In this document: piece by piece, positions 1 through 50,800 of the stretch | How the letters are laid out: every line of letters starts with the position of its first letter | How positions within the stretch are numbered: the stretch's first letter is position 1 | Source of the DNA: a delta proteobacterium ML8_F1 | GTDB lineage: Bacteria; Bacillota; Clostridia; Peptostreptococcales; Acidaminobacteraceae | Direction of reading: 5' to 3' | DNA: 50,800 bases | Assembly (NCBI GenBank): GCA_002029975.1 | Contig: LQBE01000019.1 | Location: forward strand, 69,311 to 120,110 | Notes under the pieces: generated by a model | The model's input: the letters and a program-made list of their open reading frames with translations, nothing else | Told to the model about the DNA's origin: nothing | Databases searched by the model: none | Program-made: the position numbers and the translations under genes

Positions 1-2
1 GA

Positions 3-80
3 AAGCCTGAACCGCTCATTCAAAGAGCTGATGACTTCTGCGATGTGTTTCGCGGAGGAACCAGCTCTATTTTTAATTGA
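3..80 (+). CDS. Possible 3' end of an upstream gene (partial)
   Basis: The frame starting at base 3 is open from the window edge and stops with TGA at 78-80, just before the Shine-Dalgarno of the antiporter gene. About 25 residues are visible, ending GGTSSIFN. This would fit a preceding gene in the same operon. The stretch is too short to assign a family. It competes with an equally open frame 1, which reads straight into the antiporter. I see no motif that settles it. Confidence 0.25.
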   Translation, partial: KPEPLIQRADDFCDVFRGGTSSIFN

Positions 81-93
81 AGGAGGAACTGTC

Positions 94-1272
94 TTGCTTC
101 TTAGTCTTGCCCTTATCTTGATTATCGGCTTTTCCCTGAGCGGTCTTTTCAACCGCCTGAAAATCCCGGGTCTTTTGGGGATGATACTCACCGGCATGCT
201 GCTCGGACCCTTTATGCTTGATCTGATTGCATCGGATATCCTGGATATTTCAGCGGAGCTGCGACAGATTTCATTGATTGTCATACTGACCCGGGCGGGT
301 TTGTCCATCGACCTTGAAGATCTCAGACGGGTGGGTCGACCGGCGGTATTGATGAGCTTTGTGCCGGCAACTCTGGAAATTCTGGCTATCAGTCTTCTGG
401 CTCCCCTGCTTTTTCCCATCAGCCGGATAGAAGCTGTGTTGATGGGAACTGTGGTGGCGGCGGTGTCCCCGGCAGTGGTGGTCCCCCGGATGCTCCAACT
501 CATGGAGACCGGCTACGGCAAAAAAAAGCGTATCCCCCACCTGATTATGGCCAGTGCCTCTGTAGACGACATTTATGTGATTGTTCTTTTTGCCTCCCTT
601 CTGGGAATGGCACTGGGGGAGGATTTTTCTTTACTCAGTCTTCTCAATGTCCCTTACGCCATTGTCCTGGGTCTCTTATCCGGGATTGTGACCGGTCTTT
701 TTCTGGTGTTCCTTTATAAAAAAATCCACATGCGGGATACCATCAAGGTGTTCATCACCCTGAGTGCAGCTTTTTTGCTGGTGACCCTGGAAAACACCTT
801 GAAACCCCATGTCCCCCTCTCAGGGCTTCTCGGGGTCATGGCCCTGGGGGCGACGATACTGCGGTTTTACGCCAATCTGGCCATGCGTCTGCTGAGCAAG
901 TTTTCCAAGGTCTGGGTGGGGGCTGAAATCATGCTCTTTGTCCTCTTGGGTGCCGCCGTCAATATCGCAACCCTGGGTGAAGCCAGTCTCAGCGCTGTCC
1001 TCCTGGTTCTGGGCGCACTTGTTTTCAGAATTCTGGGGGTCTATGCCAGTCTCTTGAGGACCTCTTTGAATTTCAAGGAAAGACTGTTCTGCGCCCTGGC
1101 CTACCTGCCCAAGGCGACAGTGCAGGCCGCCATCGGCGGCATTCCCCTGTCCCTTGGGATTGGGGGTGGAGAACTCATCCTGACCGTTGCCGTGCTTTCC
1201 ATTATGATTTCGGCCCCCTTGGGCGCCATCGCCATTGACCGGGGCTATCCCCTGCTCCTGAAAAAGGATTAA
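94..1272 (+). CDS. Cation:proton antiporter (CPA family membrane protein)
   Basis: A polytopic membrane protein of about 392 residues, almost entirely hydrophobic, with around 11-12 probable membrane segments. The layout and short polar loops are those of the Na+/H+ exchanger (CPA) fold, with a conserved-looking segment VSPAVVVPRML near residue 125. It would exchange Na+ or K+ for protons across the cytoplasmic membrane. I place the start at the TTG at 94, because GGAGG at 82-86 sits 7 nt upstream. An in-frame ATG at 31 would add 21 residues but has no ribosome binding site, and the frame is open to the window edge. No regulatory TrkA-N domain follows, so this is a membrane-only antiporter. 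Ion specificity cannot be read from the sequence. Confidence 0.85.
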   Translation: MLLSLALILIIGFSLSGLFNRLKIPGLLGMILTGMLLGPFMLDLIASDILDISAELRQISLIVILTRAGLSIDLEDLRRVGRPAVLMSFVPATLEILAISLLAPLLFPISRIEAVLMGTVVAAVSPAVVVPRMLQLMETGYGKKKRIPHLIMASASVDDIYVIVLFASLLGMALGEDFSLLSLLNVPYAIVLGLLSGIVTGLFLVFLYKKIHMRDTIKVFITLSAAFLLVTLENTLKPHVPLSGLLGVMALGATILRFYANLAMRLLSKFSKVWVGAEIMLFVLLGAAVNIATLGEASLSAVLLVLGALVFRILGVYASLLRTSLNFKERLFCALAYLPKATVQAAIGGIPLSLGIGGGELILTVAVLSIMISAPLGAIAIDRGYPLLLKKD

Positions 1273-1313
1273 TGCCCTGCCCGGATGATTCAAAAATATC
1301 CTATAGGACCATA

Positions 1314-1342
1314 TTCAAATCCTGTATACAATATGATATGAT
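1314..1342 (+). promoter_or_regulatory. Probable sigma-A promoter of the aminotransferase gene
   Basis: TTCAAA at 1314-1319 and TATGAT at 1337-1342 are separated by 17 bp, about 50 bp upstream of the aminotransferase start. The spacer contains TGTATACAAT (1323-1332), whose first eight bases are a perfect palindrome. A protein bound there would block RNA polymerase, so it is a candidate operator. The same 10-mer occurs upstream of the oxidoreductase operon (10108-10117). Confidence 0.5.
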
Positions 1343-1391
1343 TACTCTGAGGGAAACAGACATTTCAACATTAAATTAAGGAGGTTACACC

Positions 1392-2585
1392 ATGCAACTT
1401 TCAAATCGAATTCTTTCGATGCAGGCATCACCTATTAGAAAGCTTGTCCCCATCGCAGAAAAAGCAAAAAAATCAGGCAAAAAAGTCTACCATTTGAATA
1501 TTGGACAGCCGGACATTGAAACCCCCAAGGTTTTTTTTGACGCGCTCAAGCACTTTGATGAAAAGGTCCTGGCTTATTCTTCCTCCCACGGTGATTTGGA
1601 ACTCATAAAGGCCATGGTGGATTACTATAAGAAGTATGGTATCGACTATGAGCCCAGTGACATCATCATCACCAACGGCGGCAGTGAAGCCCTGCTCTTT
1701 GCCATAATCGCCGTGGCCGACCCCGAGGAGGAAGTGCTGGTTCCGGAGCCCTTCTATACCAATTACAACGGCTTCAGCGTCCCCGTGGGGGTTACGGTCA
1801 AGCCCATCACCACCTCGCCCCTGGACGGCTTCAGACTGCCTGCAAAGGCAGACCTTGTCAAGGTCATCAATCCCAGGACCAGAGCCATTCTCTTGTCCAA
1901 TCCGGGGAATCCCACCGGAGTTGTCTACACCAGAGACGAAATCACCATGCTCGCCGAGGTGGCAAAAGAGCATGACCTCTTCATCATTGCCGATGAAGTC
2001 TACCGTGAATTCATCTATGGCGATCTCGAATACACGAGCTTTGGAACCATCGAAGAGATTGAAGACCGGGTCATCATCGTGGATTCCATCTCCAAGCGCT
2101 ATAGCGCCTGCGGTGCCCGTATCGGTTCAATTGCTTCAAAAAACAAGGAACTGATGGCCAATATGATGAAGCTCGCCCAGAGCCGCCTCTGTGTTCCCAC
2201 CATTGAGCAGGTTGGCGCCAAGGAGCTCTACAAAGTGGATCCGAGCTATTTCAAGGGCGTCAATGACGAGTACCGTCGTCGAAGAGACCTTGTGTTCAAA
2301 ATGCTGAGAGAAATCCCCGGAGTCATCGTTGAAGAACCCAAGGGAGCCTTCTACATGGTGGTCAAGCTCCCCGTTGACAATGCCGAGGAATTTGTCATCT
2401 GGATGCTGGAAGACTTCCAATACAACAATGCCACTGTGATGATGGCCCCTGCCGAAGGCTTCTATGCGACCCCTGGTCTCGGTGTGGATGAGGTCCGCAT
2501 TGCCTATGTCCTCAATGAAGATGACCTCAAAGCCTCTATGGAAATACTCAAACGCGGTCTTGAAAGCTATCCCGGCAAAAAATAA
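1392..2585 (+). CDS. Pyridoxal-phosphate aminotransferase, class I/II (aspartate aminotransferase-like)
   Basis: A complete 397-residue fold-type I aminotransferase, the usual length for the AspC-like family. The N-terminal substrate-binding stretch (NIGQPDIETP, near 36-45), the cofactor region NPGNPTGVVY and DEVYREF, and the PLP-lysine segment SISKRYSACGARIGS are all present. It would transfer an amino group between an amino acid and a 2-oxo acid in the cytosol; the exact substrate cannot be fixed. The start is secure: AAGGAGG at 1378-1384, then ATG. It is a single-gene unit with its own promoter and a strong terminator. A link to the 2-oxoacid oxidoreductase genes (transamination giving 2-oxo acids) is suggested only by the shared palindrome in their upstream regions. 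Confidence 0.9.
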   Translation: MQLSNRILSMQASPIRKLVPIAEKAKKSGKKVYHLNIGQPDIETPKVFFDALKHFDEKVLAYSSSHGDLELIKAMVDYYKKYGIDYEPSDIIITNGGSEALLFAIIAVADPEEEVLVPEPFYTNYNGFSVPVGVTVKPITTSPLDGFRLPAKADLVKVINPRTRAILLSNPGNPTGVVYTRDEITMLAEVAKEHDLFIIADEVYREFIYGDLEYTSFGTIEEIEDRVIIVDSISKRYSACGARIGSIASKNKELMANMMKLAQSRLCVPTIEQVGAKELYKVDPSYFKGVNDEYRRRRDLVFKMLREIPGVIVEEPKGAFYMVVKLPVDNAEEFVIWMLEDFQYNNATVMMAPAEGFYATPGLGVDEVRIAYVLNEDDLKASMEILKRGLESYPGKK

Positions 2586-2600
2586 TTATCCCAAAATATC

Positions 2601-2636
2601 AAGAGCGACTCATGGCATCCATGAGTCGCTCTTTTT
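2601..2636 (+). terminator. Rho-independent terminator of the aminotransferase gene
   Basis: A perfect 14-bp stem (2602-2615 with 2619-2632) around the 3-nt loop CAT is followed by TTTT. It lies 15 nt after the aminotransferase stop codon. It also separates this gene from the convergent ispH::rpsA gene. On the minus strand there is no clean U-run, so it should work mainly rightwards. Confidence 0.9.
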
Positions 2637-2649
2637 ATAGCTTCAAGAT

Positions 2650-5079
2650 CTATTTTTTTTCTTCGGCTTCTTCAGCTTCTTCTTCGGCTTCTTCAGCTTC
2701 TTCTTCGGCGGCTTCTTCTTCAACAGCTTCTTCTTCAGCAACTGTTTCAGCGACTGCTTCTTCTTCAGCAACTGCTTCTTCTTTCACAGCGGCTGCTTCG
2801 ACTGCCTGGGCCTCTTCTGCTTCTTCAGCAGCTGCTCTGGCCAAAGCGGCATCAAAGGCGTCAAAGGCTTCGTCGGCAAAGGCGCTCATGGGCTCTTTTT
2901 CCTTGAGCTCCTCCAGAACTTTGTCTACGGGATCCTTTACAGGCTCCTTCGCCGGCTTTTTGGCTTTAGTTTCGGGTTGCTTTGGAGCTTCCTTGGGTTT
3001 CATGGTGAGTTTGATACGGTTGTCCTCAGTGTTGATTTCGAGAATCTTCACCTTGACCACCTGGCCCACCTTCAACAGGTCGGAGGGCTTCTCCACCCGT
3101 TCCACAGCGATTTGGGAAACATGGACAAGACCCTCTAGACCGGGCTCCAATTCCACAAAGGCGCCAAAATCCGTCAAGCCAGTGATGGTGCCCTCGTATT
3201 CCGTGTCCAGTGCGTATTTCTGGGCGACAACCTTCCAGGGATTCTCAATCATCTGTTTCATACTCAGAGACACTTTGTTCTCTTCACGGTTCAAATCCAG
3301 GATTTTCACATCAATTTCCTGGTTTTTTTTCAGGACATCCTGTGGTTTGTTGACCTTGCCCCATGAAATTTCAGAGACATGCAGCAGACCATCCACACCG
3401 CCGAGATCCACAAAGGCGCCAAAATCGGTGAAGCGTCGGACGATGCCCTTGACAACAGCCCCGGTCTCGAGATTCTCCCAGGCTTTTTCAACGGCAATCT
3501 TGAGTTCCTTTTGCAGAACATTCTTTCTGGAGAAGACTGCCTTGTTTTTCCTGCGGTTGAGTTCAATGATTTCGACTTCCATTTCCTGACCGACAAAGGC
3601 CGAAAGATTCTCAATATATCTCACATCCACATGGGAGGCGGGAATGAATCCTTTGACTTGTTCATAGTAGGCTGTCAACCCACCCTTGACTTCCTTGTTG
3701 ACCTTGACTGTCACAGTTTCCTGGTTGTTGAACTTTTCCTCCAGATCATCCCATTTCTGCTTTTGGGCGATTCGCTTGATGGATAAAAGGACATTGCCTT
3801 CACCATTGTCTTTTTTAATGACAACGGCTTCAATTGTCTGGTTCACCTCATATTCCATATTTAAATCGAGGTCTTCGGAGTCACTGATTTCTTCCCTGGG
3901 GATGATGCCGTCGGCCTTGTAGCCAATATTGACAATCAGTTCGTCCTTTGAAATCAATACGATTTTTCCCTCGACACTTTTGCCGGTTCTAGGAACATTG
4001 TAGCTTTCATCGAATTGTTCCATCAGTTCATTCATGCCGGAATTCTCGCCCATGACCGGTTCGGAAGCCTCTGGTTCAACGGCTTCTTCAGGTTTGTCAG
4101 CGCTGCCTTCCTCAAACCCGTTGTCCTGGGGCGTCTCAATCTTCTGCTCTTCTTGCTCTTCTTGCTCTTCTTGCTCTTCTTGCTCTTCTTGCTCTGTCGT
4201 TAACTCATTCTTTTCAGAATTATCAATCATTAGTATTCCCTCACCTTCAATTTCCAATTTTCTGACGACGGCATCAATAATCCAGTCTGGAGTCGATGCA
4301 CCAGCCGTTACTCCTATCTTATCATATTTTATCAAATCTTTCATTAAAATTTCATGATGGGTTTCAATATGAACCGCATTGGCGCAGTATTTCGAGGCGA
4401 TTTCATAGAGTTTTTTGGTATTTGAGGAGTGTTTGCCCCCAATCACAATCATGAGGTCCACTTTTTTTGACAGTTCCTCGGCGGCCGCCTGTCTCAAGGC
4501 CGTGGCATTGCAGATGGTGTTGTACACTTCCATCTCAAGGCCCCTTTCCTTCAGGGCGGCGACAATGGCTGAGAGCCTTGATTTCAAGAGGGTCGTCTGG
4601 GCTACCACCACCACATAGGACTCCAGGGGAATCGCTTCAAGATCCTCCGGGTCGAGGACCACATGACCCCTCCCCATGGCCCATCCCTTGACGGCTATGA
4701 TTTCGGGATGATTCGGATCCCCCACAATCAGAATCTGATGATGCCGCCGACTGTGTTCAAGGACAATATCGTGGACTTTTTTGACATAGGGACAGGTGGC
4801 GTCAGTGTAGGCAATCCCCCGCTTGTCAAAGGCCCTGTAGACCTCAGGGGGAACCCCGTGGGAACGGATCAATACTGACGCATGGTCCTCAATCTCCTCC
4901 AGGGAGTCAACTGAAAAAATCTCTTCCTCCTCCAGTCTTTCAATCACCTGGGAATTGTGGATGAGTGGACCGAAGGTATACAGCGGTTCATCAAGAGAGG
5001 CTCTTCTTTTTCTGGCCATGTCCATGGCCAGCTTGACACCGAAACAGAAGCCCGCCTCCCGGGCCATGTAGATTTTCAT
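2650..5079 (-). CDS. ispH-rpsA: Bifunctional HMBPP reductase (IspH) / ribosomal protein S1 fusion
   Basis: A fusion of about 809 residues. Residues 1-283 are IspH, the [4Fe-4S] enzyme of the last MEP-pathway step making IPP and DMAPP. Its three cluster cysteines are visible: C12 in GFCFGV, C96 in DATCPYVKK, and the cysteine in NTICNAT. A Glu/Gln linker with an EQE repeat follows. Then come four S1 RNA-binding domains, the last two the clearest ([16 protein letters not shown]), and a long Ala/Glu tail. IspH-S1 fusions are known in Clostridia. I choose ATG at 5079 rather than an upstream in-frame start: IspH begins there, and its ATGA overlaps the plsC stop, suggesting translational coupling. 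The S1 part would bind mRNA on the ribosome. The very acidic, low-complexity tail is the oddest part. Confidence 0.95.
4146..4195 (-). repeat. 9-bp coding minisatellite in the ispH::rpsA linker
   Basis: Five perfect tandem copies of GCTCTTCTT (plus strand) plus a partial sixth encode the EQE-rich linker between the reductase and S1 halves. Because the unit is 9 bp, slippage would change linker length by three residues without breaking the frame. Confidence 0.9.
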
Positions 5080-5666
5080 TGATTGAGTGCCACCCTTTCG
5101 TAAATCTGGTCCAGAAGCTCCTCGGCAATCTCTTCGTAATCCCTGGCGCTGAGCTTCGAGGGATATTTCTCCCACAGGGCTATGGGGGGATGGTATAGGA
5201 TTCTGACCACGCCAAAGAGCCTGTAGCTGGAATCAATGGTGACAGGAACGATTCTGACCCGGGATTTGAGGGCGATCAGGGGCACCCCGGCTTTTCCCGG
5301 CAAATGACGTCTGCCCTTGTAGGGATTTCTTGTCCCCTCTGGAAAAATCAGCAGGGGTTCTTTGTTTTTGAGAATCTTCAAGGACTGCTTGATGGCCTTG
5401 ATGTCGTTGCCCCCACGGTCCACACTGAAGGCTCCCATGGTGGTGAGCACCCAGTTGAAAAGAGGATTCTTGAAAATCTCCTTTTTGGCCATGACCCGCA
5501 TGCGGACAGGGAAAAAGGCGCCGATGACCAGGGGGTCATGGAGGTGGATGTGGTTGGCCGCCAGCAGGTACCCCTCGTGCTGCGGCAGGTTTTCTTCTCC
5601 TTCGATGCGGATTCTGAAAAGCAGCCGGTAGTAGGTCCTGACCAGGAATTTTATCAGGCTAAACAT
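5076..5666 (-). CDS. plsC: 1-acyl-sn-glycerol-3-phosphate acyltransferase
   Basis: A 196-residue PlsC/LPLAT enzyme that acylates lysophosphatidic acid to phosphatidic acid at the membrane. The acyltransferase motif NHIHLHD (the catalytic NHxxxxD) and the glycerophosphate-binding motif FPEGTRN are both intact. A hydrophobic N-terminal stretch would anchor it. I start at ATG 5666, which has GAGGAA upstream at good spacing. A TTG six codons earlier would lie on top of that site. The start overlaps the cmk stop by 8 nt and the stop overlaps ispH by 4 nt, so the three genes form one operon. The order cmk-plsC-ispH::rpsA is familiar in Clostridia. Confidence 0.92.
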
Positions 5667-6312
5667 GGGACACTTCCTCGACAATTCTTGTGATGGCCTC
5701 CACCACCTCGGAGACGGTCATGGAGGTGGTATCTATGGCAATGGCGTCCTCGGCCTGTCTTAGTGGCGAATGGCTCCTGGAGGAGTCTATGGCATCCCGC
5801 TCTTTGAGATTTTCCAGAATCTCCTCGAAGGACGCGTCGAATCCCTGGTCCCTAAGATCCTTTTGACGGCGCCTTGCCCGCTCATGGTCACTGGCACTTA
5901 AATAAATCTTGACCTCGGCATCCTTTAAAACAAAGGTTCCGATGTCCCTGCCGTCCATCACCACGGATTTTCTTCCGGCGATTGCCCGCTGCTGCTCCTG
6001 CAGGGCTTCCCGGATTTGTGGAATCCTGGCATAGTCGGACACCCGGCGGTTGATTTCCGGTGAGCGGATAGCTTTGGAAATATCCCGGTGGTCCAGATGC
6101 ATCCTGTGGTTGATGAAATCAAGCTTTAGGTTTTTCAAATGTTCGGCAATGGCCCGGGTATTTTCAGGTTCAATTCTTTTTTCCAGAAAGTACAGGGTGA
6201 CGCCCCGGTACATGGCGCCTGTGTCAATATAGGTGAAACCCATTCTTTGGGCCACGATTTTCGCAATGGTGCTCTTACCCGACCCTGCGGGGCCGTCAAT
6301 GGCTATCTGCAT
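5659..6312 (-). CDS. cmk: Cytidylate kinase
   Basis: A 217-residue (d)CMP kinase, the normal length, converting CMP and dCMP to diphosphates in the cytosol. The P-loop GPAGSGKST is at residues 8-16. The CMP-binding DTGAMYRG and the lid-region DGRDIGT are intact. The start is ATG 6312, which follows AAGGAG at a slightly long spacing. An in-frame upstream extension would run through the promoter and the neighbouring terminator, so I reject it. It is the first gene of the cmk-plsC-ispH::rpsA operon. Confidence 0.94.
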   Translation of the reverse strand: MQIAIDGPAGSGKSTIAKIVAQRMGFTYIDTGAMYRGVTLYFLEKRIEPENTRAIAEHLKNLKLDFINHRMHLDHRDISKAIRSPEINRRVSDYARIPQIREALQEQQRAIAGRKSVVMDGRDIGTFVLKDAEVKIYLSASDHERARRRQKDLRDQGFDASFEEILENLKERDAIDSSRSHSPLRQAEDAIAIDTTSMTVSEVVEAITRIVEEVSHV

Positions 6313-6340
6313 GGGTATTTCATCTCCTTTTTCCTGTTCA

Positions 6341-6369
6341 ATCATACCCAATACTGGATTTTTAGTCAA
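6341..6369 (-). promoter_or_regulatory. Probable sigma-A promoter of the cmk operon
   Basis: On the minus strand, TTGACT (6364-6369) and TATGAT (6341-6346) are separated by exactly 17 bp, about 30 bp before the cmk start. The -35 box lies directly behind the U-tract of the preceding rpiR terminator. Confidence 0.7.
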
Positions 6370-6370
6370 T

Positions 6371-6398
6371 GAAAAAGGCTGACGCCGGTCAGCCTTTT
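6371..6398 (-). terminator. Terminator after the rpiR gene
   Basis: An 11-bp perfect stem (6373-6383 with 6388-6398) with a 4-nt loop. On the minus strand it is followed by a T-run. It closes the korDABC-rpiR operon a few bases after the regulator's stop codon. Confidence 0.85.
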
Positions 6399-6403
6399 CG
6401 GGT

Positions 6404-7255
6404 TCAGATATAGGTTCCCTGGTCCTTCCACAGTTCCTCGAGTTCATTGAACCGTTTTTCCATATTGCCCTTGCAGCCCAGACTCATGGTGACAATCAAG
6501 GCGTTGATCAGGCTCATGGGGGCAGTGAGGGAGTCCACAAAGGTATCCACATTGAAGTTGGCCAGAATGAATTTGTCGGCAATCCTGGCGATGGGAGACT
6601 GATAGGAATCCGTGATCCCAATCACCTCCACCCGCTTGGTCTTCAGGTGCTCAATGGCGGTGATGGTATGAGTGGAATACCGTGGAAAGCTGATGGCAAT
6701 CATCACATCCTTCGATTGGATGTTGATGAGTTCATCATAGGTATCATTGACCCCCTGGGGAAGCACTGTGACACTGGAGTGCATGAATTTCAGATAAAAG
6801 CCCAGATAATCCGCCAGGATTCTGGAGCTCCTCAAGCCAAAGATATAAACGTGCTCTGCCTGGTGAATGGTGTCGGCAATATCCTTCATCCGGTCAAGAC
6901 TCATATTGGTGATGGTATCCTGGATATTGCGAATATCGGAATGCATGATTTTGGTAATCACATTCCCCTCCTGCTGCCCCGTATTCATGTACTCGAGGCG
7001 CTGCAGCGTGGTCAGCCTGTTCTTGATGGACTCCTGAAGACTTTTCTGGAAGGAGGGATAACCGTCGTAACCGAGGGAATGGGCGAAACGGACCACGGTG
7101 GATTCACTGATGCCCACGGTGGTGGACAGTTCGTGAACCGTCATGAAAATCACCTTGTCATAGTTGCCCATGACATAATCCGCAATGCGCTTGTGTCCTT
7201 TGCTGAGCCTCGCATACTTCGTACTGAGATCCTTCAAAGTATCTTCCTGAGTCAT
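6404..7255 (-). CDS. MurR/RpiR family transcriptional regulator
   Basis: A 283-residue regulator. An N-terminal RpiR-type helix-turn-helix (ELSTTVGISESTVVRFAHSLGYDGYPSFQ, split here around residues 40-70) is followed by a SIS sugar-phosphate-binding domain (VYIFGLRSSR, SFPRYS). Such proteins usually sense a phosphosugar. I place the start at ATG 7255, because GGAG lies 7 nt upstream. The earlier ATG at 7261 sits directly on that site. Only 10 nt separate it from the oxidoreductase gamma gene, so it is probably the last gene of that operon and may control it or other catabolic genes. The ligand is not readable from the sequence. Confidence 0.85.
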   Translation of the reverse strand: MTQEDTLKDLSTKYARLSKGHKRIADYVMGNYDKVIFMTVHELSTTVGISESTVVRFAHSLGYDGYPSFQKSLQESIKNRLTTLQRLEYMNTGQQEGNVITKIMHSDIRNIQDTITNMSLDRMKDIADTIHQAEHVYIFGLRSSRILADYLGFYLKFMHSSVTVLPQGVNDTYDELINIQSKDVMIAISFPRYSTHTITAIEHLKTKRVEVIGITDSYQSPIARIADKFILANFNVDTFVDSLTAPMSLINALIVTMSLGCKGNMEKRFNELEELWKDQGTYI

Positions 7256-7265
7256 AGTCATTCTC

Positions 7266-7808
7266 CTACTTGACGGACTGAGCCAGGGCATATCCCTCAC
7301 TCAGAGCTTTTTTATTCATAGGCTCGGTCCCTTTGGGTACCCTTCCGAGAACGGCCTTTTCCACACTTTCCCGGCTCACCAGCTGAGTGAATTCTGCAAT
7401 GAATCCCACAGCGACGATATTGGCCACAATGGCGCGGCCCACATTTTCCTTGGCAGTTCTGAGAATGGGCACCTTGATGACCCTGGAACTCTCAAAGCCC
7501 TCCGGCAAAAGGATATCTTCGTCAATAATCAGCAGTCCCCCCTCCTTGAGGGAATTGCCGTACTTCATGGTGGCCTCCTGGGTCAGGGACAATACCAGGT
7601 CGGGTTCAATGACCTTGGGAAAATCAATTTCTTCATTGGAGATAATGACTTCTGCCTTGGAGGCGCCGCCCCTGGCTTCTGGACCGTAGCTCTGGGACTG
7701 GATGGCGATTTTATCGTCAAGAATGGCGGCCTCTGCCAGAATCACACCGGCCATGATCATACCCTGTCCACCGGAACCGGCCAATCTGATCTGGGTTTGA
7801 TTACTCAT
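7266..7808 (-). CDS. korC: 2-oxoacid:ferredoxin oxidoreductase, gamma subunit
   Basis: A 180-residue gamma-type subunit (POR/KOR domain III). It begins with the nucleotide-binding-like GSGGQGMIMAG and carries the typical SYGPEARGG segment. In this enzyme class the gamma subunit helps bind coenzyme A during oxidative decarboxylation of a 2-oxo acid to acyl-CoA with reduction of ferredoxin. Its start overlaps the beta-subunit gene by 8 nt. The symbol follows the four-subunit Kor/Vor arrangement; whether the substrate is 2-oxoglutarate or a branched-chain 2-oxo acid is undecided. Confidence 0.85.
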   Translation of the reverse strand: MSNQTQIRLAGSGGQGMIMAGVILAEAAILDDKIAIQSQSYGPEARGGASKAEVIISNEEIDFPKVIEPDLVLSLTQEATMKYGNSLKEGGLLIIDEDILLPEGFESSRVIKVPILRTAKENVGRAIVANIVAVGFIAEFTQLVSRESVEKAVLGRVPKGTEPMNKKALSEGYALAQSVK

Positions 7809-8631
7809 TGCTTTCCCCTCCTTGCAGTGCTTCTATGACTCGTTGATATTCGGCAGTGTACTCAGGCAGCGTGATATTCTTGAAGACTCCCATGAGATGC
7901 TTGCCGGCTTTTTTCTCTTCGGGCAGCTTGTCGTAAGCCATTCTGTCAATGAAATCATTCTTCAGAGTCTGCATCATCTGCACCCCTGAACCGGACTTGT
8001 TCTTTCTGCCGTAGTAGGTGGGGCAGATACTGGCCACCTCCACCATGGAGAAGCCCTTGTTGGTGATGGCATCCTTGAAGTATTTCACCATCTGGTTGAC
8101 ATGGTAGGCTGTGGTGCGCGAGGCATAGGTGGCCCCTGCCGCAGTAGCCAGCTGGGCAATGTCAAAGGGTTTGTCGATATTGCCGTGGGGAGCGGTCGTT
8201 CCCTTGGCGTCCGTCGGCGTCGTGGGGGAATACTGGCCCCCGGTCATGCCGTAGATGTTGTTGTTGAAAACGATTGTCGTGATATCGATATTGCGTCTTG
8301 CCGCATGGATCAGGTGATTGCCGCCGATGGCGGAAACATCCCCGTCTCCGGCAATCAGAATCACATCGAGTTTTGGATTGGCCAGTTTAATCCCGGTGGC
8401 AAAGGCCAGCCCGCGGCCATGGGTGGTGTGCAGGGTGTTGAAATCCAGGTAACCCGGTGCCCTCGAAGAACAGCCGATGCCGGAAACGACAACAATATTG
8501 TCCTGGTCAAGTCCGAGCTCGTCGATCGCCACGGTCAGGGCCCGGGTCACTACCCCGTTGGAGCACCCCGGACACCAGATATGGGGAAGATTTTCAATGC
8601 GAAAATACTTTTGAACAATTTCTGAAGTCAT
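7801..8631 (-). CDS. korB: 2-oxoacid:ferredoxin oxidoreductase, beta (TPP-binding) subunit
   Basis: A 276-residue thiamine-diphosphate subunit. The TPP/Mg motif GDGDVSAIGGNH leads into NNNIYGMTGGQYSPTTP, and WCPGCSNG near residue 20 is the usual Kor-type N-terminal signature. It forms the catalytic core with the alpha subunit. The start codon and the alpha-gene stop share one base (TAATG), so translation is coupled. The GMTGGQ segment is typical of KorB/VorA-type enzymes rather than pyruvate oxidoreductase. Confidence 0.88.
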   Translation of the reverse strand: MTSEIVQKYFRIENLPHIWCPGCSNGVVTRALTVAIDELGLDQDNIVVVSGIGCSSRAPGYLDFNTLHTTHGRGLAFATGIKLANPKLDVILIAGDGDVSAIGGNHLIHAARRNIDITTIVFNNNIYGMTGGQYSPTTPTDAKGTTAPHGNIDKPFDIAQLATAAGATYASRTTAYHVNQMVKYFKDAITNKGFSMVEVASICPTYYGRKNKSGSGVQMMQTLKNDFIDRMAYDKLPEEKKAGKHLMGVFKNITLPEYTAEYQRVIEALQGGESNE

Positions 8632-9767
8632 TAGAAGACCTCCTTTGCTTTTTGAACCACTTCAGAGGGCATCAGGACCTCTCCGTTGGCTCTTCCCAGA
8701 TGGAATACCTCGGCATCGGATTTCACAATGCGTTCAACTTCCTGAACATACTGTCCCATGTTCATTTCAGCGACAATGATTTTTTTGACCTTGCGGCCCA
8801 CTTCGCGTATTTCTTTTTCAGCAGAGGGCCAGATGGTGATCGGTCTGAAGAGTCCCACCTTCATGCCCTGTTCCCTGAGGGTCTTGATGGCATTTCTGAC
8901 CGTACGGGCCGTGGAGCCGTAGGAGATAATGGCGTACTCGGCATCCTCCATCATAAACTCATCGAACATGACAATGTCATCCCGGTTGTCTTCGATTTTT
9001 GATATCATGCGCTTGAGCATGATGTCGGCGTTTTCCGTGGAATTGCTTGGGAAACCGGTTTCATCGTGGAAAAGTCCCGTAATGTGGTAGCGGTAGCCGG
9101 CACCAAAGGGGGCCATTTTGGGAACAATATCCCCCGCTTCCAAGCGGTAGGGCAGATAGTCTTCACCGGGACCGGGGACCGTTCGATTGACTATTTCAAT
9201 GTCACCGGGCTCGGGAATCTCGATCTTTTCACGCATGTGGCCAACCACTTCGTCCGTGAGGACAATGACCGGAGTCCTGTATTTTTCAGCCAGATTGAAG
9301 GCTTTGATGGTGATATCAAAGGTTTCCATGACAGACTGGGGAGACAGGGCAATAATGGCATGGTCCCCATGGGTCCCCCATTTGGCCTGCATGACATCGC
9401 CCTGGGCCGGTGACGTGGGCAGGCCGGTGGAAGGCCCTCCCCGCATGACATTGACAATAACCAGGGGGATTTCAGCAATAGCGGCGTAGCCGATATTCTC
9501 CTGCTTGAGACTGAAACCGGGTCCGCTTGTCGCGGTCATGGATTTCAGACCGGCGATGGATCCGCCGATAGCGGCGGCGATTCCTGCGATTTCATCCTCC
9601 ATCTGGATGAACTTTCCCCCTACCCGGGGCAGTTTCTCAGAAGAAATTTCTGCCAGCTCAGTGGAGGGTGTGATGGGATAGCCGGCAAAAAACTTCATGC
9701 CAGCCATCAAGGCGGCTTCAACACAGGCCTCATTGCCCTGCATCAGTTTGACGGTTTTTTTACTCAT
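8631..9767 (-). CDS. korA: 2-oxoacid:ferredoxin oxidoreductase, alpha subunit
   Basis: A 378-residue alpha subunit with the pyrimidine-binding domain I (GYPITPSTELAE, near residue 29), the MTATSGPGFSLK loop, RGGPSTGLPT, and a transketolase-C-like domain near the end. It binds TPP together with KorB and gives the 2-oxo-acid specificity. The same sequence type is often annotated as VorB (3-methyl-2-oxobutanoate) in Clostridia. An amino-acid-fermentation role, turning transamination products into acyl-CoA, is therefore plausible but inferred. It overlaps korD by 8 nt. Confidence 0.88.
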   Translation of the reverse strand: MSKKTVKLMQGNEACVEAALMAGMKFFAGYPITPSTELAEISSEKLPRVGGKFIQMEDEIAGIAAAIGGSIAGLKSMTATSGPGFSLKQENIGYAAIAEIPLVIVNVMRGGPSTGLPTSPAQGDVMQAKWGTHGDHAIIALSPQSVMETFDITIKAFNLAEKYRTPVIVLTDEVVGHMREKIEIPEPGDIEIVNRTVPGPGEDYLPYRLEAGDIVPKMAPFGAGYRYHITGLFHDETGFPSNSTENADIMLKRMISKIEDNRDDIVMFDEFMMEDAEYAIISYGSTARTVRNAIKTLREQGMKVGLFRPITIWPSAEKEIREVGRKVKKIIVAEMNMGQYVQEVERIVKSDAEVFHLGRANGEVLMPSEVVQKAKEVF

Positions 9768-9972
9768 CCTCTTTACCTCCTATCCAAATGGCAAAATCGG
9801 GACATAATTTTTCACACATACCGCATAAAATACAGCCTTCCCGGTTGACCATGGTTGATTTGCCATGGTGGTCGATGGCTAAGACATTGGTGGGGCAGAA
9901 TGAGACACAATTGCCGCATCCCTTGCACCAGTCAGGATTGATTTTAACTTCCAATTGATCTTTAGACTTCAC
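9760..9972 (-). CDS. korD: 2-oxoacid:ferredoxin oxidoreductase, delta (2x[4Fe-4S] ferredoxin) subunit
   Basis: A 70-residue ferredoxin with two cluster motifs, CKGCGNCVSFCP and CILCGMCEKLCP, which pass electrons from the TPP site to external ferredoxin. It starts at GTG 9972, supported by AAAGGAGG 7 nt upstream. It is the first gene of korD-korA-korB-korC-rpiR, all joined by overlaps or a 10-nt gap. Confidence 0.9.
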   Translation of the reverse strand: MKSKDQLEVKINPDWCKGCGNCVSFCPTNVLAIDHHGKSTMVNREGCILCGMCEKLCPDFAIWIGGKEDE

Positions 9973-10002
9973 CTTTTTACCTCCTTTGAACTCTCTGACA
10001 AC

Positions 10003-10031
10003 AGTTTATCAATCCCGCCAAATAAATGCAA
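10003..10031 (-). promoter_or_regulatory. Candidate promoter of the korDABC operon
   Basis: On the minus strand, TTGCAT (10026-10031) and TAAACT (10003-10008) are 17 bp apart, about 30 bp before korD. The -10 box is weak. A stronger alternative was not seen in the gap. Confidence 0.4.
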
Positions 10032-10067
10032 TAAATATTTCAATAACCTGTATAAATTTTCTTATGA

Positions 10068-10100
10068 AAAAAGTATTGCATTTTGAATGCATTACTTTTT
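10068..10100 (-). terminator. Terminator after mnmM
   Basis: An AT-rich hairpin: 10068-10082 pairs with 10086-10100 with one T:T mismatch and a 3-nt loop. It ends in a T-run on the minus strand. It separates mnmM from the korDABC operon. Confidence 0.7.
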
Positions 10101-10105
10101 ATATG

Positions 10106-10117
10106 ATTGTATACAAT
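10106..10117. promoter_or_regulatory. 12-bp perfect palindrome, possible operator
   Basis: ATTGTATACAAT is a perfect 12-bp palindrome lying between the mnmM stop and its terminator. Its right ten bases recur in the aminotransferase promoter spacer (1323-1332). The shape suits a dimeric repressor such as a GntR-type protein. No such regulator is in the window, and the site lies far upstream of the korD promoter. Confidence 0.35.
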
Positions 10118-10696
10118 TCACCCCTGGTAAGGGCTGAGAACCAAGAGGTATGGGGGCTGGTTTTTCTGATTCAAGGGGGCCACACTCATGACAGTTGTCT
10201 TCTTCTGGTCCAGTCCCCTGACATAAGCCTCTACCTCGATGCTCTCAATTTTCCCAGGGAGACTTCCCGGGTACAGGGTGACGAGAATCCTTCCCCCGGG
10301 GCTCAGTATGGAAAGGGCCCCTTCAATCCCCTGGATGGTTTTTCGGGGGGTGGTATGCACCTTTTTGTCGCCCCCGGGCAGATAACCCAGATTGAAAAGG
10401 CACAGGTCGACAGGCCGGTCTACAAAACGGGGAATTGCCTCATGGGAGGCGCAGTAGAAGGTAAAACCCTCTGTAATCCCGTGGGACAGGAGCCGTTGCC
10501 TTGAAATCTCAAGAGCCCTCTTCTGGATATCAAAGGCATAGAGCCGGGCCCTGGGGAATCTTTGCATGAGTTTCAGGGTGTCCCGGCCGTTGCCCAGGGT
10601 GGCGTCCACGATGACCCGGGGCTCTGGCATGTCACTCAGAATCAAATCGACATAGGCTGACACATGGTGGTTAATGGCCACCACAGCCTTCAGCAA
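10118..10696 (-). CDS. mnmM: tRNA wobble-uridine methyltransferase MnmM (YtqB-like)
   Basis: A 192-residue class I SAM-dependent methyltransferase. The SAM loop VDATLGNGRDT is near residues 29-39. The segment FNLGYLPGGDK is the hallmark of the YtqB/rRNA_methylase-like family, whose Bacillus member MnmM methylates nm5s2U to mnm5s2U at tRNA position 34. The frame opens with TTG at 10696 and overlaps the preceding gene by 26 nt. GTG codons four or five residues later are alternative starts, so the N-terminus is uncertain. mnmA, which makes the 2-thio group of the same nucleoside, is also in this window (42.3 kb). Confidence 0.85.
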   Translation of the reverse strand: MLKAVVAINHHVSAYVDLILSDMPEPRVIVDATLGNGRDTLKLMQRFPRARLYAFDIQKRALEISRQRLLSHGITEGFTFYCASHEAIPRFVDRPVDLCLFNLGYLPGGDKKVHTTPRKTIQGIEGALSILSPGGRILVTLYPGSLPGKIESIEVEAYVRGLDQKKTTVMSVAPLNQKNQPPYLLVLSPYQG

Positions 10697-11027
10697 AAAA
10701 CGCCGGAATATCCACTACATGGTCTTTGAGGACCTTTTTCTGCCTGTAGTGGGTTTCGAAGAATTCCAGAACCTCCCCCTCTAGCTTGCAATGGGTGATG
10801 CCCTTGATGGCCATATGGTTCAGAGCCCCCCGAAACAGGGCGTCCTTGTGGAAAAAATCATCCTTGGCCTTGCGGGTCAGAACAGTGTCAATCCGGGTGG
10901 GAAAGACTTCAAAGTGAAGCACGCCCTGCACCCTGTCATTTTCCAGCATGATGTAGTATTCATAATAGCGCTGATAATCTTCTCCCAGGAAGCGAAAAGG
11001 CTCCTTCGCCACGGTCATTTCAATCAT
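10671..11027 (-). CDS. Uncharacterised 118-residue protein
   Basis: I do not recognise this family. The protein is small, soluble-looking, mixed in charge and rich in aromatic residues. It has a Tyr-rich stretch near residues 17-27 (EDYQRYYEYYI) and ends EGCGGH. The gene is surely translated: AGGAGG stands in front of ATG 11027, and the start overlaps the rluB stop by 4 nt (ATGA). It also overlaps mnmM by 26 nt. Sitting between two RNA-modification genes, it may be linked to translation or RNA modification, but this is only context. Confidence 0.75.
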   Translation of the reverse strand: MIEMTVAKEPFRFLGEDYQRYYEYYIMLENDRVQGVLHFEVFPTRIDTVLTRKAKDDFFHKDALFRGALNHMAIKGITHCKLEGEVLEFFETHYRQKKVLKDHVVDIPAFFAEGCGGH

Positions 11028-11728
11028 CCCCCGGCCTCCTTTTTCAGAATTTCAATTTCGGCTTCACTCAGCAGGCGATGTTCCCCTGAAGCCAGCCCCT
11101 CAAGGGTGAGGGTGCCCATGGCCCTGCGTTCCAGGGCCAGCACTTCAAAACCCAGGACAGCCATCATTTTTCGGATCTGGCGGTTGCGTCCCTCGTAGAG
11201 CACCACTTCATAGGTATGGCGGCCGGTTTCCCTGATGCGGCAGGGTTTTGTACCATAGCCGTCAATCACAAGTCCCCTGGCAAAACTGTCCAGATCCGAC
11301 TGGGCAAGCGATCCTGAAACCCTGACCCTGTAGGTTTTGGCCAGATGGTGTTTCGGATGGGTGAGGGCATAGGTCAGATCTCCGTCATTGGTGAGAAGAA
11401 TCAAGCCGCTTGAAGAATAATCCAGCCGGCCGACGGGATAGAGTCTTAGGGGATAATGATCCCCTAAGAGGTCCATCACCGTGGTGCGTCCAAACTGGTC
11501 CCTGACCGTGGAGACCACTGCCACGGGTTTGTTGAGCAGGACCACCAGCAGTCTGTTTTCCAGAACCACCCGTCGTCCCTGATAGGTGACGGTGTCGGTC
11601 TGTTCAACGTTGAGCCCCATCCGGGTGACAATTGTGCCATTGACTGAGATTTCTCCCCGCTTGATCAGCTCTTCAGCCTTGCGCCTTGAAGCGATGCCCG
11701 CCTGGGCCAGAAATTTTTGAAGTCTCAT
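11024..11728 (-). CDS. rluB: Pseudouridine synthase (RluB/RsuA family)
   Basis: A 234-residue RsuA/RluB-type pseudouridine synthase acting on ribosomal RNA. An N-terminal S4 RNA-binding domain (MRLQKFLAQAGIASRRKAE) is followed by the catalytic motif GRLDYSSSGL with the essential aspartate. The position directly after scpA and scpB matches the common Firmicutes order and supports RluB (23S rRNA) over other family members. The gap to scpB is 6 nt. Confidence 0.88.
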   Translation of the reverse strand: MRLQKFLAQAGIASRRKAEELIKRGEISVNGTIVTRMGLNVEQTDTVTYQGRRVVLENRLLVVLLNKPVAVVSTVRDQFGRTTVMDLLGDHYPLRLYPVGRLDYSSSGLILLTNDGDLTYALTHPKHHLAKTYRVRVSGSLAQSDLDSFARGLVIDGYGTKPCRIRETGRHTYEVVLYEGRNRQIRKMMAVLGFEVLALERRAMGTLTLEGLASGEHRLLSEAEIEILKKEAGG

Positions 11729-11734
11729 ATCATC

Positions 11735-12259
11735 TCAAGCCTCAATCTCGTCATATTGGATCTGGGGAAGATCCTTGAGGGATTTGAGATTGAAATTTCT
11801 CAGGAAAATATCTGTCGTCCCGTAGGTTTTAGGCCGGCCTATTTTTTCCAGACGACCCTTTTCCTCCACCAGCAGGCGGTCCATCAACTGGTAAATCAGA
11901 CGGTCGGAATTGATGCCCCGGATGTATTCTATCTCACTTTTTGTGATGGGTTGCTTGTAGGCGATAATGGAAAGGACCTCCAGGGCCGATTCCGACAAGC
12001 CCTTGCTTCGAGAAGTGTTGAGGAGTTTTTTGACATAGTCGGTGTATTTGGGATTGGTGCCGATCTGCACCTTGTCCTTGAAATCATAAATCATCACCCC
12101 GCTGTCTTCCCTCAGATAAAAATCCTTGAGTTCCATGACAAGATTCCGGGCATCGGTCAGGGTCACCTCCATGATCTGGGCGATCCTCTTGTAGCTGAGG
12201 GGCTCTGAAGAAGAGAACAACAGGGCTTCAAGAATCTTGGTATACTGGGTCACGTTCAT
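11735..12259 (-). CDS. scpB: Segregation and condensation protein B
   Basis: A 174-residue winged-helix protein that joins ScpA and SMC in the bacterial condensin complex. Recognisable segments are LEALLFSSSEPLS near the start and ALEVLSIIAYKQPITKSEIEYIRG in the middle, the latter quoted only in part as a family signature. The start at ATG 12259 has AAGGAGGG upstream. A longer in-frame version lies wholly inside scpA and is rejected. It overlaps scpA by 32 nt. Confidence 0.92.
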   Translation of the reverse strand: MNVTQYTKILEALLFSSSEPLSYKRIAQIMEVTLTDARNLVMELKDFYLREDSGVMIYDFKDKVQIGTNPKYTDYVKKLLNTSRSKGLSESALEVLSIIAYKQPITKSEIEYIRGINSDRLIYQLMDRLLVEEKGRLEKIGRPKTYGTTDIFLRNFNLKSLKDLPQIQYDEIEA

Positions 12260-13001
12260 GCCATCCCTCCTTGTAAAGATGAATCTCACTGAAGGGTCTT
12301 TCCTGCACGACCCGGATTCCATCGGTGCGGACCACCTCCAGTATGGCGAGAAACACGGTGATGAACTCCTCCAGAATCAGGGCGCCCTCGAAAAGACTCT
12401 CAAAGGTGATGCGGTTTGTGGTTGTGAACAGCGCTTGAATCATGGACACCTTGTTCTCCGTGGTGAAGCGCTCCCGGCGGATGTTCTTGAAAAAGTCCAG
12501 TTTGTCCGCATCAAACCGCTTGAGGTTCTGAATCATGCGGGTAAAGGCTCTGGAAAGAACCTCGATGTCATAGGACATGTTCTCGTAGTCCTCCCTGAAG
12601 GCTTGGGGGTCCAGATAAACGGTCTGGGTGTCGGTGAAGACCAGGGCCTCGTGAAGCTGCCCCCTGGCCATTTCCCCTGCCAGGGCCTTGAATTTCTTGT
12701 ACTCGACAAGTTTTGTGATGAGTTCATATCTTGGATCCTGGGTTTCGTCCAGGGTGATGGGGTCGTACTGATGGTCCGGCAGCAGCATTTTGGATTTGAT
12801 TTCCAGAAGAATCGTAGCCATGACGAGAAATTCGCCGGCAAGATTCATGTCAAATATCTGCATGTCACTGATAGAGGCGATGTAATCCCTGGTAATCTGA
12901 TGGATCTGAATGTTGTAGATATCCATCTCCTCCCCCTCTATCAGTTTGAGAAGCAGGTCAAAGGGGCCTTCAAATTCCCCGATTCTGATTTCCATGCCCA
13001 C
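12228..13001 (-). CDS. scpA: Segregation and condensation protein A
   Basis: A 257-residue kleisin that bridges the SMC heads. It has the standard N-terminus (FEGPFDLLLKLIE) and the following region DIYNIQI. The C-terminal winged helix includes ALFTTTNRITFESLF. GTG 13001 is the likely start because a G-rich ribosome binding site lies 9 nt upstream. ATG 12995 is the alternative. It works with ScpB in chromosome compaction and segregation. Confidence 0.92.
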   Translation of the reverse strand: MGMEIRIGEFEGPFDLLLKLIEGEEMDIYNIQIHQITRDYIASISDMQIFDMNLAGEFLVMATILLEIKSKMLLPDHQYDPITLDETQDPRYELITKLVEYKKFKALAGEMARGQLHEALVFTDTQTVYLDPQAFREDYENMSYDIEVLSRAFTRMIQNLKRFDADKLDFFKNIRRERFTTENKVSMIQALFTTTNRITFESLFEGALILEEFITVFLAILEVVRTDGIRVVQERPFSEIHLYKEGWHERDPVYQDS

Positions 13002-13003
13002 GG

Positions 13004-13831
13004 CTAGGTTCCCCCTTTGGATGCCTGTGTCAAAAGGCGGTAAAGCTTATGTTCCTCAAAGCCTGCCAGCGCTCCGGGATTGGCTTTGAACAGCTCTAAG
13101 AGCAGTTCCTCCCCGGCGGCTGAAGTGGCGGGCGCCAGGCAGCGGTGGATGCCGATGCCTTTGAAGACCCCCATGTGAATCAGCTGGTTCAACAGCAGAG
13201 GATTTTTCTCATCAAGGACCTTTTGAAGATATTTCAAGAGGAGTCCCGGCTGAAGCTTCCCGTAGGTTGCCGACCTGGCCAGATCAAGGGTTTTTGCGTC
13301 AATCCTGAACTGATAGCGGTAGTGGTAGATGTAGAGCCTGATAATCCGGGTGGGGTCTTCGTCGAAAGCCTCTTCTCTGATGGTTTTGAGAAGACTGTCC
13401 TCAAGGTCCTTGATGCCGTTGAAAGGATCAATCCACTTAGGCGCTGAGCCCCGGCTGACTTTGAGGTAAATGGCATTGACGGTAAAATCCCGTCTCAAGG
13501 CATCTTCCATGAAACTGCCCTCGCTGACCTCGGGATAGGGAGACTGGGGCTTGTAGCTTTCTTTTCTCAAGGGAACCAGGTCAATGTGGTTGCCCTCGAG
13601 TTCAAAACGAATATTGGAAAACCCTTCAATAAAATGAAGCTGATTGAGAGCCTCATCCTTCAGTGAGGCGTGAAGATGCCTCATTGCGGCAAAGGAAATT
13701 GGCGCCACCACATCGATATCCCGGGTAGTGAACCCCAGAAGATGATCTCTTGTGACCCCGCCGACATAATAAAAATAGGAGGTATAGGGGCTTAAAAACC
13801 CCAACAGTCGGGAACTCAGATTTTCAAGCAT
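13004..13831 (-). CDS. Short CCA-adding enzyme/poly(A) polymerase family nucleotidyltransferase
   Basis: A 275-residue class II tRNA-nucleotidyltransferase-like protein. The catalytic head is complete by eye: GGVTRDHLLG, the metal-binding DID in TRDIDVV, and RRDFTVNAI. The neck keeps EDPTR, matching the NTP-selecting EDxxR. Family members usually run to 400 residues or more. Here the later neck motif is weak and most of the body and tail are missing. It could be a minimal CCA-adding enzyme, a poly(A) polymerase, or a specialised paralogue. The start at ATG 13831 follows AAGGAA. It precedes scpA by two bases. Confidence 0.75.
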   Translation of the reverse strand: MLENLSSRLLGFLSPYTSYFYYVGGVTRDHLLGFTTRDIDVVAPISFAAMRHLHASLKDEALNQLHFIEGFSNIRFELEGNHIDLVPLRKESYKPQSPYPEVSEGSFMEDALRRDFTVNAIYLKVSRGSAPKWIDPFNGIKDLEDSLLKTIREEAFDEDPTRIIRLYIYHYRYQFRIDAKTLDLARSATYGKLQPGLLLKYLQKVLDEKNPLLLNQLIHMGVFKGIGIHRCLAPATSAAGEELLLELFKANPGALAGFEEHKLYRLLTQASKGGT

Positions 13832-13844
13832 GGGATTCCTTCCG

Positions 13845-13873
13845 AAAAAGGGATGGGGCCTTGGACCCCATCC
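13845..13873 (-). terminator. Terminator after the ferritin-like gene
   Basis: An 8-bp GC-rich stem (13851-13858 with 13866-13873) and a 7-nt loop, followed on the minus strand by TTTTT. It lies between the ferritin-like gene and the nucleotidyltransferase gene. Confidence 0.75.
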
Positions 13874-13887
13874 GGGTGCTGTGCAGT

Positions 13888-14379
13888 CTAAAAGGGTGCA
13901 AAGCTCTGGGTCGCCCACCACTCATCCTGCAACTGCTGGTATTCCTCTGTGAACTGGTGCATGTGTAGGGTCTCCCAGTCGATTAGAATGTCGTAGAGTT
14001 CCCTGGCTTTGGGAATTTCAGTGCTGGCCTTGGCCTCTGTGTAAAATGCGACGGAAGCCTTTTCCATCTGGATGCCGATACTGAAGACCGACATGGCCAT
14101 ACTCAGATCCGCCTTGTCCAGGGTTGCCACTTTGAAGATTTTTTGTGTCTTGGGCGGCTCCAGCGTGGCCAGATTGTAGTCATCGGCCCTGTCATCCTTG
14201 ACCTTGTTGAAAAGATCCTGCAGGTATTCAATATGGGTCATTTCTTCCTTGGCCAGATTGAGCAGGGTTTCCCTGGCCTCCTTTGAAACGGCTTTCTCGG
14301 CAGCCAGCTGGTAGAATTCATAACCCTCGACTTCATTGACAATGGCCTGTTTGATCAATTTGATTTCCTGTTCCTTCAT
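13888..14379 (-). CDS. Ferritin-like/rubrerythrin-type diiron protein
   Basis: A 163-residue four-helix protein. Two ExxH motifs, EEMTH near residues 45-49 and WETLH near the C-terminus, plus glutamates in the first and third helices, fit the diiron site of the rubrerythrin/ferritin-like superfamily. No rubredoxin domain (paired CxxC) follows, so it is an erythrin-only form. In anaerobes such proteins help detoxify peroxide or handle iron. It has a strong GGAGG before ATG 14379, its own candidate promoter and its own terminator, so it is probably expressed independently. Confidence 0.82.
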   Translation of the reverse strand: MKEQEIKLIKQAIVNEVEGYEFYQLAAEKAVSKEARETLLNLAKEEMTHIEYLQDLFNKVKDDRADDYNLATLEPPKTQKIFKVATLDKADLSMAMSVFSIGIQMEKASVAFYTEAKASTEIPKARELYDILIDWETLHMHQFTEEYQQLQDEWWATQSFAPF

Positions 14380-14392
14380 ATAAAAACCTCCT

Positions 14393-14420
14393 CGTATAAT
14401 GACTTTACCCTAATTTTCAA
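14393..14420 (-). promoter_or_regulatory. Candidate promoter of the ferritin-like gene
   Basis: On the minus strand, TTGAAA (14415-14420) and TATACG (14393-14398) are 16 bp apart. They overlap the end of pdp and lie just before the ferritin-like start, leaving a very short leader. Confidence 0.45.
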
Positions 14421-15741
14421 GTCTGTCAACACCGTCTTTTGATACTGTGGCTTTGATCAGTTCCGGAGGCGTTACAGGACCGTCGCAGATTTCAAAGGCA
14501 TTTAAAAAGCGCTCCCTGGCCTCATCGATTTTTTCAGGACGGTTGGTGTAAAAGACCGCCATGGGTTCCTCGGGCGAAATCGTGTCTCCAATTTTCTTCA
14601 TGAGTCGGATGCCTGCTGCAAAATCAATTCTGTCTTCAAGAGTCTCCCGGCCGGCGCCCAGAATCAGGGAGGCGATTCCCACATCGTCCGAGGCAATGGA
14701 TTTGATGGTCCCGCCACGCTTGGGAAAGACCTTAACCACATGGGAAGCCTGGGGCAGTTTCGAGTAATCCTCGATAAAGGCCGGATTGCCGCCCTGGATT
14801 TCAATAAAGGTCCTGAACTTTTCCAGGGCCCTGCCGTTTTTCAATTGCTCCTCCAGGATTCCATAGGCGGCTGCATAGGTCTCGCTCACCCCGGCCATCA
14901 GGGCAAGATTGGCCCCCAGGGTCAGAGTCAGCTCCCGGAGATCTGCGGGACCGCGGTTTTTGAGAACCTCCACCGCTTCGACCACCTCGATGGCATTGCC
15001 GATAGCCTCACCCAGGGGCTGGGCCATTTCCGAAATGACCGCCATGGTCCTTCGGCCCATGCCTTCTCCGATGTCAACCATCACCTTTGACAGCGCCACC
15101 GCATCTTCAAAGGTTTTTAAAAACGCGCCGGACCCCACCTTGACATCGAGGATGATTGCATCCGAGCCCGCAGCGAGTTTTTTGCTCATGATGGAGCTGG
15201 CAATCAGACTGATATTATCCACCGTGGCCGTCACATCCCTGAGGCTGTAGAGAATCTTGTCCGCCGGAGCTATGTTTTTTGTCTGCCCCATCAGGGCAAT
15301 GGCATAATTGCTGACCTGGTCCATGAATTCTTCAACTCCGAGGGAGGTGTTGAAGCCCTCGATGGCTTCAAGCTTGTCAATGGTCCCACCGGTATGGCCC
15401 AGCCCCCGGCCGGACATTTTCGCAAATTTGATCCCCAGGGAGGCCACCAAAGGGGCCAGGACCAGTGAAGTGGTGTCCCCCACTCCCCCCGTGGAGTGCT
15501 TATCCACTTTGACGCCCTGAATGGAAGACAGGTCTACGATTTGTCCCGAATGCATCATCGCCCTGGTGAGAAAAAGGGTTTCCTCCTCATCCATGCCCCG
15601 GAGATAGATGGCCATCAACAGGGCCGCCGCCTGATAGTCCTCAATGGTGTCATGGGTGATGCCGTCGATGAAAAACTGGATTTCTTCATGGGTCAGCGGG
15701 TGGCCGTCCCGTTTCTTTAAGATGATATCGTAAATTCTCAT
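14410..15741 (-). CDS. pdp: Pyrimidine-nucleoside phosphorylase
   Basis: A 443-residue enzyme that cleaves uridine, thymidine or deoxyuridine with phosphate to the base and (deoxy)ribose-1-phosphate. The phosphate-binding signature KHSTGGVGDTTS is near residues 81-92, followed by KMSGRGLGHTGGT. The length matches the Pdp/DeoA family. It is the last of the four nucleoside-salvage genes downstream of xerD and is 3 nt from the neighbouring phosphorylase gene. Phosphopentomutase in the same cluster takes the sugar phosphate onward. Confidence 0.93.
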   Translation of the reverse strand: MRIYDIILKKRDGHPLTHEEIQFFIDGITHDTIEDYQAAALLMAIYLRGMDEEETLFLTRAMMHSGQIVDLSSIQGVKVDKHSTGGVGDTTSLVLAPLVASLGIKFAKMSGRGLGHTGGTIDKLEAIEGFNTSLGVEEFMDQVSNYAIALMGQTKNIAPADKILYSLRDVTATVDNISLIASSIMSKKLAAGSDAIILDVKVGSGAFLKTFEDAVALSKVMVDIGEGMGRRTMAVISEMAQPLGEAIGNAIEVVEAVEVLKNRGPADLRELTLTLGANLALMAGVSETYAAAYGILEEQLKNGRALEKFRTFIEIQGGNPAFIEDYSKLPQASHVVKVFPKRGGTIKSIASDDVGIASLILGAGRETLEDRIDFAAGIRLMKKIGDTISPEEPMAVFYTNRPEKIDEARERFLNAFEICDGPVTPPELIKATVSKDGVDRLEN

Positions 15742-15744
15742 GAC

Positions 15745-16557
15745 TTATACCGCCTCCAGTATCCCCTTGACATAACGGATGAACCGGGGCTTTGACTCCT
15801 CGGCCATGGCCATCACGATACTGTGGTCTATGGGTTCGAGGGTGTCGGCAACCGCCATGTCCGTCACCAGGGAAATCCCCAGTACCCGGAGGCCGGAGTG
15901 ATTGGCCACGATAGTCTCTGGCACCGTGCTCATCCCCAGGGCGTCTCCACCGAGGATTCTGAGCATTTTCAGCTCGGCCCTGGACATGTAATAGGGTCCG
16001 CTGATTCCGACATAGACGCCTTTTTTAACTTCAATTTCGAGTTTTTTGCCCACGGCGACCCCCAGGGCGATGAGTTCCGGATCATAGGCCCTGGACATGT
16101 CCGGAAAACGCGGGCCGTATCTGTCCAGATTCTCTCCAATCAGGGGATTGGAGCCCATCATGTTGATGTGGTCCTTGATCAGCATCAGCCCCCCCGGATA
16201 GAGTTTGGGATTCATCCCGCCACAGGCATTGGTAACGATGAGAATCTCCACGCCGAGTTCCTTCATGACCCTCACGGGATAGGTGACGGTCTGCATGTCA
16301 TAGCCTTCATAATAGTGGAATCTTCCCTGCATGGCGATGACTTCCTTGCCCATGAGGGTCCCCAGGACCAGTTGCCCCTTGTGACCTTCCACAGTGGATA
16401 CGGGGAAGGAAGGAATACTGTTGTAGGGAAGCACCGTGGGATTTTCAATTTCGTCTGCCAGATCCCCCAGGCCTGATCCGAGGATCAAACCGATTCTGGG
16501 CACCCCGGGGTGCTTTTGCCGAATGAATTCTGTCGATGCCAGTATTTTTTCAATCAT
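15745..16557 (-). CDS. Purine nucleoside phosphorylase paralogue, probable 6-aminopurine/MTA-type specificity
   Basis: A 270-residue trimeric-type purine nucleoside phosphorylase. The phosphate-binding LILGSGLG and STVEGHKGQ and the MQGRFHYYEGY segment are intact. The base-recognition residues differ from its neighbour. The usual glutamate of the GP..ET.AE motif is replaced (GPYYMSRAE), and the usual asparagine in SL.TN is aspartate (SLVTDMA). Both changes resemble methylthioadenosine phosphorylase, which reads 6-aminopurines with aspartate. I infer activity on adenosine-like nucleosides or MTA, not on inosine/guanosine. The start is ATG 16557 with GGATGG upstream, overlapping the other phosphorylase by 8 nt. 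Confidence 0.85.
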   Translation of the reverse strand: MIEKILASTEFIRQKHPGVPRIGLILGSGLGDLADEIENPTVLPYNSIPSFPVSTVEGHKGQLVLGTLMGKEVIAMQGRFHYYEGYDMQTVTYPVRVMKELGVEILIVTNACGGMNPKLYPGGLMLIKDHINMMGSNPLIGENLDRYGPRFPDMSRAYDPELIALGVAVGKKLEIEVKKGVYVGISGPYYMSRAELKMLRILGGDALGMSTVPETIVANHSGLRVLGISLVTDMAVADTLEPIDHSIVMAMAEESKPRFIRYVKGILEAV

Positions 16558-17380
16558 TGTCTTCCATCCTCTCAACAATCAATTTGACGAGTGCGCTGAA
16601 TGAGGCTTTCACCCTCTGAGCGGTTTCAACCACTTCATCGTGGGACAGGGGCTGGTCCAGTATGCCTGCCGCCATATTGGTAATCAGTGAAATCCCCAGA
16701 ACCCTCATGCCGCTGTGGGCGGCAGCGATAGCCTCGGGGACAGTACTCATTCCCACCGCATCAGCACCCAGAATCCGTGCCATTTGTACTTCCGCAGGGG
16801 TTTCATAGGTCGGGCCGGTATTGAAGAGGTAGACGCCCTTTTTCAGGGAGAGTCCCAGGTGCTTGGCGCAGCTTGCGGCCAGTTTTGCCAGTTCTTTGGT
16901 GTAGACCCGTGAGGTGTCGGGAAATCTCGGTCCGAAGAAGGAATCATTGGGGCCGATCAGGGGATTGTCAAAAGCGAAATTGATATGGTCCTTGATGAGC
17001 ATCAGGTCACCGGGGACAAAATCCACATTGACACCGCCGGCGGCATTGGTCAGAATGAGTGTCCTGATTCCCAGAGCCTTGAAAATCCGCACCGGGAAGG
17101 TGATTTCAGCCATGGGATAGCCTTCGTAGAAATGGACCCGTCCCTGCATGGCCATGATCCGTCTTCCCTGAAGCCGTCCCACCACAAACTGTCCCTTGTG
17201 GCCTTCCACCGTGGACCGGGGAAAATGCGGGATATCCTCGTAGGGAATCACTACGGGTTCCGTGATTTCCTCCGCCAAGACACCCAGACCGGAACCGAGA
17301 ATCAGGGCGGCTTCAATGGGTTCTGAGCAGTCAAGCTGAGTCATGATATAATTAGTTGCATTTTCAACTTTATTGGTCAT
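16550..17380 (-). CDS. Purine nucleoside phosphorylase (inosine/guanosine type)
   Basis: A 276-residue trimeric phosphorylase with the complete canonical set: LILGSGLG, STVEGHKGQ, MQGRVHFYEGY, LTNAAGG, GPTYETPAE with the base-binding glutamate, and SLITNMAAG with the base-binding asparagine. It should convert inosine, guanosine and their deoxy forms to free base and sugar-1-phosphate. It overlaps deoB by 11 nt and the second phosphorylase by 8 nt. The two genes look like a tandem duplication that has diverged in the active site. Confidence 0.92.
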   Translation of the reverse strand: MTNKVENATNYIMTQLDCSEPIEAALILGSGLGVLAEEITEPVVIPYEDIPHFPRSTVEGHKGQFVVGRLQGRRIMAMQGRVHFYEGYPMAEITFPVRIFKALGIRTLILTNAAGGVNVDFVPGDLMLIKDHINFAFDNPLIGPNDSFFGPRFPDTSRVYTKELAKLAASCAKHLGLSLKKGVYLFNTGPTYETPAEVQMARILGADAVGMSTVPEAIAAAHSGMRVLGISLITNMAAGILDQPLSHDEVVETAQRVKASFSALVKLIVERMEDND

Positions 17381-18554
17381 CCCTGTCCTCCCAGATCAAA
17401 TTCAAAAAAGAGCTGCCGTTTTCCGGCGCTTTCACATTGAAGTACGCTGCCAGGGTGGCGGCTATGTCCGCAAAGGATTCCCTGGTTTTCAAATCCACGT
17501 CTTTTTTCACCCGGGGACCGGTAATCAGCAGCGGCACCATCTCCCGGGTATGGTCGGTTCCAGTGAAGGTGGGATCATTGCCGTGGTCCGCCGTGACAAT
17601 CAACAGGTCCTCTTCCCCGAGGGCCTCTATGATTTCCACGAGTCTATGGTCAAAGGCCTCGAGGGCGTCCCGGTAGCCCGCCACATCCCGGCGATGACCG
17701 TATTTCGAGTCAAAGTCCACAAGATTGGTGAAAATCAGTCCGGTATCGTGTTTTTCCATCATCTTGAGGGTCTGGTCCATGCCGTCGTCATTGCTCTTCG
17801 TATGGATTTCATCGGTAATCCCCTGCCCGTTGTAGATATCATAAATTTTGCCAACAGCGGCCACTGGCCACCCGCTTTCCTTGAGATGATCCAGTACTGT
17901 AGGGGCAAAGGGACTGATGGAAAAATCCCTGCGGTTGTGGGTACGCTCAAAGCTGCCTTTTTCACCGATGAAGGGCCTGGCAATCACCCGGGCCACCAGA
18001 TAATCCCCCTTAAGAATTTCTCTAGCCTTGAGGCAGATCGCATACAGCTCCTCCAGGGGAACCACCCCTTCATGGGCGGCAATTTGAAAAACGCTGTCCC
18101 CTGAAGTGTAGACAATCAGTTTTCCCGAATCCAGATGCTCCTGTCCATAAGCTTCAATGACCTCCGTACCTGAAGCCGGTTGATTGCACAGGGTTCCCCT
18201 ACCGGAGGCCTTCTCGAAGGCGTCGATGACCGGTTTTGGAAATCCATGGGGATAGGTTTTGAAAGGCTTTTCCAGGACAAGACCGGCTATTTCCCAGTGC
18301 CCGGTGGTGGTGTCCTTCCCCTTTGAGAGCTCTTTCAAACGGCCGTAGCTGCCACGGATATCACCACTGGACGAAAGATACTCAAGTCCCTGGATTTTTC
18401 CGAGGCCCAGGGATTTCAGATGTGGGATTTCAATCATGGGATCGAATTCAACAATATGTCCCAGAGTGTCGGCTCCGGCATCACCGAAGGCCGCCGCATC
18501 GGGCATTTCGCCGATGCCCACACTGTCAATCACAATCAAAATGGCTCGTTTCAT
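17370..18554 (-). CDS. deoB: Phosphopentomutase
   Basis: A 394-residue alkaline-phosphatase-superfamily enzyme interconverting (deoxy)ribose-1-phosphate and 5-phosphate. Metal-binding segments are IDSVGIGEMPDA near the start and VTADHGNDPT plus DHTRE near the end. TTGHWE in the middle includes the expected active-site threonine. I use ATG 18554 with GGGAGG upstream, and reject a start nine codons earlier. It joins the phosphorylases to central carbon metabolism. Its start lies within the 3' end of the xerD-type gene (4-nt overlap). Confidence 0.94.
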   Translation of the reverse strand: MKRAILIVIDSVGIGEMPDAAAFGDAGADTLGHIVEFDPMIEIPHLKSLGLGKIQGLEYLSSSGDIRGSYGRLKELSKGKDTTTGHWEIAGLVLEKPFKTYPHGFPKPVIDAFEKASGRGTLCNQPASGTEVIEAYGQEHLDSGKLIVYTSGDSVFQIAAHEGVVPLEELYAICLKAREILKGDYLVARVIARPFIGEKGSFERTHNRRDFSISPFAPTVLDHLKESGWPVAAVGKIYDIYNGQGITDEIHTKSNDDGMDQTLKMMEKHDTGLIFTNLVDFDSKYGHRRDVAGYRDALEAFDHRLVEIIEALGEEDLLIVTADHGNDPTFTGTDHTREMVPLLITGPRVKKDVDLKTRESFADIAATLAAYFNVKAPENGSSFLNLIWEDRDDQ

Positions 18555-19396
18555 CCTTTGTTTTCCTCCCTTTTGAGACATTGCTGGTAATAGGCCGTGT
18601 CCAGACTCCCCTGGATTCCCAGATTGGACATGATTTCTCTGAGAGGCACTCCCTTGAGTATCTCCCCCACCACATGGGCATTTCTAAAGCTGTGGGGATT
18701 GATTTCCTGGCTGAGGTCCGCCTTGTGCGCATATTTCTTGACCACCTTCCAGATACTCTGTCTGGAAATTTTATCGCCCCGCTGATTGACAAACAAACCC
18801 GATGCGTCCCCTTGAATTTTCAGGGTCCCGATGTAATCCTCCAGCAGTCCAATGAGGTCCTCTTCAAGCCCGAGAGTTCTGGGTGAAGGGGGGCCCTGGA
18901 TCACCAGGTGTCCCCGGTTGGAATCGAAATCCCCTATTTCCAGTTGGATGAGCTCCGAAACCTTGATGCCTGTGGCATAGAGGATTTCAATGATCAGCCG
19001 GTCCCTCAAGGCTGCAGAATGGTTTGGGTCGATGGCTGCAACCATGGCATCAATGTCTTTTCTCAGGAGACAATGGGAAATTTTCCGCTCCACCCTGGGT
19101 CGTTCCAGGGTCTGTGACGGATTGTCATCAATCAATTCCCTGACCATCAGAAAGTGGAAAAATTTTTTCACCGTGGTGGACTTGCGATAAAGGGTTGATT
19201 TTTTCATTCCCCGGCTGGTCAGTTCCTCCGTAAAGGCGTCAAGATGCCTCTTTTCGACCTGGGGACAGAGCATCACTCCCTTTGCCTTTAAAAATGACAA
19301 AAAATCCTTGATGTCACCAAGATAGGAATTGATGGTGTTGGGAGAAAGATTCTCCTCTCTCAGTTGGTCGGCAAAGCTTTCAATGCGGTTCTCCAT
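18551..19396 (-). CDS. XerD-position tyrosine recombinase with degraded catalytic site
   Basis: A 281-residue Xer-type protein with an N-terminal SAM-like core-binding domain and a C-terminal recombinase fold. Its place before deoB and the phosphorylases is the usual place of xerD in Firmicutes. Of the six catalytic residues, the first arginine is lysine (ATGIKVSEL instead of TG.RVSEL). The beta-hairpin lysine is gone (IQGPPSPRT). The late histidine is isoleucine (NLGIQG). The HxxR pair (PHSFR) and a candidate tyrosine (TAYYQQ) remain. It may be catalytically weak or act as a partner or DNA-binding protein, as in streptococcal XerD-like proteins. Overlap with deoB is 4 nt. Confidence 0.85.
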   Translation of the reverse strand: MENRIESFADQLREENLSPNTINSYLGDIKDFLSFLKAKGVMLCPQVEKRHLDAFTEELTSRGMKKSTLYRKSTTVKKFFHFLMVRELIDDNPSQTLERPRVERKISHCLLRKDIDAMVAAIDPNHSAALRDRLIIEILYATGIKVSELIQLEIGDFDSNRGHLVIQGPPSPRTLGLEEDLIGLLEDYIGTLKIQGDASGLFVNQRGDKISRQSIWKVVKKYAHKADLSQEINPHSFRNAHVVGEILKGVPLREIMSNLGIQGSLDTAYYQQCLKREENKG

Positions 19397-19410
19397 GGTT
19401 TTCCTTCTTT

Positions 19411-21072
19411 CTAACCCTTCATTTGATCAATGAGATGCCGGGCATTGTCAATGGCTATCTCAGTCAGTTTATCGCCTGAAAGCATCCGGGCCACTTCATT
19501 TGTGGACTCGACGGGGTCCAGGGGTATCAACTGGGACAAGCCTTCAAGCTTCTCGATTTTCAGATGGCGGTGGGCGGCGGCGGCTATCTGGGGAAGATGG
19601 GTGATGACAATCAACTGCTTTAATCCGCTCAGGGCCCCCATTTTTTTGGCCACCTGGTAGGCCGTATTGCCGCTGATTCCCGTATCAATCTCATCGAAGA
19701 CCATGGTTTCAATGGGATCCTGAAGGGACATGGCTATTTTGATTCCCAGCATGATTCTGGAAATCTCGCCGCCGGAAGCCACTGTCTTCAGCGGCAGGGG
19801 CTGCATCCCCTTATTGGCGCTGAGGAGGAATTTGACATCATCAAAGCCCCCGGTGTCCACCCGGTGTCGGCCTCCCCTGGTCTTGACAGTAAAAGAGGCA
19901 TCAAAAAGAACTCCCGTGAGATTAAGGTCTTCAATTTCCCCAATGACCCGGTCTCTGAAGGCTTTGAAAAGTCTTTTCCGATGGTCACTCAAGACCGTGG
20001 CCGCCTCAAGGTATTCCTGGTAGAGAAGCCTTTCTCTATTTTTGAGATCTTTTAAAAGCAGGTCCCTGCCTTCAATCCTCCTGATTTTTTCCTGAAGCTC
20101 CTCCTCGAAGGCCTTGAGCTCCGGCAGTGTCATGCCGTACTTTTTCATCAGAAGACTCAGGGCCGTGTGTCGGTTTTCAAGCTGCTGATAGGTCTGGGGG
20201 TCGAAATCATACCCGGACTCCTTGTCCCGAAGTTCATCCCGTATGTCCGAGATTTCAATCATGGTGCTGTCAATCCGCTGAATCAAAGGTGTGAAATCAC
20301 TGTCCACGCGCTCCACGCCCGCAAGGTGGCGTTTCAGCCGCTGGAGGGCTTCCAGGATTCCAGGGTCCTGGTCAATGATTTCCAGAGACTGGCCGAGATG
20401 GTCCATGAGCTCTTCAAGATGACTCAGCCGATCGAATTTCAAAAAGAGTTCTTCGTCTGCCCGGGGGTCCAACTGGATTCGGGAGAGCTCTCTGAGTTCA
20501 AACTGGAGTGATTCCAGAGCCCTCTCATCCCCATCATCCTCCAGGTGGTTGATTTCATCAAGGATTTCAGCATGGGCCGTGGCGGTCCTCTCCACCTCCT
20601 GAAGAACCGCTTTCAGGTCGGTTCCCCCGTACTGGTCGATAATTTTCAGATGGGTGGTTTCATCCAGGAGGGCCTGGTGCATGTACTGGCCGTGGACATC
20701 AATCAGCTCCTCGGTGAGGATTCTCAGGTCATTCTGGGTGATGATTTCGCCGTTGAGCTTCGACAGGCTTTTTCCCGAGGGATAGATCTCCCGGGTGATG
20801 ACAATCAGTCCGTCATTGAGGGGGATTCCAAGGTGCGCCTCCCGGCTCAGCCTGGAAGAATCCACATCAAAAACAAGCTCAATAACCGCTTTATTGTGCT
20901 TGATTTTCTGCCCGCCGTTCTTGAGTTTTTTTCCCAGGGCCAGGTTGATGGCTTCAATGATGATGGATTTGCCCGCCCCGGTCTCGCCAGTGATAATGTT
21001 CAGCCCCTGGTCAAACTGCACATTGATCCGGTCTATGATGATGAAATTACTGATCGTGAGTTCACGTAACAT
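19411..21072 (-). CDS. recN: DNA repair protein RecN
   Basis: A 553-residue SMC-like ATPase used in double-strand-break repair. The Walker A GETGAGKS is near residues 30-37, the ABC signature VASGGEISR and Walker B MVFDEIDTGISG lie in the C-terminal half, and coiled-coil segments lie between. The length is normal. The ATG at 21072 follows AAAGGG. It directly follows argR, the classic argR-recN pairing. Confidence 0.95.
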   Translation of the reverse strand: MLRELTISNFIIIDRINVQFDQGLNIITGETGAGKSIIIEAINLALGKKLKNGGQKIKHNKAVIELVFDVDSSRLSREAHLGIPLNDGLIVITREIYPSGKSLSKLNGEIITQNDLRILTEELIDVHGQYMHQALLDETTHLKIIDQYGGTDLKAVLQEVERTATAHAEILDEINHLEDDGDERALESLQFELRELSRIQLDPRADEELFLKFDRLSHLEELMDHLGQSLEIIDQDPGILEALQRLKRHLAGVERVDSDFTPLIQRIDSTMIEISDIRDELRDKESGYDFDPQTYQQLENRHTALSLLMKKYGMTLPELKAFEEELQEKIRRIEGRDLLLKDLKNRERLLYQEYLEAATVLSDHRKRLFKAFRDRVIGEIEDLNLTGVLFDASFTVKTRGGRHRVDTGGFDDVKFLLSANKGMQPLPLKTVASGGEISRIMLGIKIAMSLQDPIETMVFDEIDTGISGNTAYQVAKKMGALSGLKQLIVITHLPQIAAAAHRHLKIEKLEGLSQLIPLDPVESTNEVARMLSGDKLTEIAIDNARHLIDQMKG

Positions 21073-21083
21073 GCATTCACCCT

Positions 21084-21533
21084 TTATTCAATGGTTTCTC
21101 TGAAAATTTCCAGAACCTTCTGGCAGTCCACTTCGTTGCGCACCAGAATGAAAATGGTATCATCTCCTGCAATGGACCCTACGATTTCCTCAATTTTCAA
21201 AGCATCGATGGCGGCTGCGGCCACCTGGGCCGCACCGATCATCGTGGTGACCACAATGATATTTCCCGCATGGTCGATATTGAGGACGGAATCCTTGAAA
21301 AGAGTAATGAACCGTTTCAAAATCGGCGCATCGGTGTGCTGAATCGAAGAATACTTGTAGCGACCCTCCTTGGTAAGGACCTTGATGAGTCTGAGTTCCT
21401 TGATATCCCGTGAAACCGTTGCCTGGGTGACATTGAATCCCTGACGCTTGAGTTCTTCAGCGAGGTCTTCCTGGGTTTCAATCTCGTGGGTGCCGATAAT
21501 TTCGAGTATCTTTGAATGCCGGTTATACTTCAT
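21084..21533 (-). CDS. argR: Arginine repressor
   Basis: A 149-residue ArgR/AhrC. The N-terminal winged helix contains TQATVSRDIKELRLIK. The C-terminal arginine-binding and hexamerisation domain contains GSIAGDDTIFIL. It represses arginine synthesis and activates catabolism when arginine is bound. No arginine genes are in the window; the location before recN is the ordinary one. The start has AAAGGGGG upstream and overlaps tlyA by 11 nt. Confidence 0.94.
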   Translation of the reverse strand: MKYNRHSKILEIIGTHEIETQEDLAEELKRQGFNVTQATVSRDIKELRLIKVLTKEGRYKYSSIQHTDAPILKRFITLFKDSVLNIDHAGNIIVVTTMIGAAQVAAAAIDALKIEEIVGSIAGDDTIFILVRNEVDCQKVLEIFRETIE

Positions 21534-22347
21534 GTGGTCCCCCTTTTACTGAAAGATTTTCATGGGCTTCGTCTACAAGTGTCTTCACATCAATGGCCTG
21601 GCGGGCAGCATCCTTCAAGGCAAGGGTGCCCGTGACCAGAAATTCAATATTGCCCTTGGGGCCTGTGATGGGCGAATAGGTGGCCGCCTGGACAAGAAGT
21701 CCTTCCTTCTCAAGAAAGGCCAGGAGGTCCTCCAGGACATCCCTGTGAATGTTCTTGTCCCTGATGACGCCTTTTTTCCTGACGGTCTCCCTGCCCGCCT
21801 CAAACTGGGGCTTGATAAGAATCACCCAGCGGGTGGAGGGTTTCATAAAGGGCTTGAGGGCACCGACAATTTTTTTGACTGAAATGAAGGAGACATCGAC
21901 GCTAATGAAATCCACCCTTTCCCCGATGCGGTCAAAGGCAAGGTAACGGGCATTGGTCTTTTCCATGCTGACAACTCTGGGATTCTGCCGAAGACTGTAA
22001 TCCAGCTGACCGTACCCCACATCAATGCTGTAGACCCTGGCCGCCCCGTTATTGAGCATCACATGGGTGAACCCTCCTGTGGAGGCGCCAATGTCCATGC
22101 ATACCCTGTCTGTCAGATCAATACGGTACAGGTCTATGGCCTTTTGGAGCTTGTAGCCCCCTCTGGAAACAAATTCCGGTCGGTTGCCCCGGTATTCAAC
22201 GGGAAGCTCGCTGTCCACCCGGGTGCCTGGTTTGTTGACCATCAGGCCCTGGACATAAATTTCCCCCGCCATGATCATTCTTTTGGCTTTTTCCCTGGAA
22301 TCGGCATAACCGAGCTCGTGAACCCTCTGGTCGATTCTGATTTTCAC
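21523..22347 (-). CDS. tlyA: TlyA family rRNA 2'-O-methyltransferase
   Basis: A 274-residue protein with an N-terminal S4 RNA-binding domain (RIDQRVHELGYADSREKA) and a FtsJ-like SAM methyltransferase domain (DIGASTGGFTHVML near residue 86). Characterised TlyA proteins methylate ribose in rRNA and have also been described as haemolysin-like. It starts with GTG 22347, which overlaps the dxs stop by 4 nt (GTGA). The order dxs-tlyA-argR-recN is conserved in Firmicutes. Confidence 0.92.
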   Translation of the reverse strand: MKIRIDQRVHELGYADSREKAKRMIMAGEIYVQGLMVNKPGTRVDSELPVEYRGNRPEFVSRGGYKLQKAIDLYRIDLTDRVCMDIGASTGGFTHVMLNNGAARVYSIDVGYGQLDYSLRQNPRVVSMEKTNARYLAFDRIGERVDFISVDVSFISVKKIVGALKPFMKPSTRWVILIKPQFEAGRETVRKKGVIRDKNIHRDVLEDLLAFLEKEGLLVQAATYSPITGPKGNIEFLVTGTLALKDAARQAIDVKTLVDEAHENLSVKGGPHEV

Positions 22348-24182
22348 CCTTTGACAGTCCCTTCCTTTATGACTTTTAAAATCCCCCGGGGGTCAAGACC
22401 GTATTTTTCCAGCAGCAGGTCTGTCCCGCCATGGGGCACAAAGTCCTGGGGAAGGTTGATGGTGGTGACCTCGAAGGAACCCTCCCTGAGCAGCGCCGTT
22501 TCAATCAACTGGTTGATGCCGCCCTGATAAGGCGCCTCCTCGAGAAGAATGATCCTGTCATAGCCCCGGGCCCGGGCAAGAAGAGCCTCCATATTGAGGG
22601 GCTTGATCTGGCGGACACTGAGGACCCCTATTGGCTCCTCGCAAAGCTTATGCACCTCGAGGGCGGTTTTGACCATGCGGGAGTAGGTGATGATCAGAGT
22701 GTGGTCCCCGGTTTTCAACAGCTCGGGCTCACTTAGGGGGGTATTGTCCTCTAGAAGCTCATAGGCCTTGCCCCTGGGATATTTGATGGCCACCGGACCC
22801 GTCATTAAGTAGCTTTCAGAAAGAATCCGCTGCAGCTCCCGGGCATCCTTGGGGGCGAAAACCTTGAAGTTGGGAATGAGGTTCAAGTACCCCGTGTCAA
22901 AAACGCCGTGATGGGTTTCCCCATCCTCCCCCACGATACCGGAGCGGTCGATGCACACCACCACATCAAGATTCTGAAGGGCCACATCGTGAATCAGCTG
23001 GTCAAAGGCCCGCTGCAAAAATGTGGAGTAGATGACCACATAGGGCTTGAGGCCGGCCGTGGCCATACCGGCGGCCATGGTGACGGCATTCTGTTCCGCG
23101 ATGCCCACATCCACACAGCGCTCTGGAAATTCCAGGGCGAAATTCCTAAGGCCAGTGCCTGAAGTCATGGCCGCCGTCAGGGCATAGAGATTCTCATGGT
23201 CCCGGGCCATCCGAATGAGGGTCTGTCCTAAAACTGAAGAAAAATCCTGGGGAACCCTGGGCTGGACCCCGTATCTCAGGTCAAAGGGCCCCACCCCGTG
23301 ATAGAGGTCTGGATTGAGCTGGGCGTAGGGGTAGCCCTTTCCCTTGATGGTTCTGACATGGAGCAGCACCGGCTTGTCCATTTTTTTTGCGATTCCCATG
23401 GCGGTGATCAAGTCCCTGAGGTCATGACCATCCACAGGGCCGATGTAGGAAAGGCCGAAGTGCTCGAAGAACATTCCGGGAATCACCAGTTCTTTGAGAC
23501 TGCTTTTGGCCTTGGCAAGTACCTTGTAGGTCATTCCTCCGAGCTTGGATTTGCCCAGGGAAGTCACCGTGGCGTGCTTGAGCCGGTTGTAGCCCTTGAA
23601 GCTCCGCACGCGGCTCAGGGTATTGGAAACACTCCCCACATTGGGGGAAATGGACATTTCATTGTCATTGAGGATGATAATCAGCGGACTCTTGGCTTCT
23701 CCGGCGAAATTGAGTGCCTCAAAGGCTATCCCGGCTGTCAGGGCCCCGTCGCCGATTACCGGTACGACATAGTGGCTGCCGTCCTTGAAGCTGTCGGCAT
23801 AGGAAATGCCCAGGGCCGCTGAGATGGAGGTGGAAGAATGGCCGGCTTCGAAAATGTCATGCACGCTTTCACTCCGCTTGAGAAAACCACTGAGGCCGCC
23901 CGACTGCCTCAGGGTGTTGAAGCGGTCTTTTCTTCCGGTGAGGATTTTATGACTGTAGGCCTGATGGCCGACGTCCCAGATGATTTTGTCCACTGGTGAA
24001 TCAAAGACGTAATGCAGTGCCACAGTGAGTTCTACCGTCCCCAGATTCGGTGCCAGATGTCCCCCGGTCCTGGAAACTTCCTGGAGCAGAAAATCCCTCA
24101 ATTCCGAGGCGATCATCGACAGCTCCTCCAAGGAGAACTTTTTAAGGTCTTTGGGTTCATTGATCATGTCCAGATAGCCCAT
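22344..24182 (-). CDS. dxs: 1-deoxy-D-xylulose-5-phosphate synthase
   Basis: A 612-residue TPP enzyme making DXP from pyruvate and glyceraldehyde-3-phosphate, the first step of the MEP isoprenoid pathway. Seen are GHQAYSHK, the TPP motif GDGALTAGIAFEALN, and in the second half DRSGIVGEDGETHHG. The start ATG 24182 follows AGGAGA. Together with ispA upstream and ispH elsewhere in this window it indicates MEP-based isoprenoid synthesis. Confidence 0.96.
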   Translation of the reverse strand: MGYLDMINEPKDLKKFSLEELSMIASELRDFLLQEVSRTGGHLAPNLGTVELTVALHYVFDSPVDKIIWDVGHQAYSHKILTGRKDRFNTLRQSGGLSGFLKRSESVHDIFEAGHSSTSISAALGISYADSFKDGSHYVVPVIGDGALTAGIAFEALNFAGEAKSPLIIILNDNEMSISPNVGSVSNTLSRVRSFKGYNRLKHATVTSLGKSKLGGMTYKVLAKAKSSLKELVIPGMFFEHFGLSYIGPVDGHDLRDLITAMGIAKKMDKPVLLHVRTIKGKGYPYAQLNPDLYHGVGPFDLRYGVQPRVPQDFSSVLGQTLIRMARDHENLYALTAAMTSGTGLRNFALEFPERCVDVGIAEQNAVTMAAGMATAGLKPYVVIYSTFLQRAFDQLIHDVALQNLDVVVCIDRSGIVGEDGETHHGVFDTGYLNLIPNFKVFAPKDARELQRILSESYLMTGPVAIKYPRGKAYELLEDNTPLSEPELLKTGDHTLIITYSRMVKTALEVHKLCEEPIGVLSVRQIKPLNMEALLARARGYDRIILLEEAPYQGGINQLIETALLREGSFEVTTINLPQDFVPHGGTDLLLEKYGLDPRGILKVIKEGTVKG

Positions 24183-24195
24183 TAATGATGTCTCC

Positions 24196-24774
24196 TTAAT
24201 TTTCTTTTTTGAAAAACAGCAGGTTGTTTTCTAAGGTCCACAAGACCAGCGCAAAGTAATAGACGATGGTTTTCCAGTGGGTCAGGGCAATTTTTTTGCC
24301 AAATGCCTTCCCGCCGATGGTCAAAGCGGCGGCCAGACCACTGAGAAGCACCGCAATCAGGGAGATATTGTAGATGGAGACATCAAAAAGATACATTTTG
24401 AGGGCAATGGCGGCGATGGCCGCCCCGCTGATGATTCCGGCGATGTCTCCGATGACGTCGTTACAGAAGTTGGAGACCTGGTCAGCGTTGTGAACCAGCT
24501 CCACGGCCTTTGAAGCCCCCCTGACCCTTCGGGCGGCCATGGCGTTGAAGGGTCTGGCATTGGACGCCGCCACGGCAATGCCGATGCCATCAAAGAAAAC
24601 CCCGATAAAAATAATAATCAGAAAAACCAGGAAGGCTCCTGGAATATTCAGGTTTTTCACCGATAATTCTGCCAAGACCCCGATAACGATTGCCATAAAG
24701 AAACTGACCAGGGTAATTCTTATTATCCAGTGCTTATTTTTCTTTTTGGTGCTCCGGTTATTTTTTTTCTTCAT
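24196..24774 (-). CDS. oapA: OapA-like OLE-RNA-associated membrane protein
   Basis: A 192-residue integral membrane protein. A very basic N-terminus (residues 2-14, mostly Lys, Asn, Arg) is followed by at least four membrane segments (about 17-40, 46-70, 104-125, 130-155) and a possible fifth. The polar loop at about 72-103 is basic and contains NARPFNAMAARRV and NADQVSNFCNDV. Proteins of this type are sometimes labelled CorB/CNNM-like. The gene lies directly downstream of a large structured noncoding gap and upstream of dxs, exactly where OapA sits in OLE RNA loci. OapA is known to bind OLE RNA and hold it at the membrane. GGAG precedes ATG 24774. Confidence 0.8.
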   Translation of the reverse strand: MKKKNNRSTKKKNKHWIIRITLVSFFMAIVIGVLAELSVKNLNIPGAFLVFLIIIFIGVFFDGIGIAVAASNARPFNAMAARRVRGASKAVELVHNADQVSNFCNDVIGDIAGIISGAAIAAIALKMYLFDVSIYNISLIAVLLSGLAAALTIGGKAFGKKIALTHWKTIVYYFALVLWTLENNLLFFKKEN

Positions 24775-24814
24775 AAAATCTCCATTTTAAAATAAATATT
24801 AAAGAAAATATTAA

Positions 24815-25345
24815 AACAAAGGTGGCAATAGAATGGGTAAACTCTGTGCCTTAGGTCCAGTAGGATTTCCCAACCACGAACTGATGCGTCGCCGTATCAG
24901 CAGTTTCCTATTATTCATGGCTTCGTTCTGTTGCCAGCAACGAGACTGAACTACCACTCAGTACACACTTCAATCCCCATTCCATTTCACAAAGGAACAG
25001 TCTAGGAGATTTCCTCAACAACGCCAGACATCCTTAGCCTCTTTTGCAGTGATGGTTTAGATTAGCAAAATGCAATATCGTCCACCAAACGCCACTCAAG
25101 GCAGGCTACACTGCAGGCAGGATCACTGCCTACAGGTTTCATCCCGCTTGAAATCAAGCGGGTCTCCACGGAATAAGGGTCGTTGACCGCATGCCATTGC
25201 GGTTCGCCCCCAGTTCCTTACTCCCAGCCAGGACCCATTACTGGGCGTAACAAGCCCGCAACCAGGAACTTCATCGATGTGCCCTTCGACGGATTTTTAG
25301 CCCCGCCTTCAGGATGCTTTTGTTGACTAGAATACTGCGCCACCT
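24815..25345 (-). ncRNA. ole: OLE RNA (ornate, large, extremophilic RNA)
   Basis: The 577-bp gap between the PAP2-like gene and the oapA-like gene holds no credible ORF and is much richer in G+C and hairpins than an ordinary leader. Read on the minus strand it contains a 9-bp hairpin (25143-25151 with 25154-25162), a 10-bp hairpin completed by a U-G wobble (25111-25120 with 25126-25135), a GCGA (GNRA) tetraloop hairpin (24882-24899), and a hairpin at about 25178-25195. The wobble and GNRA loop exist only on the minus strand, which is the operon's direction. Known OLE RNAs are about 600 nt and lie in ispA-dxs operons next to oapA. The RNA joins OapA at the membrane and affects stress tolerance in Halalkalibacterium. 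Ends are approximate. Confidence 0.8.
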
Positions 25346-25352
25346 TATACTG

Positions 25353-25799
25353 CTATTTTATCATAATATTGGCCATTAAAATGCCTAAAAGTGCCCCGAC
25401 AAAAACTTCATAGGGGGTATGCCCCACCAGTTCCTTCATTTTCTGCTGACCGATGTGCCGGTGCTTGTACAGGTCTTCAATCATGGTATTGAGGATAATG
25501 GCCTGTTTCCCCACGGCACGCCTGACTCCGGAGGCATCGTACATGACCACCAGGGAAAAAACCAGGGAAACCGCAAAAAGACCGCTGTCAAAGCCAAAGT
25601 CCAGTCCCACGGCGGTGGTCACCGCCATGACAATAGCGGCATGGGAGCTCGGCATGCCTCCGGAACCCACCATCCGGTAGAGATTGAGTTTTTTGTCGAA
25701 AACCAGGGTGAGGACCACCTTAGCGATCTGGGCAATAAACCAGGACAAAAACGCCACTGAAAAATATGGATTTGAAAAAATGTCTTTGACAACCATCAT
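25353..25799 (-). CDS. Divergent PAP2 family protein (DUF212, YuiD-like)
   Basis: A 148-residue membrane protein with about four hydrophobic segments. The motif GSGGMPSSHAA (near residues 46-56) and a later VGHTPYEV resemble the phosphatase core of PAP2 enzymes. An undecaprenyl- or isoprenyl-phosphate phosphatase role would fit its place beside ispA, but the family has no settled function. Two adjacent ATG codons at 25799 and 25796 are possible starts. It lies 2 nt after ispA and just before the OLE RNA. Confidence 0.85.
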   Translation of the reverse strand: MMVVKDIFSNPYFSVAFLSWFIAQIAKVVLTLVFDKKLNLYRMVGSGGMPSSHAAIVMAVTTAVGLDFGFDSGLFAVSLVFSLVVMYDASGVRRAVGKQAIILNTMIEDLYKHRHIGQQKMKELVGHTPYEVFVGALLGILMANIMIK

Positions 25800-25801
25800 A
25801 T

Positions 25802-26689
25802 CTACTTCTCTCTTTTTTGAAGTTCCTGAATCAATTCTATCATAAATGACCAGTCATATTCATCCATATTCCTGAGAATCGACTCGGCTTCCTCCAGGGA
25901 GGCTTCAATGGTCCTTTTGGTTTTTTCCAGACCATAGTGGGCGGGGTAGGTGTTTTTTCCCAGGAGGGCGTCCCGATTCGAGGCCTTGCCCATGACCCGG
26001 GCTTCTCCTTCAAGGTCCAAAAGATCATCCTGGAGCTGAAAACTGAACCCCATCAAAAGTCCGACCCTTTCAAGAGCCGTCAGCTTTTCTTTTGGAAGGC
26101 CCGAGAGAATTCCCGCCCCAATGAGAGGAGCCGTGATGAGTCTGGCGGTTTTATTGATAATCAGGTAATCCAGCAGCTCCGGCTCCAGGTTAATGTGCTC
26201 GGACTCGATATCCACTACCTGCCCTCCGATCATGCCCTTTTCACCGGCGGCGCCGGCTATGGTGGCCACGCACAGGGCGGTGGTTCTCGGATCTGTCGCG
26301 GTACAGACGGCTTCGGTCATGATTTCATAGGCCTTGTTGAGGAGTCCGTCCCCGGAAAGAATCGCCAGAGCCTCATTGAACTGCTTGTGGGCCGTGGGTT
26401 GACCCCGGCGCAGGGCGTCATCATCCATGGCCGGCAGGTCGTCGTGGATCAGTGAATAGGTGTGGATCATTTCGATGGCCAGTCCCATCCTGAGGGCCGT
26501 ATCCACGGGCCCCCCCAGGATTTCGGTGGTTTTGAGCATGAGAACCGGTCTGAGCCGCTTGCCCCCGGAAAGCAATGAGTAGTTCATAACCTCATTGAAA
26601 TAGGCCTCATAGGCATTGTCCGCCCGGGTGAAGACCCCCTTGAGACCCTCTTCTATCCTGGATTTGGCTGCCTCATAGGCCTCATTCAT
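25802..26689 (-). CDS. ispA: Farnesyl/geranyl diphosphate synthase (polyprenyl synthetase)
   Basis: A 295-residue trans-isoprenyl diphosphate synthase. The first aspartate-rich motif DDLPAMDDD and the second DDLLD, together with GGKRLRP, are intact. It condenses IPP with DMAPP and GPP to give FPP. The start ATG 26689 overlaps the xseB stop by 8 nt. An upstream in-frame extension lies inside xseB and is rejected. Placement between xseB and dxs is typical of Firmicutes. Confidence 0.94.
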   Translation of the reverse strand: MNEAYEAAKSRIEEGLKGVFTRADNAYEAYFNEVMNYSLLSGGKRLRPVLMLKTTEILGGPVDTALRMGLAIEMIHTYSLIHDDLPAMDDDALRRGQPTAHKQFNEALAILSGDGLLNKAYEIMTEAVCTATDPRTTALCVATIAGAAGEKGMIGGQVVDIESEHINLEPELLDYLIINKTARLITAPLIGAGILSGLPKEKLTALERVGLLMGFSFQLQDDLLDLEGEARVMGKASNRDALLGKNTYPAHYGLEKTKRTIEASLEEAESILRNMDEYDWSFMIELIQELQKREK

Positions 26690-26903
26690 TGACTTCACCC
26701 GTTGCATCATCCACCAGTTCCCCCTCCACCAGCAGGGCAATCCTGCTTTTGACCTGCTCCAGCTCCTGGAGGCCTTCACGATAGGTCTTCAGACCCCTCT
26801 CAAAGAGAAGCAGAGAGTCCGTCAGGGAGGTTTCCTCCTTTTCCAGGGTGGTCAAAATTTCTTTCAGTTCCTCGAGACGCTCTTCAATACTCTTCTTTTT
26901 CAT
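26682..26903 (-). CDS. xseB: Exodeoxyribonuclease VII small subunit
   Basis: A 73-residue, mostly helical, charged protein of the XseB family. The LFERGLKTYREGLQELEQVKSRI region is the usual core, quoted here as a pattern only. It assembles in several copies on XseA to degrade single-stranded DNA. It overlaps xseA by 20 nt. Confidence 0.93.
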   Translation of the reverse strand: MKKKSIEERLEELKEILTTLEKEETSLTDSLLLFERGLKTYREGLQELEQVKSRIALLVEGELVDDATGEVNE

Positions 26904-28107
26904 GACTCACCTCGATTCTTTCAACGACGGACAGAATTTTCCCATCCTTGAGTTCATTGGTTATGGCATCGCCGGCTTTGACGGTCTTCACCGACCTGAT
27001 AAATCCGCCCCCGGTCTTTTCAAGCCTGGCATACCCCTTGTCCAGGATATTCAGGGGGTTCACCCCGTTGATTCTCTCCATGGTCAGATTGAGTTCGTAG
27101 GAGATGGCGTCTATCCTTTTGTTCATGACGGCCACGGTCCTTTGGGCCCACTCTGCAAAGCTGTAATGCATGTCGGCAAGTCGTTTCTCCAGGGGGAATC
27201 CCAGGGTTTGGGGCTGGTATCCGGCAAGGGCCTCTTCCCGGCGCCTGACCTTATCCGTCACCAGTCGTTTCATGGCCTTAAGCGCCGCCCGTTGCTCTCC
27301 GAGGACGGCCCCAAGATCCACCGCCACGATTTCCGCAGCAGCCGAAGGGGTGGGCGCTCTTAAGTCACTCACAAAATCCACAATGGTGAAATCGGTTTCA
27401 TGGCCGATGGCGCTGATAACCGGAAGGTTCATCCCGTAGATTTTCCTGGCAATGGCCTCGGAATTGAAGACGCTGAGTTCGTCATAGGCGCCTCCTCCCC
27501 GGGTCAGGATGATTAAGTCAAGCCCCTCGAGGTGCCGGGCTTCATCCAGAGCCCCCAGAACCTCGGTTTCTGTTTTCTCCCCCTGAACCGTTGCTGGAAT
27601 CACTATCAGCTCCAGGAGCGGATTCCTGCGGCGGCAAACGGCAATGACATCCTGAAGGGCCGCCCCGGTTCTCGATGTGATGACGCCGACCTTCTTTATG
27701 TTTTGGGGCAAAGGCCGCTTGTGGGCTTCATCAAAGAGACCCTCTTTGCCCAGGTCTTCTTTGAGCTTGAGGAATTTTTCATAGAGTGCCCCCATCCCCG
27801 AGAGGGTCATGCGGGTCACATACAGCTGATAGGTCCCGTTCTTGTCGTAAATGCCGACCTTGCCGAAAAGCACCACCAGGTCCCCCTCCTTCGGTTTGAA
27901 GGTCAGGGTCTGGTAATGACTGGCAAACATCACACAGTTGATGCGGCTTTTGTCATCCTTCAAGGTGAAGTAGGCATGCCCCGAGGCATGGGGTTTGAAT
28001 CCTGAAATTTCTCCCTGGACCTTGAGGGCATTGAGGATGGGATCCGCAGACAGGATTCCCCTGATGTAGTGGTTGGTCTCGGTTACAGTAAGGGTTCTAT
28101 AGTTCAC
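26884..28107 (-). CDS. xseA: Exodeoxyribonuclease VII large subunit
   Basis: A 407-residue nuclease subunit. An N-terminal OB-fold is followed by the catalytic domain with GVITSRTGAALQDV, LTRGGGAYDEL and AIGHETDFT, and a coiled C-terminal region. It cuts single-stranded DNA from both ends. It starts at GTG 28107, with GGAGG inside the end of the upstream gene, overlapping that gene by 11 nt. Confidence 0.95.
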   Translation of the reverse strand: MNYRTLTVTETNHYIRGILSADPILNALKVQGEISGFKPHASGHAYFTLKDDKSRINCVMFASHYQTLTFKPKEGDLVVLFGKVGIYDKNGTYQLYVTRMTLSGMGALYEKFLKLKEDLGKEGLFDEAHKRPLPQNIKKVGVITSRTGAALQDVIAVCRRRNPLLELIVIPATVQGEKTETEVLGALDEARHLEGLDLIILTRGGGAYDELSVFNSEAIARKIYGMNLPVISAIGHETDFTIVDFVSDLRAPTPSAAAEIVAVDLGAVLGEQRAALKAMKRLVTDKVRRREEALAGYQPQTLGFPLEKRLADMHYSFAEWAQRTVAVMNKRIDAISYELNLTMERINGVNPLNILDKGYARLEKTGGGFIRSVKTVKAGDAITNELKDGKILSVVERIEVSHEKEEY

Positions 28108-29017
28108 TTGCCACCTCCATGATAAAGGGATACCGGCTCAGACCCACGCTGTTGTCCGAAGAAAGACCCTCAGGGGCAAAATAAACCCCTCTGGGTTCAA
28201 GGGCCCTGCGAATGAATTGACTCTCCCCTACGCCGCCGATGACGAGCAGGGGGCCCTCCCGCCTGTAGTTTTTGTCAATGGCGGTGATGACCTCGAGCAG
28301 ATAACTGAAGAGCACCCCGGAGACGGCTGTGAGGTCCTCGCCCCTGTCAATCCGTTTTTGAAGATGATTTTCAATCCCCGAAAGATTGAAGCCGTCTTCC
28401 TTGAGGGCTATTCTGAGACGGGTTTTCTCATAGGTTCCCGCCCTGGCATCGAGTGCCTTTCCGGCGGGAAAATCGCAGCCCATCATGACACCGATTCTGT
28501 CAATGAGCTGGCCGAAACTGATATCCAGGGTCCGGTAGAGAATCTCAATCTCCCACCGGCGGGGGCGGCTATTGACGTAGAGCAGTTCCGTGGTCCCCCC
28601 GGAGATCTGCAGCACATTGAAACCCCTGATTCCCTTGAATTCCTCCGGCCAGCCTGAAAGAATATGGCCTTCCTGGTGGGAAAGCCCGATCACCGGCACT
28701 TTGAGAGCGGCGGCAAGGGTCCCGGCAAAAATCTCACCGGCCCGGAAAACCGGCATATAGGACCCCGGAACATTTCTCGGACTTACGGATACCACAATGA
28801 CCCCAATAGCCTCAAGCCAGGGGCCGATATCCCTGAGCAGGCCGTCAAGGTGCTGCATGTGCTGAAAAAAAGCATCGGACTGTCGGATTCCAACAGCCCC
28901 TTTTCTGACGCGTATAGGGATTCTTTTTTCAAACAACAGACCCTTGTCCCCGTGACTCAGGGCCACTGAGGTGGTGTAGTTTGAAGTGTCAATGCCGAGA
29001 CTAACCACTGGTCTCAC
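28097..29017 (-). CDS. TsaD/Kae1-like ASKHA-fold paralogue (peptidase M22 family)
   Basis: A 306-residue protein of the TsaD (Kae1, formerly O-sialoglycoprotein endopeptidase) superfamily. It keeps an N-terminal GIDTSNYTTSVAL phosphate loop and a histidine pair in SHQEGH, but differs from true TsaD: the usual SGGHT segment reads SGGTTELL, losing a histidine. Known TsaD makes the t6A tRNA modification. This clostridial paralogue beside xseA has no settled role. It starts at GTG 29017, inside nusB (17-nt overlap). A canonical tsaD should exist elsewhere in the genome. Confidence 0.8.
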   Translation of the reverse strand: MRPVVSLGIDTSNYTTSVALSHGDKGLLFEKRIPIRVRKGAVGIRQSDAFFQHMQHLDGLLRDIGPWLEAIGVIVVSVSPRNVPGSYMPVFRAGEIFAGTLAAALKVPVIGLSHQEGHILSGWPEEFKGIRGFNVLQISGGTTELLYVNSRPRRWEIEILYRTLDISFGQLIDRIGVMMGCDFPAGKALDARAGTYEKTRLRIALKEDGFNLSGIENHLQKRIDRGEDLTAVSGVLFSYLLEVITAIDKNYRREGPLLVIGGVGESQFIRRALEPRGVYFAPEGLSSDNSVGLSRYPFIMEVASEL

Positions 29018-29411
29018 TTCTTAGAATCTTTCCCAGAAGACCGTTGACAAACTTGTAACCATCCTCGTCGCTATAGGTTTTCGAAAGATTCACTGCTTCA
29101 TTGATGGAAATCGAACCCGGCACATTTCTGGCGAAGAGCATTTCCGTGATCGAGAGTCTCAGGATGGAGAGATCCACCTTGGCCATGCGTTTCACCGTCC
29201 AGTTGTCGCTGTAGCGATTGATGAGTTCATCCACCGCCCCCTTGTTCCTAGTAAACTGCCGGATCAACTCCAGGGCATAGCTGACCTCTCTGGGATCCTC
29301 GAGAACGCCTTCATAGCGCTCCTTGAAGTTCTCTGAATAATCAAATTCCTGATGAATCTCCATCTGGTAGAAATGGATCATCACCGCTTCTCTGGCTTTT
29401 TTTCTGCTCAA
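29001..29411 (-). CDS. nusB: Transcription antitermination factor NusB
   Basis: A 136-residue all-helical RNA-binding protein that works with NusE (S10) at boxA in rRNA operon antitermination. It has the SRKKAREA start, the MAKVDLSILRLSITEML core, and SINEAVNLSKTYSDED followed by FVNGLLGKI. It begins with TTG 29411, behind AGGTG. A strong hairpin with a T-run lies immediately upstream (29423-29452). Confidence 0.95.
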   Translation of the reverse strand: MSRKKAREAVMIHFYQMEIHQEFDYSENFKERYEGVLEDPREVSYALELIRQFTRNKGAVDELINRYSDNWTVKRMAKVDLSILRLSITEMLFARNVPGSISINEAVNLSKTYSDEDGYKFVNGLLGKILRSETSG

Positions 29412-29422
29412 ATCGACACCTC

Positions 29423-29452
29423 AAAAAAGTAACTAACTCCAGGTGAGTTAGT
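29423..29452 (-). terminator. Hairpin-plus-T-run between the asp23 gene and nusB
   Basis: An 8-bp perfect stem (29432-29439 with 29445-29452) and a 5-nt loop are followed on the minus strand by TACTTTTTT. It begins right after the Asp23 stop codon and ends 11 nt before the nusB start. No promoter fits in the remaining space, so nusB must be reached by readthrough. Confidence 0.75.
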
Positions 29453-29824
29453 CTATTTTACAAAATTGATACTCGCCACATTGACATTGACTGTTTCCAC
29501 CTTGATCTGGGTCATGTTTTCGATGGCATTCTTGACATTTTCCTGCACCTGCCAGGCAACTTCTGGAATTTTCACCCCGAAATTCACGACAATATCCAGA
29601 TCAATGACGGCTTTTTCATCAATTACCTGGACGTGAACCCCCTTGGTATGGTTCTTTTTTGTGAAAATTCCGGCGATATCGTCGGTGATATGGCCATAAA
29701 GCCCCATGACACCCTCGATTTCCTTTGTGGAGATGTTGGTGATGGTTTCAAGAACCTCTTCAGAAATATTGACCAATCCCAGGGAATTGGTCTGAGTCAA
29801 ATCATTGACCTTCTTTTCACTCAT
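29453..29824 (-). CDS. Asp23/Gls24 family envelope-stress protein (YqhY-like)
   Basis: A 123-residue Asp23 (DUF322) protein with the usual ISEEVLETITNISTKEIEGV opening (shown here only in part) and the VDLDIVVNFG-like strand region. YqhY, its Bacillus relative, lies in the same place before nusB and has been tied to control of fatty-acid synthesis (acetyl-CoA carboxylase). The gene has its own promoter. GGGGAGG lies upstream of the start. It is soluble, with no membrane segment. Confidence 0.88.
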   Translation of the reverse strand: MSEKKVNDLTQTNSLGLVNISEEVLETITNISTKEIEGVMGLYGHITDDIAGIFTKKNHTKGVHVQVIDEKAVIDLDIVVNFGVKIPEVAWQVQENVKNAIENMTQIKVETVNVNVASINFVK

Positions 29825-29846
29825 CTTAATTCCTCCCCTTCACTTG

Positions 29847-29875
29847 ATTATACCAAAGATACCCGGCGTCAACAA
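29847..29875 (-). promoter_or_regulatory. Sigma-A promoter of the asp23-nusB-OLE-dxs operon
   Basis: On the minus strand, TTGTTG (29870-29875), a 17-bp spacer ending in TGG, and a perfect TATAAT (29847-29852) make an extended -10 promoter 22 nt before the Asp23 start. It is the only strong promoter seen before the long run of genes down to recN. Confidence 0.75.
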
Positions 29876-29876
29876 G

Positions 29877-29900
29877 AAAATAACCCGCAAGCGGGTTATT
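29877..29900 (-). terminator. Terminator after the CD1247-like gene
   Basis: A perfect 10-bp stem (29879-29888 with 29891-29900), followed by T residues on the minus strand. It includes the stop codon of the CD1247-like gene and closes the efp unit. Confidence 0.85.
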
Positions 29901-30294
29901 CATCACAGGCGTCGTTGTCGACGATGAAGGTTTCACTGCAGTTGGGGCAGACCATTTCCTTTTCACATTCTCCCTCTTCAAAGAGGTCCTTGTCGATGGC
30001 AATGATTTCGCCGCAGTAGGGACATTCAATTTCTTCAAAATCGAAGTCCTTTTCCTCCTCATCCCCGTCGAAATCATAAATGAAGTCCTCGAGTTCATCC
30101 AGGTCCTCATCAATCAGCTCGACATAGTCGTCAATTTCCATCATTTCCTCGCTGAGTTCTTCAATGGACTCGGCCATCTCGGTCATGACTTCGATCATTT
30201 CCAGGATGAGCTTGCTCTCCTTGGTATCGGATTCCAGCGCCAGACCGTCAGACAAACCTCTGAGATAGGCCACTCGTTCTAAAATATTGTTCAT
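29896..30294 (-). CDS. CD1247 N-terminal domain protein with zinc ribbon
   Basis: A 132-residue acidic protein. Residues 1-80 are helical and rich in Glu and Asp (the CD1247-type domain, seen in Clostridia). The C-terminal part holds two CxxC knuckles, CPYCGE and CPNCSE, forming a likely zinc ribbon. The function is unknown. It follows efp by 14 nt with a good ribosome binding site, so the two are probably cotranscribed, which points to a translation-linked role. Confidence 0.8.
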   Translation of the reverse strand: MNNILERVAYLRGLSDGLALESDTKESKLILEMIEVMTEMAESIEELSEEMMEIDDYVELIDEDLDELEDFIYDFDGDEEEKDFDFEEIECPYCGEIIAIDKDLFEEGECEKEMVCPNCSETFIVDNDACDE

Positions 30295-30308
30295 GATTTT
30301 CTCCCCTT

Positions 30309-30866
30309 TTACACCCTGGACAGATATTCTCCCGTCCGGGTATCGATTTTTATGGTATCCCCTTCATCAACAAAGAGCGGGACGTTGATTTCTGCACCGG
30401 TTTCCACAATAACCTTTTTTGTCACATTGGACGCCGTATCCCCCTTGACACTCGGTTCCGATTCGACCACCTTGAGTTCTACGAAGTTCGGAGGCTCCAC
30501 AATGAAGCAGCTGCCTTCGTAGAATTTGAGGGTCGCATTGTCATTTTCCTTGATGTAGAGAACAGCCTCCTCCATCAGTTCCTTCTGAACGGGAATCTGT
30601 TCATAGGTGTCGTTGTCCATGAAATAGTAAAGTTCACCGTCACTGTAGAGGTATTGCATGGTCTTGGTCAAAATGCTGGCGCGGGGAAATTTCTCTGAAG
30701 GATTGAAGGCTTCTTCCCTGATGGCTCCCGTGATGAGGTCTTTGTACTTGGTCCTGACAAAGGCGGCTCCCTTCCCGGGTTTGACGTGTTGGAAATCGAT
30801 GACCACACAGGGTCGCGAGTTCACTTGAAAAGTGATCCCTTTTCTGAATTCTCCAGCTGAAATCAT
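30309..30866 (-). CDS. efp: Elongation factor P
   Basis: A 185-residue EF-P with the three-barrel layout. Lysine 32 in KPGKGAAF is the residue often modified at the tip of domain I. EF-P relieves ribosome stalling at proline runs. GGAGG precedes ATG 30866. No EpmA/EpmB genes are nearby. An AT-rich stretch upstream with TAAAAT may be an extended -10, but no clear -35 was found. Confidence 0.95.
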
Positions 30867-30940
30867 TGGCTTACCTCCAAAAGTTTTATCTTGCTACCCT
30901 CATATTTTAACACAGATTGACCCCGGTGCCTATCTTAACT

Positions 30941-31441
30941 TCAACGGTCCTCATTGAAAAGATTCATCCGGCGCAGGGTCTCCAGGGCGGAGGGCGTCTC
31001 ATGTGACTCAATCACGACATCGGCTCCCTGGTGATAAATCCGGTCGAGGGAGTTCAGGGTCATCTTCAGTTCAGCGCCGTAGCGGCCCAGGCAGCGGATG
31101 TCTTTTGAGTCAATCCCCTCCAGGGGGGCTTTGATATAAACCACGGTACCCTTCTCCCTGAGTTTTTCCAGGCTTTGGGGTCCCAGAGGGGAAGCGTCCC
31201 CCATGGCTATGACGGCATTTTCGAGCTGTGTGACTTCTTTGAGAATCTCTTCCTCTCTTTTGAGGTAGTAGTTTTCACCGTAAAGTTCACAGATTTCCCT
31301 TAGCTTTCTGCCTTCACGTTTTTCAATCATGGCATCGGTATCATAAAAGGACCATTTGAGCTGGCTGGAAAGCTCTTTTCCCAGCCTGGATTTTTCACTG
31401 CCATAGAGTCCGATGAATACAATATTGCCCAAAATCTCCAC
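30941..31441 (-). CDS. Shikimate-kinase-like protein with degenerate P-loop
   Basis: A 166-residue protein of the AroK fold. It keeps the substrate-site DTDAMIE and the GE-rich helix, but the P-loop reads GLYGSEKS where GxxGxGKS is expected. The substrate arginine after GE is lost (GENYYLKRE). The GGG motif reads MGDASPLG. A functional kinase would need all three, so this is probably a pseudoenzyme or has another role. It begins at GTG 31441 (or TTG three codons later), 6 nt after udk. No other aromatic-pathway genes are present. Confidence 0.7.
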   Translation of the reverse strand: MEILGNIVFIGLYGSEKSRLGKELSSQLKWSFYDTDAMIEKREGRKLREICELYGENYYLKREEEILKEVTQLENAVIAMGDASPLGPQSLEKLREKGTVVYIKAPLEGIDSKDIRCLGRYGAELKMTLNSLDRIYHQGADVVIESHETPSALETLRRMNLFNEDR

Positions 31442-31447
31442 ACCCCC

Positions 31448-32077
31448 TCAATCCATTTTTTCTTTAATCACCGACTGCACCTTGGCCACCATGATGTCTA
31501 CGGCGACCTTGTTGTAGCCGCCCTCCGGGATAATGATATCGGCAAATTTCTTGTTGGGCTCAATGAACTGGTCATGAGCCGGCTTCACAGTTCTGATGTA
31601 CTGTTCAATGACACTGTCCAGGGTCCGGCCCCGTTCATTGATGTCTCTGACGATTCTTCGGATGATTCTCAGGTCCGGGTCGGTATCGACAAAAATCTTG
31701 ATGGCCATCAGATCCCTGAGATGCCTGTCCTCCAGAATCATAATCCCCTCCAGAATGATGATATCCGTGGGATCGACCCGGATGGTGTCCTTGGCCCGGT
31801 TGTGGATTTCAAAATTGTAAACGGGTTTGTCAATGGGTTTTCTTTGAAGCAGGGCCTTGAGATGCTCCTTTAAAAGCCCGTTGTCAAAGGCCAGGGGATG
31901 GTCGTAATTGGTCAGAATTCTTTCGTCGTAGCTCAGCTCGCTCTGGTCCTTGTAGTAGGAGTCCTGTTCAATCATGGTGATGGTGTTTTCAGGCAGGGCG
32001 TTGTAAATCGCTTTCGCCACAGTGGTCTTTCCGCTGCCGGTTCCTCCGGCGATGCCGATGAGTATGGGCTTACCCAT
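31448..32077 (-). CDS. udk: Uridine kinase
   Basis: A 209-residue uridine/cytidine kinase producing UMP and CMP for salvage. It has the P-loop GGTGSGKTT near residues 11-19, then DSYYKDQ and YNFEIHNR. The order mltG-trmR-U32 peptidase-udk is the ordinary Firmicutes order. It overlaps the U32 gene by 8 nt, with GGGAGG upstream. Confidence 0.95.
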
Positions 32078-33314
32078 GTTGCACCTCCCGCTTTCTTCTC
32101 AAGATAGTATAGGGCGCCAGGGGACTCTTCACTGGGATTTTCACCAGCTGCTTCGCATGGGGGGCCGTGAGGAGGGGGGTGAGGTCCTGGGCGAAGAGTG
32201 CCCTGACCTCAAGCAGGTCCTCAAAGAATCCGGGCCCCATGACCTCCAGGGTCTCCCCCACTGAAAACTTGTTCCGCTGCTCTACGGTGGCCAGTTTGGT
32301 CAGGGGGTCGTAATCCAGGACAAGGCCGACAAAATCGTACTCCCTGATATAGGCGCTTCGGGAATAGAGCTGGTCCTCCTTGTCAGGCCTGTGGAAGTAA
32401 AAACCCGTGGTGAAATGTCTATGGGAGGCCTTTTGAACCTCTTCGAACCATTTCGGGTCCACCCGATAGTCCTCCCCCTGTTCGTAGTAGGCATCGATGG
32501 CCCGGCGATAGGCTCTGACGATGTTGGCCACGTAATAGAGGGATTTGTTGCGCCCCTCTATCTTGAGGCTCCGGACCCCGGTTTCGATGACCGCCTTGAC
32601 ATGGTTGATCATGCACAGATCCTTGGAGTTGAAAATATAGGTGCCCTTGTCATCCTCGACGACGGGGTAGTATTCTCCGGGACGCTTTTCCTCCACGAGC
32701 CTGTACTGCCAGCGGCAAGACTGGGCACAGTCTCCCATGTTGGCGTCCCTGTGACTCATGTAATTGGACAAGAGGCAGCGGCCGCTGTAGGCAATGCACA
32801 TGGCCCCGTGGACAAAAACTTCATAGGTCAAATCAAGATCCCGGGTGCGGTTGGTGATTTGTGTGATTTCCTCAAGGGAGAGCTCCCTGGCCAGGACGAT
32901 CCGCCTGACCCCCTGGGTCGCCCAGAATTTCGCGCTCATGTAGTTGGTATTGTTGGCCTGGGTGCTCAGATGGATTTCCATTCCGGGAAAATGCTCCCTC
33001 ACCAGCAGCAGCGTGCCCGGGTCCGAAAGAATCACACCGTCAAAGGGTACGGTCCCAAGGAGGTCCAGGTACCCCTCAAGCGCTTCTATATCCTCATTGT
33101 GGGGGATGATGTTGAGGGTCACATAGACCTTTGCTCCGTGGTCGTGGGCAAAGGCCACCCCCTCGAGCATTTCTTCGTGGGTGAAATTCCTGGACGCCGC
33201 CCTGAGGCCGAAAATCTGTCCGCCGAGATAAACGGCATCCGCGCCGTAAAGCACCGCAAATTTGAGCTTTTCCAGGTCTCCAGCCGGGGCCAGGAGTTCG
33301 ATTTTTCCAGTCAT
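32070..33314 (-). CDS. U32 family peptidase-like protein (TrhP-type tRNA hydroxylation factor)
   Basis: A 414-residue U32 protein with the N-terminal ELLAPAGD and the family signature around [10 protein letters not shown] and GDCAQSCRW, which supplies cysteines for a likely Fe-S cluster. Related proteins (TrhP/YrrN/YrrO, RlhA) hydroxylate uridine in RNA. Next to trmR, which methylates 5-hydroxyuridine in tRNA, it most likely makes that substrate. In Bacillus two such genes sit here; only one is present in this window. It follows trmR by 3 nt. Confidence 0.88.
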
Positions 33315-33317
33315 GTC

Positions 33318-33965
33318 CTATCTTTCCTCCTTGGAAAGTGTTGTCAGCAGCAGTCCGTCGCCCAGGGGCAGGATCACCGAATGGTAGGGCTCTTTGAAGA
33401 CCAGCTCTAAAAATTCCTGCATCGCCCGGCTGCTGGTGCGGTTTCTTCTCGGAACAGAAGCCTCCGGGAAAACTTGTCCCTGAAAGAAAACATTGTCACT
33501 GACAATCATGCCCCCCGGTGACAGGCGTTTGAGCGCCAGCTCGAAAAAAATACGGTAGTGGCTTTTGCCGCCGTCGATGAAAATCAGGTCAAAGGACCCT
33601 TCCAGGGCAGGCAGAATTTCCCGGGCATCCCCCTCCAGGAGCTTAATATCCACCGCCCCCTTCAAGGCGGCGATATTGGCTTCGGCTTCACGATAGCGTC
33701 GACGGTGACGTTCGACGGTCACGACCAGGCCTTTTCCCATGGCCTGGGCAAAAACCAGGGCGGAGTAGCCCACCCCGGAGCCGATTTCCAGAACCCGGCT
33801 AACGTCATGGGAGACCACCGTGAATTTCAGAAAATTTTCCACGTCCCGGTCGATGATGGGCACGTGCTTTTTCAGAGCCGTCGCTCTCAGATCCTCCAGA
33901 GCCCTGGAATTCTTTTGATAGGTCTTTCGGAGAAAGGCTTCGACCCTGGGTTCAATGACCTTCAC
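33318..33965 (-). CDS. trmR: tRNA 5-hydroxyuridine methyltransferase
   Basis: A 215-residue class I SAM O-methyltransferase of the YrrM type. SAM motif EIGSGVGYSAL is near residues 61-71, then the metal-binding DLIFIDGGKSHY and IVSDNVFF. TrmR methylates ho5U34 to mo5U34 in tRNA. The gene begins at GTG 33965 behind AGGGGG. It stands between mltG and the U32 gene, as in Bacillus yrrL-yrrM-yrrN. Confidence 0.88.
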   Translation of the reverse strand: MKVIEPRVEAFLRKTYQKNSRALEDLRATALKKHVPIIDRDVENFLKFTVVSHDVSRVLEIGSGVGYSALVFAQAMGKGLVVTVERHRRRYREAEANIAALKGAVDIKLLEGDAREILPALEGSFDLIFIDGGKSHYRIFFELALKRLSPGGMIVSDNVFFQGQVFPEASVPRRNRTSSRAMQEFLELVFKEPYHSVILPLGDGLLLTTLSKEER

Positions 33966-33978
33966 GTGTTAAAGCCCC

Positions 33979-34986
33979 CTAGTCCCTGTTCTGGTCGTCG
34001 AGATGTTCCCTGTAGGTTGCATTGAAGTAATGGGAACCCTCGACTTCATCCTTGACTACAAAAAAGAAATAGTCGGTATCGGCCGGATAAAGTGCGGCGA
34101 CAAGGGACTTTTCCCCGGGCGAAGCAATGGGTCCCGGGGGAAGGCCCGGGTATTTGTAGGTGTTGTAATCACTTTCAATGGCGACATCTTCGTAGGTCAG
34201 CTCAGCCTTTCTTTCTCCCAGGACATACTGGACCGTGGCGCAGGACTCCAACTTTATGCCGCTACCAAGACGGTTGTGGAACACACTGGCAATCAGGGCC
34301 CGCTCCTCATCGAGCTTCGCCTCCCGTTCAATGATGGAAGCCAGGGTGACAATCTGATTCAAGTCCATGTCCAGCTCCCCCAGTCTGTCATAGTAGTCGG
34401 CTTTGAAAACCCTGTCAAACTGCGCCAGCATGGTATCGATCACCTCGTAAGGGGTCGCATCCTCCTTGAAGGTGTAGGTTTCCGGGAATAAAAAGCCCTC
34501 CAGCATAAAGGTCCTGTCAATATGGTCCATAAAAGGATAGTCAAAGGTTCCACTTCTCAGGATTTCAACGATTTCAGCCTCGGTGCCGAAGCCGGCAGCC
34601 ACCATTTTTTCAATGATGCGGACCAGCTCGTAGCCCTCGGGAACCGTAAACTTGACGGTGTGGGTCACGACATCCCCCCTGGCGATTTTTTCCAGGATGG
34701 TTTTTAGGTCCATGGCAGGACTCAGGGCATATTCCCCTGCCTGCAGCTTTGTGTCATAGCCCGTTTCCCTGGCCATCTCCTTGAATACCAGTCGGTTCTG
34801 GATCAGGCCCTGTTCAAAAAGTATTTCAGAAATTCCGTCGACTGCGGTACCGCTCGGAATCACGACAGTGACAAGCTCTGTGCTTTCGGGATCCACGGGG
34901 CCGCTGAAGTTCTCCAGAAGCTCACCCTTAGAACAGCCCCCCAGAAGGAGGACAAGGAGCACAAGCCATGCAGTTTTTCTCAACAT
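33979..34986 (-). CDS. mltG: Endolytic murein transglycosylase MltG (predicted lipoprotein)
   Basis: A 335-residue YceG/MltG protein that cuts nascent peptidoglycan. A LysM-like region precedes the catalytic segment ASIIEREAKLDEER, with the key glutamate, and FHNRL. The N-terminus is a short signal peptide ending LLGGC, so cysteine 18 is a likely lipobox residue. Many MltG proteins are instead held by a plain membrane helix. Because of this, anchoring by lipid is inferred. GGAGG precedes ATG 34986. Confidence 0.9.
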   Translation of the reverse strand: MLRKTAWLVLLVLLLGGCSKGELLENFSGPVDPESTELVTVVIPSGTAVDGISEILFEQGLIQNRLVFKEMARETGYDTKLQAGEYALSPAMDLKTILEKIARGDVVTHTVKFTVPEGYELVRIIEKMVAAGFGTEAEIVEILRSGTFDYPFMDHIDRTFMLEGFLFPETYTFKEDATPYEVIDTMLAQFDRVFKADYYDRLGELDMDLNQIVTLASIIEREAKLDEERALIASVFHNRLGSGIKLESCATVQYVLGERKAELTYEDVAIESDYNTYKYPGLPPGPIASPGEKSLVAALYPADTDYFFFVVKDEVEGSHYFNATYREHLDDQNRD

Positions 34987-35021
34987 TCTACCACCTCCAC
35001 CGGATCATCTCATTTTACCAT

Positions 35022-35047
35022 AAAAACCCTCAAATGTTTGAGGGTTT
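35022..35047 (-). terminator. Terminator after rnjA
   Basis: An 11-bp stem (35024-35034 with 35037-35047) with a 2-nt loop (or 10 bp and 4 nt), followed on the minus strand by a T-run. It separates rnjA from the mltG operon. A TGGTAAAAT extended -10 (35012-35020) just behind it may start mltG. Confidence 0.85.
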
Positions 35048-35079
35048 CAGGAAAATCAAGTCATTCACTTGCCCTGCTT

Positions 35080-36744
35080 CTAGACATCCATGATAATGGG
35101 CAGAATCATGGGTCTTCTCTTGGTCTGCTGCCAGAAATACTCTTTGAGGTCGTCTCTCAGGGCGTTCTTGATCTGGTTCCATTCCCTGATGTTCTTCTGG
35201 TCACATTTTTCCATGGCTTTTTTCGCCACCTGGACAGCGCTTTGAATCATGTCCTCGCTCTCCCGGACATAGACAAAGCCCCTGGAGACGATATCAGGAC
35301 CCGACTTCATTTTTCCGGTGGCCTTTTCGAGGGCCACCACAACAATGATCAGACCCTCTTCCGAGAGAATGCGCCGGTCCCTGAGGACAATATTGCCCAC
35401 GTCCCCGATGCCGAGGCCGTCAATGAGCACATGGCCCGAATCCACCTTGGGTCCTGGATGGACGCCTTCTTTGTCAAGTTCCAGGGAGTCGCCGTTTTCC
35501 AGGATGAAGATGTTTTTGTTTGACATCCCCAGATCCTTTGCCAGATCTGAATGGTGTTTGAGGTGGGAGTATTCGCCGTGGACCGGCATGAAGGACCGGG
35601 CGTTGACCAGGCTATGGACCAGTTTGAGCTCCTCCTTGCAGGCGTGGCCTGAAACGTGCACGTCCGCCAGGGAGGTGTAAATGACCTCCGCACCGGTTTC
35701 CAGGAGCTTGTTGATGATATTCTTGACGCTCTTTTCATTCCCGGGTATGGGGGACGAGGAGAGGACAATGGTATCGTTTTCACGGATATTGATAAAGCGA
35801 TGGGATTTGTTGGCCATCCGGGTCAGGGCGCTCATGGGCTCCCCCTGGGAGCCGGTGGTGATCACCGCGACTTCATTGTCGGGATAGCGGTCAATATCCT
35901 GGATGTCGATGGTGGTGCCCTTGGGCAGTTTCAGATAACCCAGCTCAATGGCGACCCCGGTGACATTCTCCATGCTCCGCCCGGAAATGGCCACCTTCCG
36001 GTTTTCCAATACCGCCGCATTGACCACCTGCTGGATCCGGTGGACATTGGAGGAAAAGGAAGCCACCACAATCCTCCCCTGGGCGTGACGGAAAATTTTC
36101 TCAAAGGTCTCTCCCACAGAGCTTTCACTCATGGTGTGTCCTTCACGCTCCACATTGGTGGAGTCCGCCATCAGCAGGTCCACCCCTTCCCGGCCAATCT
36201 GGGCAAAGCGGCTCAGGTCCATCACCTTGCCGTCAATGGGGGTGTAGTCGATTTTGAAGTCCCCGGTGTGGAGCACATTGCCCACAGGGGTCCGGATTGC
36301 CAGGGCCACGGCATCGGGAATGGAATGGCTCACATGAATCATCTCGATGTCAAAATGACCCAGTCTGAAACGATCCCCCGGATTCTTGAAATGCATTTTG
36401 GGTTTTTTGAGGTCCTTGTGCTCAACCAGTTTATTGATGATGAGATTGAGGGTCAGCTTGGTCCCGAAAAGGGGGACATCGAATTTTTTGAGGACATAGG
36501 GAGTCGCCCCGATGTGGTCCTCATGGCCGTGGGTGTAGATAATCCCGCGGATTTTTTCCTGGTTCTTCTCAAGGTAAGTGATATCCGGGATGACAATGTC
36601 TATCCCAAGCATTTCATCCTCTGGAAACTTCAGTCCGGCGTCCACTACGATAATATCATTGTCATACTCGAACACTGTCATGTTCTTTCCGATTTCTCCT
36701 AGACCACCTAGTGGGATGATCTTCAGCTTTTTGCTTTTTTTCAT
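35080..36744 (-). CDS. rnj: Ribonuclease J
   Basis: A 554-residue metallo-beta-lactamase/beta-CASP RNase with 5'-to-3' exo- and endonuclease activity. The zinc motif HGHEDH is at residues 72-77, and LGGLGEIGKN lies near the N-terminus. A C-terminal domain follows. Firmicutes often have two copies (RnjA, RnjB); which one this is cannot be told. It has its own terminator, and the fur terminator lies immediately upstream. Confidence 0.95.
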   Translation of the reverse strand: MKKSKKLKIIPLGGLGEIGKNMTVFEYDNDIIVVDAGLKFPEDEMLGIDIVIPDITYLEKNQEKIRGIIYTHGHEDHIGATPYVLKKFDVPLFGTKLTLNLIINKLVEHKDLKKPKMHFKNPGDRFRLGHFDIEMIHVSHSIPDAVALAIRTPVGNVLHTGDFKIDYTPIDGKVMDLSRFAQIGREGVDLLMADSTNVEREGHTMSESSVGETFEKIFRHAQGRIVVASFSSNVHRIQQVVNAAVLENRKVAISGRSMENVTGVAIELGYLKLPKGTTIDIQDIDRYPDNEVAVITTGSQGEPMSALTRMANKSHRFINIRENDTIVLSSSPIPGNEKSVKNIINKLLETGAEVIYTSLADVHVSGHACKEELKLVHSLVNARSFMPVHGEYSHLKHHSDLAKDLGMSNKNIFILENGDSLELDKEGVHPGPKVDSGHVLIDGLGIGDVGNIVLRDRRILSEEGLIIVVVALEKATGKMKSGPDIVSRGFVYVRESEDMIQSAVQVAKKAMEKCDQKNIREWNQIKNALRDDLKEYFWQQTKRRPMILPIIMDV

Positions 36745-36763
36745 GTGTCACTCCTATTTTTTC

Positions 36764-36794
36764 AAAAAATTAACCAGCAACAGTTCACTGGTTA
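36764..36794 (-). terminator. Terminator after fur
   Basis: A 7-bp stem (36771-36777 with 36788-36794) containing the fur stop codon in its loop side, followed on the minus strand by ATTTTTT. The short stem makes it only moderately strong. Confidence 0.55.
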
Positions 36795-37222
36795 TCAAGA
36801 CAATTCTTGCACAATCCATAGATTTTCAAGTTATGGTCGATAATCTTAAACTGGTATTTCTCCTCAACCATGGCTTCAATGTCATCAAGCAGGTCCTCCA
36901 TCACCTCTATCACCTTGCCGCAGTTGCGGCAAATCAGATGATGGTGCTGATGGTTTTCAGAATTGATTTCGTAGCGTACGCAGCCGTCATCGAAATTCAT
37001 TTTTGTAATCACATTGAGTTCATCAAGAACAATCAAGGTGCGATACACCGTGGCCAGGCCGATGTTCGGATACTGGTCCTTGACGATGGCGTATATTTCC
37101 TCGGTATTCAGATGCATATGATCATGATCCAGAATGGCAAGCACTACGGCCTTCCTCTGGGGAGTCAGCTTGTAGCCCTTTTCCTTGACCTTGTTCAAAA
37201 TATCATAATATATTTCATTCAT
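36785..37222 (-). CDS. Fur family metal-responsive transcriptional regulator
   Basis: A 145-residue Fur/PerR/Zur protein. The winged helix has KLTPQRKAVVLAIL and ATVYRTL. The metal-binding part has HQHHHLICRNCGK and a final CKNC, giving two CxxC pairs for a structural zinc. Iron, peroxide or zinc sensing cannot be decided from sequence. The start is ATG 37222 with GGAG 9 nt upstream. An ATG five codons earlier would contain that site. It has its own promoter. Confidence 0.9.
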   Translation of the reverse strand: MNEIYYDILNKVKEKGYKLTPQRKAVVLAILDHDHMHLNTEEIYAIVKDQYPNIGLATVYRTLIVLDELNVITKMNFDDGCVRYEINSENHQHHHLICRNCGKVIEVMEDLLDDIEAMVEEKYQFKIIDHNLKIYGLCKNCLDNQ

Positions 37223-37258
37223 CGTCCATTTCTCCATGGGTAACTGTAATCTTGTGCT

Positions 37259-37287
37259 ATTCTACCACCCTTTGTGGGGATTTACAA
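37259..37287 (-). promoter_or_regulatory. Candidate sigma-A promoter of fur
   Basis: On the minus strand, TTGTAA (37282-37287) and TAGAAT (37259-37264) are 17 bp apart, directly after the end of the DUF1292 gene. Confidence 0.55.
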
Positions 37288-37289
37288 GT

Positions 37290-37631
37290 CTACTCTTCTT
37301 CATCCTCGATATCCTCCATGATTTCCTGGTACACGGGGAGGATTTTTTCGAACTCCTCTTCAGATAGATTGAGGAATGTGGCGCCATCGCCCTCCTCATC
37401 CTCCTGGACCCTCAGGATAATGCCTTCATCCTCCGTCGAGCCGTCCAAGGGGAAAAGCACAACGTATTCCTCCCCTTCATTCTCAAAGGAAAGCACCATT
37501 TCAAAGGCCGCTTCATTGCCCTCTTCATCGAGGAGGGTGATGTGGTTGTGTCCCTCGTGGTCGTGGTCGTGGTCATGGTCGTGGTCATGGTCGTGGTCAT
37601 GGTTGTGATCATGCTCATGTGATTCTTTCAT
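37290..37631 (-). CDS. DUF1292 protein with N-terminal His/Asp repeat
   Basis: A 113-residue acidic protein. Residues 4-30 are almost only His and Asp (HDHDHDHD pattern), then a DUF1292 domain begins with HITLLDEEGNEAAFEM. YrzB, its Bacillus relative, lies in the same alaS-yrzL-yrrK operon. The His/Asp stretch is an obvious metal-binding candidate and is not needed in plain DUF1292 proteins. The start overlaps the ruvX stop by 4 nt (ATGA). Its role is unknown. Confidence 0.85.
   Translation of the reverse strand: MKESHEHDHNHDHDHDHDHDHDHDHEGHNHITLLDEEGNEAAFEMVLSFENEGEEYVVLFPLDGSTEDEGIILRVQEDEEGDGATFLNLSEEEFEKILPVYQEIMEDIEDEEE
37558..37617 (-). repeat. 6/12-bp microsatellite encoding the His-Asp tract
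   Basis: A run of hexamers of the GTGGTC/ATGGTC type (plus strand) encodes the alternating His-Asp tract. The alternation of the two hexamers suggests growth in 12-bp steps. Unit size keeps the frame, so the tract may vary in length between strains. Confidence 0.85.
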
Positions 37632-38077
37632 GTGATCCCTCCGTTTTTATGATCCAGATAAGTTTGGAGTATGAGGGCGCCCGCCACCATATCCACCTTC
37701 AATTTGCGGTCCTTCCTGGACACGTCGCCTTGGATGAGGGCCGCTGTCGCCGCTTTGGTGCTCAGCCGCTCGTCCCAGGTTATAATCTGTACAGTTCGTC
37801 CGGAGACCTCCCCGTAGAGGATCTTTTTGCGCAGACGGGCGAGAAAAACCTTGGTTTTTTCACCCTGGGGGCCCAAAGATCCGTTCATATTGTAAGGCAT
37901 TCCAGCCACAATGGTGTCGACATTGTAGGCGTCGATCAAACCAATTAGATGCTGGACATCCTTTTTTTGACTGATTCTTCTGTAGTTTTCCAGTGGGCTT
38001 GCAATGGTCAGTGTTTCGTCGGAAAGAGCGATCCCGATGGTCGCGTCTCCGATATCCAATCCCATAATCCGGCTCAT
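37628..38077 (-). CDS. ruvX: YqgF/RuvX family ribonuclease (putative pre-16S rRNA nuclease)
   Basis: A 149-residue RNase H-fold protein of the YqgF family with MGLDIGDATIGIALSD and, near the end, DERLSTKAA. It is thought to process the 16S rRNA 5' end or resolve Holliday junctions. I take ATG 38077 as the start, which shares one base with the preceding stop (TAATG). A 49-residue in-frame extension lies inside that gene and is rejected. Confidence 0.93.
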   Translation of the reverse strand: MSRIMGLDIGDATIGIALSDETLTIASPLENYRRISQKKDVQHLIGLIDAYNVDTIVAGMPYNMNGSLGPQGEKTKVFLARLRKKILYGEVSGRTVQIITWDERLSTKAATAALIQGDVSRKDRKLKVDMVAGALILQTYLDHKNGGIT

Positions 38078-39030
38078 TATATCACCTTTATGCACATGTG
38101 GGGGCAGACCCCGGCACAGTAACCGCAGATCAGACACTTGGAGGCATCCACCACCGCCTTGCCCTTTTCCAGTCTCAGCGCCTTCTGGTGGCACCTTGAA
38201 ATACAGGCACCGCAGCCGGTGCACCAGTCATGAATCAGGAGTCTGCGCTCCGTCTCGTCAATCCGGCGTCTGACATCCTCCGGAACCGCCAGTCCCCTGG
38301 CTGTCATGACATTGGCGGTGATCTCAGCCTCGGACTGCATGCCCACGGCCACAGAATCGATAAATTCCAGTCCCAGGGCATAGGCCATGGCTTCATCATA
38401 GGAGGCTATGAGATGGCCTCCCCCCAGGGGCTTCATCCCGTAAATCAGCGTCCCCCTTGCCTTGAGCGCCTTGAGAAGGGGAATGCTCTGAGCCATGGTG
38501 CCATCGGCGATTCCCAGCCCCTTGGCGTTGGTAATGGCCATGACCACGTCGATTCCCGGGGTTTTGAGAGCGCCCTCCAGGGCGGCGTTGTGGTGGGTTG
38601 AAATGCCAAAGCCCCGGATTTGTCCCCGGGCCTTCGCCCTCTGAAAGAATTCAATGGCCTCCCCATGGCCTCTCAGGGTGTGAATGGACTCCTGCTCATG
38701 AAGGAGAAAGATGTCAATGTAATCCGTTCCCATTTCCCGAAGCGCCTTGTCAAGGCTCTCCCTCGCCGTGACGGCGTCGTAGGCATAGGATTTTGTCGCA
38801 ATGACAACCTTTTCCCGGGGGACCTTTTCAAGCAGGGCTTTGAAAAAACCGTAATTGTCGTATATTTCCGCCGTGTCAAAAAAGTTGATGCCCATTCCTA
38901 CGGCTTTTTCCATTAATAAGGCCCCGAAAGAAACCTCGTAGTTTCTTTGCAAGGGCCCGATGGTCAACGTACCGTAGCAAAGCTTTGACACATATTTGCC
39001 GAGCAGGGGCTGATAGACTGAAAATTCCAT
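38077..39030 (-). CDS. Aldo/keto reductase with C-terminal 2x[4Fe-4S] ferredoxin domain
   Basis: A 317-residue fusion. Residues 1-255 are an aldo/keto reductase barrel with the expected catalytic set: the aspartate and tyrosine of FFDTAEIYDNY, the lysine of IATKSY and the histidine of LLHEQES. The C-terminus carries two cluster motifs, CTGCGACISRC and CLICGYCAGVC. The combination could link NAD(P)H or ferredoxin to carbonyl reduction. It is placed between ireB and ruvX with one-base overlaps on both sides, so it is fully part of the alaS operon. The substrate is unknown. Confidence 0.88.
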   Translation of the reverse strand: MEFSVYQPLLGKYVSKLCYGTLTIGPLQRNYEVSFGALLMEKAVGMGINFFDTAEIYDNYGFFKALLEKVPREKVVIATKSYAYDAVTARESLDKALREMGTDYIDIFLLHEQESIHTLRGHGEAIEFFQRAKARGQIRGFGISTHHNAALEGALKTPGIDVVMAITNAKGLGIADGTMAQSIPLLKALKARGTLIYGMKPLGGGHLIASYDEAMAYALGLEFIDSVAVGMQSEAEITANVMTARGLAVPEDVRRRIDETERRLLIHDWCTGCGACISRCHQKALRLEKGKAVVDASKCLICGYCAGVCPHMCIKVI

Positions 39031-39281
39031 TACTCCCCGTTGATGTAGGACTTGATGAGCTCAATGATGATTTCGTCCCGGTCAATCTCCCGGATCAGTT
39101 TTCTGGCATCATGATGGCTGGTTATATAGGTGGGATCACCGGAAATCAGATATCCCGTCAACTGGCTCACAGGATCGTATCCCTTGGCGCTCAGGGCATT
39201 GTAGACCTGAGTCAGGACAGACCTGATTTCCTCCTCGGAACTGTGGTCAAATTCAAAACTCGACGTTTTATTGTCACTCAT
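39030..39281 (-). CDS. ireB: IreB family regulatory phosphoprotein
   Basis: An 83-residue DUF965/IreB protein (YrzL-like). It has the family core [19 protein letters not shown] and a Thr/Ser-containing N-terminus (NKTSSFEF). In Enterococcus, IreB is phosphorylated by the PASTA kinase IreK and affects cephalosporin tolerance. The partner kinase is not in the window. The order alaS-ireB-ruvX is conserved in Firmicutes. The ribosome binding site is AGGGGG. Confidence 0.92.
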
Positions 39282-39322
39282 AAACGCACCCCCTATTAAT
39301 CCTATTATATACCCTGCTCCCC

Positions 39323-41956
39323 TTATTTAAGCATATTTTTCGCAATTTCCACAACTTTTTCAAGGGCCTGTTCCATGGATTGAGGTTCACTGCCCCCGGC
39401 CTGGGCCATATGCGGTTTGCCCCCTCCGCTGCCTCCGGAGAGTTTCGCCACCTCCCGGACCACATTCCCGGCGTGCAGACCCTTTTCAATGGCCTTCGGG
39501 GAAGCCATGGCAATATAAACCACCTTCTCCTCAAGGGTTGTGCCCAGGACGACAAGATACTCGCCGAGTTGGTTTTTAAGGCGGTCCCCCATTTCCCTGA
39601 GGACGTTGACATCGACCTGGTCAAAACCGTGGGAGAAAATACTGATGCCCTCCAGGATCACCCTGCGGTCCAGGGCCGCCTCCAGCTGCCTGGCGGCCAC
39701 CTTGCTCTTGAGCAGTTCGTTTTCCTTCATCAAATGCTTCATGTCCTGCACCAGGTGCTTGGAACGGGACAGAATCTCATCCTTGTTGACCTTGATGATT
39801 TCCAGCACGGCATTGAAGGTGTTTTCAAGCTCCTGATAATATTCAATGGCCGCCTGGCCCGTCAGGGCTTCTATACGCCTTGTCCCGGCGGCGATGCCTG
39901 TTTCCGAGAGGATTTTGAAGAGGTTGGCCTCACCGGTATTGGTGAGATGGGTGCCGCCACAGAGTTCCGTGGAAAAGTCCCCGGCCCGGACCACCCGGAC
40001 CACCTCGTCGTATTTTTCATCAAAGAGGGCCATGGCGCCTGCCGCCCTGGCTTCTTCAAGTCCCATTTCCTCCACCGTCACTGCCTGGCCCTTTTGAATC
40101 TCCCCGTTGACGATGTCTTCCACCTTCTGGATTTCATCAGGGGTCATGGGGCCGATATGGCTGAAATCGAACCGCAGCCGACTGGCGTCCACATAGGACC
40201 CGGCCTGCTCCACGTGGTCACCCAAGACGATTTTCAGGGCCTTGTGGAGCAGATGGGTGGTGGTGTGGTTTTTCGCCGTCGCCCTGCGGCTGGGACCATC
40301 CACGGTCATGGTCAGAGTCATCCCCACCTCCAGGTCTCCCCGGGTCAGTTCCCCCTCGTGGAGGATCACACCGGCGGCGCTTTTGTGGGTGTCTCTGATG
40401 GTGATGACCACCCCGGGCCCTGTGATGACGCCCCGGTCCCCCACCTGTCCGCCGCTCTGGGGATAAAAGGGGGTCTGGTCTGTGATGATGCGGACCTTCT
40501 GGCCTTCAGTTGCAAATTCAACTTTTTCATTGCCCCGGAGGATTCCGGCGCACTTGCCGGTTGACTCCAGGGTTTCATAGCCCAGAAAGCTTGTCCTGGG
40601 AAATTCCCTCAGCAACCGGGTGAGCTCTTCCTCCCAGCCGGGTCCCTCTCCTTTTTCCCTGGCTTTTCTGGCACGGCTGCGCTGGGCTTCCATGGCTTCA
40701 CTGAACCCCTCTTCGTCCACTTCCATGCCGATTTCTTCCAGTATCTCTTTGGTCAGGTCCAGGGGAAAACCGTAGGTGTCATAGAGCTTGAAGGCTTCTA
40801 TGCCGGGAAGAACCCCCTTCTGCCTGTAGGCTTCGATGTAATCAAACAGAATCTGGTGACCCTGGTCAATGGTCTCACTGAACCGTTGCTCTTCATGGGC
40901 GATTACCCTGAGGATGAAATCCCTTTTGCTGGCGAGGTTCTCATAGGCCTGGGAGGACATTTCGATGGCGACCTCGGCCACCTGGTCAAGGAAAGGGCCC
41001 TCGATGCCCAGAAGCCTGCCGTGTCTGGCCGCTCTTCTGAGCAGCCTTCTCAGAACATAGCCCCTGCCTTCATTGTCCGGCAGGACCCCGTCGCTGATCA
41101 GAAAGGTGACCGCCCGGATATGGTCGGTGATGATCCGCAAAGAGACATCCGTCGATTCGTCCCTTTGATAGGGTCTGCCGCTGATGGCGACAACCTTGTC
41201 AAGAATCGCCCGGATGGTATCCACCTCGAAGATGGAATCCACCCCTTGAAGAATGGCGGCGATTCTTTCCAGACCCATTCCGGTGTCGATGTTTTTGTTC
41301 TTGAGTTCTGTATAGAAGCCGTCCTCGTTTTTGTTGAACTGGGTGAAGACGTGGTTCCAGAATTCCAGAAACTGGTCGCATTCACAGCCCGGCTTGTGTT
41401 CGGGATCACCACAGGAGTAGTCCTCCCCCCGGTCATAATAGATTTCAGAACAGGGACCACAGGGGCCCACACCGATTTCCCAGAAATTGTCCTCTTTGCC
41501 CAGGCGGACAATCCTTTCCTCTGGAATCCCGATGTTGTTTTTCCAGATTTCATAGGCTTCGTCATCCTCGTAATAGACGGTTGCCCAGAGCTTCTCCTCG
41601 GGTATTTCAAGAACCTGGGTGGCAAATTCCCAGCCCCAGGCAATGGATTCTTCCTTGAAATAATCTCCAAAGGAGAAATTTCCCAGCATTTCAAAAAAAG
41701 TAGCGTGACGGGCGGTCCTGCCCACATTTTCAATGTCGCCGGTGCGGATGCATTTCTGGCAGGTGGCCATGCGCTTGGCCGGAGGTTCTTCGGCGCCGAT
41801 GAAATAATTCTTCAAAGGGGCCATGCCGGCATTCACAAGCAACAGGCTTTTGTCATTCTTCGGGACAAGGGAATAGGATGAGGCCACATAATGCCCCTTG
41901 GATTCAAAAAAATCCAAAAATGCCTTCCTGATTTCATTGAGACCCAGATTTTTCAT
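39323..41956 (-). CDS. alaS: Alanyl-tRNA synthetase
   Basis: A full-length 877-residue class II synthetase. Catalytic domain at the N-terminus ([17 protein letters not shown]), the editing-domain zinc motifs [11 protein letters not shown] and [11 protein letters not shown], and a C-terminal DHHA1 domain with [15 protein letters not shown]. It charges tRNA-Ala and clears mischarged Ser/Gly. It is preceded by a T-box riboswitch and a strong GGAGG. Confidence 0.97.
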
Positions 41957-41974
41957 AGTCGATTCCTCCTTGGC

Positions 41975-42235
41975 AAATTAAAAAAACCCCCAAATGAATC
42001 CGTAGGGGCGCTTTACCGCGGTACCACCCTACTTGACGGCAGGTGAAGCCGTCATCTTTAGAGGTTCATTGAGTCCTTAACGCGACTGAAACGCCAGCCT
42101 TATTGGGGCCGGGACTTATGGATGGAGCAGCCTTCGATAATTTTCAAGGGTTTTCAGCCTGGGACCCCTTTCTCTTTTTCCTATTATCTACTATTTTCCA
42201 TCACCGTCGTGACATTTTGAAGTTGTCCCCATTAT
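41975..42235 (-). ncRNA. T-box riboswitch (tRNA-Ala-sensing leader of alaS)
   Basis: On the minus strand the leader shows the T-box sequence AGGGTGGTACCGCG (42017-42030), a Stem I with AGTAGATAAT/ATTATC pairing and a specifier region containing GGCTGCT, giving the alanine codon GCU. GTAGGG pairs with CCCTAC in the antiterminator. A competing terminator (CCCC...GGGG) ends in TTTTTTT at about 41980. Uncharged tRNA-Ala should allow readthrough to alaS, ireB, the reductase, ruvX and the DUF1292 gene. The gap to mnmA is otherwise used by the promoter. Confidence 0.93.
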
Positions 42236-42240
42236 ATCAG
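42228..42240 (-). promoter_or_regulatory. Candidate -10 region of the alaS leader promoter
   Basis: A perfect TATAAT is read on the minus strand close to the start of the T-box leader. The best -35 match (TTCAAA) is only 15 bp away, so the promoter is imperfect. An inverted CTTTGAA/TTCAAAG (42251-42275) at the end of mnmA overlaps the region but lacks a T-run. Confidence 0.4.
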
Positions 42241-42269
42241 AGGAGCGGCCCTTTGAATATCCCCAAATT

Positions 42270-43313
42270 TCAAAGAATAATGCCGCCGCCCAGGAGCCGG
42301 TCCTTTTCATAGAATACCATGGATTGTCCGGGCGTCACCGCCCGCTGGGGCTTATCGAAGACCACCCTTGCCTTGTCCCCTTCGGTTGTGACAAGGCAGG
42401 GCGCCCCTTCGTGGGCGTAGCGGATTTTTCCGCTCACCCGGGTGGGGTTTTCAAATCCGGGGGTCCGGGAGATAAAGTTCACCTCGTTGAGGATGAGTTC
42501 TTTCCTGTACAGGGCTTCATCGGGTCCGAGGACGACTTCCCGGGTCCCGGGGCGGATTTCAAGGACATACATGGGCCTGCCAAAACTTCTGCCCAGCCCC
42601 TTTCTCTGGCCGATGGTATAGTGGACGATTCCCCGGTGGGGGCCCAGGTCTTCCCCTTCGGTTGAAATGAAGCGGCCCTTTCCCTCGTCTATCCCCTGCT
42701 CTTTGAGATACCTTCCGTAATCATTGTCTTCGATGAAGCAGATCTCCTGGGAGTCCTTTTTTTGATGCAGGGGCAGGCCAAGGGTTTTCACCAGGTTTCT
42801 GAGCTCCTCCTTGGAGTCCACCTCCCCCAGGGGCGTCAGAATATGCCTGAGCCGCTCCTGGTCAAGATTGTAAAACATGTAGGTCTGGTCCTTTTCACGA
42901 AACCGCGGCAGACGCACTTCGATTTCGCCTTCAGTGTTTTCAAGCAGCCTCACATAGTGACCGGTCGCCAGGTAGTAGGCCCCCAGACGCCGGGTCTCCT
43001 CTAAGAGAGCCCCGAACTTGATATGCCGGTTGCAGGCCACACAGGGATTGGGAGTCAGTCCCCGGGCATAGGCTCTGACAAAATAATCCGTGACATGCCG
43101 CTTGAAGGGTTCTGAAAGGTCCACCACCCGGGCCTCGATGCCCAGAGCCCCAGCCACCTTCAAAAAATCTTGGTGAGCCTCCTCCCCCACTCCGGGGGCC
43201 ACCCGCATGTGAAGACCTGTGACCCGGTATCCCTGGTCTAAAAGCATCATGGCGACAGCAGTGGAGTCCACCCCGCCGCTCATCGCCACGACGGCGACTT
43301 TTTTATCTAACAT
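42270..43313 (-). CDS. mnmA: tRNA-specific 2-thiouridylase MnmA
   Basis: A 347-residue enzyme adding sulfur to U34 of tRNA for Lys, Glu and Gln. The PP-loop SGGVDST is near residues 12-18. The catalytic cysteines are in NPCVACNRHIKFG and SQEICFIED. Sulfur comes from the cysteine desulfurase two genes upstream. Neighbouring nifS-iscU-mnmA supports that supply line. Confidence 0.95.
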   Translation of the reverse strand: MLDKKVAVVAMSGGVDSTAVAMMLLDQGYRVTGLHMRVAPGVGEEAHQDFLKVAGALGIEARVVDLSEPFKRHVTDYFVRAYARGLTPNPCVACNRHIKFGALLEETRRLGAYYLATGHYVRLLENTEGEIEVRLPRFREKDQTYMFYNLDQERLRHILTPLGEVDSKEELRNLVKTLGLPLHQKKDSQEICFIEDNDYGRYLKEQGIDEGKGRFISTEGEDLGPHRGIVHYTIGQRKGLGRSFGRPMYVLEIRPGTREVVLGPDEALYRKELILNEVNFISRTPGFENPTRVSGKIRYAHEGAPCLVTTEGDKARVVFDKPQRAVTPGQSMVFYEKDRLLGGGIIL

Positions 43314-43333
43314 GATTCACCTCTTTGCGCCAA

Positions 43334-43783
43334 TTAAAACTCCAACTGGACGAGATCATGGTCATGATGTCCGTCCTCCTCGGGGTCGAAGCCCTCGAGA
43401 GCCTCGTAGACCTTGCCGGATTTGTTGGCATAATCAAGAATTGCGGCCTTGAGGGCCTGTTCTGCCAGGACAGAGCAGTGGATTTTCACCGCCGGCAGTC
43501 CGCCCAAGGCCTCAAGCACCTCCTTGTTGGTGAGCTTGAGGGCTTCAGTGACCGTCTTGCCCTTGATCATCACCGTGGCGATGGAGCTCGACGCAATGGC
43601 GGAACCACAGCCGAAGGTCTTGAATTTGATGTCTGTGATGACCTCCCTCTCGTCTATGAGAAGGTATATTTTCATAATGTCCCCGCAGGAAACGTTGCCC
43701 ACTTCCCCCACGCCACTGGCATTGGGGATTTCCCCCACATTCCGGGGATTCATGAAGTGGTCCATTACTTTTTCAGAATACAT
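43334..43783 (-). CDS. iscU: Fe-S cluster scaffold protein NifU/IscU
   Basis: A 149-residue IscU-type scaffold. The three cluster cysteines are present in NVSCGD, FGCGSAIA and KIHCSVLA. It ends with a short acidic and His-rich tail. It receives sulfur from NifS and assembles clusters for other proteins. Its start shares one base with the nifS stop (TAATG). Confidence 0.94.
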   Translation of the reverse strand: MYSEKVMDHFMNPRNVGEIPNASGVGEVGNVSCGDIMKIYLLIDEREVITDIKFKTFGCGSAIASSSIATVMIKGKTVTEALKLTNKEVLEALGGLPAVKIHCSVLAEQALKAAILDYANKSGKVYEALEGFDPEEDGHHDHDLVQLEF

Positions 43784-44967
43784 TATTGCCGTCCTCCTTC
43801 CGCGGCCTCGTAAAGGGGAGACATCTCCCGGAGCCGCTGTATGACAGCAGGGAGCTTTTCGATGACATAGTCCACATCCGCTTCAGTGGTGAAATCCCCC
43901 ACGGACAGTCTCAAGGAGCCATTGGTATACTCGTGGGACAAGCCGATGGCCATGAGGACATGGGAGGGATCGAGGGAGCCCGAGGTGCAGGCACTGCCGC
44001 TCGAGGCCGCCACACCCAGGTGGTCGAGCATGAGAATCATGGCCTCGCCCTCGACATATTTAAAGCACAGGTTGATGTTGCCCGGGTGGCGCATCGTCGG
44101 GTGGCCGTTGTAGACCACCTCTGGAATCGCCGCCAACAGACCGTCCTTCAACCGCTCTCTGAGAGCGGTGAGTTTTTCAATGTGTTCCTCAAGGTTTTCC
44201 CCGGCAAGCCGTGCCGCTTCACCGAAGCCCACGATTCCCGCGATATTCTCCGTTCCGGCCCGGCGTTTGTTCTCCTGGGCGCCCCCGTGGATGAAGGGGG
44301 TGATTCTTGTCCCCTGCCTGACATACAAGGCACCGACACCCTTTGGTCCGTAGATCTTGTGAGCCGACAGACTCAGCAGATCGATCCGGTCCTCATTGAC
44401 GTCAATGGGCACATTCCCGAGGGCCTGGACCGCATCGGTGTGGAAGAGGACCCCCTTTTCCCTGGCGATTGTGCCGATTGCTCTGATGGGCTGCATGGTG
44501 CCGATTTCATTGTTGATGTACATGATGGAAATCAGGATAGTCTGGGGGGTGATGGCTTCTTCAAGAGTCTTCAAATCAATCATCCCCTGGGCATCCACAT
44601 CCAGGTAGGTGACCTCGAAGCCGTTTTTCTCAAGATACTCACAGGTGTGAAGAATGGCATGGTGTTCTATTTTCGTGGTAATCAGGTGGTTTCCCCTGCC
44701 CTTGGCTTTCAAGTCGTAGGCCACGGATTTGAGAGCCCAGTTGTCGGCCTCCGTGCCGCCTGCAGTGAAAAAGATTTCCGAAGGCCTGGCCCCGATAAGC
44801 TGGGCAATCTGCTCCCTGGCCTTTTCAAGGGCGCTCTTGGAAGCTCTGCCCACTTCATAGATGCTCGAGGCGTTGCCGTAATATTCGCTGAAATAGGGCA
44901 GCATGGCCTCGACGACAGCGGGTTTTACAGGGGTGGTGGCTGAATAATCCAGATAGACTTTTTTCAT
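43783..44967 (-). CDS. nifS: Cysteine desulfurase (NifS/IscS family)
   Basis: A 394-residue PLP enzyme removing sulfur from cysteine. It has the start VYLDYSATTPV, the PLP lysine in SAHKIYGPKG and the active cysteine in SGSACTSGSLDPSH. The start is ATG 44967, overlapping the iscR stop (ATGA). A longer in-frame extension lies inside iscR and is rejected. It serves both cluster assembly (IscU) and tRNA thiolation (MnmA). Confidence 0.95.
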   Translation of the reverse strand: MKKVYLDYSATTPVKPAVVEAMLPYFSEYYGNASSIYEVGRASKSALEKAREQIAQLIGARPSEIFFTAGGTEADNWALKSVAYDLKAKGRGNHLITTKIEHHAILHTCEYLEKNGFEVTYLDVDAQGMIDLKTLEEAITPQTILISIMYINNEIGTMQPIRAIGTIAREKGVLFHTDAVQALGNVPIDVNEDRIDLLSLSAHKIYGPKGVGALYVRQGTRITPFIHGGAQENKRRAGTENIAGIVGFGEAARLAGENLEEHIEKLTALRERLKDGLLAAIPEVVYNGHPTMRHPGNINLCFKYVEGEAMILMLDHLGVAASSGSACTSGSLDPSHVLMAIGLSHEYTNGSLRLSVGDFTTEADVDYVIEKLPAVIQRLREMSPLYEAAEGGRQ

Positions 44968-45419
44968 GATGAAGCTCCTTCCGATGGGGATTGTATTGTT
45001 TTCAGGTTGAGATGATCGTTGACCATGTCCTGAAGAGTGATTCCTTCTACGACCTGGGTGACACTCTGATGAATGTCCTCCCACACCCTTCGGGTGACAC
45101 ATTCTCCGGACTTAGAACAGTGCTGGTGGTGACCCTTCGAGACGCAGGCCACGGGAGCCAGGGTCCCTTCCAGAATGTTGAGGACCGTCCCCACGGTGAT
45201 TTTATCAGGAGGAACCTTCAGAACATACCCCCCCTGGGCACCCCGGATACTGCTGACCAGGCCCTCTTTCCTGAGCAGCGCAAAAAGCTGCTCGAGATAA
45301 CTCAGGGAAATGTCCTGCCTCACAGAAATATGGGACAGGGAAACCGGCCCCTCTCCATAGTGCAGGGCCAGATCAAACATGGCTTTGACGCCGTAGCGTC
45401 CCTTAGTCGACAATCTCAT
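44964..45419 (-). CDS. iscR: Rrf2/IscR family transcriptional regulator
   Basis: A 151-residue Rrf2 regulator. The winged helix begins MRLSTKGRYGVKAMFDLA. Three cysteines in VACVSKGHHQHC and SGEC match the [2Fe-2S] site of IscR-like proteins rather than the cysteine-poor CymR. With a bound cluster it would sense Fe-S status and control its own operon (iscR-nifS-iscU-mnmA). Its promoter carries a large inverted repeat. Confidence 0.9.
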   Translation of the reverse strand: MRLSTKGRYGVKAMFDLALHYGEGPVSLSHISVRQDISLSYLEQLFALLRKEGLVSSIRGAQGGYVLKVPPDKITVGTVLNILEGTLAPVACVSKGHHQHCSKSGECVTRRVWEDIHQSVTQVVEGITLQDMVNDHLNLKTIQSPSEGASS

Positions 45420-45442
45420 GGTCTGTCACCTCAATTCCAAGT

Positions 45443-45493
45443 ACTTTACTGTGGATTCTGCTTCAGTATAGTATACCCTAGTAAAGTTGTCAA
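45443..45493 (-). promoter_or_regulatory. Strong promoter and candidate operator of the iscR operon
   Basis: On the minus strand a perfect TTGACA (45488-45493) and TATACT (45465-45470) are 17 bp apart. The 8-mer ACTTTACT (45443-45450) and its inverse AGTAAAGT (45480-45487) flank the -10 and could bind the regulator, as would be expected for IscR autoregulation. Confidence 0.7.
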
Positions 45494-45527
45494 GATTAAA
45501 GGCCGAAAAAAATCGGAACTTAACCCC

Positions 45528-45560
45528 AAAAAAACCGGCTTCTCGAAAACGAGGAGCCGG
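45528..45560 (-). terminator. Terminator after the PrcB_C lipoprotein gene
   Basis: An 11-bp stem with one mismatch (45535-45545 with 45550-45560) and a 4-nt loop. On the minus strand it runs into seven T residues (45528-45534). Confidence 0.85.
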
Positions 45561-45582
45561 GACATTTGTTGTGCTGTGGTTT

Positions 45583-46698
45583 TCACGGTGCAAAGCGTAT
45601 GATCACATGGCGATGGTACTCATCGGTATAGCCGTCGAAGGTATAGCTTTCATCCATTTTCAGATGGTCCACAGGGACAAGGGATTCATCAAACCAGTAG
45701 AGCTTGTCAGAAAAACGGTGAACATCCACGTAGGCCATGCCCTGATAGACGCCGCTTTGAGTCCAGGTCTCTTCTTCATGGTGCCGGGGCGCCGGCGCCG
45801 GTTTGATATCGAGAACCTCCCAGTGACTGCCCCCGTCGTCCAGATATCTGACGGCTGCCGCCGAATAGTCCTTAAGGGAGACCCCTGAGCTGTTCTCCGA
45901 AGCCAGGGGATAACTGAAGACCACAAATCCCTCGGGGACTTCGTCGGTCTGCACTTCAATGAAATTGCCGTCGATGCGGCCGACGTAGATGCCTTTCAAA
46001 ACCCCGCCCTCCTGGGGCAGGCGGTAGTCATCGAGTATCCACTGGTCCTGGCTGTTGCGGTACAGGGTCACCTCCAGATGCTCCCCTTCTGGCACCACCT
46101 GGCTGATATCCATGGTCTTGTCTGTCAGTCTCAGGGCCATGAAGACCCCGGCAAAGGGCTCCTCGAGGATTTCAATCTCCACGGAGTTGCCGTCAATTGC
46201 CCCGACATACCGACCCTCGAGATTTTCATGGCGCCCGGTCTCCAGAGGGACCTCCGGGGCGGACAGTGCCGCTTCCATGGACCGCTCCAGGGGATCGACG
46301 ATTTCAATCAGCAGGGTGGGATAGGTCAGGACCTGGGCGGTCATTTCCCCTTCACCCGGAGGATTGATCCTGCCTTCAAAAAGCACCAGGCTGTCGTTTT
46401 CCTCAACCTTTTCCAGAGTGATCTGATAGCCGGCTGTGGGCATTTCTCCCGCTGAAAACAGGAGATAATCCTGGTCAAATTCACTGGATGAGAAAAAATG
46501 GGTGCCGTAGCTTCGCCGATGTTCTTCATACCAGTTTCGGGCATTCTCCCCCTCAAGGGCTTCAGGACCGATGATTTCATAGGCAATCTCCGGGACCTGG
46601 GTTTTTGCCGGCGGTTCTTCAGGTTTTGACTGACAGGCCATAAGGCCGGCTGCGGCCATGATCAATCCCATGGCAATAATCCAAATTTTCTTGTTCAA
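45583..46698 (-). CDS. Lipoprotein with PrcB_C domain, function unknown
   Basis: A lipoprotein of about 371 residues. The signal peptide ends LMAC (cysteine 22), a good lipobox. Residues of about 75-135 match the PrcB C-terminal domain pattern (FSAGEMPTAGYQITL, later VLTYPTLLIEI). Two related segments then follow, GRYVGAIDGNSVEIE and GIYVGRIDGNFIEVQ. The protein would sit on the outer face of the membrane, possibly aiding a protease, as the domain's name suggests. I prefer TTG 46698 as start, as GAAGG lies 8-9 nt upstream. It is divergent from the ABC importer. Confidence 0.75.
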   Translation of the reverse strand: MNKKIWIIAMGLIMAAAGLMACQSKPEEPPAKTQVPEIAYEIIGPEALEGENARNWYEEHRRSYGTHFFSSSEFDQDYLLFSAGEMPTAGYQITLEKVEENDSLVLFEGRINPPGEGEMTAQVLTYPTLLIEIVDPLERSMEAALSAPEVPLETGRHENLEGRYVGAIDGNSVEIEILEEPFAGVFMALRLTDKTMDISQVVPEGEHLEVTLYRNSQDQWILDDYRLPQEGGVLKGIYVGRIDGNFIEVQTDEVPEGFVVFSYPLASENSSGVSLKDYSAAAVRYLDDGGSHWEVLDIKPAPAPRHHEEETWTQSGVYQGMAYVDVHRFSDKLYWFDESLVPVDHLKMDESYTFDGYTDEYHRHVIIRFAP

Positions 46699-46798
46699 TC
46701 TGATCACCTTCCCATACTTGGACGAATCCCTGTGCCCCTGAGTTCCCGGTTTGTGAAAAGATTAACCCGCAAAATTCACGTGATGTCCTTCTCAACCG

Positions 46799-46832
46799 TT
46801 GACTTGGAGAAGAGATTTCTATACACTGTATA
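46799..46832 (+). promoter_or_regulatory. Promoter of the ABC importer operon with overlapping palindrome
   Basis: TTGACT (46799-46804), 17 bp, and TACACT (46822-46827) form a promoter about 50 bp before the substrate-binding gene. The -10 lies inside a 13-bp palindrome TATACACTGTATA (46820-46832), a candidate operator. Confidence 0.5.
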
Positions 46833-46833
46833 T

Positions 46834-46857
46834 GTTATTGATAACGATTATTGATTA
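46834..46857 (+). promoter_or_regulatory. Fur-box-like site with direct repeat before the ABC importer
   Basis: TTATTGAT occurs twice with a 13-bp period (46835-46842 and 46848-46855). The core TGATAACGATTATTGA resembles the Fur 7-1-7 motif (12 of 16 by my alignment). It lies at about the transcription start, a repressor-like position. A Fur-family gene is in this window. Confidence 0.4.
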
Positions 46858-46875
46858 CAAGGAGGAATACCCGAT

Positions 46876-47862
46876 ATGAAATCCATTAAACCCCTGTTGC
46901 TGAGTGTCCTGGCCCTCAGTCTGATTCTTGCAGGCTGTCAGAATGAAGAGGCTGCCGATACGGTGCCGGAAGAATCTGTCACGGTCAATCTCACCCTCTC
47001 GATGTCCGCCAATGCCATACCCTATCTGTATATCATGGAGGAGGACACCCTTGGCGAGGACTTTGACTTGAATGCCCAGATCCACATCACCCGGGAGGAA
47101 GCCACCGCAAAAATCTTGAAAAAAGATGTCCAAGGCTCTATGATGAGTGTACAGGAATCTGCCAATATATTCAACAAGGGCCTCCCGGTAGTTTTGGTCA
47201 ATGCCACCTACGGAGCCAGCTTTTTTCTGATTAGTGAAAATGAAGCCATCAATACCTATGAGGATCTGAGGGACAGGGTGATCTGGACCTCCATGAAGGG
47301 GGGGCCTGTGGCCTTTACCATGAATCAGCTGATTCTCAACCAGACTTCCCTTGATCCGGAAAAAGACCTGAGCTACCAGTTCATGGCCTTCGGCGAACTC
47401 ACCAACCTAATCCTCAATGACCTCAAGGATATCGAGGTCTACAGCCTCAGGGACCCCTATGTTTCCCAGATTCTCGCCGAAAAACCCCAGGCCCGGATTA
47501 TTCTGAACTTTGACGAGGAATGGGAGAAGGCCTTTGGCAACCGCATTCCCAATTCAGGTCTTGCCATGGACAGGGATTTCATTGACACCCATCCGGAATT
47601 CATTACTGCCTTGAATGAGGCGTACAAGGAAGCCATCGACTGGATGAATGACAATCCCGGGGAAGCCGCCGCTCTGGGTTCGAAATACCTCAAGGGGCAA
47701 AGCGAGGCCATCCTGCGCTCCTCGATTGAAAACCTCAACCTGAGCTTGATGGAAGGGGCGGTTGAAGAACAGTTGAAGGATTACATCGGCCTATGGCTGG
47801 CCTTCAATCCTGAAATGGTGGGCTCAAAAATGCCCCTAGACGAATTTTATCACCTGGATTAG
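46876..47862 (+). CDS. ABC importer substrate-binding lipoprotein (NitT/TauT type)
   Basis: A 328-residue extracytoplasmic binding protein. The signal peptide ends ILAGC (cysteine 21). The body has the NMT1/NitT-TauT layout, with a hinge segment VNATYGASFFLIS and the ATAKILKKDV region. Family members bind nitrate, sulfonates, thiamine precursors and others, so the substrate is open. It is the first gene of a three-gene operon and has a strong GGAGG. Confidence 0.85.
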   Translation: MKSIKPLLLSVLALSLILAGCQNEEAADTVPEESVTVNLTLSMSANAIPYLYIMEEDTLGEDFDLNAQIHITREEATAKILKKDVQGSMMSVQESANIFNKGLPVVLVNATYGASFFLISENEAINTYEDLRDRVIWTSMKGGPVAFTMNQLILNQTSLDPEKDLSYQFMAFGELTNLILNDLKDIEVYSLRDPYVSQILAEKPQARIILNFDEEWEKAFGNRIPNSGLAMDRDFIDTHPEFITALNEAYKEAIDWMNDNPGEAAALGSKYLKGQSEAILRSSIENLNLSLMEGAVEEQLKDYIGLWLAFNPEMVGSKMPLDEFYHLD

Positions 47863-47877
47863 AAAGGGTTTGACCTC

Positions 47878-48633
47878 ATGTCGAAAATCACGCTCCACAA
47901 AAGCAGCTATACCTCTGCCCTGGTCTTTCTCGGTCTGTGGCAGCTGGCCTCATTTTTCACCTCCCCGGTTATCCTTCCCGCTCCCGGTGTGGTCCTGTGG
48001 GGAATGGGGACCTATCTCACAGACAGCGCCTTTTATGCGGACCTGGGGGTAACTGTTTTCAGAGGCTCTGCTGCCTACCTCCTCTCCGCCGCCGCTGCCA
48101 TGGTTCTGGCTTTCATCATCCACTATTCAAAGACCTTTGAGAGGATATTCTATCCCTATCTTCTGGCGCTGCAGGTGATTCCAAGGATTTCCTGGATTCT
48201 GCTGGCCATGATCTGGTTTCCCTTGAATTCTCAGATTGTCATCTTCATCATCCTGATGACCATCCTGCCGGTCATCACCATCAATACCCTGGAGGGTCTC
48301 AAGGGAATCGACGGTTCTCTCCTGGAAATGGCCCGGGTTTTCAAAATCAAAAAAAGCAAAATCACCACGGGGATTATCCTCCCGGGAATATCCTCCCATG
48401 TTTTTTCAGGGCTGAAGGTCGCCATGGGCATCACCTGGAAAACCGTGGTCATGGCGGAACTGCTCACGGTGCAAAACGGTCTGGGGGCGGAAATGGCCTA
48501 TGCGAAGACCTCCTTTTCAACGGACCGAATCCTGAGCCTCACCCTGATGATTGTCATGATCGGACTGCTTTTCCAGAAGCTGCTGCTGGGGCTGGAACGT
48601 CATTTTGAAAGGTGGAAATACAACCATGGATAA
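47878..48633 (+). CDS. ABC importer permease (NitT/TauT type)
   Basis: A 251-residue membrane protein with about six hydrophobic segments. The EAA loop that contacts the ATPase is visible as LEMARVFKIKKSKITTGIILPG near residues 150-170 (shown partly). It begins 15 nt after the binding-protein stop and overlaps the ATPase gene by 8 nt. Confidence 0.88.
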   Translation: MSKITLHKSSYTSALVFLGLWQLASFFTSPVILPAPGVVLWGMGTYLTDSAFYADLGVTVFRGSAAYLLSAAAAMVLAFIIHYSKTFERIFYPYLLALQVIPRISWILLAMIWFPLNSQIVIFIILMTILPVITINTLEGLKGIDGSLLEMARVFKIKKSKITTGIILPGISSHVFSGLKVAMGITWKTVVMAELLTVQNGLGAEMAYAKTSFSTDRILSLTLMIVMIGLLFQKLLLGLERHFERWKYNHG

Positions 48634-49417
48634 GATACAGCTGGTCAATATCACCAAGAGTTACCAGGAGCTGCCGGTGCTTGAAGATTTCACCCTTTCC
48701 CTGCCCCACAAGGAAATCACCTGTATTGTGGGGCCTTCAGGCTGCGGCAAGACCACCCTGCTTAATATCCTGGCAGGGCTTGAGGTCCAGGATAAGGGGC
48801 AAGTCAGAAACCTTGACAAGGACCTTATCAGCTATGTCTTCCAGGAACCGAGGCTCCTCCCCTGGAAAACCGCCGAGGATAATTTGAAATTTGTTCTAAG
48901 GGACAAGGTCGCCCCCCTCAAACTGGACCACTACGTCAAGGAGTGGCTGGACAAGGTGGAGCTGCTCCCCTTCAAAGATTATTATCCCAGACAGATGTCC
49001 GGCGGCATGATGCAGCGTCTGGCCCTGGCCCGGGCCTTCGCTCTGCCCAGCGATGTTCTGCTCATGGATGAGCCCTTCAAGGGGCTTGACGCCCCCCTGC
49101 GTCACAAGATGCTTGAGCTCACCCGGAAACTCTGGGGAGAGGAAAACAAAACCATTATCTTTGTCACCCACGACATCCAGGAATCTCTGCTCATCGGCCA
49201 CCGGGTCATCGCCCTGAGCACGAGGCCCGCCAGGATCCTCGATGACATTAAGGTGGATATCGCCGTAAGGGACCGGAAAATCGGATGTGTCAAGCTCGCC
49301 CGGGTGGAAGGCTATCTGTACGACCTGATTGAACATGGGTCCCTGGGCCTCTCCAATTGTCCGAGAATCACCCAGATCAAAGAACGCTACTATGACTCAC
49401 ACCAGTGCAAAGCATAA
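48626..49417 (+). CDS. ABC importer ATP-binding protein (NitT/TauT type)
   Basis: A 263-residue ATPase with Walker A GPSGCGKTT, signature MSGGMMQRLALARA, Walker B VLLMDEPFKGLDA and the H-loop THD. I use ATG 48626 with AAGGTGG upstream and reject the start seven codons earlier. The signature is slightly variant (MSGGM for LSGGM), which is common in this group. It completes the SBP-permease-ATPase set. Confidence 0.92.
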   Translation: MDKIQLVNITKSYQELPVLEDFTLSLPHKEITCIVGPSGCGKTTLLNILAGLEVQDKGQVRNLDKDLISYVFQEPRLLPWKTAEDNLKFVLRDKVAPLKLDHYVKEWLDKVELLPFKDYYPRQMSGGMMQRLALARAFALPSDVLLMDEPFKGLDAPLRHKMLELTRKLWGEENKTIIFVTHDIQESLLIGHRVIALSTRPARILDDIKVDIAVRDRKIGCVKLARVEGYLYDLIEHGSLGLSNCPRITQIKERYYDSHQCKA

Positions 49418-49447
49418 AAAAAGCGATGTCAATCATCGCTTTTTTTT
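49416..49447. terminator. Bidirectional terminator between the ABC operon and the membrane-protein gene
   Basis: A hairpin with a GC core (GCGATG/CATCGC), flanked by A and T runs (stem 49416-49428 with 49434-49446). It can stop transcription from both sides. The ABC stop codon and the last codons of the minus-strand gene lie within it. Confidence 0.85.
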
Positions 49448-49618
49448 CTTTTTCAGATGGTGACCCAGGGGAATCATAAAGAAGATACAGCCCAGGACAA
49501 AGGCCATTCCCCCAAAGGCCGAGAGGGGGTCTTTATGAACTAGGCCGTGAAAGGTATAGGCCAGACTCCCCAAAAGAAAGAACAGCCAGCCCATCAGATT
49601 AAGCAGTATCTCCTTCAT
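49433..49618 (-). CDS. Small membrane protein, function unknown
   Basis: A 61-residue protein with two hydrophobic segments (about 4-22 and 34-52) and a Lys/Arg tail (KKKKKR), so both ends probably face the cytoplasm. The start overlaps the HAD gene's stop (ATGA), suggesting translational coupling. Its Lys-rich end is written by the T-run of the shared terminator. I do not recognise the family. Confidence 0.6.
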   Translation of the reverse strand: MKEILLNLMGWLFFLLGSLAYTFHGLVHKDPLSAFGGMAFVLGCIFFMIPLGHHLKKKKKR

Positions 49619-50328
49619 AATTTTTCGAGGACCCCTTTCAACTCCTCTACCTTGTGAATAACGAAGAGGGCCTCATCCTCCATTTTCTCAAAATCATTGT
49701 ACCGGGCCTGGATGCCGACAAAGGGCACCCCGGCGTTTTGTGCGAATTTGAAATCATTGAAGCTGTCTCCGACAATGAGCATCTCTTTGAGCTCAATGCC
49801 CACCCGCCTGGAAAATTTCAGGGCGTGTTCCGGATGGGGCTTGGGCCGGGTGACGCCGTCATCCACCCCGACATAATCAAAGTAGTCTAAGATGCCGGAC
49901 TGCTTCAGTCCCTTATAGGTTGAACCCCAGGTATCTGCCGTGGCGATACCTAAAGCATACCCTCTGGCTTTCAAAAATTCAAGGATTTCCGACACACCTT
50001 CCAGGAGCTGCACCTGCTCCGCTGCTTCTAAGGCGACCTCTTCAAACAGTGCCATGAGCTCTGAGGCGATTCCGGGCTTGCCCGGGAAAAGGATGTCCCC
50101 CCAGGCCCTTGTCAACTCATGGGTGGACAGATACTGGGAAGGGGATTCCTTTTCAAAAGCCTCCTCCCCGTACCCCGAGTAGGCTTTGAGGGCACCGAGC
50201 TGCTCGGAAGTCACCCCATAGCGCTCAGAGAGCCTTTTGAACAGTTTGCCCATGATGTCATGCCAAAGGGTTTCAAACTCGAATAAGGTCCCGTCCTTGT
50301 CGAAGAGAATCCCCTTAAACCGTGTCAT
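49615..50328 (-). CDS. HAD family phosphatase (phosphoglycolate-phosphatase-like)
   Basis: A 237-residue HAD hydrolase. The nucleophile motif LFDKDGTL is at about residues 8-15; the motif III lysine and GDSFNDFKFA (motif IV) are in the C-terminal half. A helical cap domain lies between. Substrate likely a small phosphate ester. It overlaps the upstream gene by 14 nt. Confidence 0.88.
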   Translation of the reverse strand: MTRFKGILFDKDGTLFEFETLWHDIMGKLFKRLSERYGVTSEQLGALKAYSGYGEEAFEKESPSQYLSTHELTRAWGDILFPGKPGIASELMALFEEVALEAAEQVQLLEGVSEILEFLKARGYALGIATADTWGSTYKGLKQSGILDYFDYVGVDDGVTRPKPHPEHALKFSRRVGIELKEMLIVGDSFNDFKFAQNAGVPFVGIQARYNDFEKMEDEALFVIHKVEELKGVLEKL

Positions 50329-50800
50329 GTGAGAACTCCCTTATCAGAAGGTGAAGGGCGGGGTTGGATGGATTGAGTGCACCGCTGTAGATTGGATTGA
50401 TCCAGGAAATGACCTCGCCGGATTCATTTCTCACCTCAAAGGCCAGCCAGTTGAAGGAGGTCCTTGAGGATTTGAAAACCAGGTCGGCCCTGGCCAGTCT
50501 GACGGGCTGCCCCGTCAGGGTTCCCGAATCAATGACGGCACCGTTGAAAACAAATTGCCAGGTATGGGAATCAGCGTCCCGGGGCTTTTCAAAGCCCTCA
50601 AATGTCACTAGATAATCAAAGGGATAGAGCTCTTCCAGGGCGCTTCCAGGCCGGATATTGCCTTCGGCAATGTCTGGCAGAGGCTTGAAATAACGGGATA
50701 CCACCACATCCCCCACCCGGATGCCGGCAAGGATTCCCCTGACAGTGGGTTGTGCCGCGTAGACATACGTGGCGGGATCGCCATAGATTGAGGGCTGCCC
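50315..50800 (-). CDS. C-terminal part of a larger protein, possibly CehA/McbA-type metallohydrolase (partial)
   Basis: The frame is open to the right edge, so the 5' end is outside the window. About 161 residues are seen. The stretch YGDPATYVYA followed by ILAGIRVGDVVVS resembles the end of the PHP-type CehA/McbA metallohydrolase domain, and the rest (WLAFEVRNESGEVISWINPIY) looks like a following beta-rich segment. The GTG at 50716 is not a convincing start. The assignment is tentative. Confidence 0.5.
   Translation of the reverse strand, partial: GQPSIYGDPATYVYAAQPTVRGILAGIRVGDVVVSRYFKPLPDIAEGNIRPGSALEELYPFDYLVTFEGFEKPRDADSHTWQFVFNGAVIDSGTLTGQPVRLARADLVFKSSRTSFNWLAFEVRNESGEVISWINPIYSGALNPSNPALHLLIREFSHDTV

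Follow-up and report, generated by a model that had tools for sequence, protein, structure and literature searches.

The gap between positions 24775 and 25352 of the window, i.e. the whole 50.8-kb stretch of DNA that was analysed, is occupied on the minus strand by an OLE RNA, an identity that we regard as sure. Also held with high confidence is the wider reading of the locus, namely an OLE gene in its usual cluster, whose transcript would dimerise through bridges B1 and B2 without bridge B3 and would be held by OapA in a stress ribonucleoprotein particle (RNP). Among bacterial RNAs whose biochemical function is not known, OLE RNA is one of the largest and best conserved. Its reported structure is a protein-free dimer, in which three contacts, B1 to B3, are known. 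Published work already covers the OLE class together with its partners, its usual gene neighbourhood and part of its structure, and the available parts of the literature on H. halodurans and C. acetobutylicum describe a membrane-bound RNP needed for growth under cold, alcohol and Mg2+ stress (PMC11332333, PMC12265935, PMC12286853, PMC9723947, PMC12054373).

An Rfam 15 scan of the whole window placed RF01071 at 24806-25359 of the minus strand, where 554 nt are aligned to model positions 1-616 of 616 at 449.7 bits against a gathering cut-off of 50 (E 7.2e-129). No other match from all Rfam 15 exceeded its gathering cut-off in the 50.8 kb, the 2.38-Mb, 58-contig source genome contains one OLE copy, and none of 14 control genomes matched RF01071. 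The scan is the covariance-model check of the minus strand that the initial annotation had proposed, and the supposition made there, of an OLE RNA beside oapA in an ispA-dxs cluster, is borne out by a score about 400 bits over the cut-off and by the OapA-like gene and dxs found downstream. The absence of a credible gene from the gap had also been seen correctly: inside 24775-25352 neither strand has an ORF of at least 60 aa, and a plus-strand ORF of 83 aa (24539-24790) overlaps only the edge. The gap extends exactly from the end of the DUF212 ORF (25353, stop included) to the ATG of the OapA-like gene (24774), both on the minus strand, and the OLE match starts at the extreme end of the DUF212 gene. 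Since the match stops at 24806, the 31 bp of 24775-24805 are taken as the leader of the OapA-like gene. When 24100-26000 was scanned for promoters and terminators, 5 matches of each kind were obtained where 2.2 and 1.9, respectively, would be expected, and no match was convincing. The genes of the cluster are the following.

21523-22347, minus strand: tlyA-like S4/FtsJ methyltransferase gene (PF01728 and PF01479)
22344-24182, minus strand: dxs, DXP synthase (PF13292, E 4e-117)
24196-24774, minus strand: oapA-like membrane protein gene, 192 aa, directly downstream of OLE
24806-25359, minus strand: OLE RNA, whole RF01071 model (449.7 bits, E 7.2e-129)
25353-25799, minus strand: DUF212 (Divergent PAP2 family) gene (PF02681, E 6.2e-49)
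25802-26689, minus strand: ispA, polyprenyl synthase (PF00348, E 4.5e-54), its ATG at 26689 read from the translation
26682-26903, minus strand: xseB, exonuclease VII small subunit (PF02609)
26884-28107, minus strand: xseA, exonuclease VII large subunit (PF02601)

The order of the cluster is thus xseA-xseB-ispA-DUF212-ole-oapA-dxs-tlyA, and beyond the tlyA-like gene there are ORFs recognised by eye as argR and recN. What the initial annotation named as a PAP2-like gene and as a DUF212 gene is one single gene, since PF02681 is itself the "Divergent PAP2 family". The position of DUF212 between ispA and the RNA, which had been put forward as the distinguishing trait of this copy, had to be given up as a peculiarity and is ordinary, because among 221 distinct OLE loci queried for seven genes DUF212 was the nearest upstream in 125, ispA in 33 and xseB in 4; in 49 loci no gene of the seven was seen upstream, and in 10 the flanks were short.

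These loci came from relatives, from evenly drawn samples of the order and of the class, and from 12 named loci chosen by OapA similarity. An OLE match at E 0.001 was present in 32/61 close genomes, 81/393 of the order and 151/391 of the class, the draws overlapping, and the locus set covers these 151 class genomes except for about 17, most of them mid-scoring. Of 231 loci, 225 had an OLE match (nhmmer), and removal of 4 identical copies left the 221, in which two genomes are counted twice (L003/L024 and L002/L040). The set of 215 RNAs used for the structural comparison drops L024 and L040, the cut-off copies L094, L219 and L225, and L005, whose short contig carries the label Actinomycetota and whose OLE has a long P9 with GAGCTC. 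Two OLE copies per genome were seen in G120 (L056 and L067) and G079 (L049 and L066). For L067, the second copy of G120, no match to oapA lies within 2 kb, and the two P9 tips of this genome differ slightly, that of L067 being CGGCCAAT and the other GGGCCAAT. Such pairs may be genuine paralogues, or the assemblies may be mixed.

Twelve homologues of the OapA-like protein were found, with identities of 37-74%, and every one of them is encoded at a locus that has an OLE match. The protein has a Lys-rich N terminus and hydrophobic segments at about residues 17-35, 48-66, 107-125 and 137-155. No match to it reached a Pfam or NCBIfam cut-off, that to CNNM (E 0.0038) lying below the Pfam one, and the name OapA therefore rests on position, on relatives at other OLE loci and on hydropathy; the available text of PMC11332333 likewise reports a weak connection of OapA to the CNNM domain. 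The OapB homologue (99 aa, L132:10985-11284) is encoded between map and infA, and among solved structures its best match is OLE-associated protein B (7k9b, E 5.8e-12). The OapC/YbxF homologue is an 85-aa L7Ae-family protein encoded between ORFs reading as rpoC and rpsL; a second L7Ae-family protein is found elsewhere in the source genome, which also has one copy of a bS21 homologue. Judged by homology, the partner genes oapB, oapC and bS21 are thus present. Five OLE loci with about 2 kb on each side (L176, L180, L135, L178, L212) showed no OapA match there; the genome of L178, G703, has on another contig an OapA-sized ORF with a weak resemblance to CNNM, and ole and oapA may be unlinked in it.

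The elements of the RNA that bear on dimerisation and protein binding were located from the sequence and, for P9 and P13, also from the alignment.

24881-24900, minus strand: P13 hairpin, conserved GGCGAC loop present
25046-25106, minus strand: P9, shortened to 61 nt, P9.3 and L9.3 missing
25190-25199, minus strand: L6 loop CAATGGCATG, part of bridge B2 (role as given in the available text of PMC12286853), intact
25240-25247, minus strand: L5 loop CGCCCAGT, part of bridge B2 (same source), intact
25291-25300, minus strand: L4 A-rich loop CTAAAAATCC, bridge B1 (same source), intact

The GGC of L6 is complementary to the GCC of L5. By sequence, B1 (L4) and B2 are both represented in the window RNA, B2 being judged on its L5/L6 part, as L7 is also counted in this bridge in the accessible part of PMC12286853. 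The P13 region is reported, in what is available of PMC9723947, as the OapB site. The same loops are conserved in all short-P9 RNAs: TAAAAA in L4 was found in 12/12, GCCCAG in L5 in 12/12 and GGCAT in L6 in 12/12. P6 of the H. halodurans OLE RNA is said to contain a CCUCCU mimic of the anti-Shine-Dalgarno sequence, linked to bS21 binding. The 3' strand of P6 in the window RNA (25170-25181) reads GACCCTTATTCC and lacks CCUCC. In the one P6 strand segment that was parsable in 154 of the 215 OLE RNAs, CCTCC occurred in 10 and CCTCCT in 1. Binding of bS21 by Shine-Dalgarno mimicry may not be general across OLE RNAs.

In P9 the window RNA departs from most of its class. The length of this element, measured from GCCTGCCTTGAG to the CTGC before AAAAGAGGC, is bimodal in the 215 RNAs, with 43-61 nt in 12, 80-113 nt in 203 and none between; it is 61 nt in the window and 60 nt in a metagenome-assembled genome (MAG) of the same genus. 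Long P9 elements mostly end in a self-complementary loop, GGCC or else AGCT, GCGC, GTAC, GATC and others. GGCC occurs within P9 in 179 of the 203 long RNAs and in 0 of the 12 short ones. With a tip finder based on the minimum-energy fold, palindromic tetramers were found in 184/203 long-P9 tips, against about 100 (about 49%) after letter shuffling, and palindromic hexamers in 119 of 203 against 29 by letter shuffle; of the 19 long tips without a palindromic tetramer, 16 contain GGCC in P9, and the others are L071, L201 and L208. According to the consulted portion of PMC12286853, the palindromic kissing loop L9.3 forms bridge B3 of the cryo-EM dimer, and its covariation from GGCC to GAUC or AGCU was already reported, so that the turnover of the palindrome is not new; the present sample adds the forms GUAC and GCGC. 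A palindromic L9.3 on a long P9, by which B3 is recognised in sequence, is absent from the window RNA, whose remnant tip lies at about 25061-25078. The outer P9 including L9.3 is, as far as sequence can tell, lost from this OLE, and since 12/215 RNAs lack a long P9, B3 is not defining for OLE RNA. Short-P9 variants and the switching of the L9.3 palindrome are both published; a statement that P9 shortening removes B3 while B1 and B2 stay was not found in the open-licence PMC literature.

G003 and G004 are the nearest relatives of the window RNA; both retain P9.3, its tip being palindromic, and in the careful tree the window and its genus-mate group (98/93) with these two. As the window RNA shares with them the same 3' flank GCTAATCTAAACC, a deletion of about 30 nt (91 to 61 nt) is the simplest account of the shortening. 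In a quick tree of the 215 RNAs, computed without P9, the P9 state changes 10 times by parsimony, which is blind to gain versus loss. The careful tree of 28 rows (21 of the own family, 7 of other families) requires 3 changes, 2 of them forced by well-supported branches. Forcing the five short-P9 rows of the family, among which L044 has a long branch, into one clade cost 22.9 log units (AU p 0.013, the test being run in the same script as the tree on a group defined by its P9 label). On these trees a short P9 appears to have arisen more than once. No link of arch loss to loss of OapB or OapC was found: OapB-like matches occurred in 10/11 arch-lost and 16/19 arch-kept genomes, and OapC-like matches in 9/11 and 15/19, counts which exclude the searched G485 and G747, where P9 was unread. 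Distant OapC matches of 28-33% identity could represent the YlxQ paralogue.

Three CNNM proteins are encoded in the source genome. Two of them show the MpfA layout CNNM-CBS-CorC_HlyC, and the third lacks CorC_HlyC; their sites include G000:C13:13343-13882 and G000:C18:3942-5519 (L232, L233). In a chosen set of genomes, not a random draw, at least one CNNM match above 100 bits was found in 14 of 32 OLE-bearing genomes, three in the genome of the window only, and in 6 of 7 OLE-free family members. The three CNNM proteins beside an OLE RNA run counter to the reported trend that OLE species carry at most one MpfA, and they could make the OLE particle partly redundant. One alternative is that the OLE gene itself is decaying, the P9 deletion being the first sign while MpfA-type proteins take over, which would agree both with the CNNM content of this genome and with the anticorrelation of OLE and MpfA reported in the accessible text of PMC11332333. 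We nevertheless consider decay very improbable, for the L4, L5, L6 and P13 loops and the whole-model match are intact, the OapA-, OapB- and OapC-like genes are all kept, and the same-genus G001 also has an OLE with an adjoining OapA-like ORF. Moreover, G003 keeps the arch and has two strong CNNM matches, whereas the arch-lost G008, G013 and G014 are without any CNNM match at E 0.001; arch loss therefore does not track MpfA, and no link between it and MpfA gain was found among the 32 OLE-bearing genomes.

Another alternative to a dimer without B3 is that the short P9 elements of two RNAs still touch by way of a new short palindrome, and that all three bridges remain. A TGCA does sit at the P9 tip of the window RNA, but the tip window of the relative from the same genus has no such palindrome, and palindromic tetramers in 4 of the 12 short tips, the TGCA of the window among them, are no more than the roughly 49% (100/203) expected by chance from shuffled long tips. 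A P9 of 61 nt also looks too short for the reported arch, and we hold this alternative to be unlikely. That the gap is instead an unannotated protein gene has a negligible probability: although a stop-to-stop stretch of at least 100 aa exists in some frame of 62/215 OLE copies, the longest in the window copy, taken with 15 nt on each side and in six frames, is only 57 aa, and the match to a model of structure and sequence stands at E 7e-129.

The preferred reading, of an OLE particle that lacks only the arch contact, can be put as follows. The locus would be a full OLE RNA gene in the usual operon-like cluster, the transcript of which, its transcription being supposed from other species, most likely folds into the OLE structure. 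Two copies would pair through the A-A contact of L4 (B1) and the loop-loop contacts of L5 and L6 (B2), and from the loss of the P9.3 arch and L9.3 in this lineage the dimer is predicted to form without B3; that it persists so we infer ourselves, beyond the published work on other species. OapA would hold the dimer at the membrane, with P12.2/P13 as the expected site of OapB, the P5 kink-turn as that of OapC and P6 as that of bS21. By analogy the particle would be an RNP of adaptation to cold, alcohol and Mg2+ stress, which probably regulates or tunes OapA, a CNNM-like putative metal transporter.

It is tempting to speculate that the B3 arch is a separable module that has been lost repeatedly, the L4, L5 and L6 motifs having been kept every time (12/12), a view for which we see the chances as evenly balanced. 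If it is true, the essential function would lie in dimerisation through domain 1, and the arch would be accessory, perhaps an arm for docking or sensing that is dispensable in some hosts, and the lineage of the window would be a natural arch-deletion mutant still equipped with OapA, OapB, OapC and bS21. Natural copies without the arch separate the bridges from one another, and if the window RNA dimerised and bound OapA, the arch would be unneeded for the core particle. The pair formed by G000, in which the arch is lost, and its close relatives G003 and G004, in which it is kept, makes the question of the arch directly testable.

Compared with the full-length OLE RNA of C. acetobutylicum, known from cryo-EM (PMC12286853, available part), the window RNA is alike in its whole-model match, in L4, L5/L6 and the P13 loop, in the adjacent oapA-like gene and in the ispA-dxs neighbourhood, and differs by its 61-nt P9 without P9.3/L9.3. 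In the sections at hand of PMC12265935 the P9 arch is described as the fourth contact of the dimer, while P7 and P8 are said to take no part in dimer contact, a possible reason for their loss in some RNAs. The OLE "variant 1", according to the accessible portion of PMC11332333, has shorter P7, P8 and P9, occurs most commonly in TANB77 hosts, which largely lack OapB and OapC, and is often without the OapB site at the end of P13. The window RNA likewise has a short P9; its P7 interval of 24 nt equals the lower quartile of long-P9 RNAs (median 33, 173/203 parsed), and its P8 interval of 22 nt lies just under theirs of 25 (median 29, 190/203 parsed), so that the shortness of P7 and P8 is only mild beside that of P9. 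It differs from variant 1 in that P8 and the GGCGAC loop of P13 are present, as are the OapB- and OapC-like genes, and from its sequence it is only partly like variant 1. Two other short-P9 RNAs, L010 from a MAG labelled Mollicutes, with a P8 interval of 7 nt, and L224 from G429, which has no OapB-like or OapC-like match, resemble the published reduced variants. The OLE locus of the same genus, in Clostridia bacterium M55B163 (JAGYOH010000005.1; L002, L040), is equal to that of the window in gene order and in the shortening of P9, and differs from it in the sequence of the remnant P9 tip.
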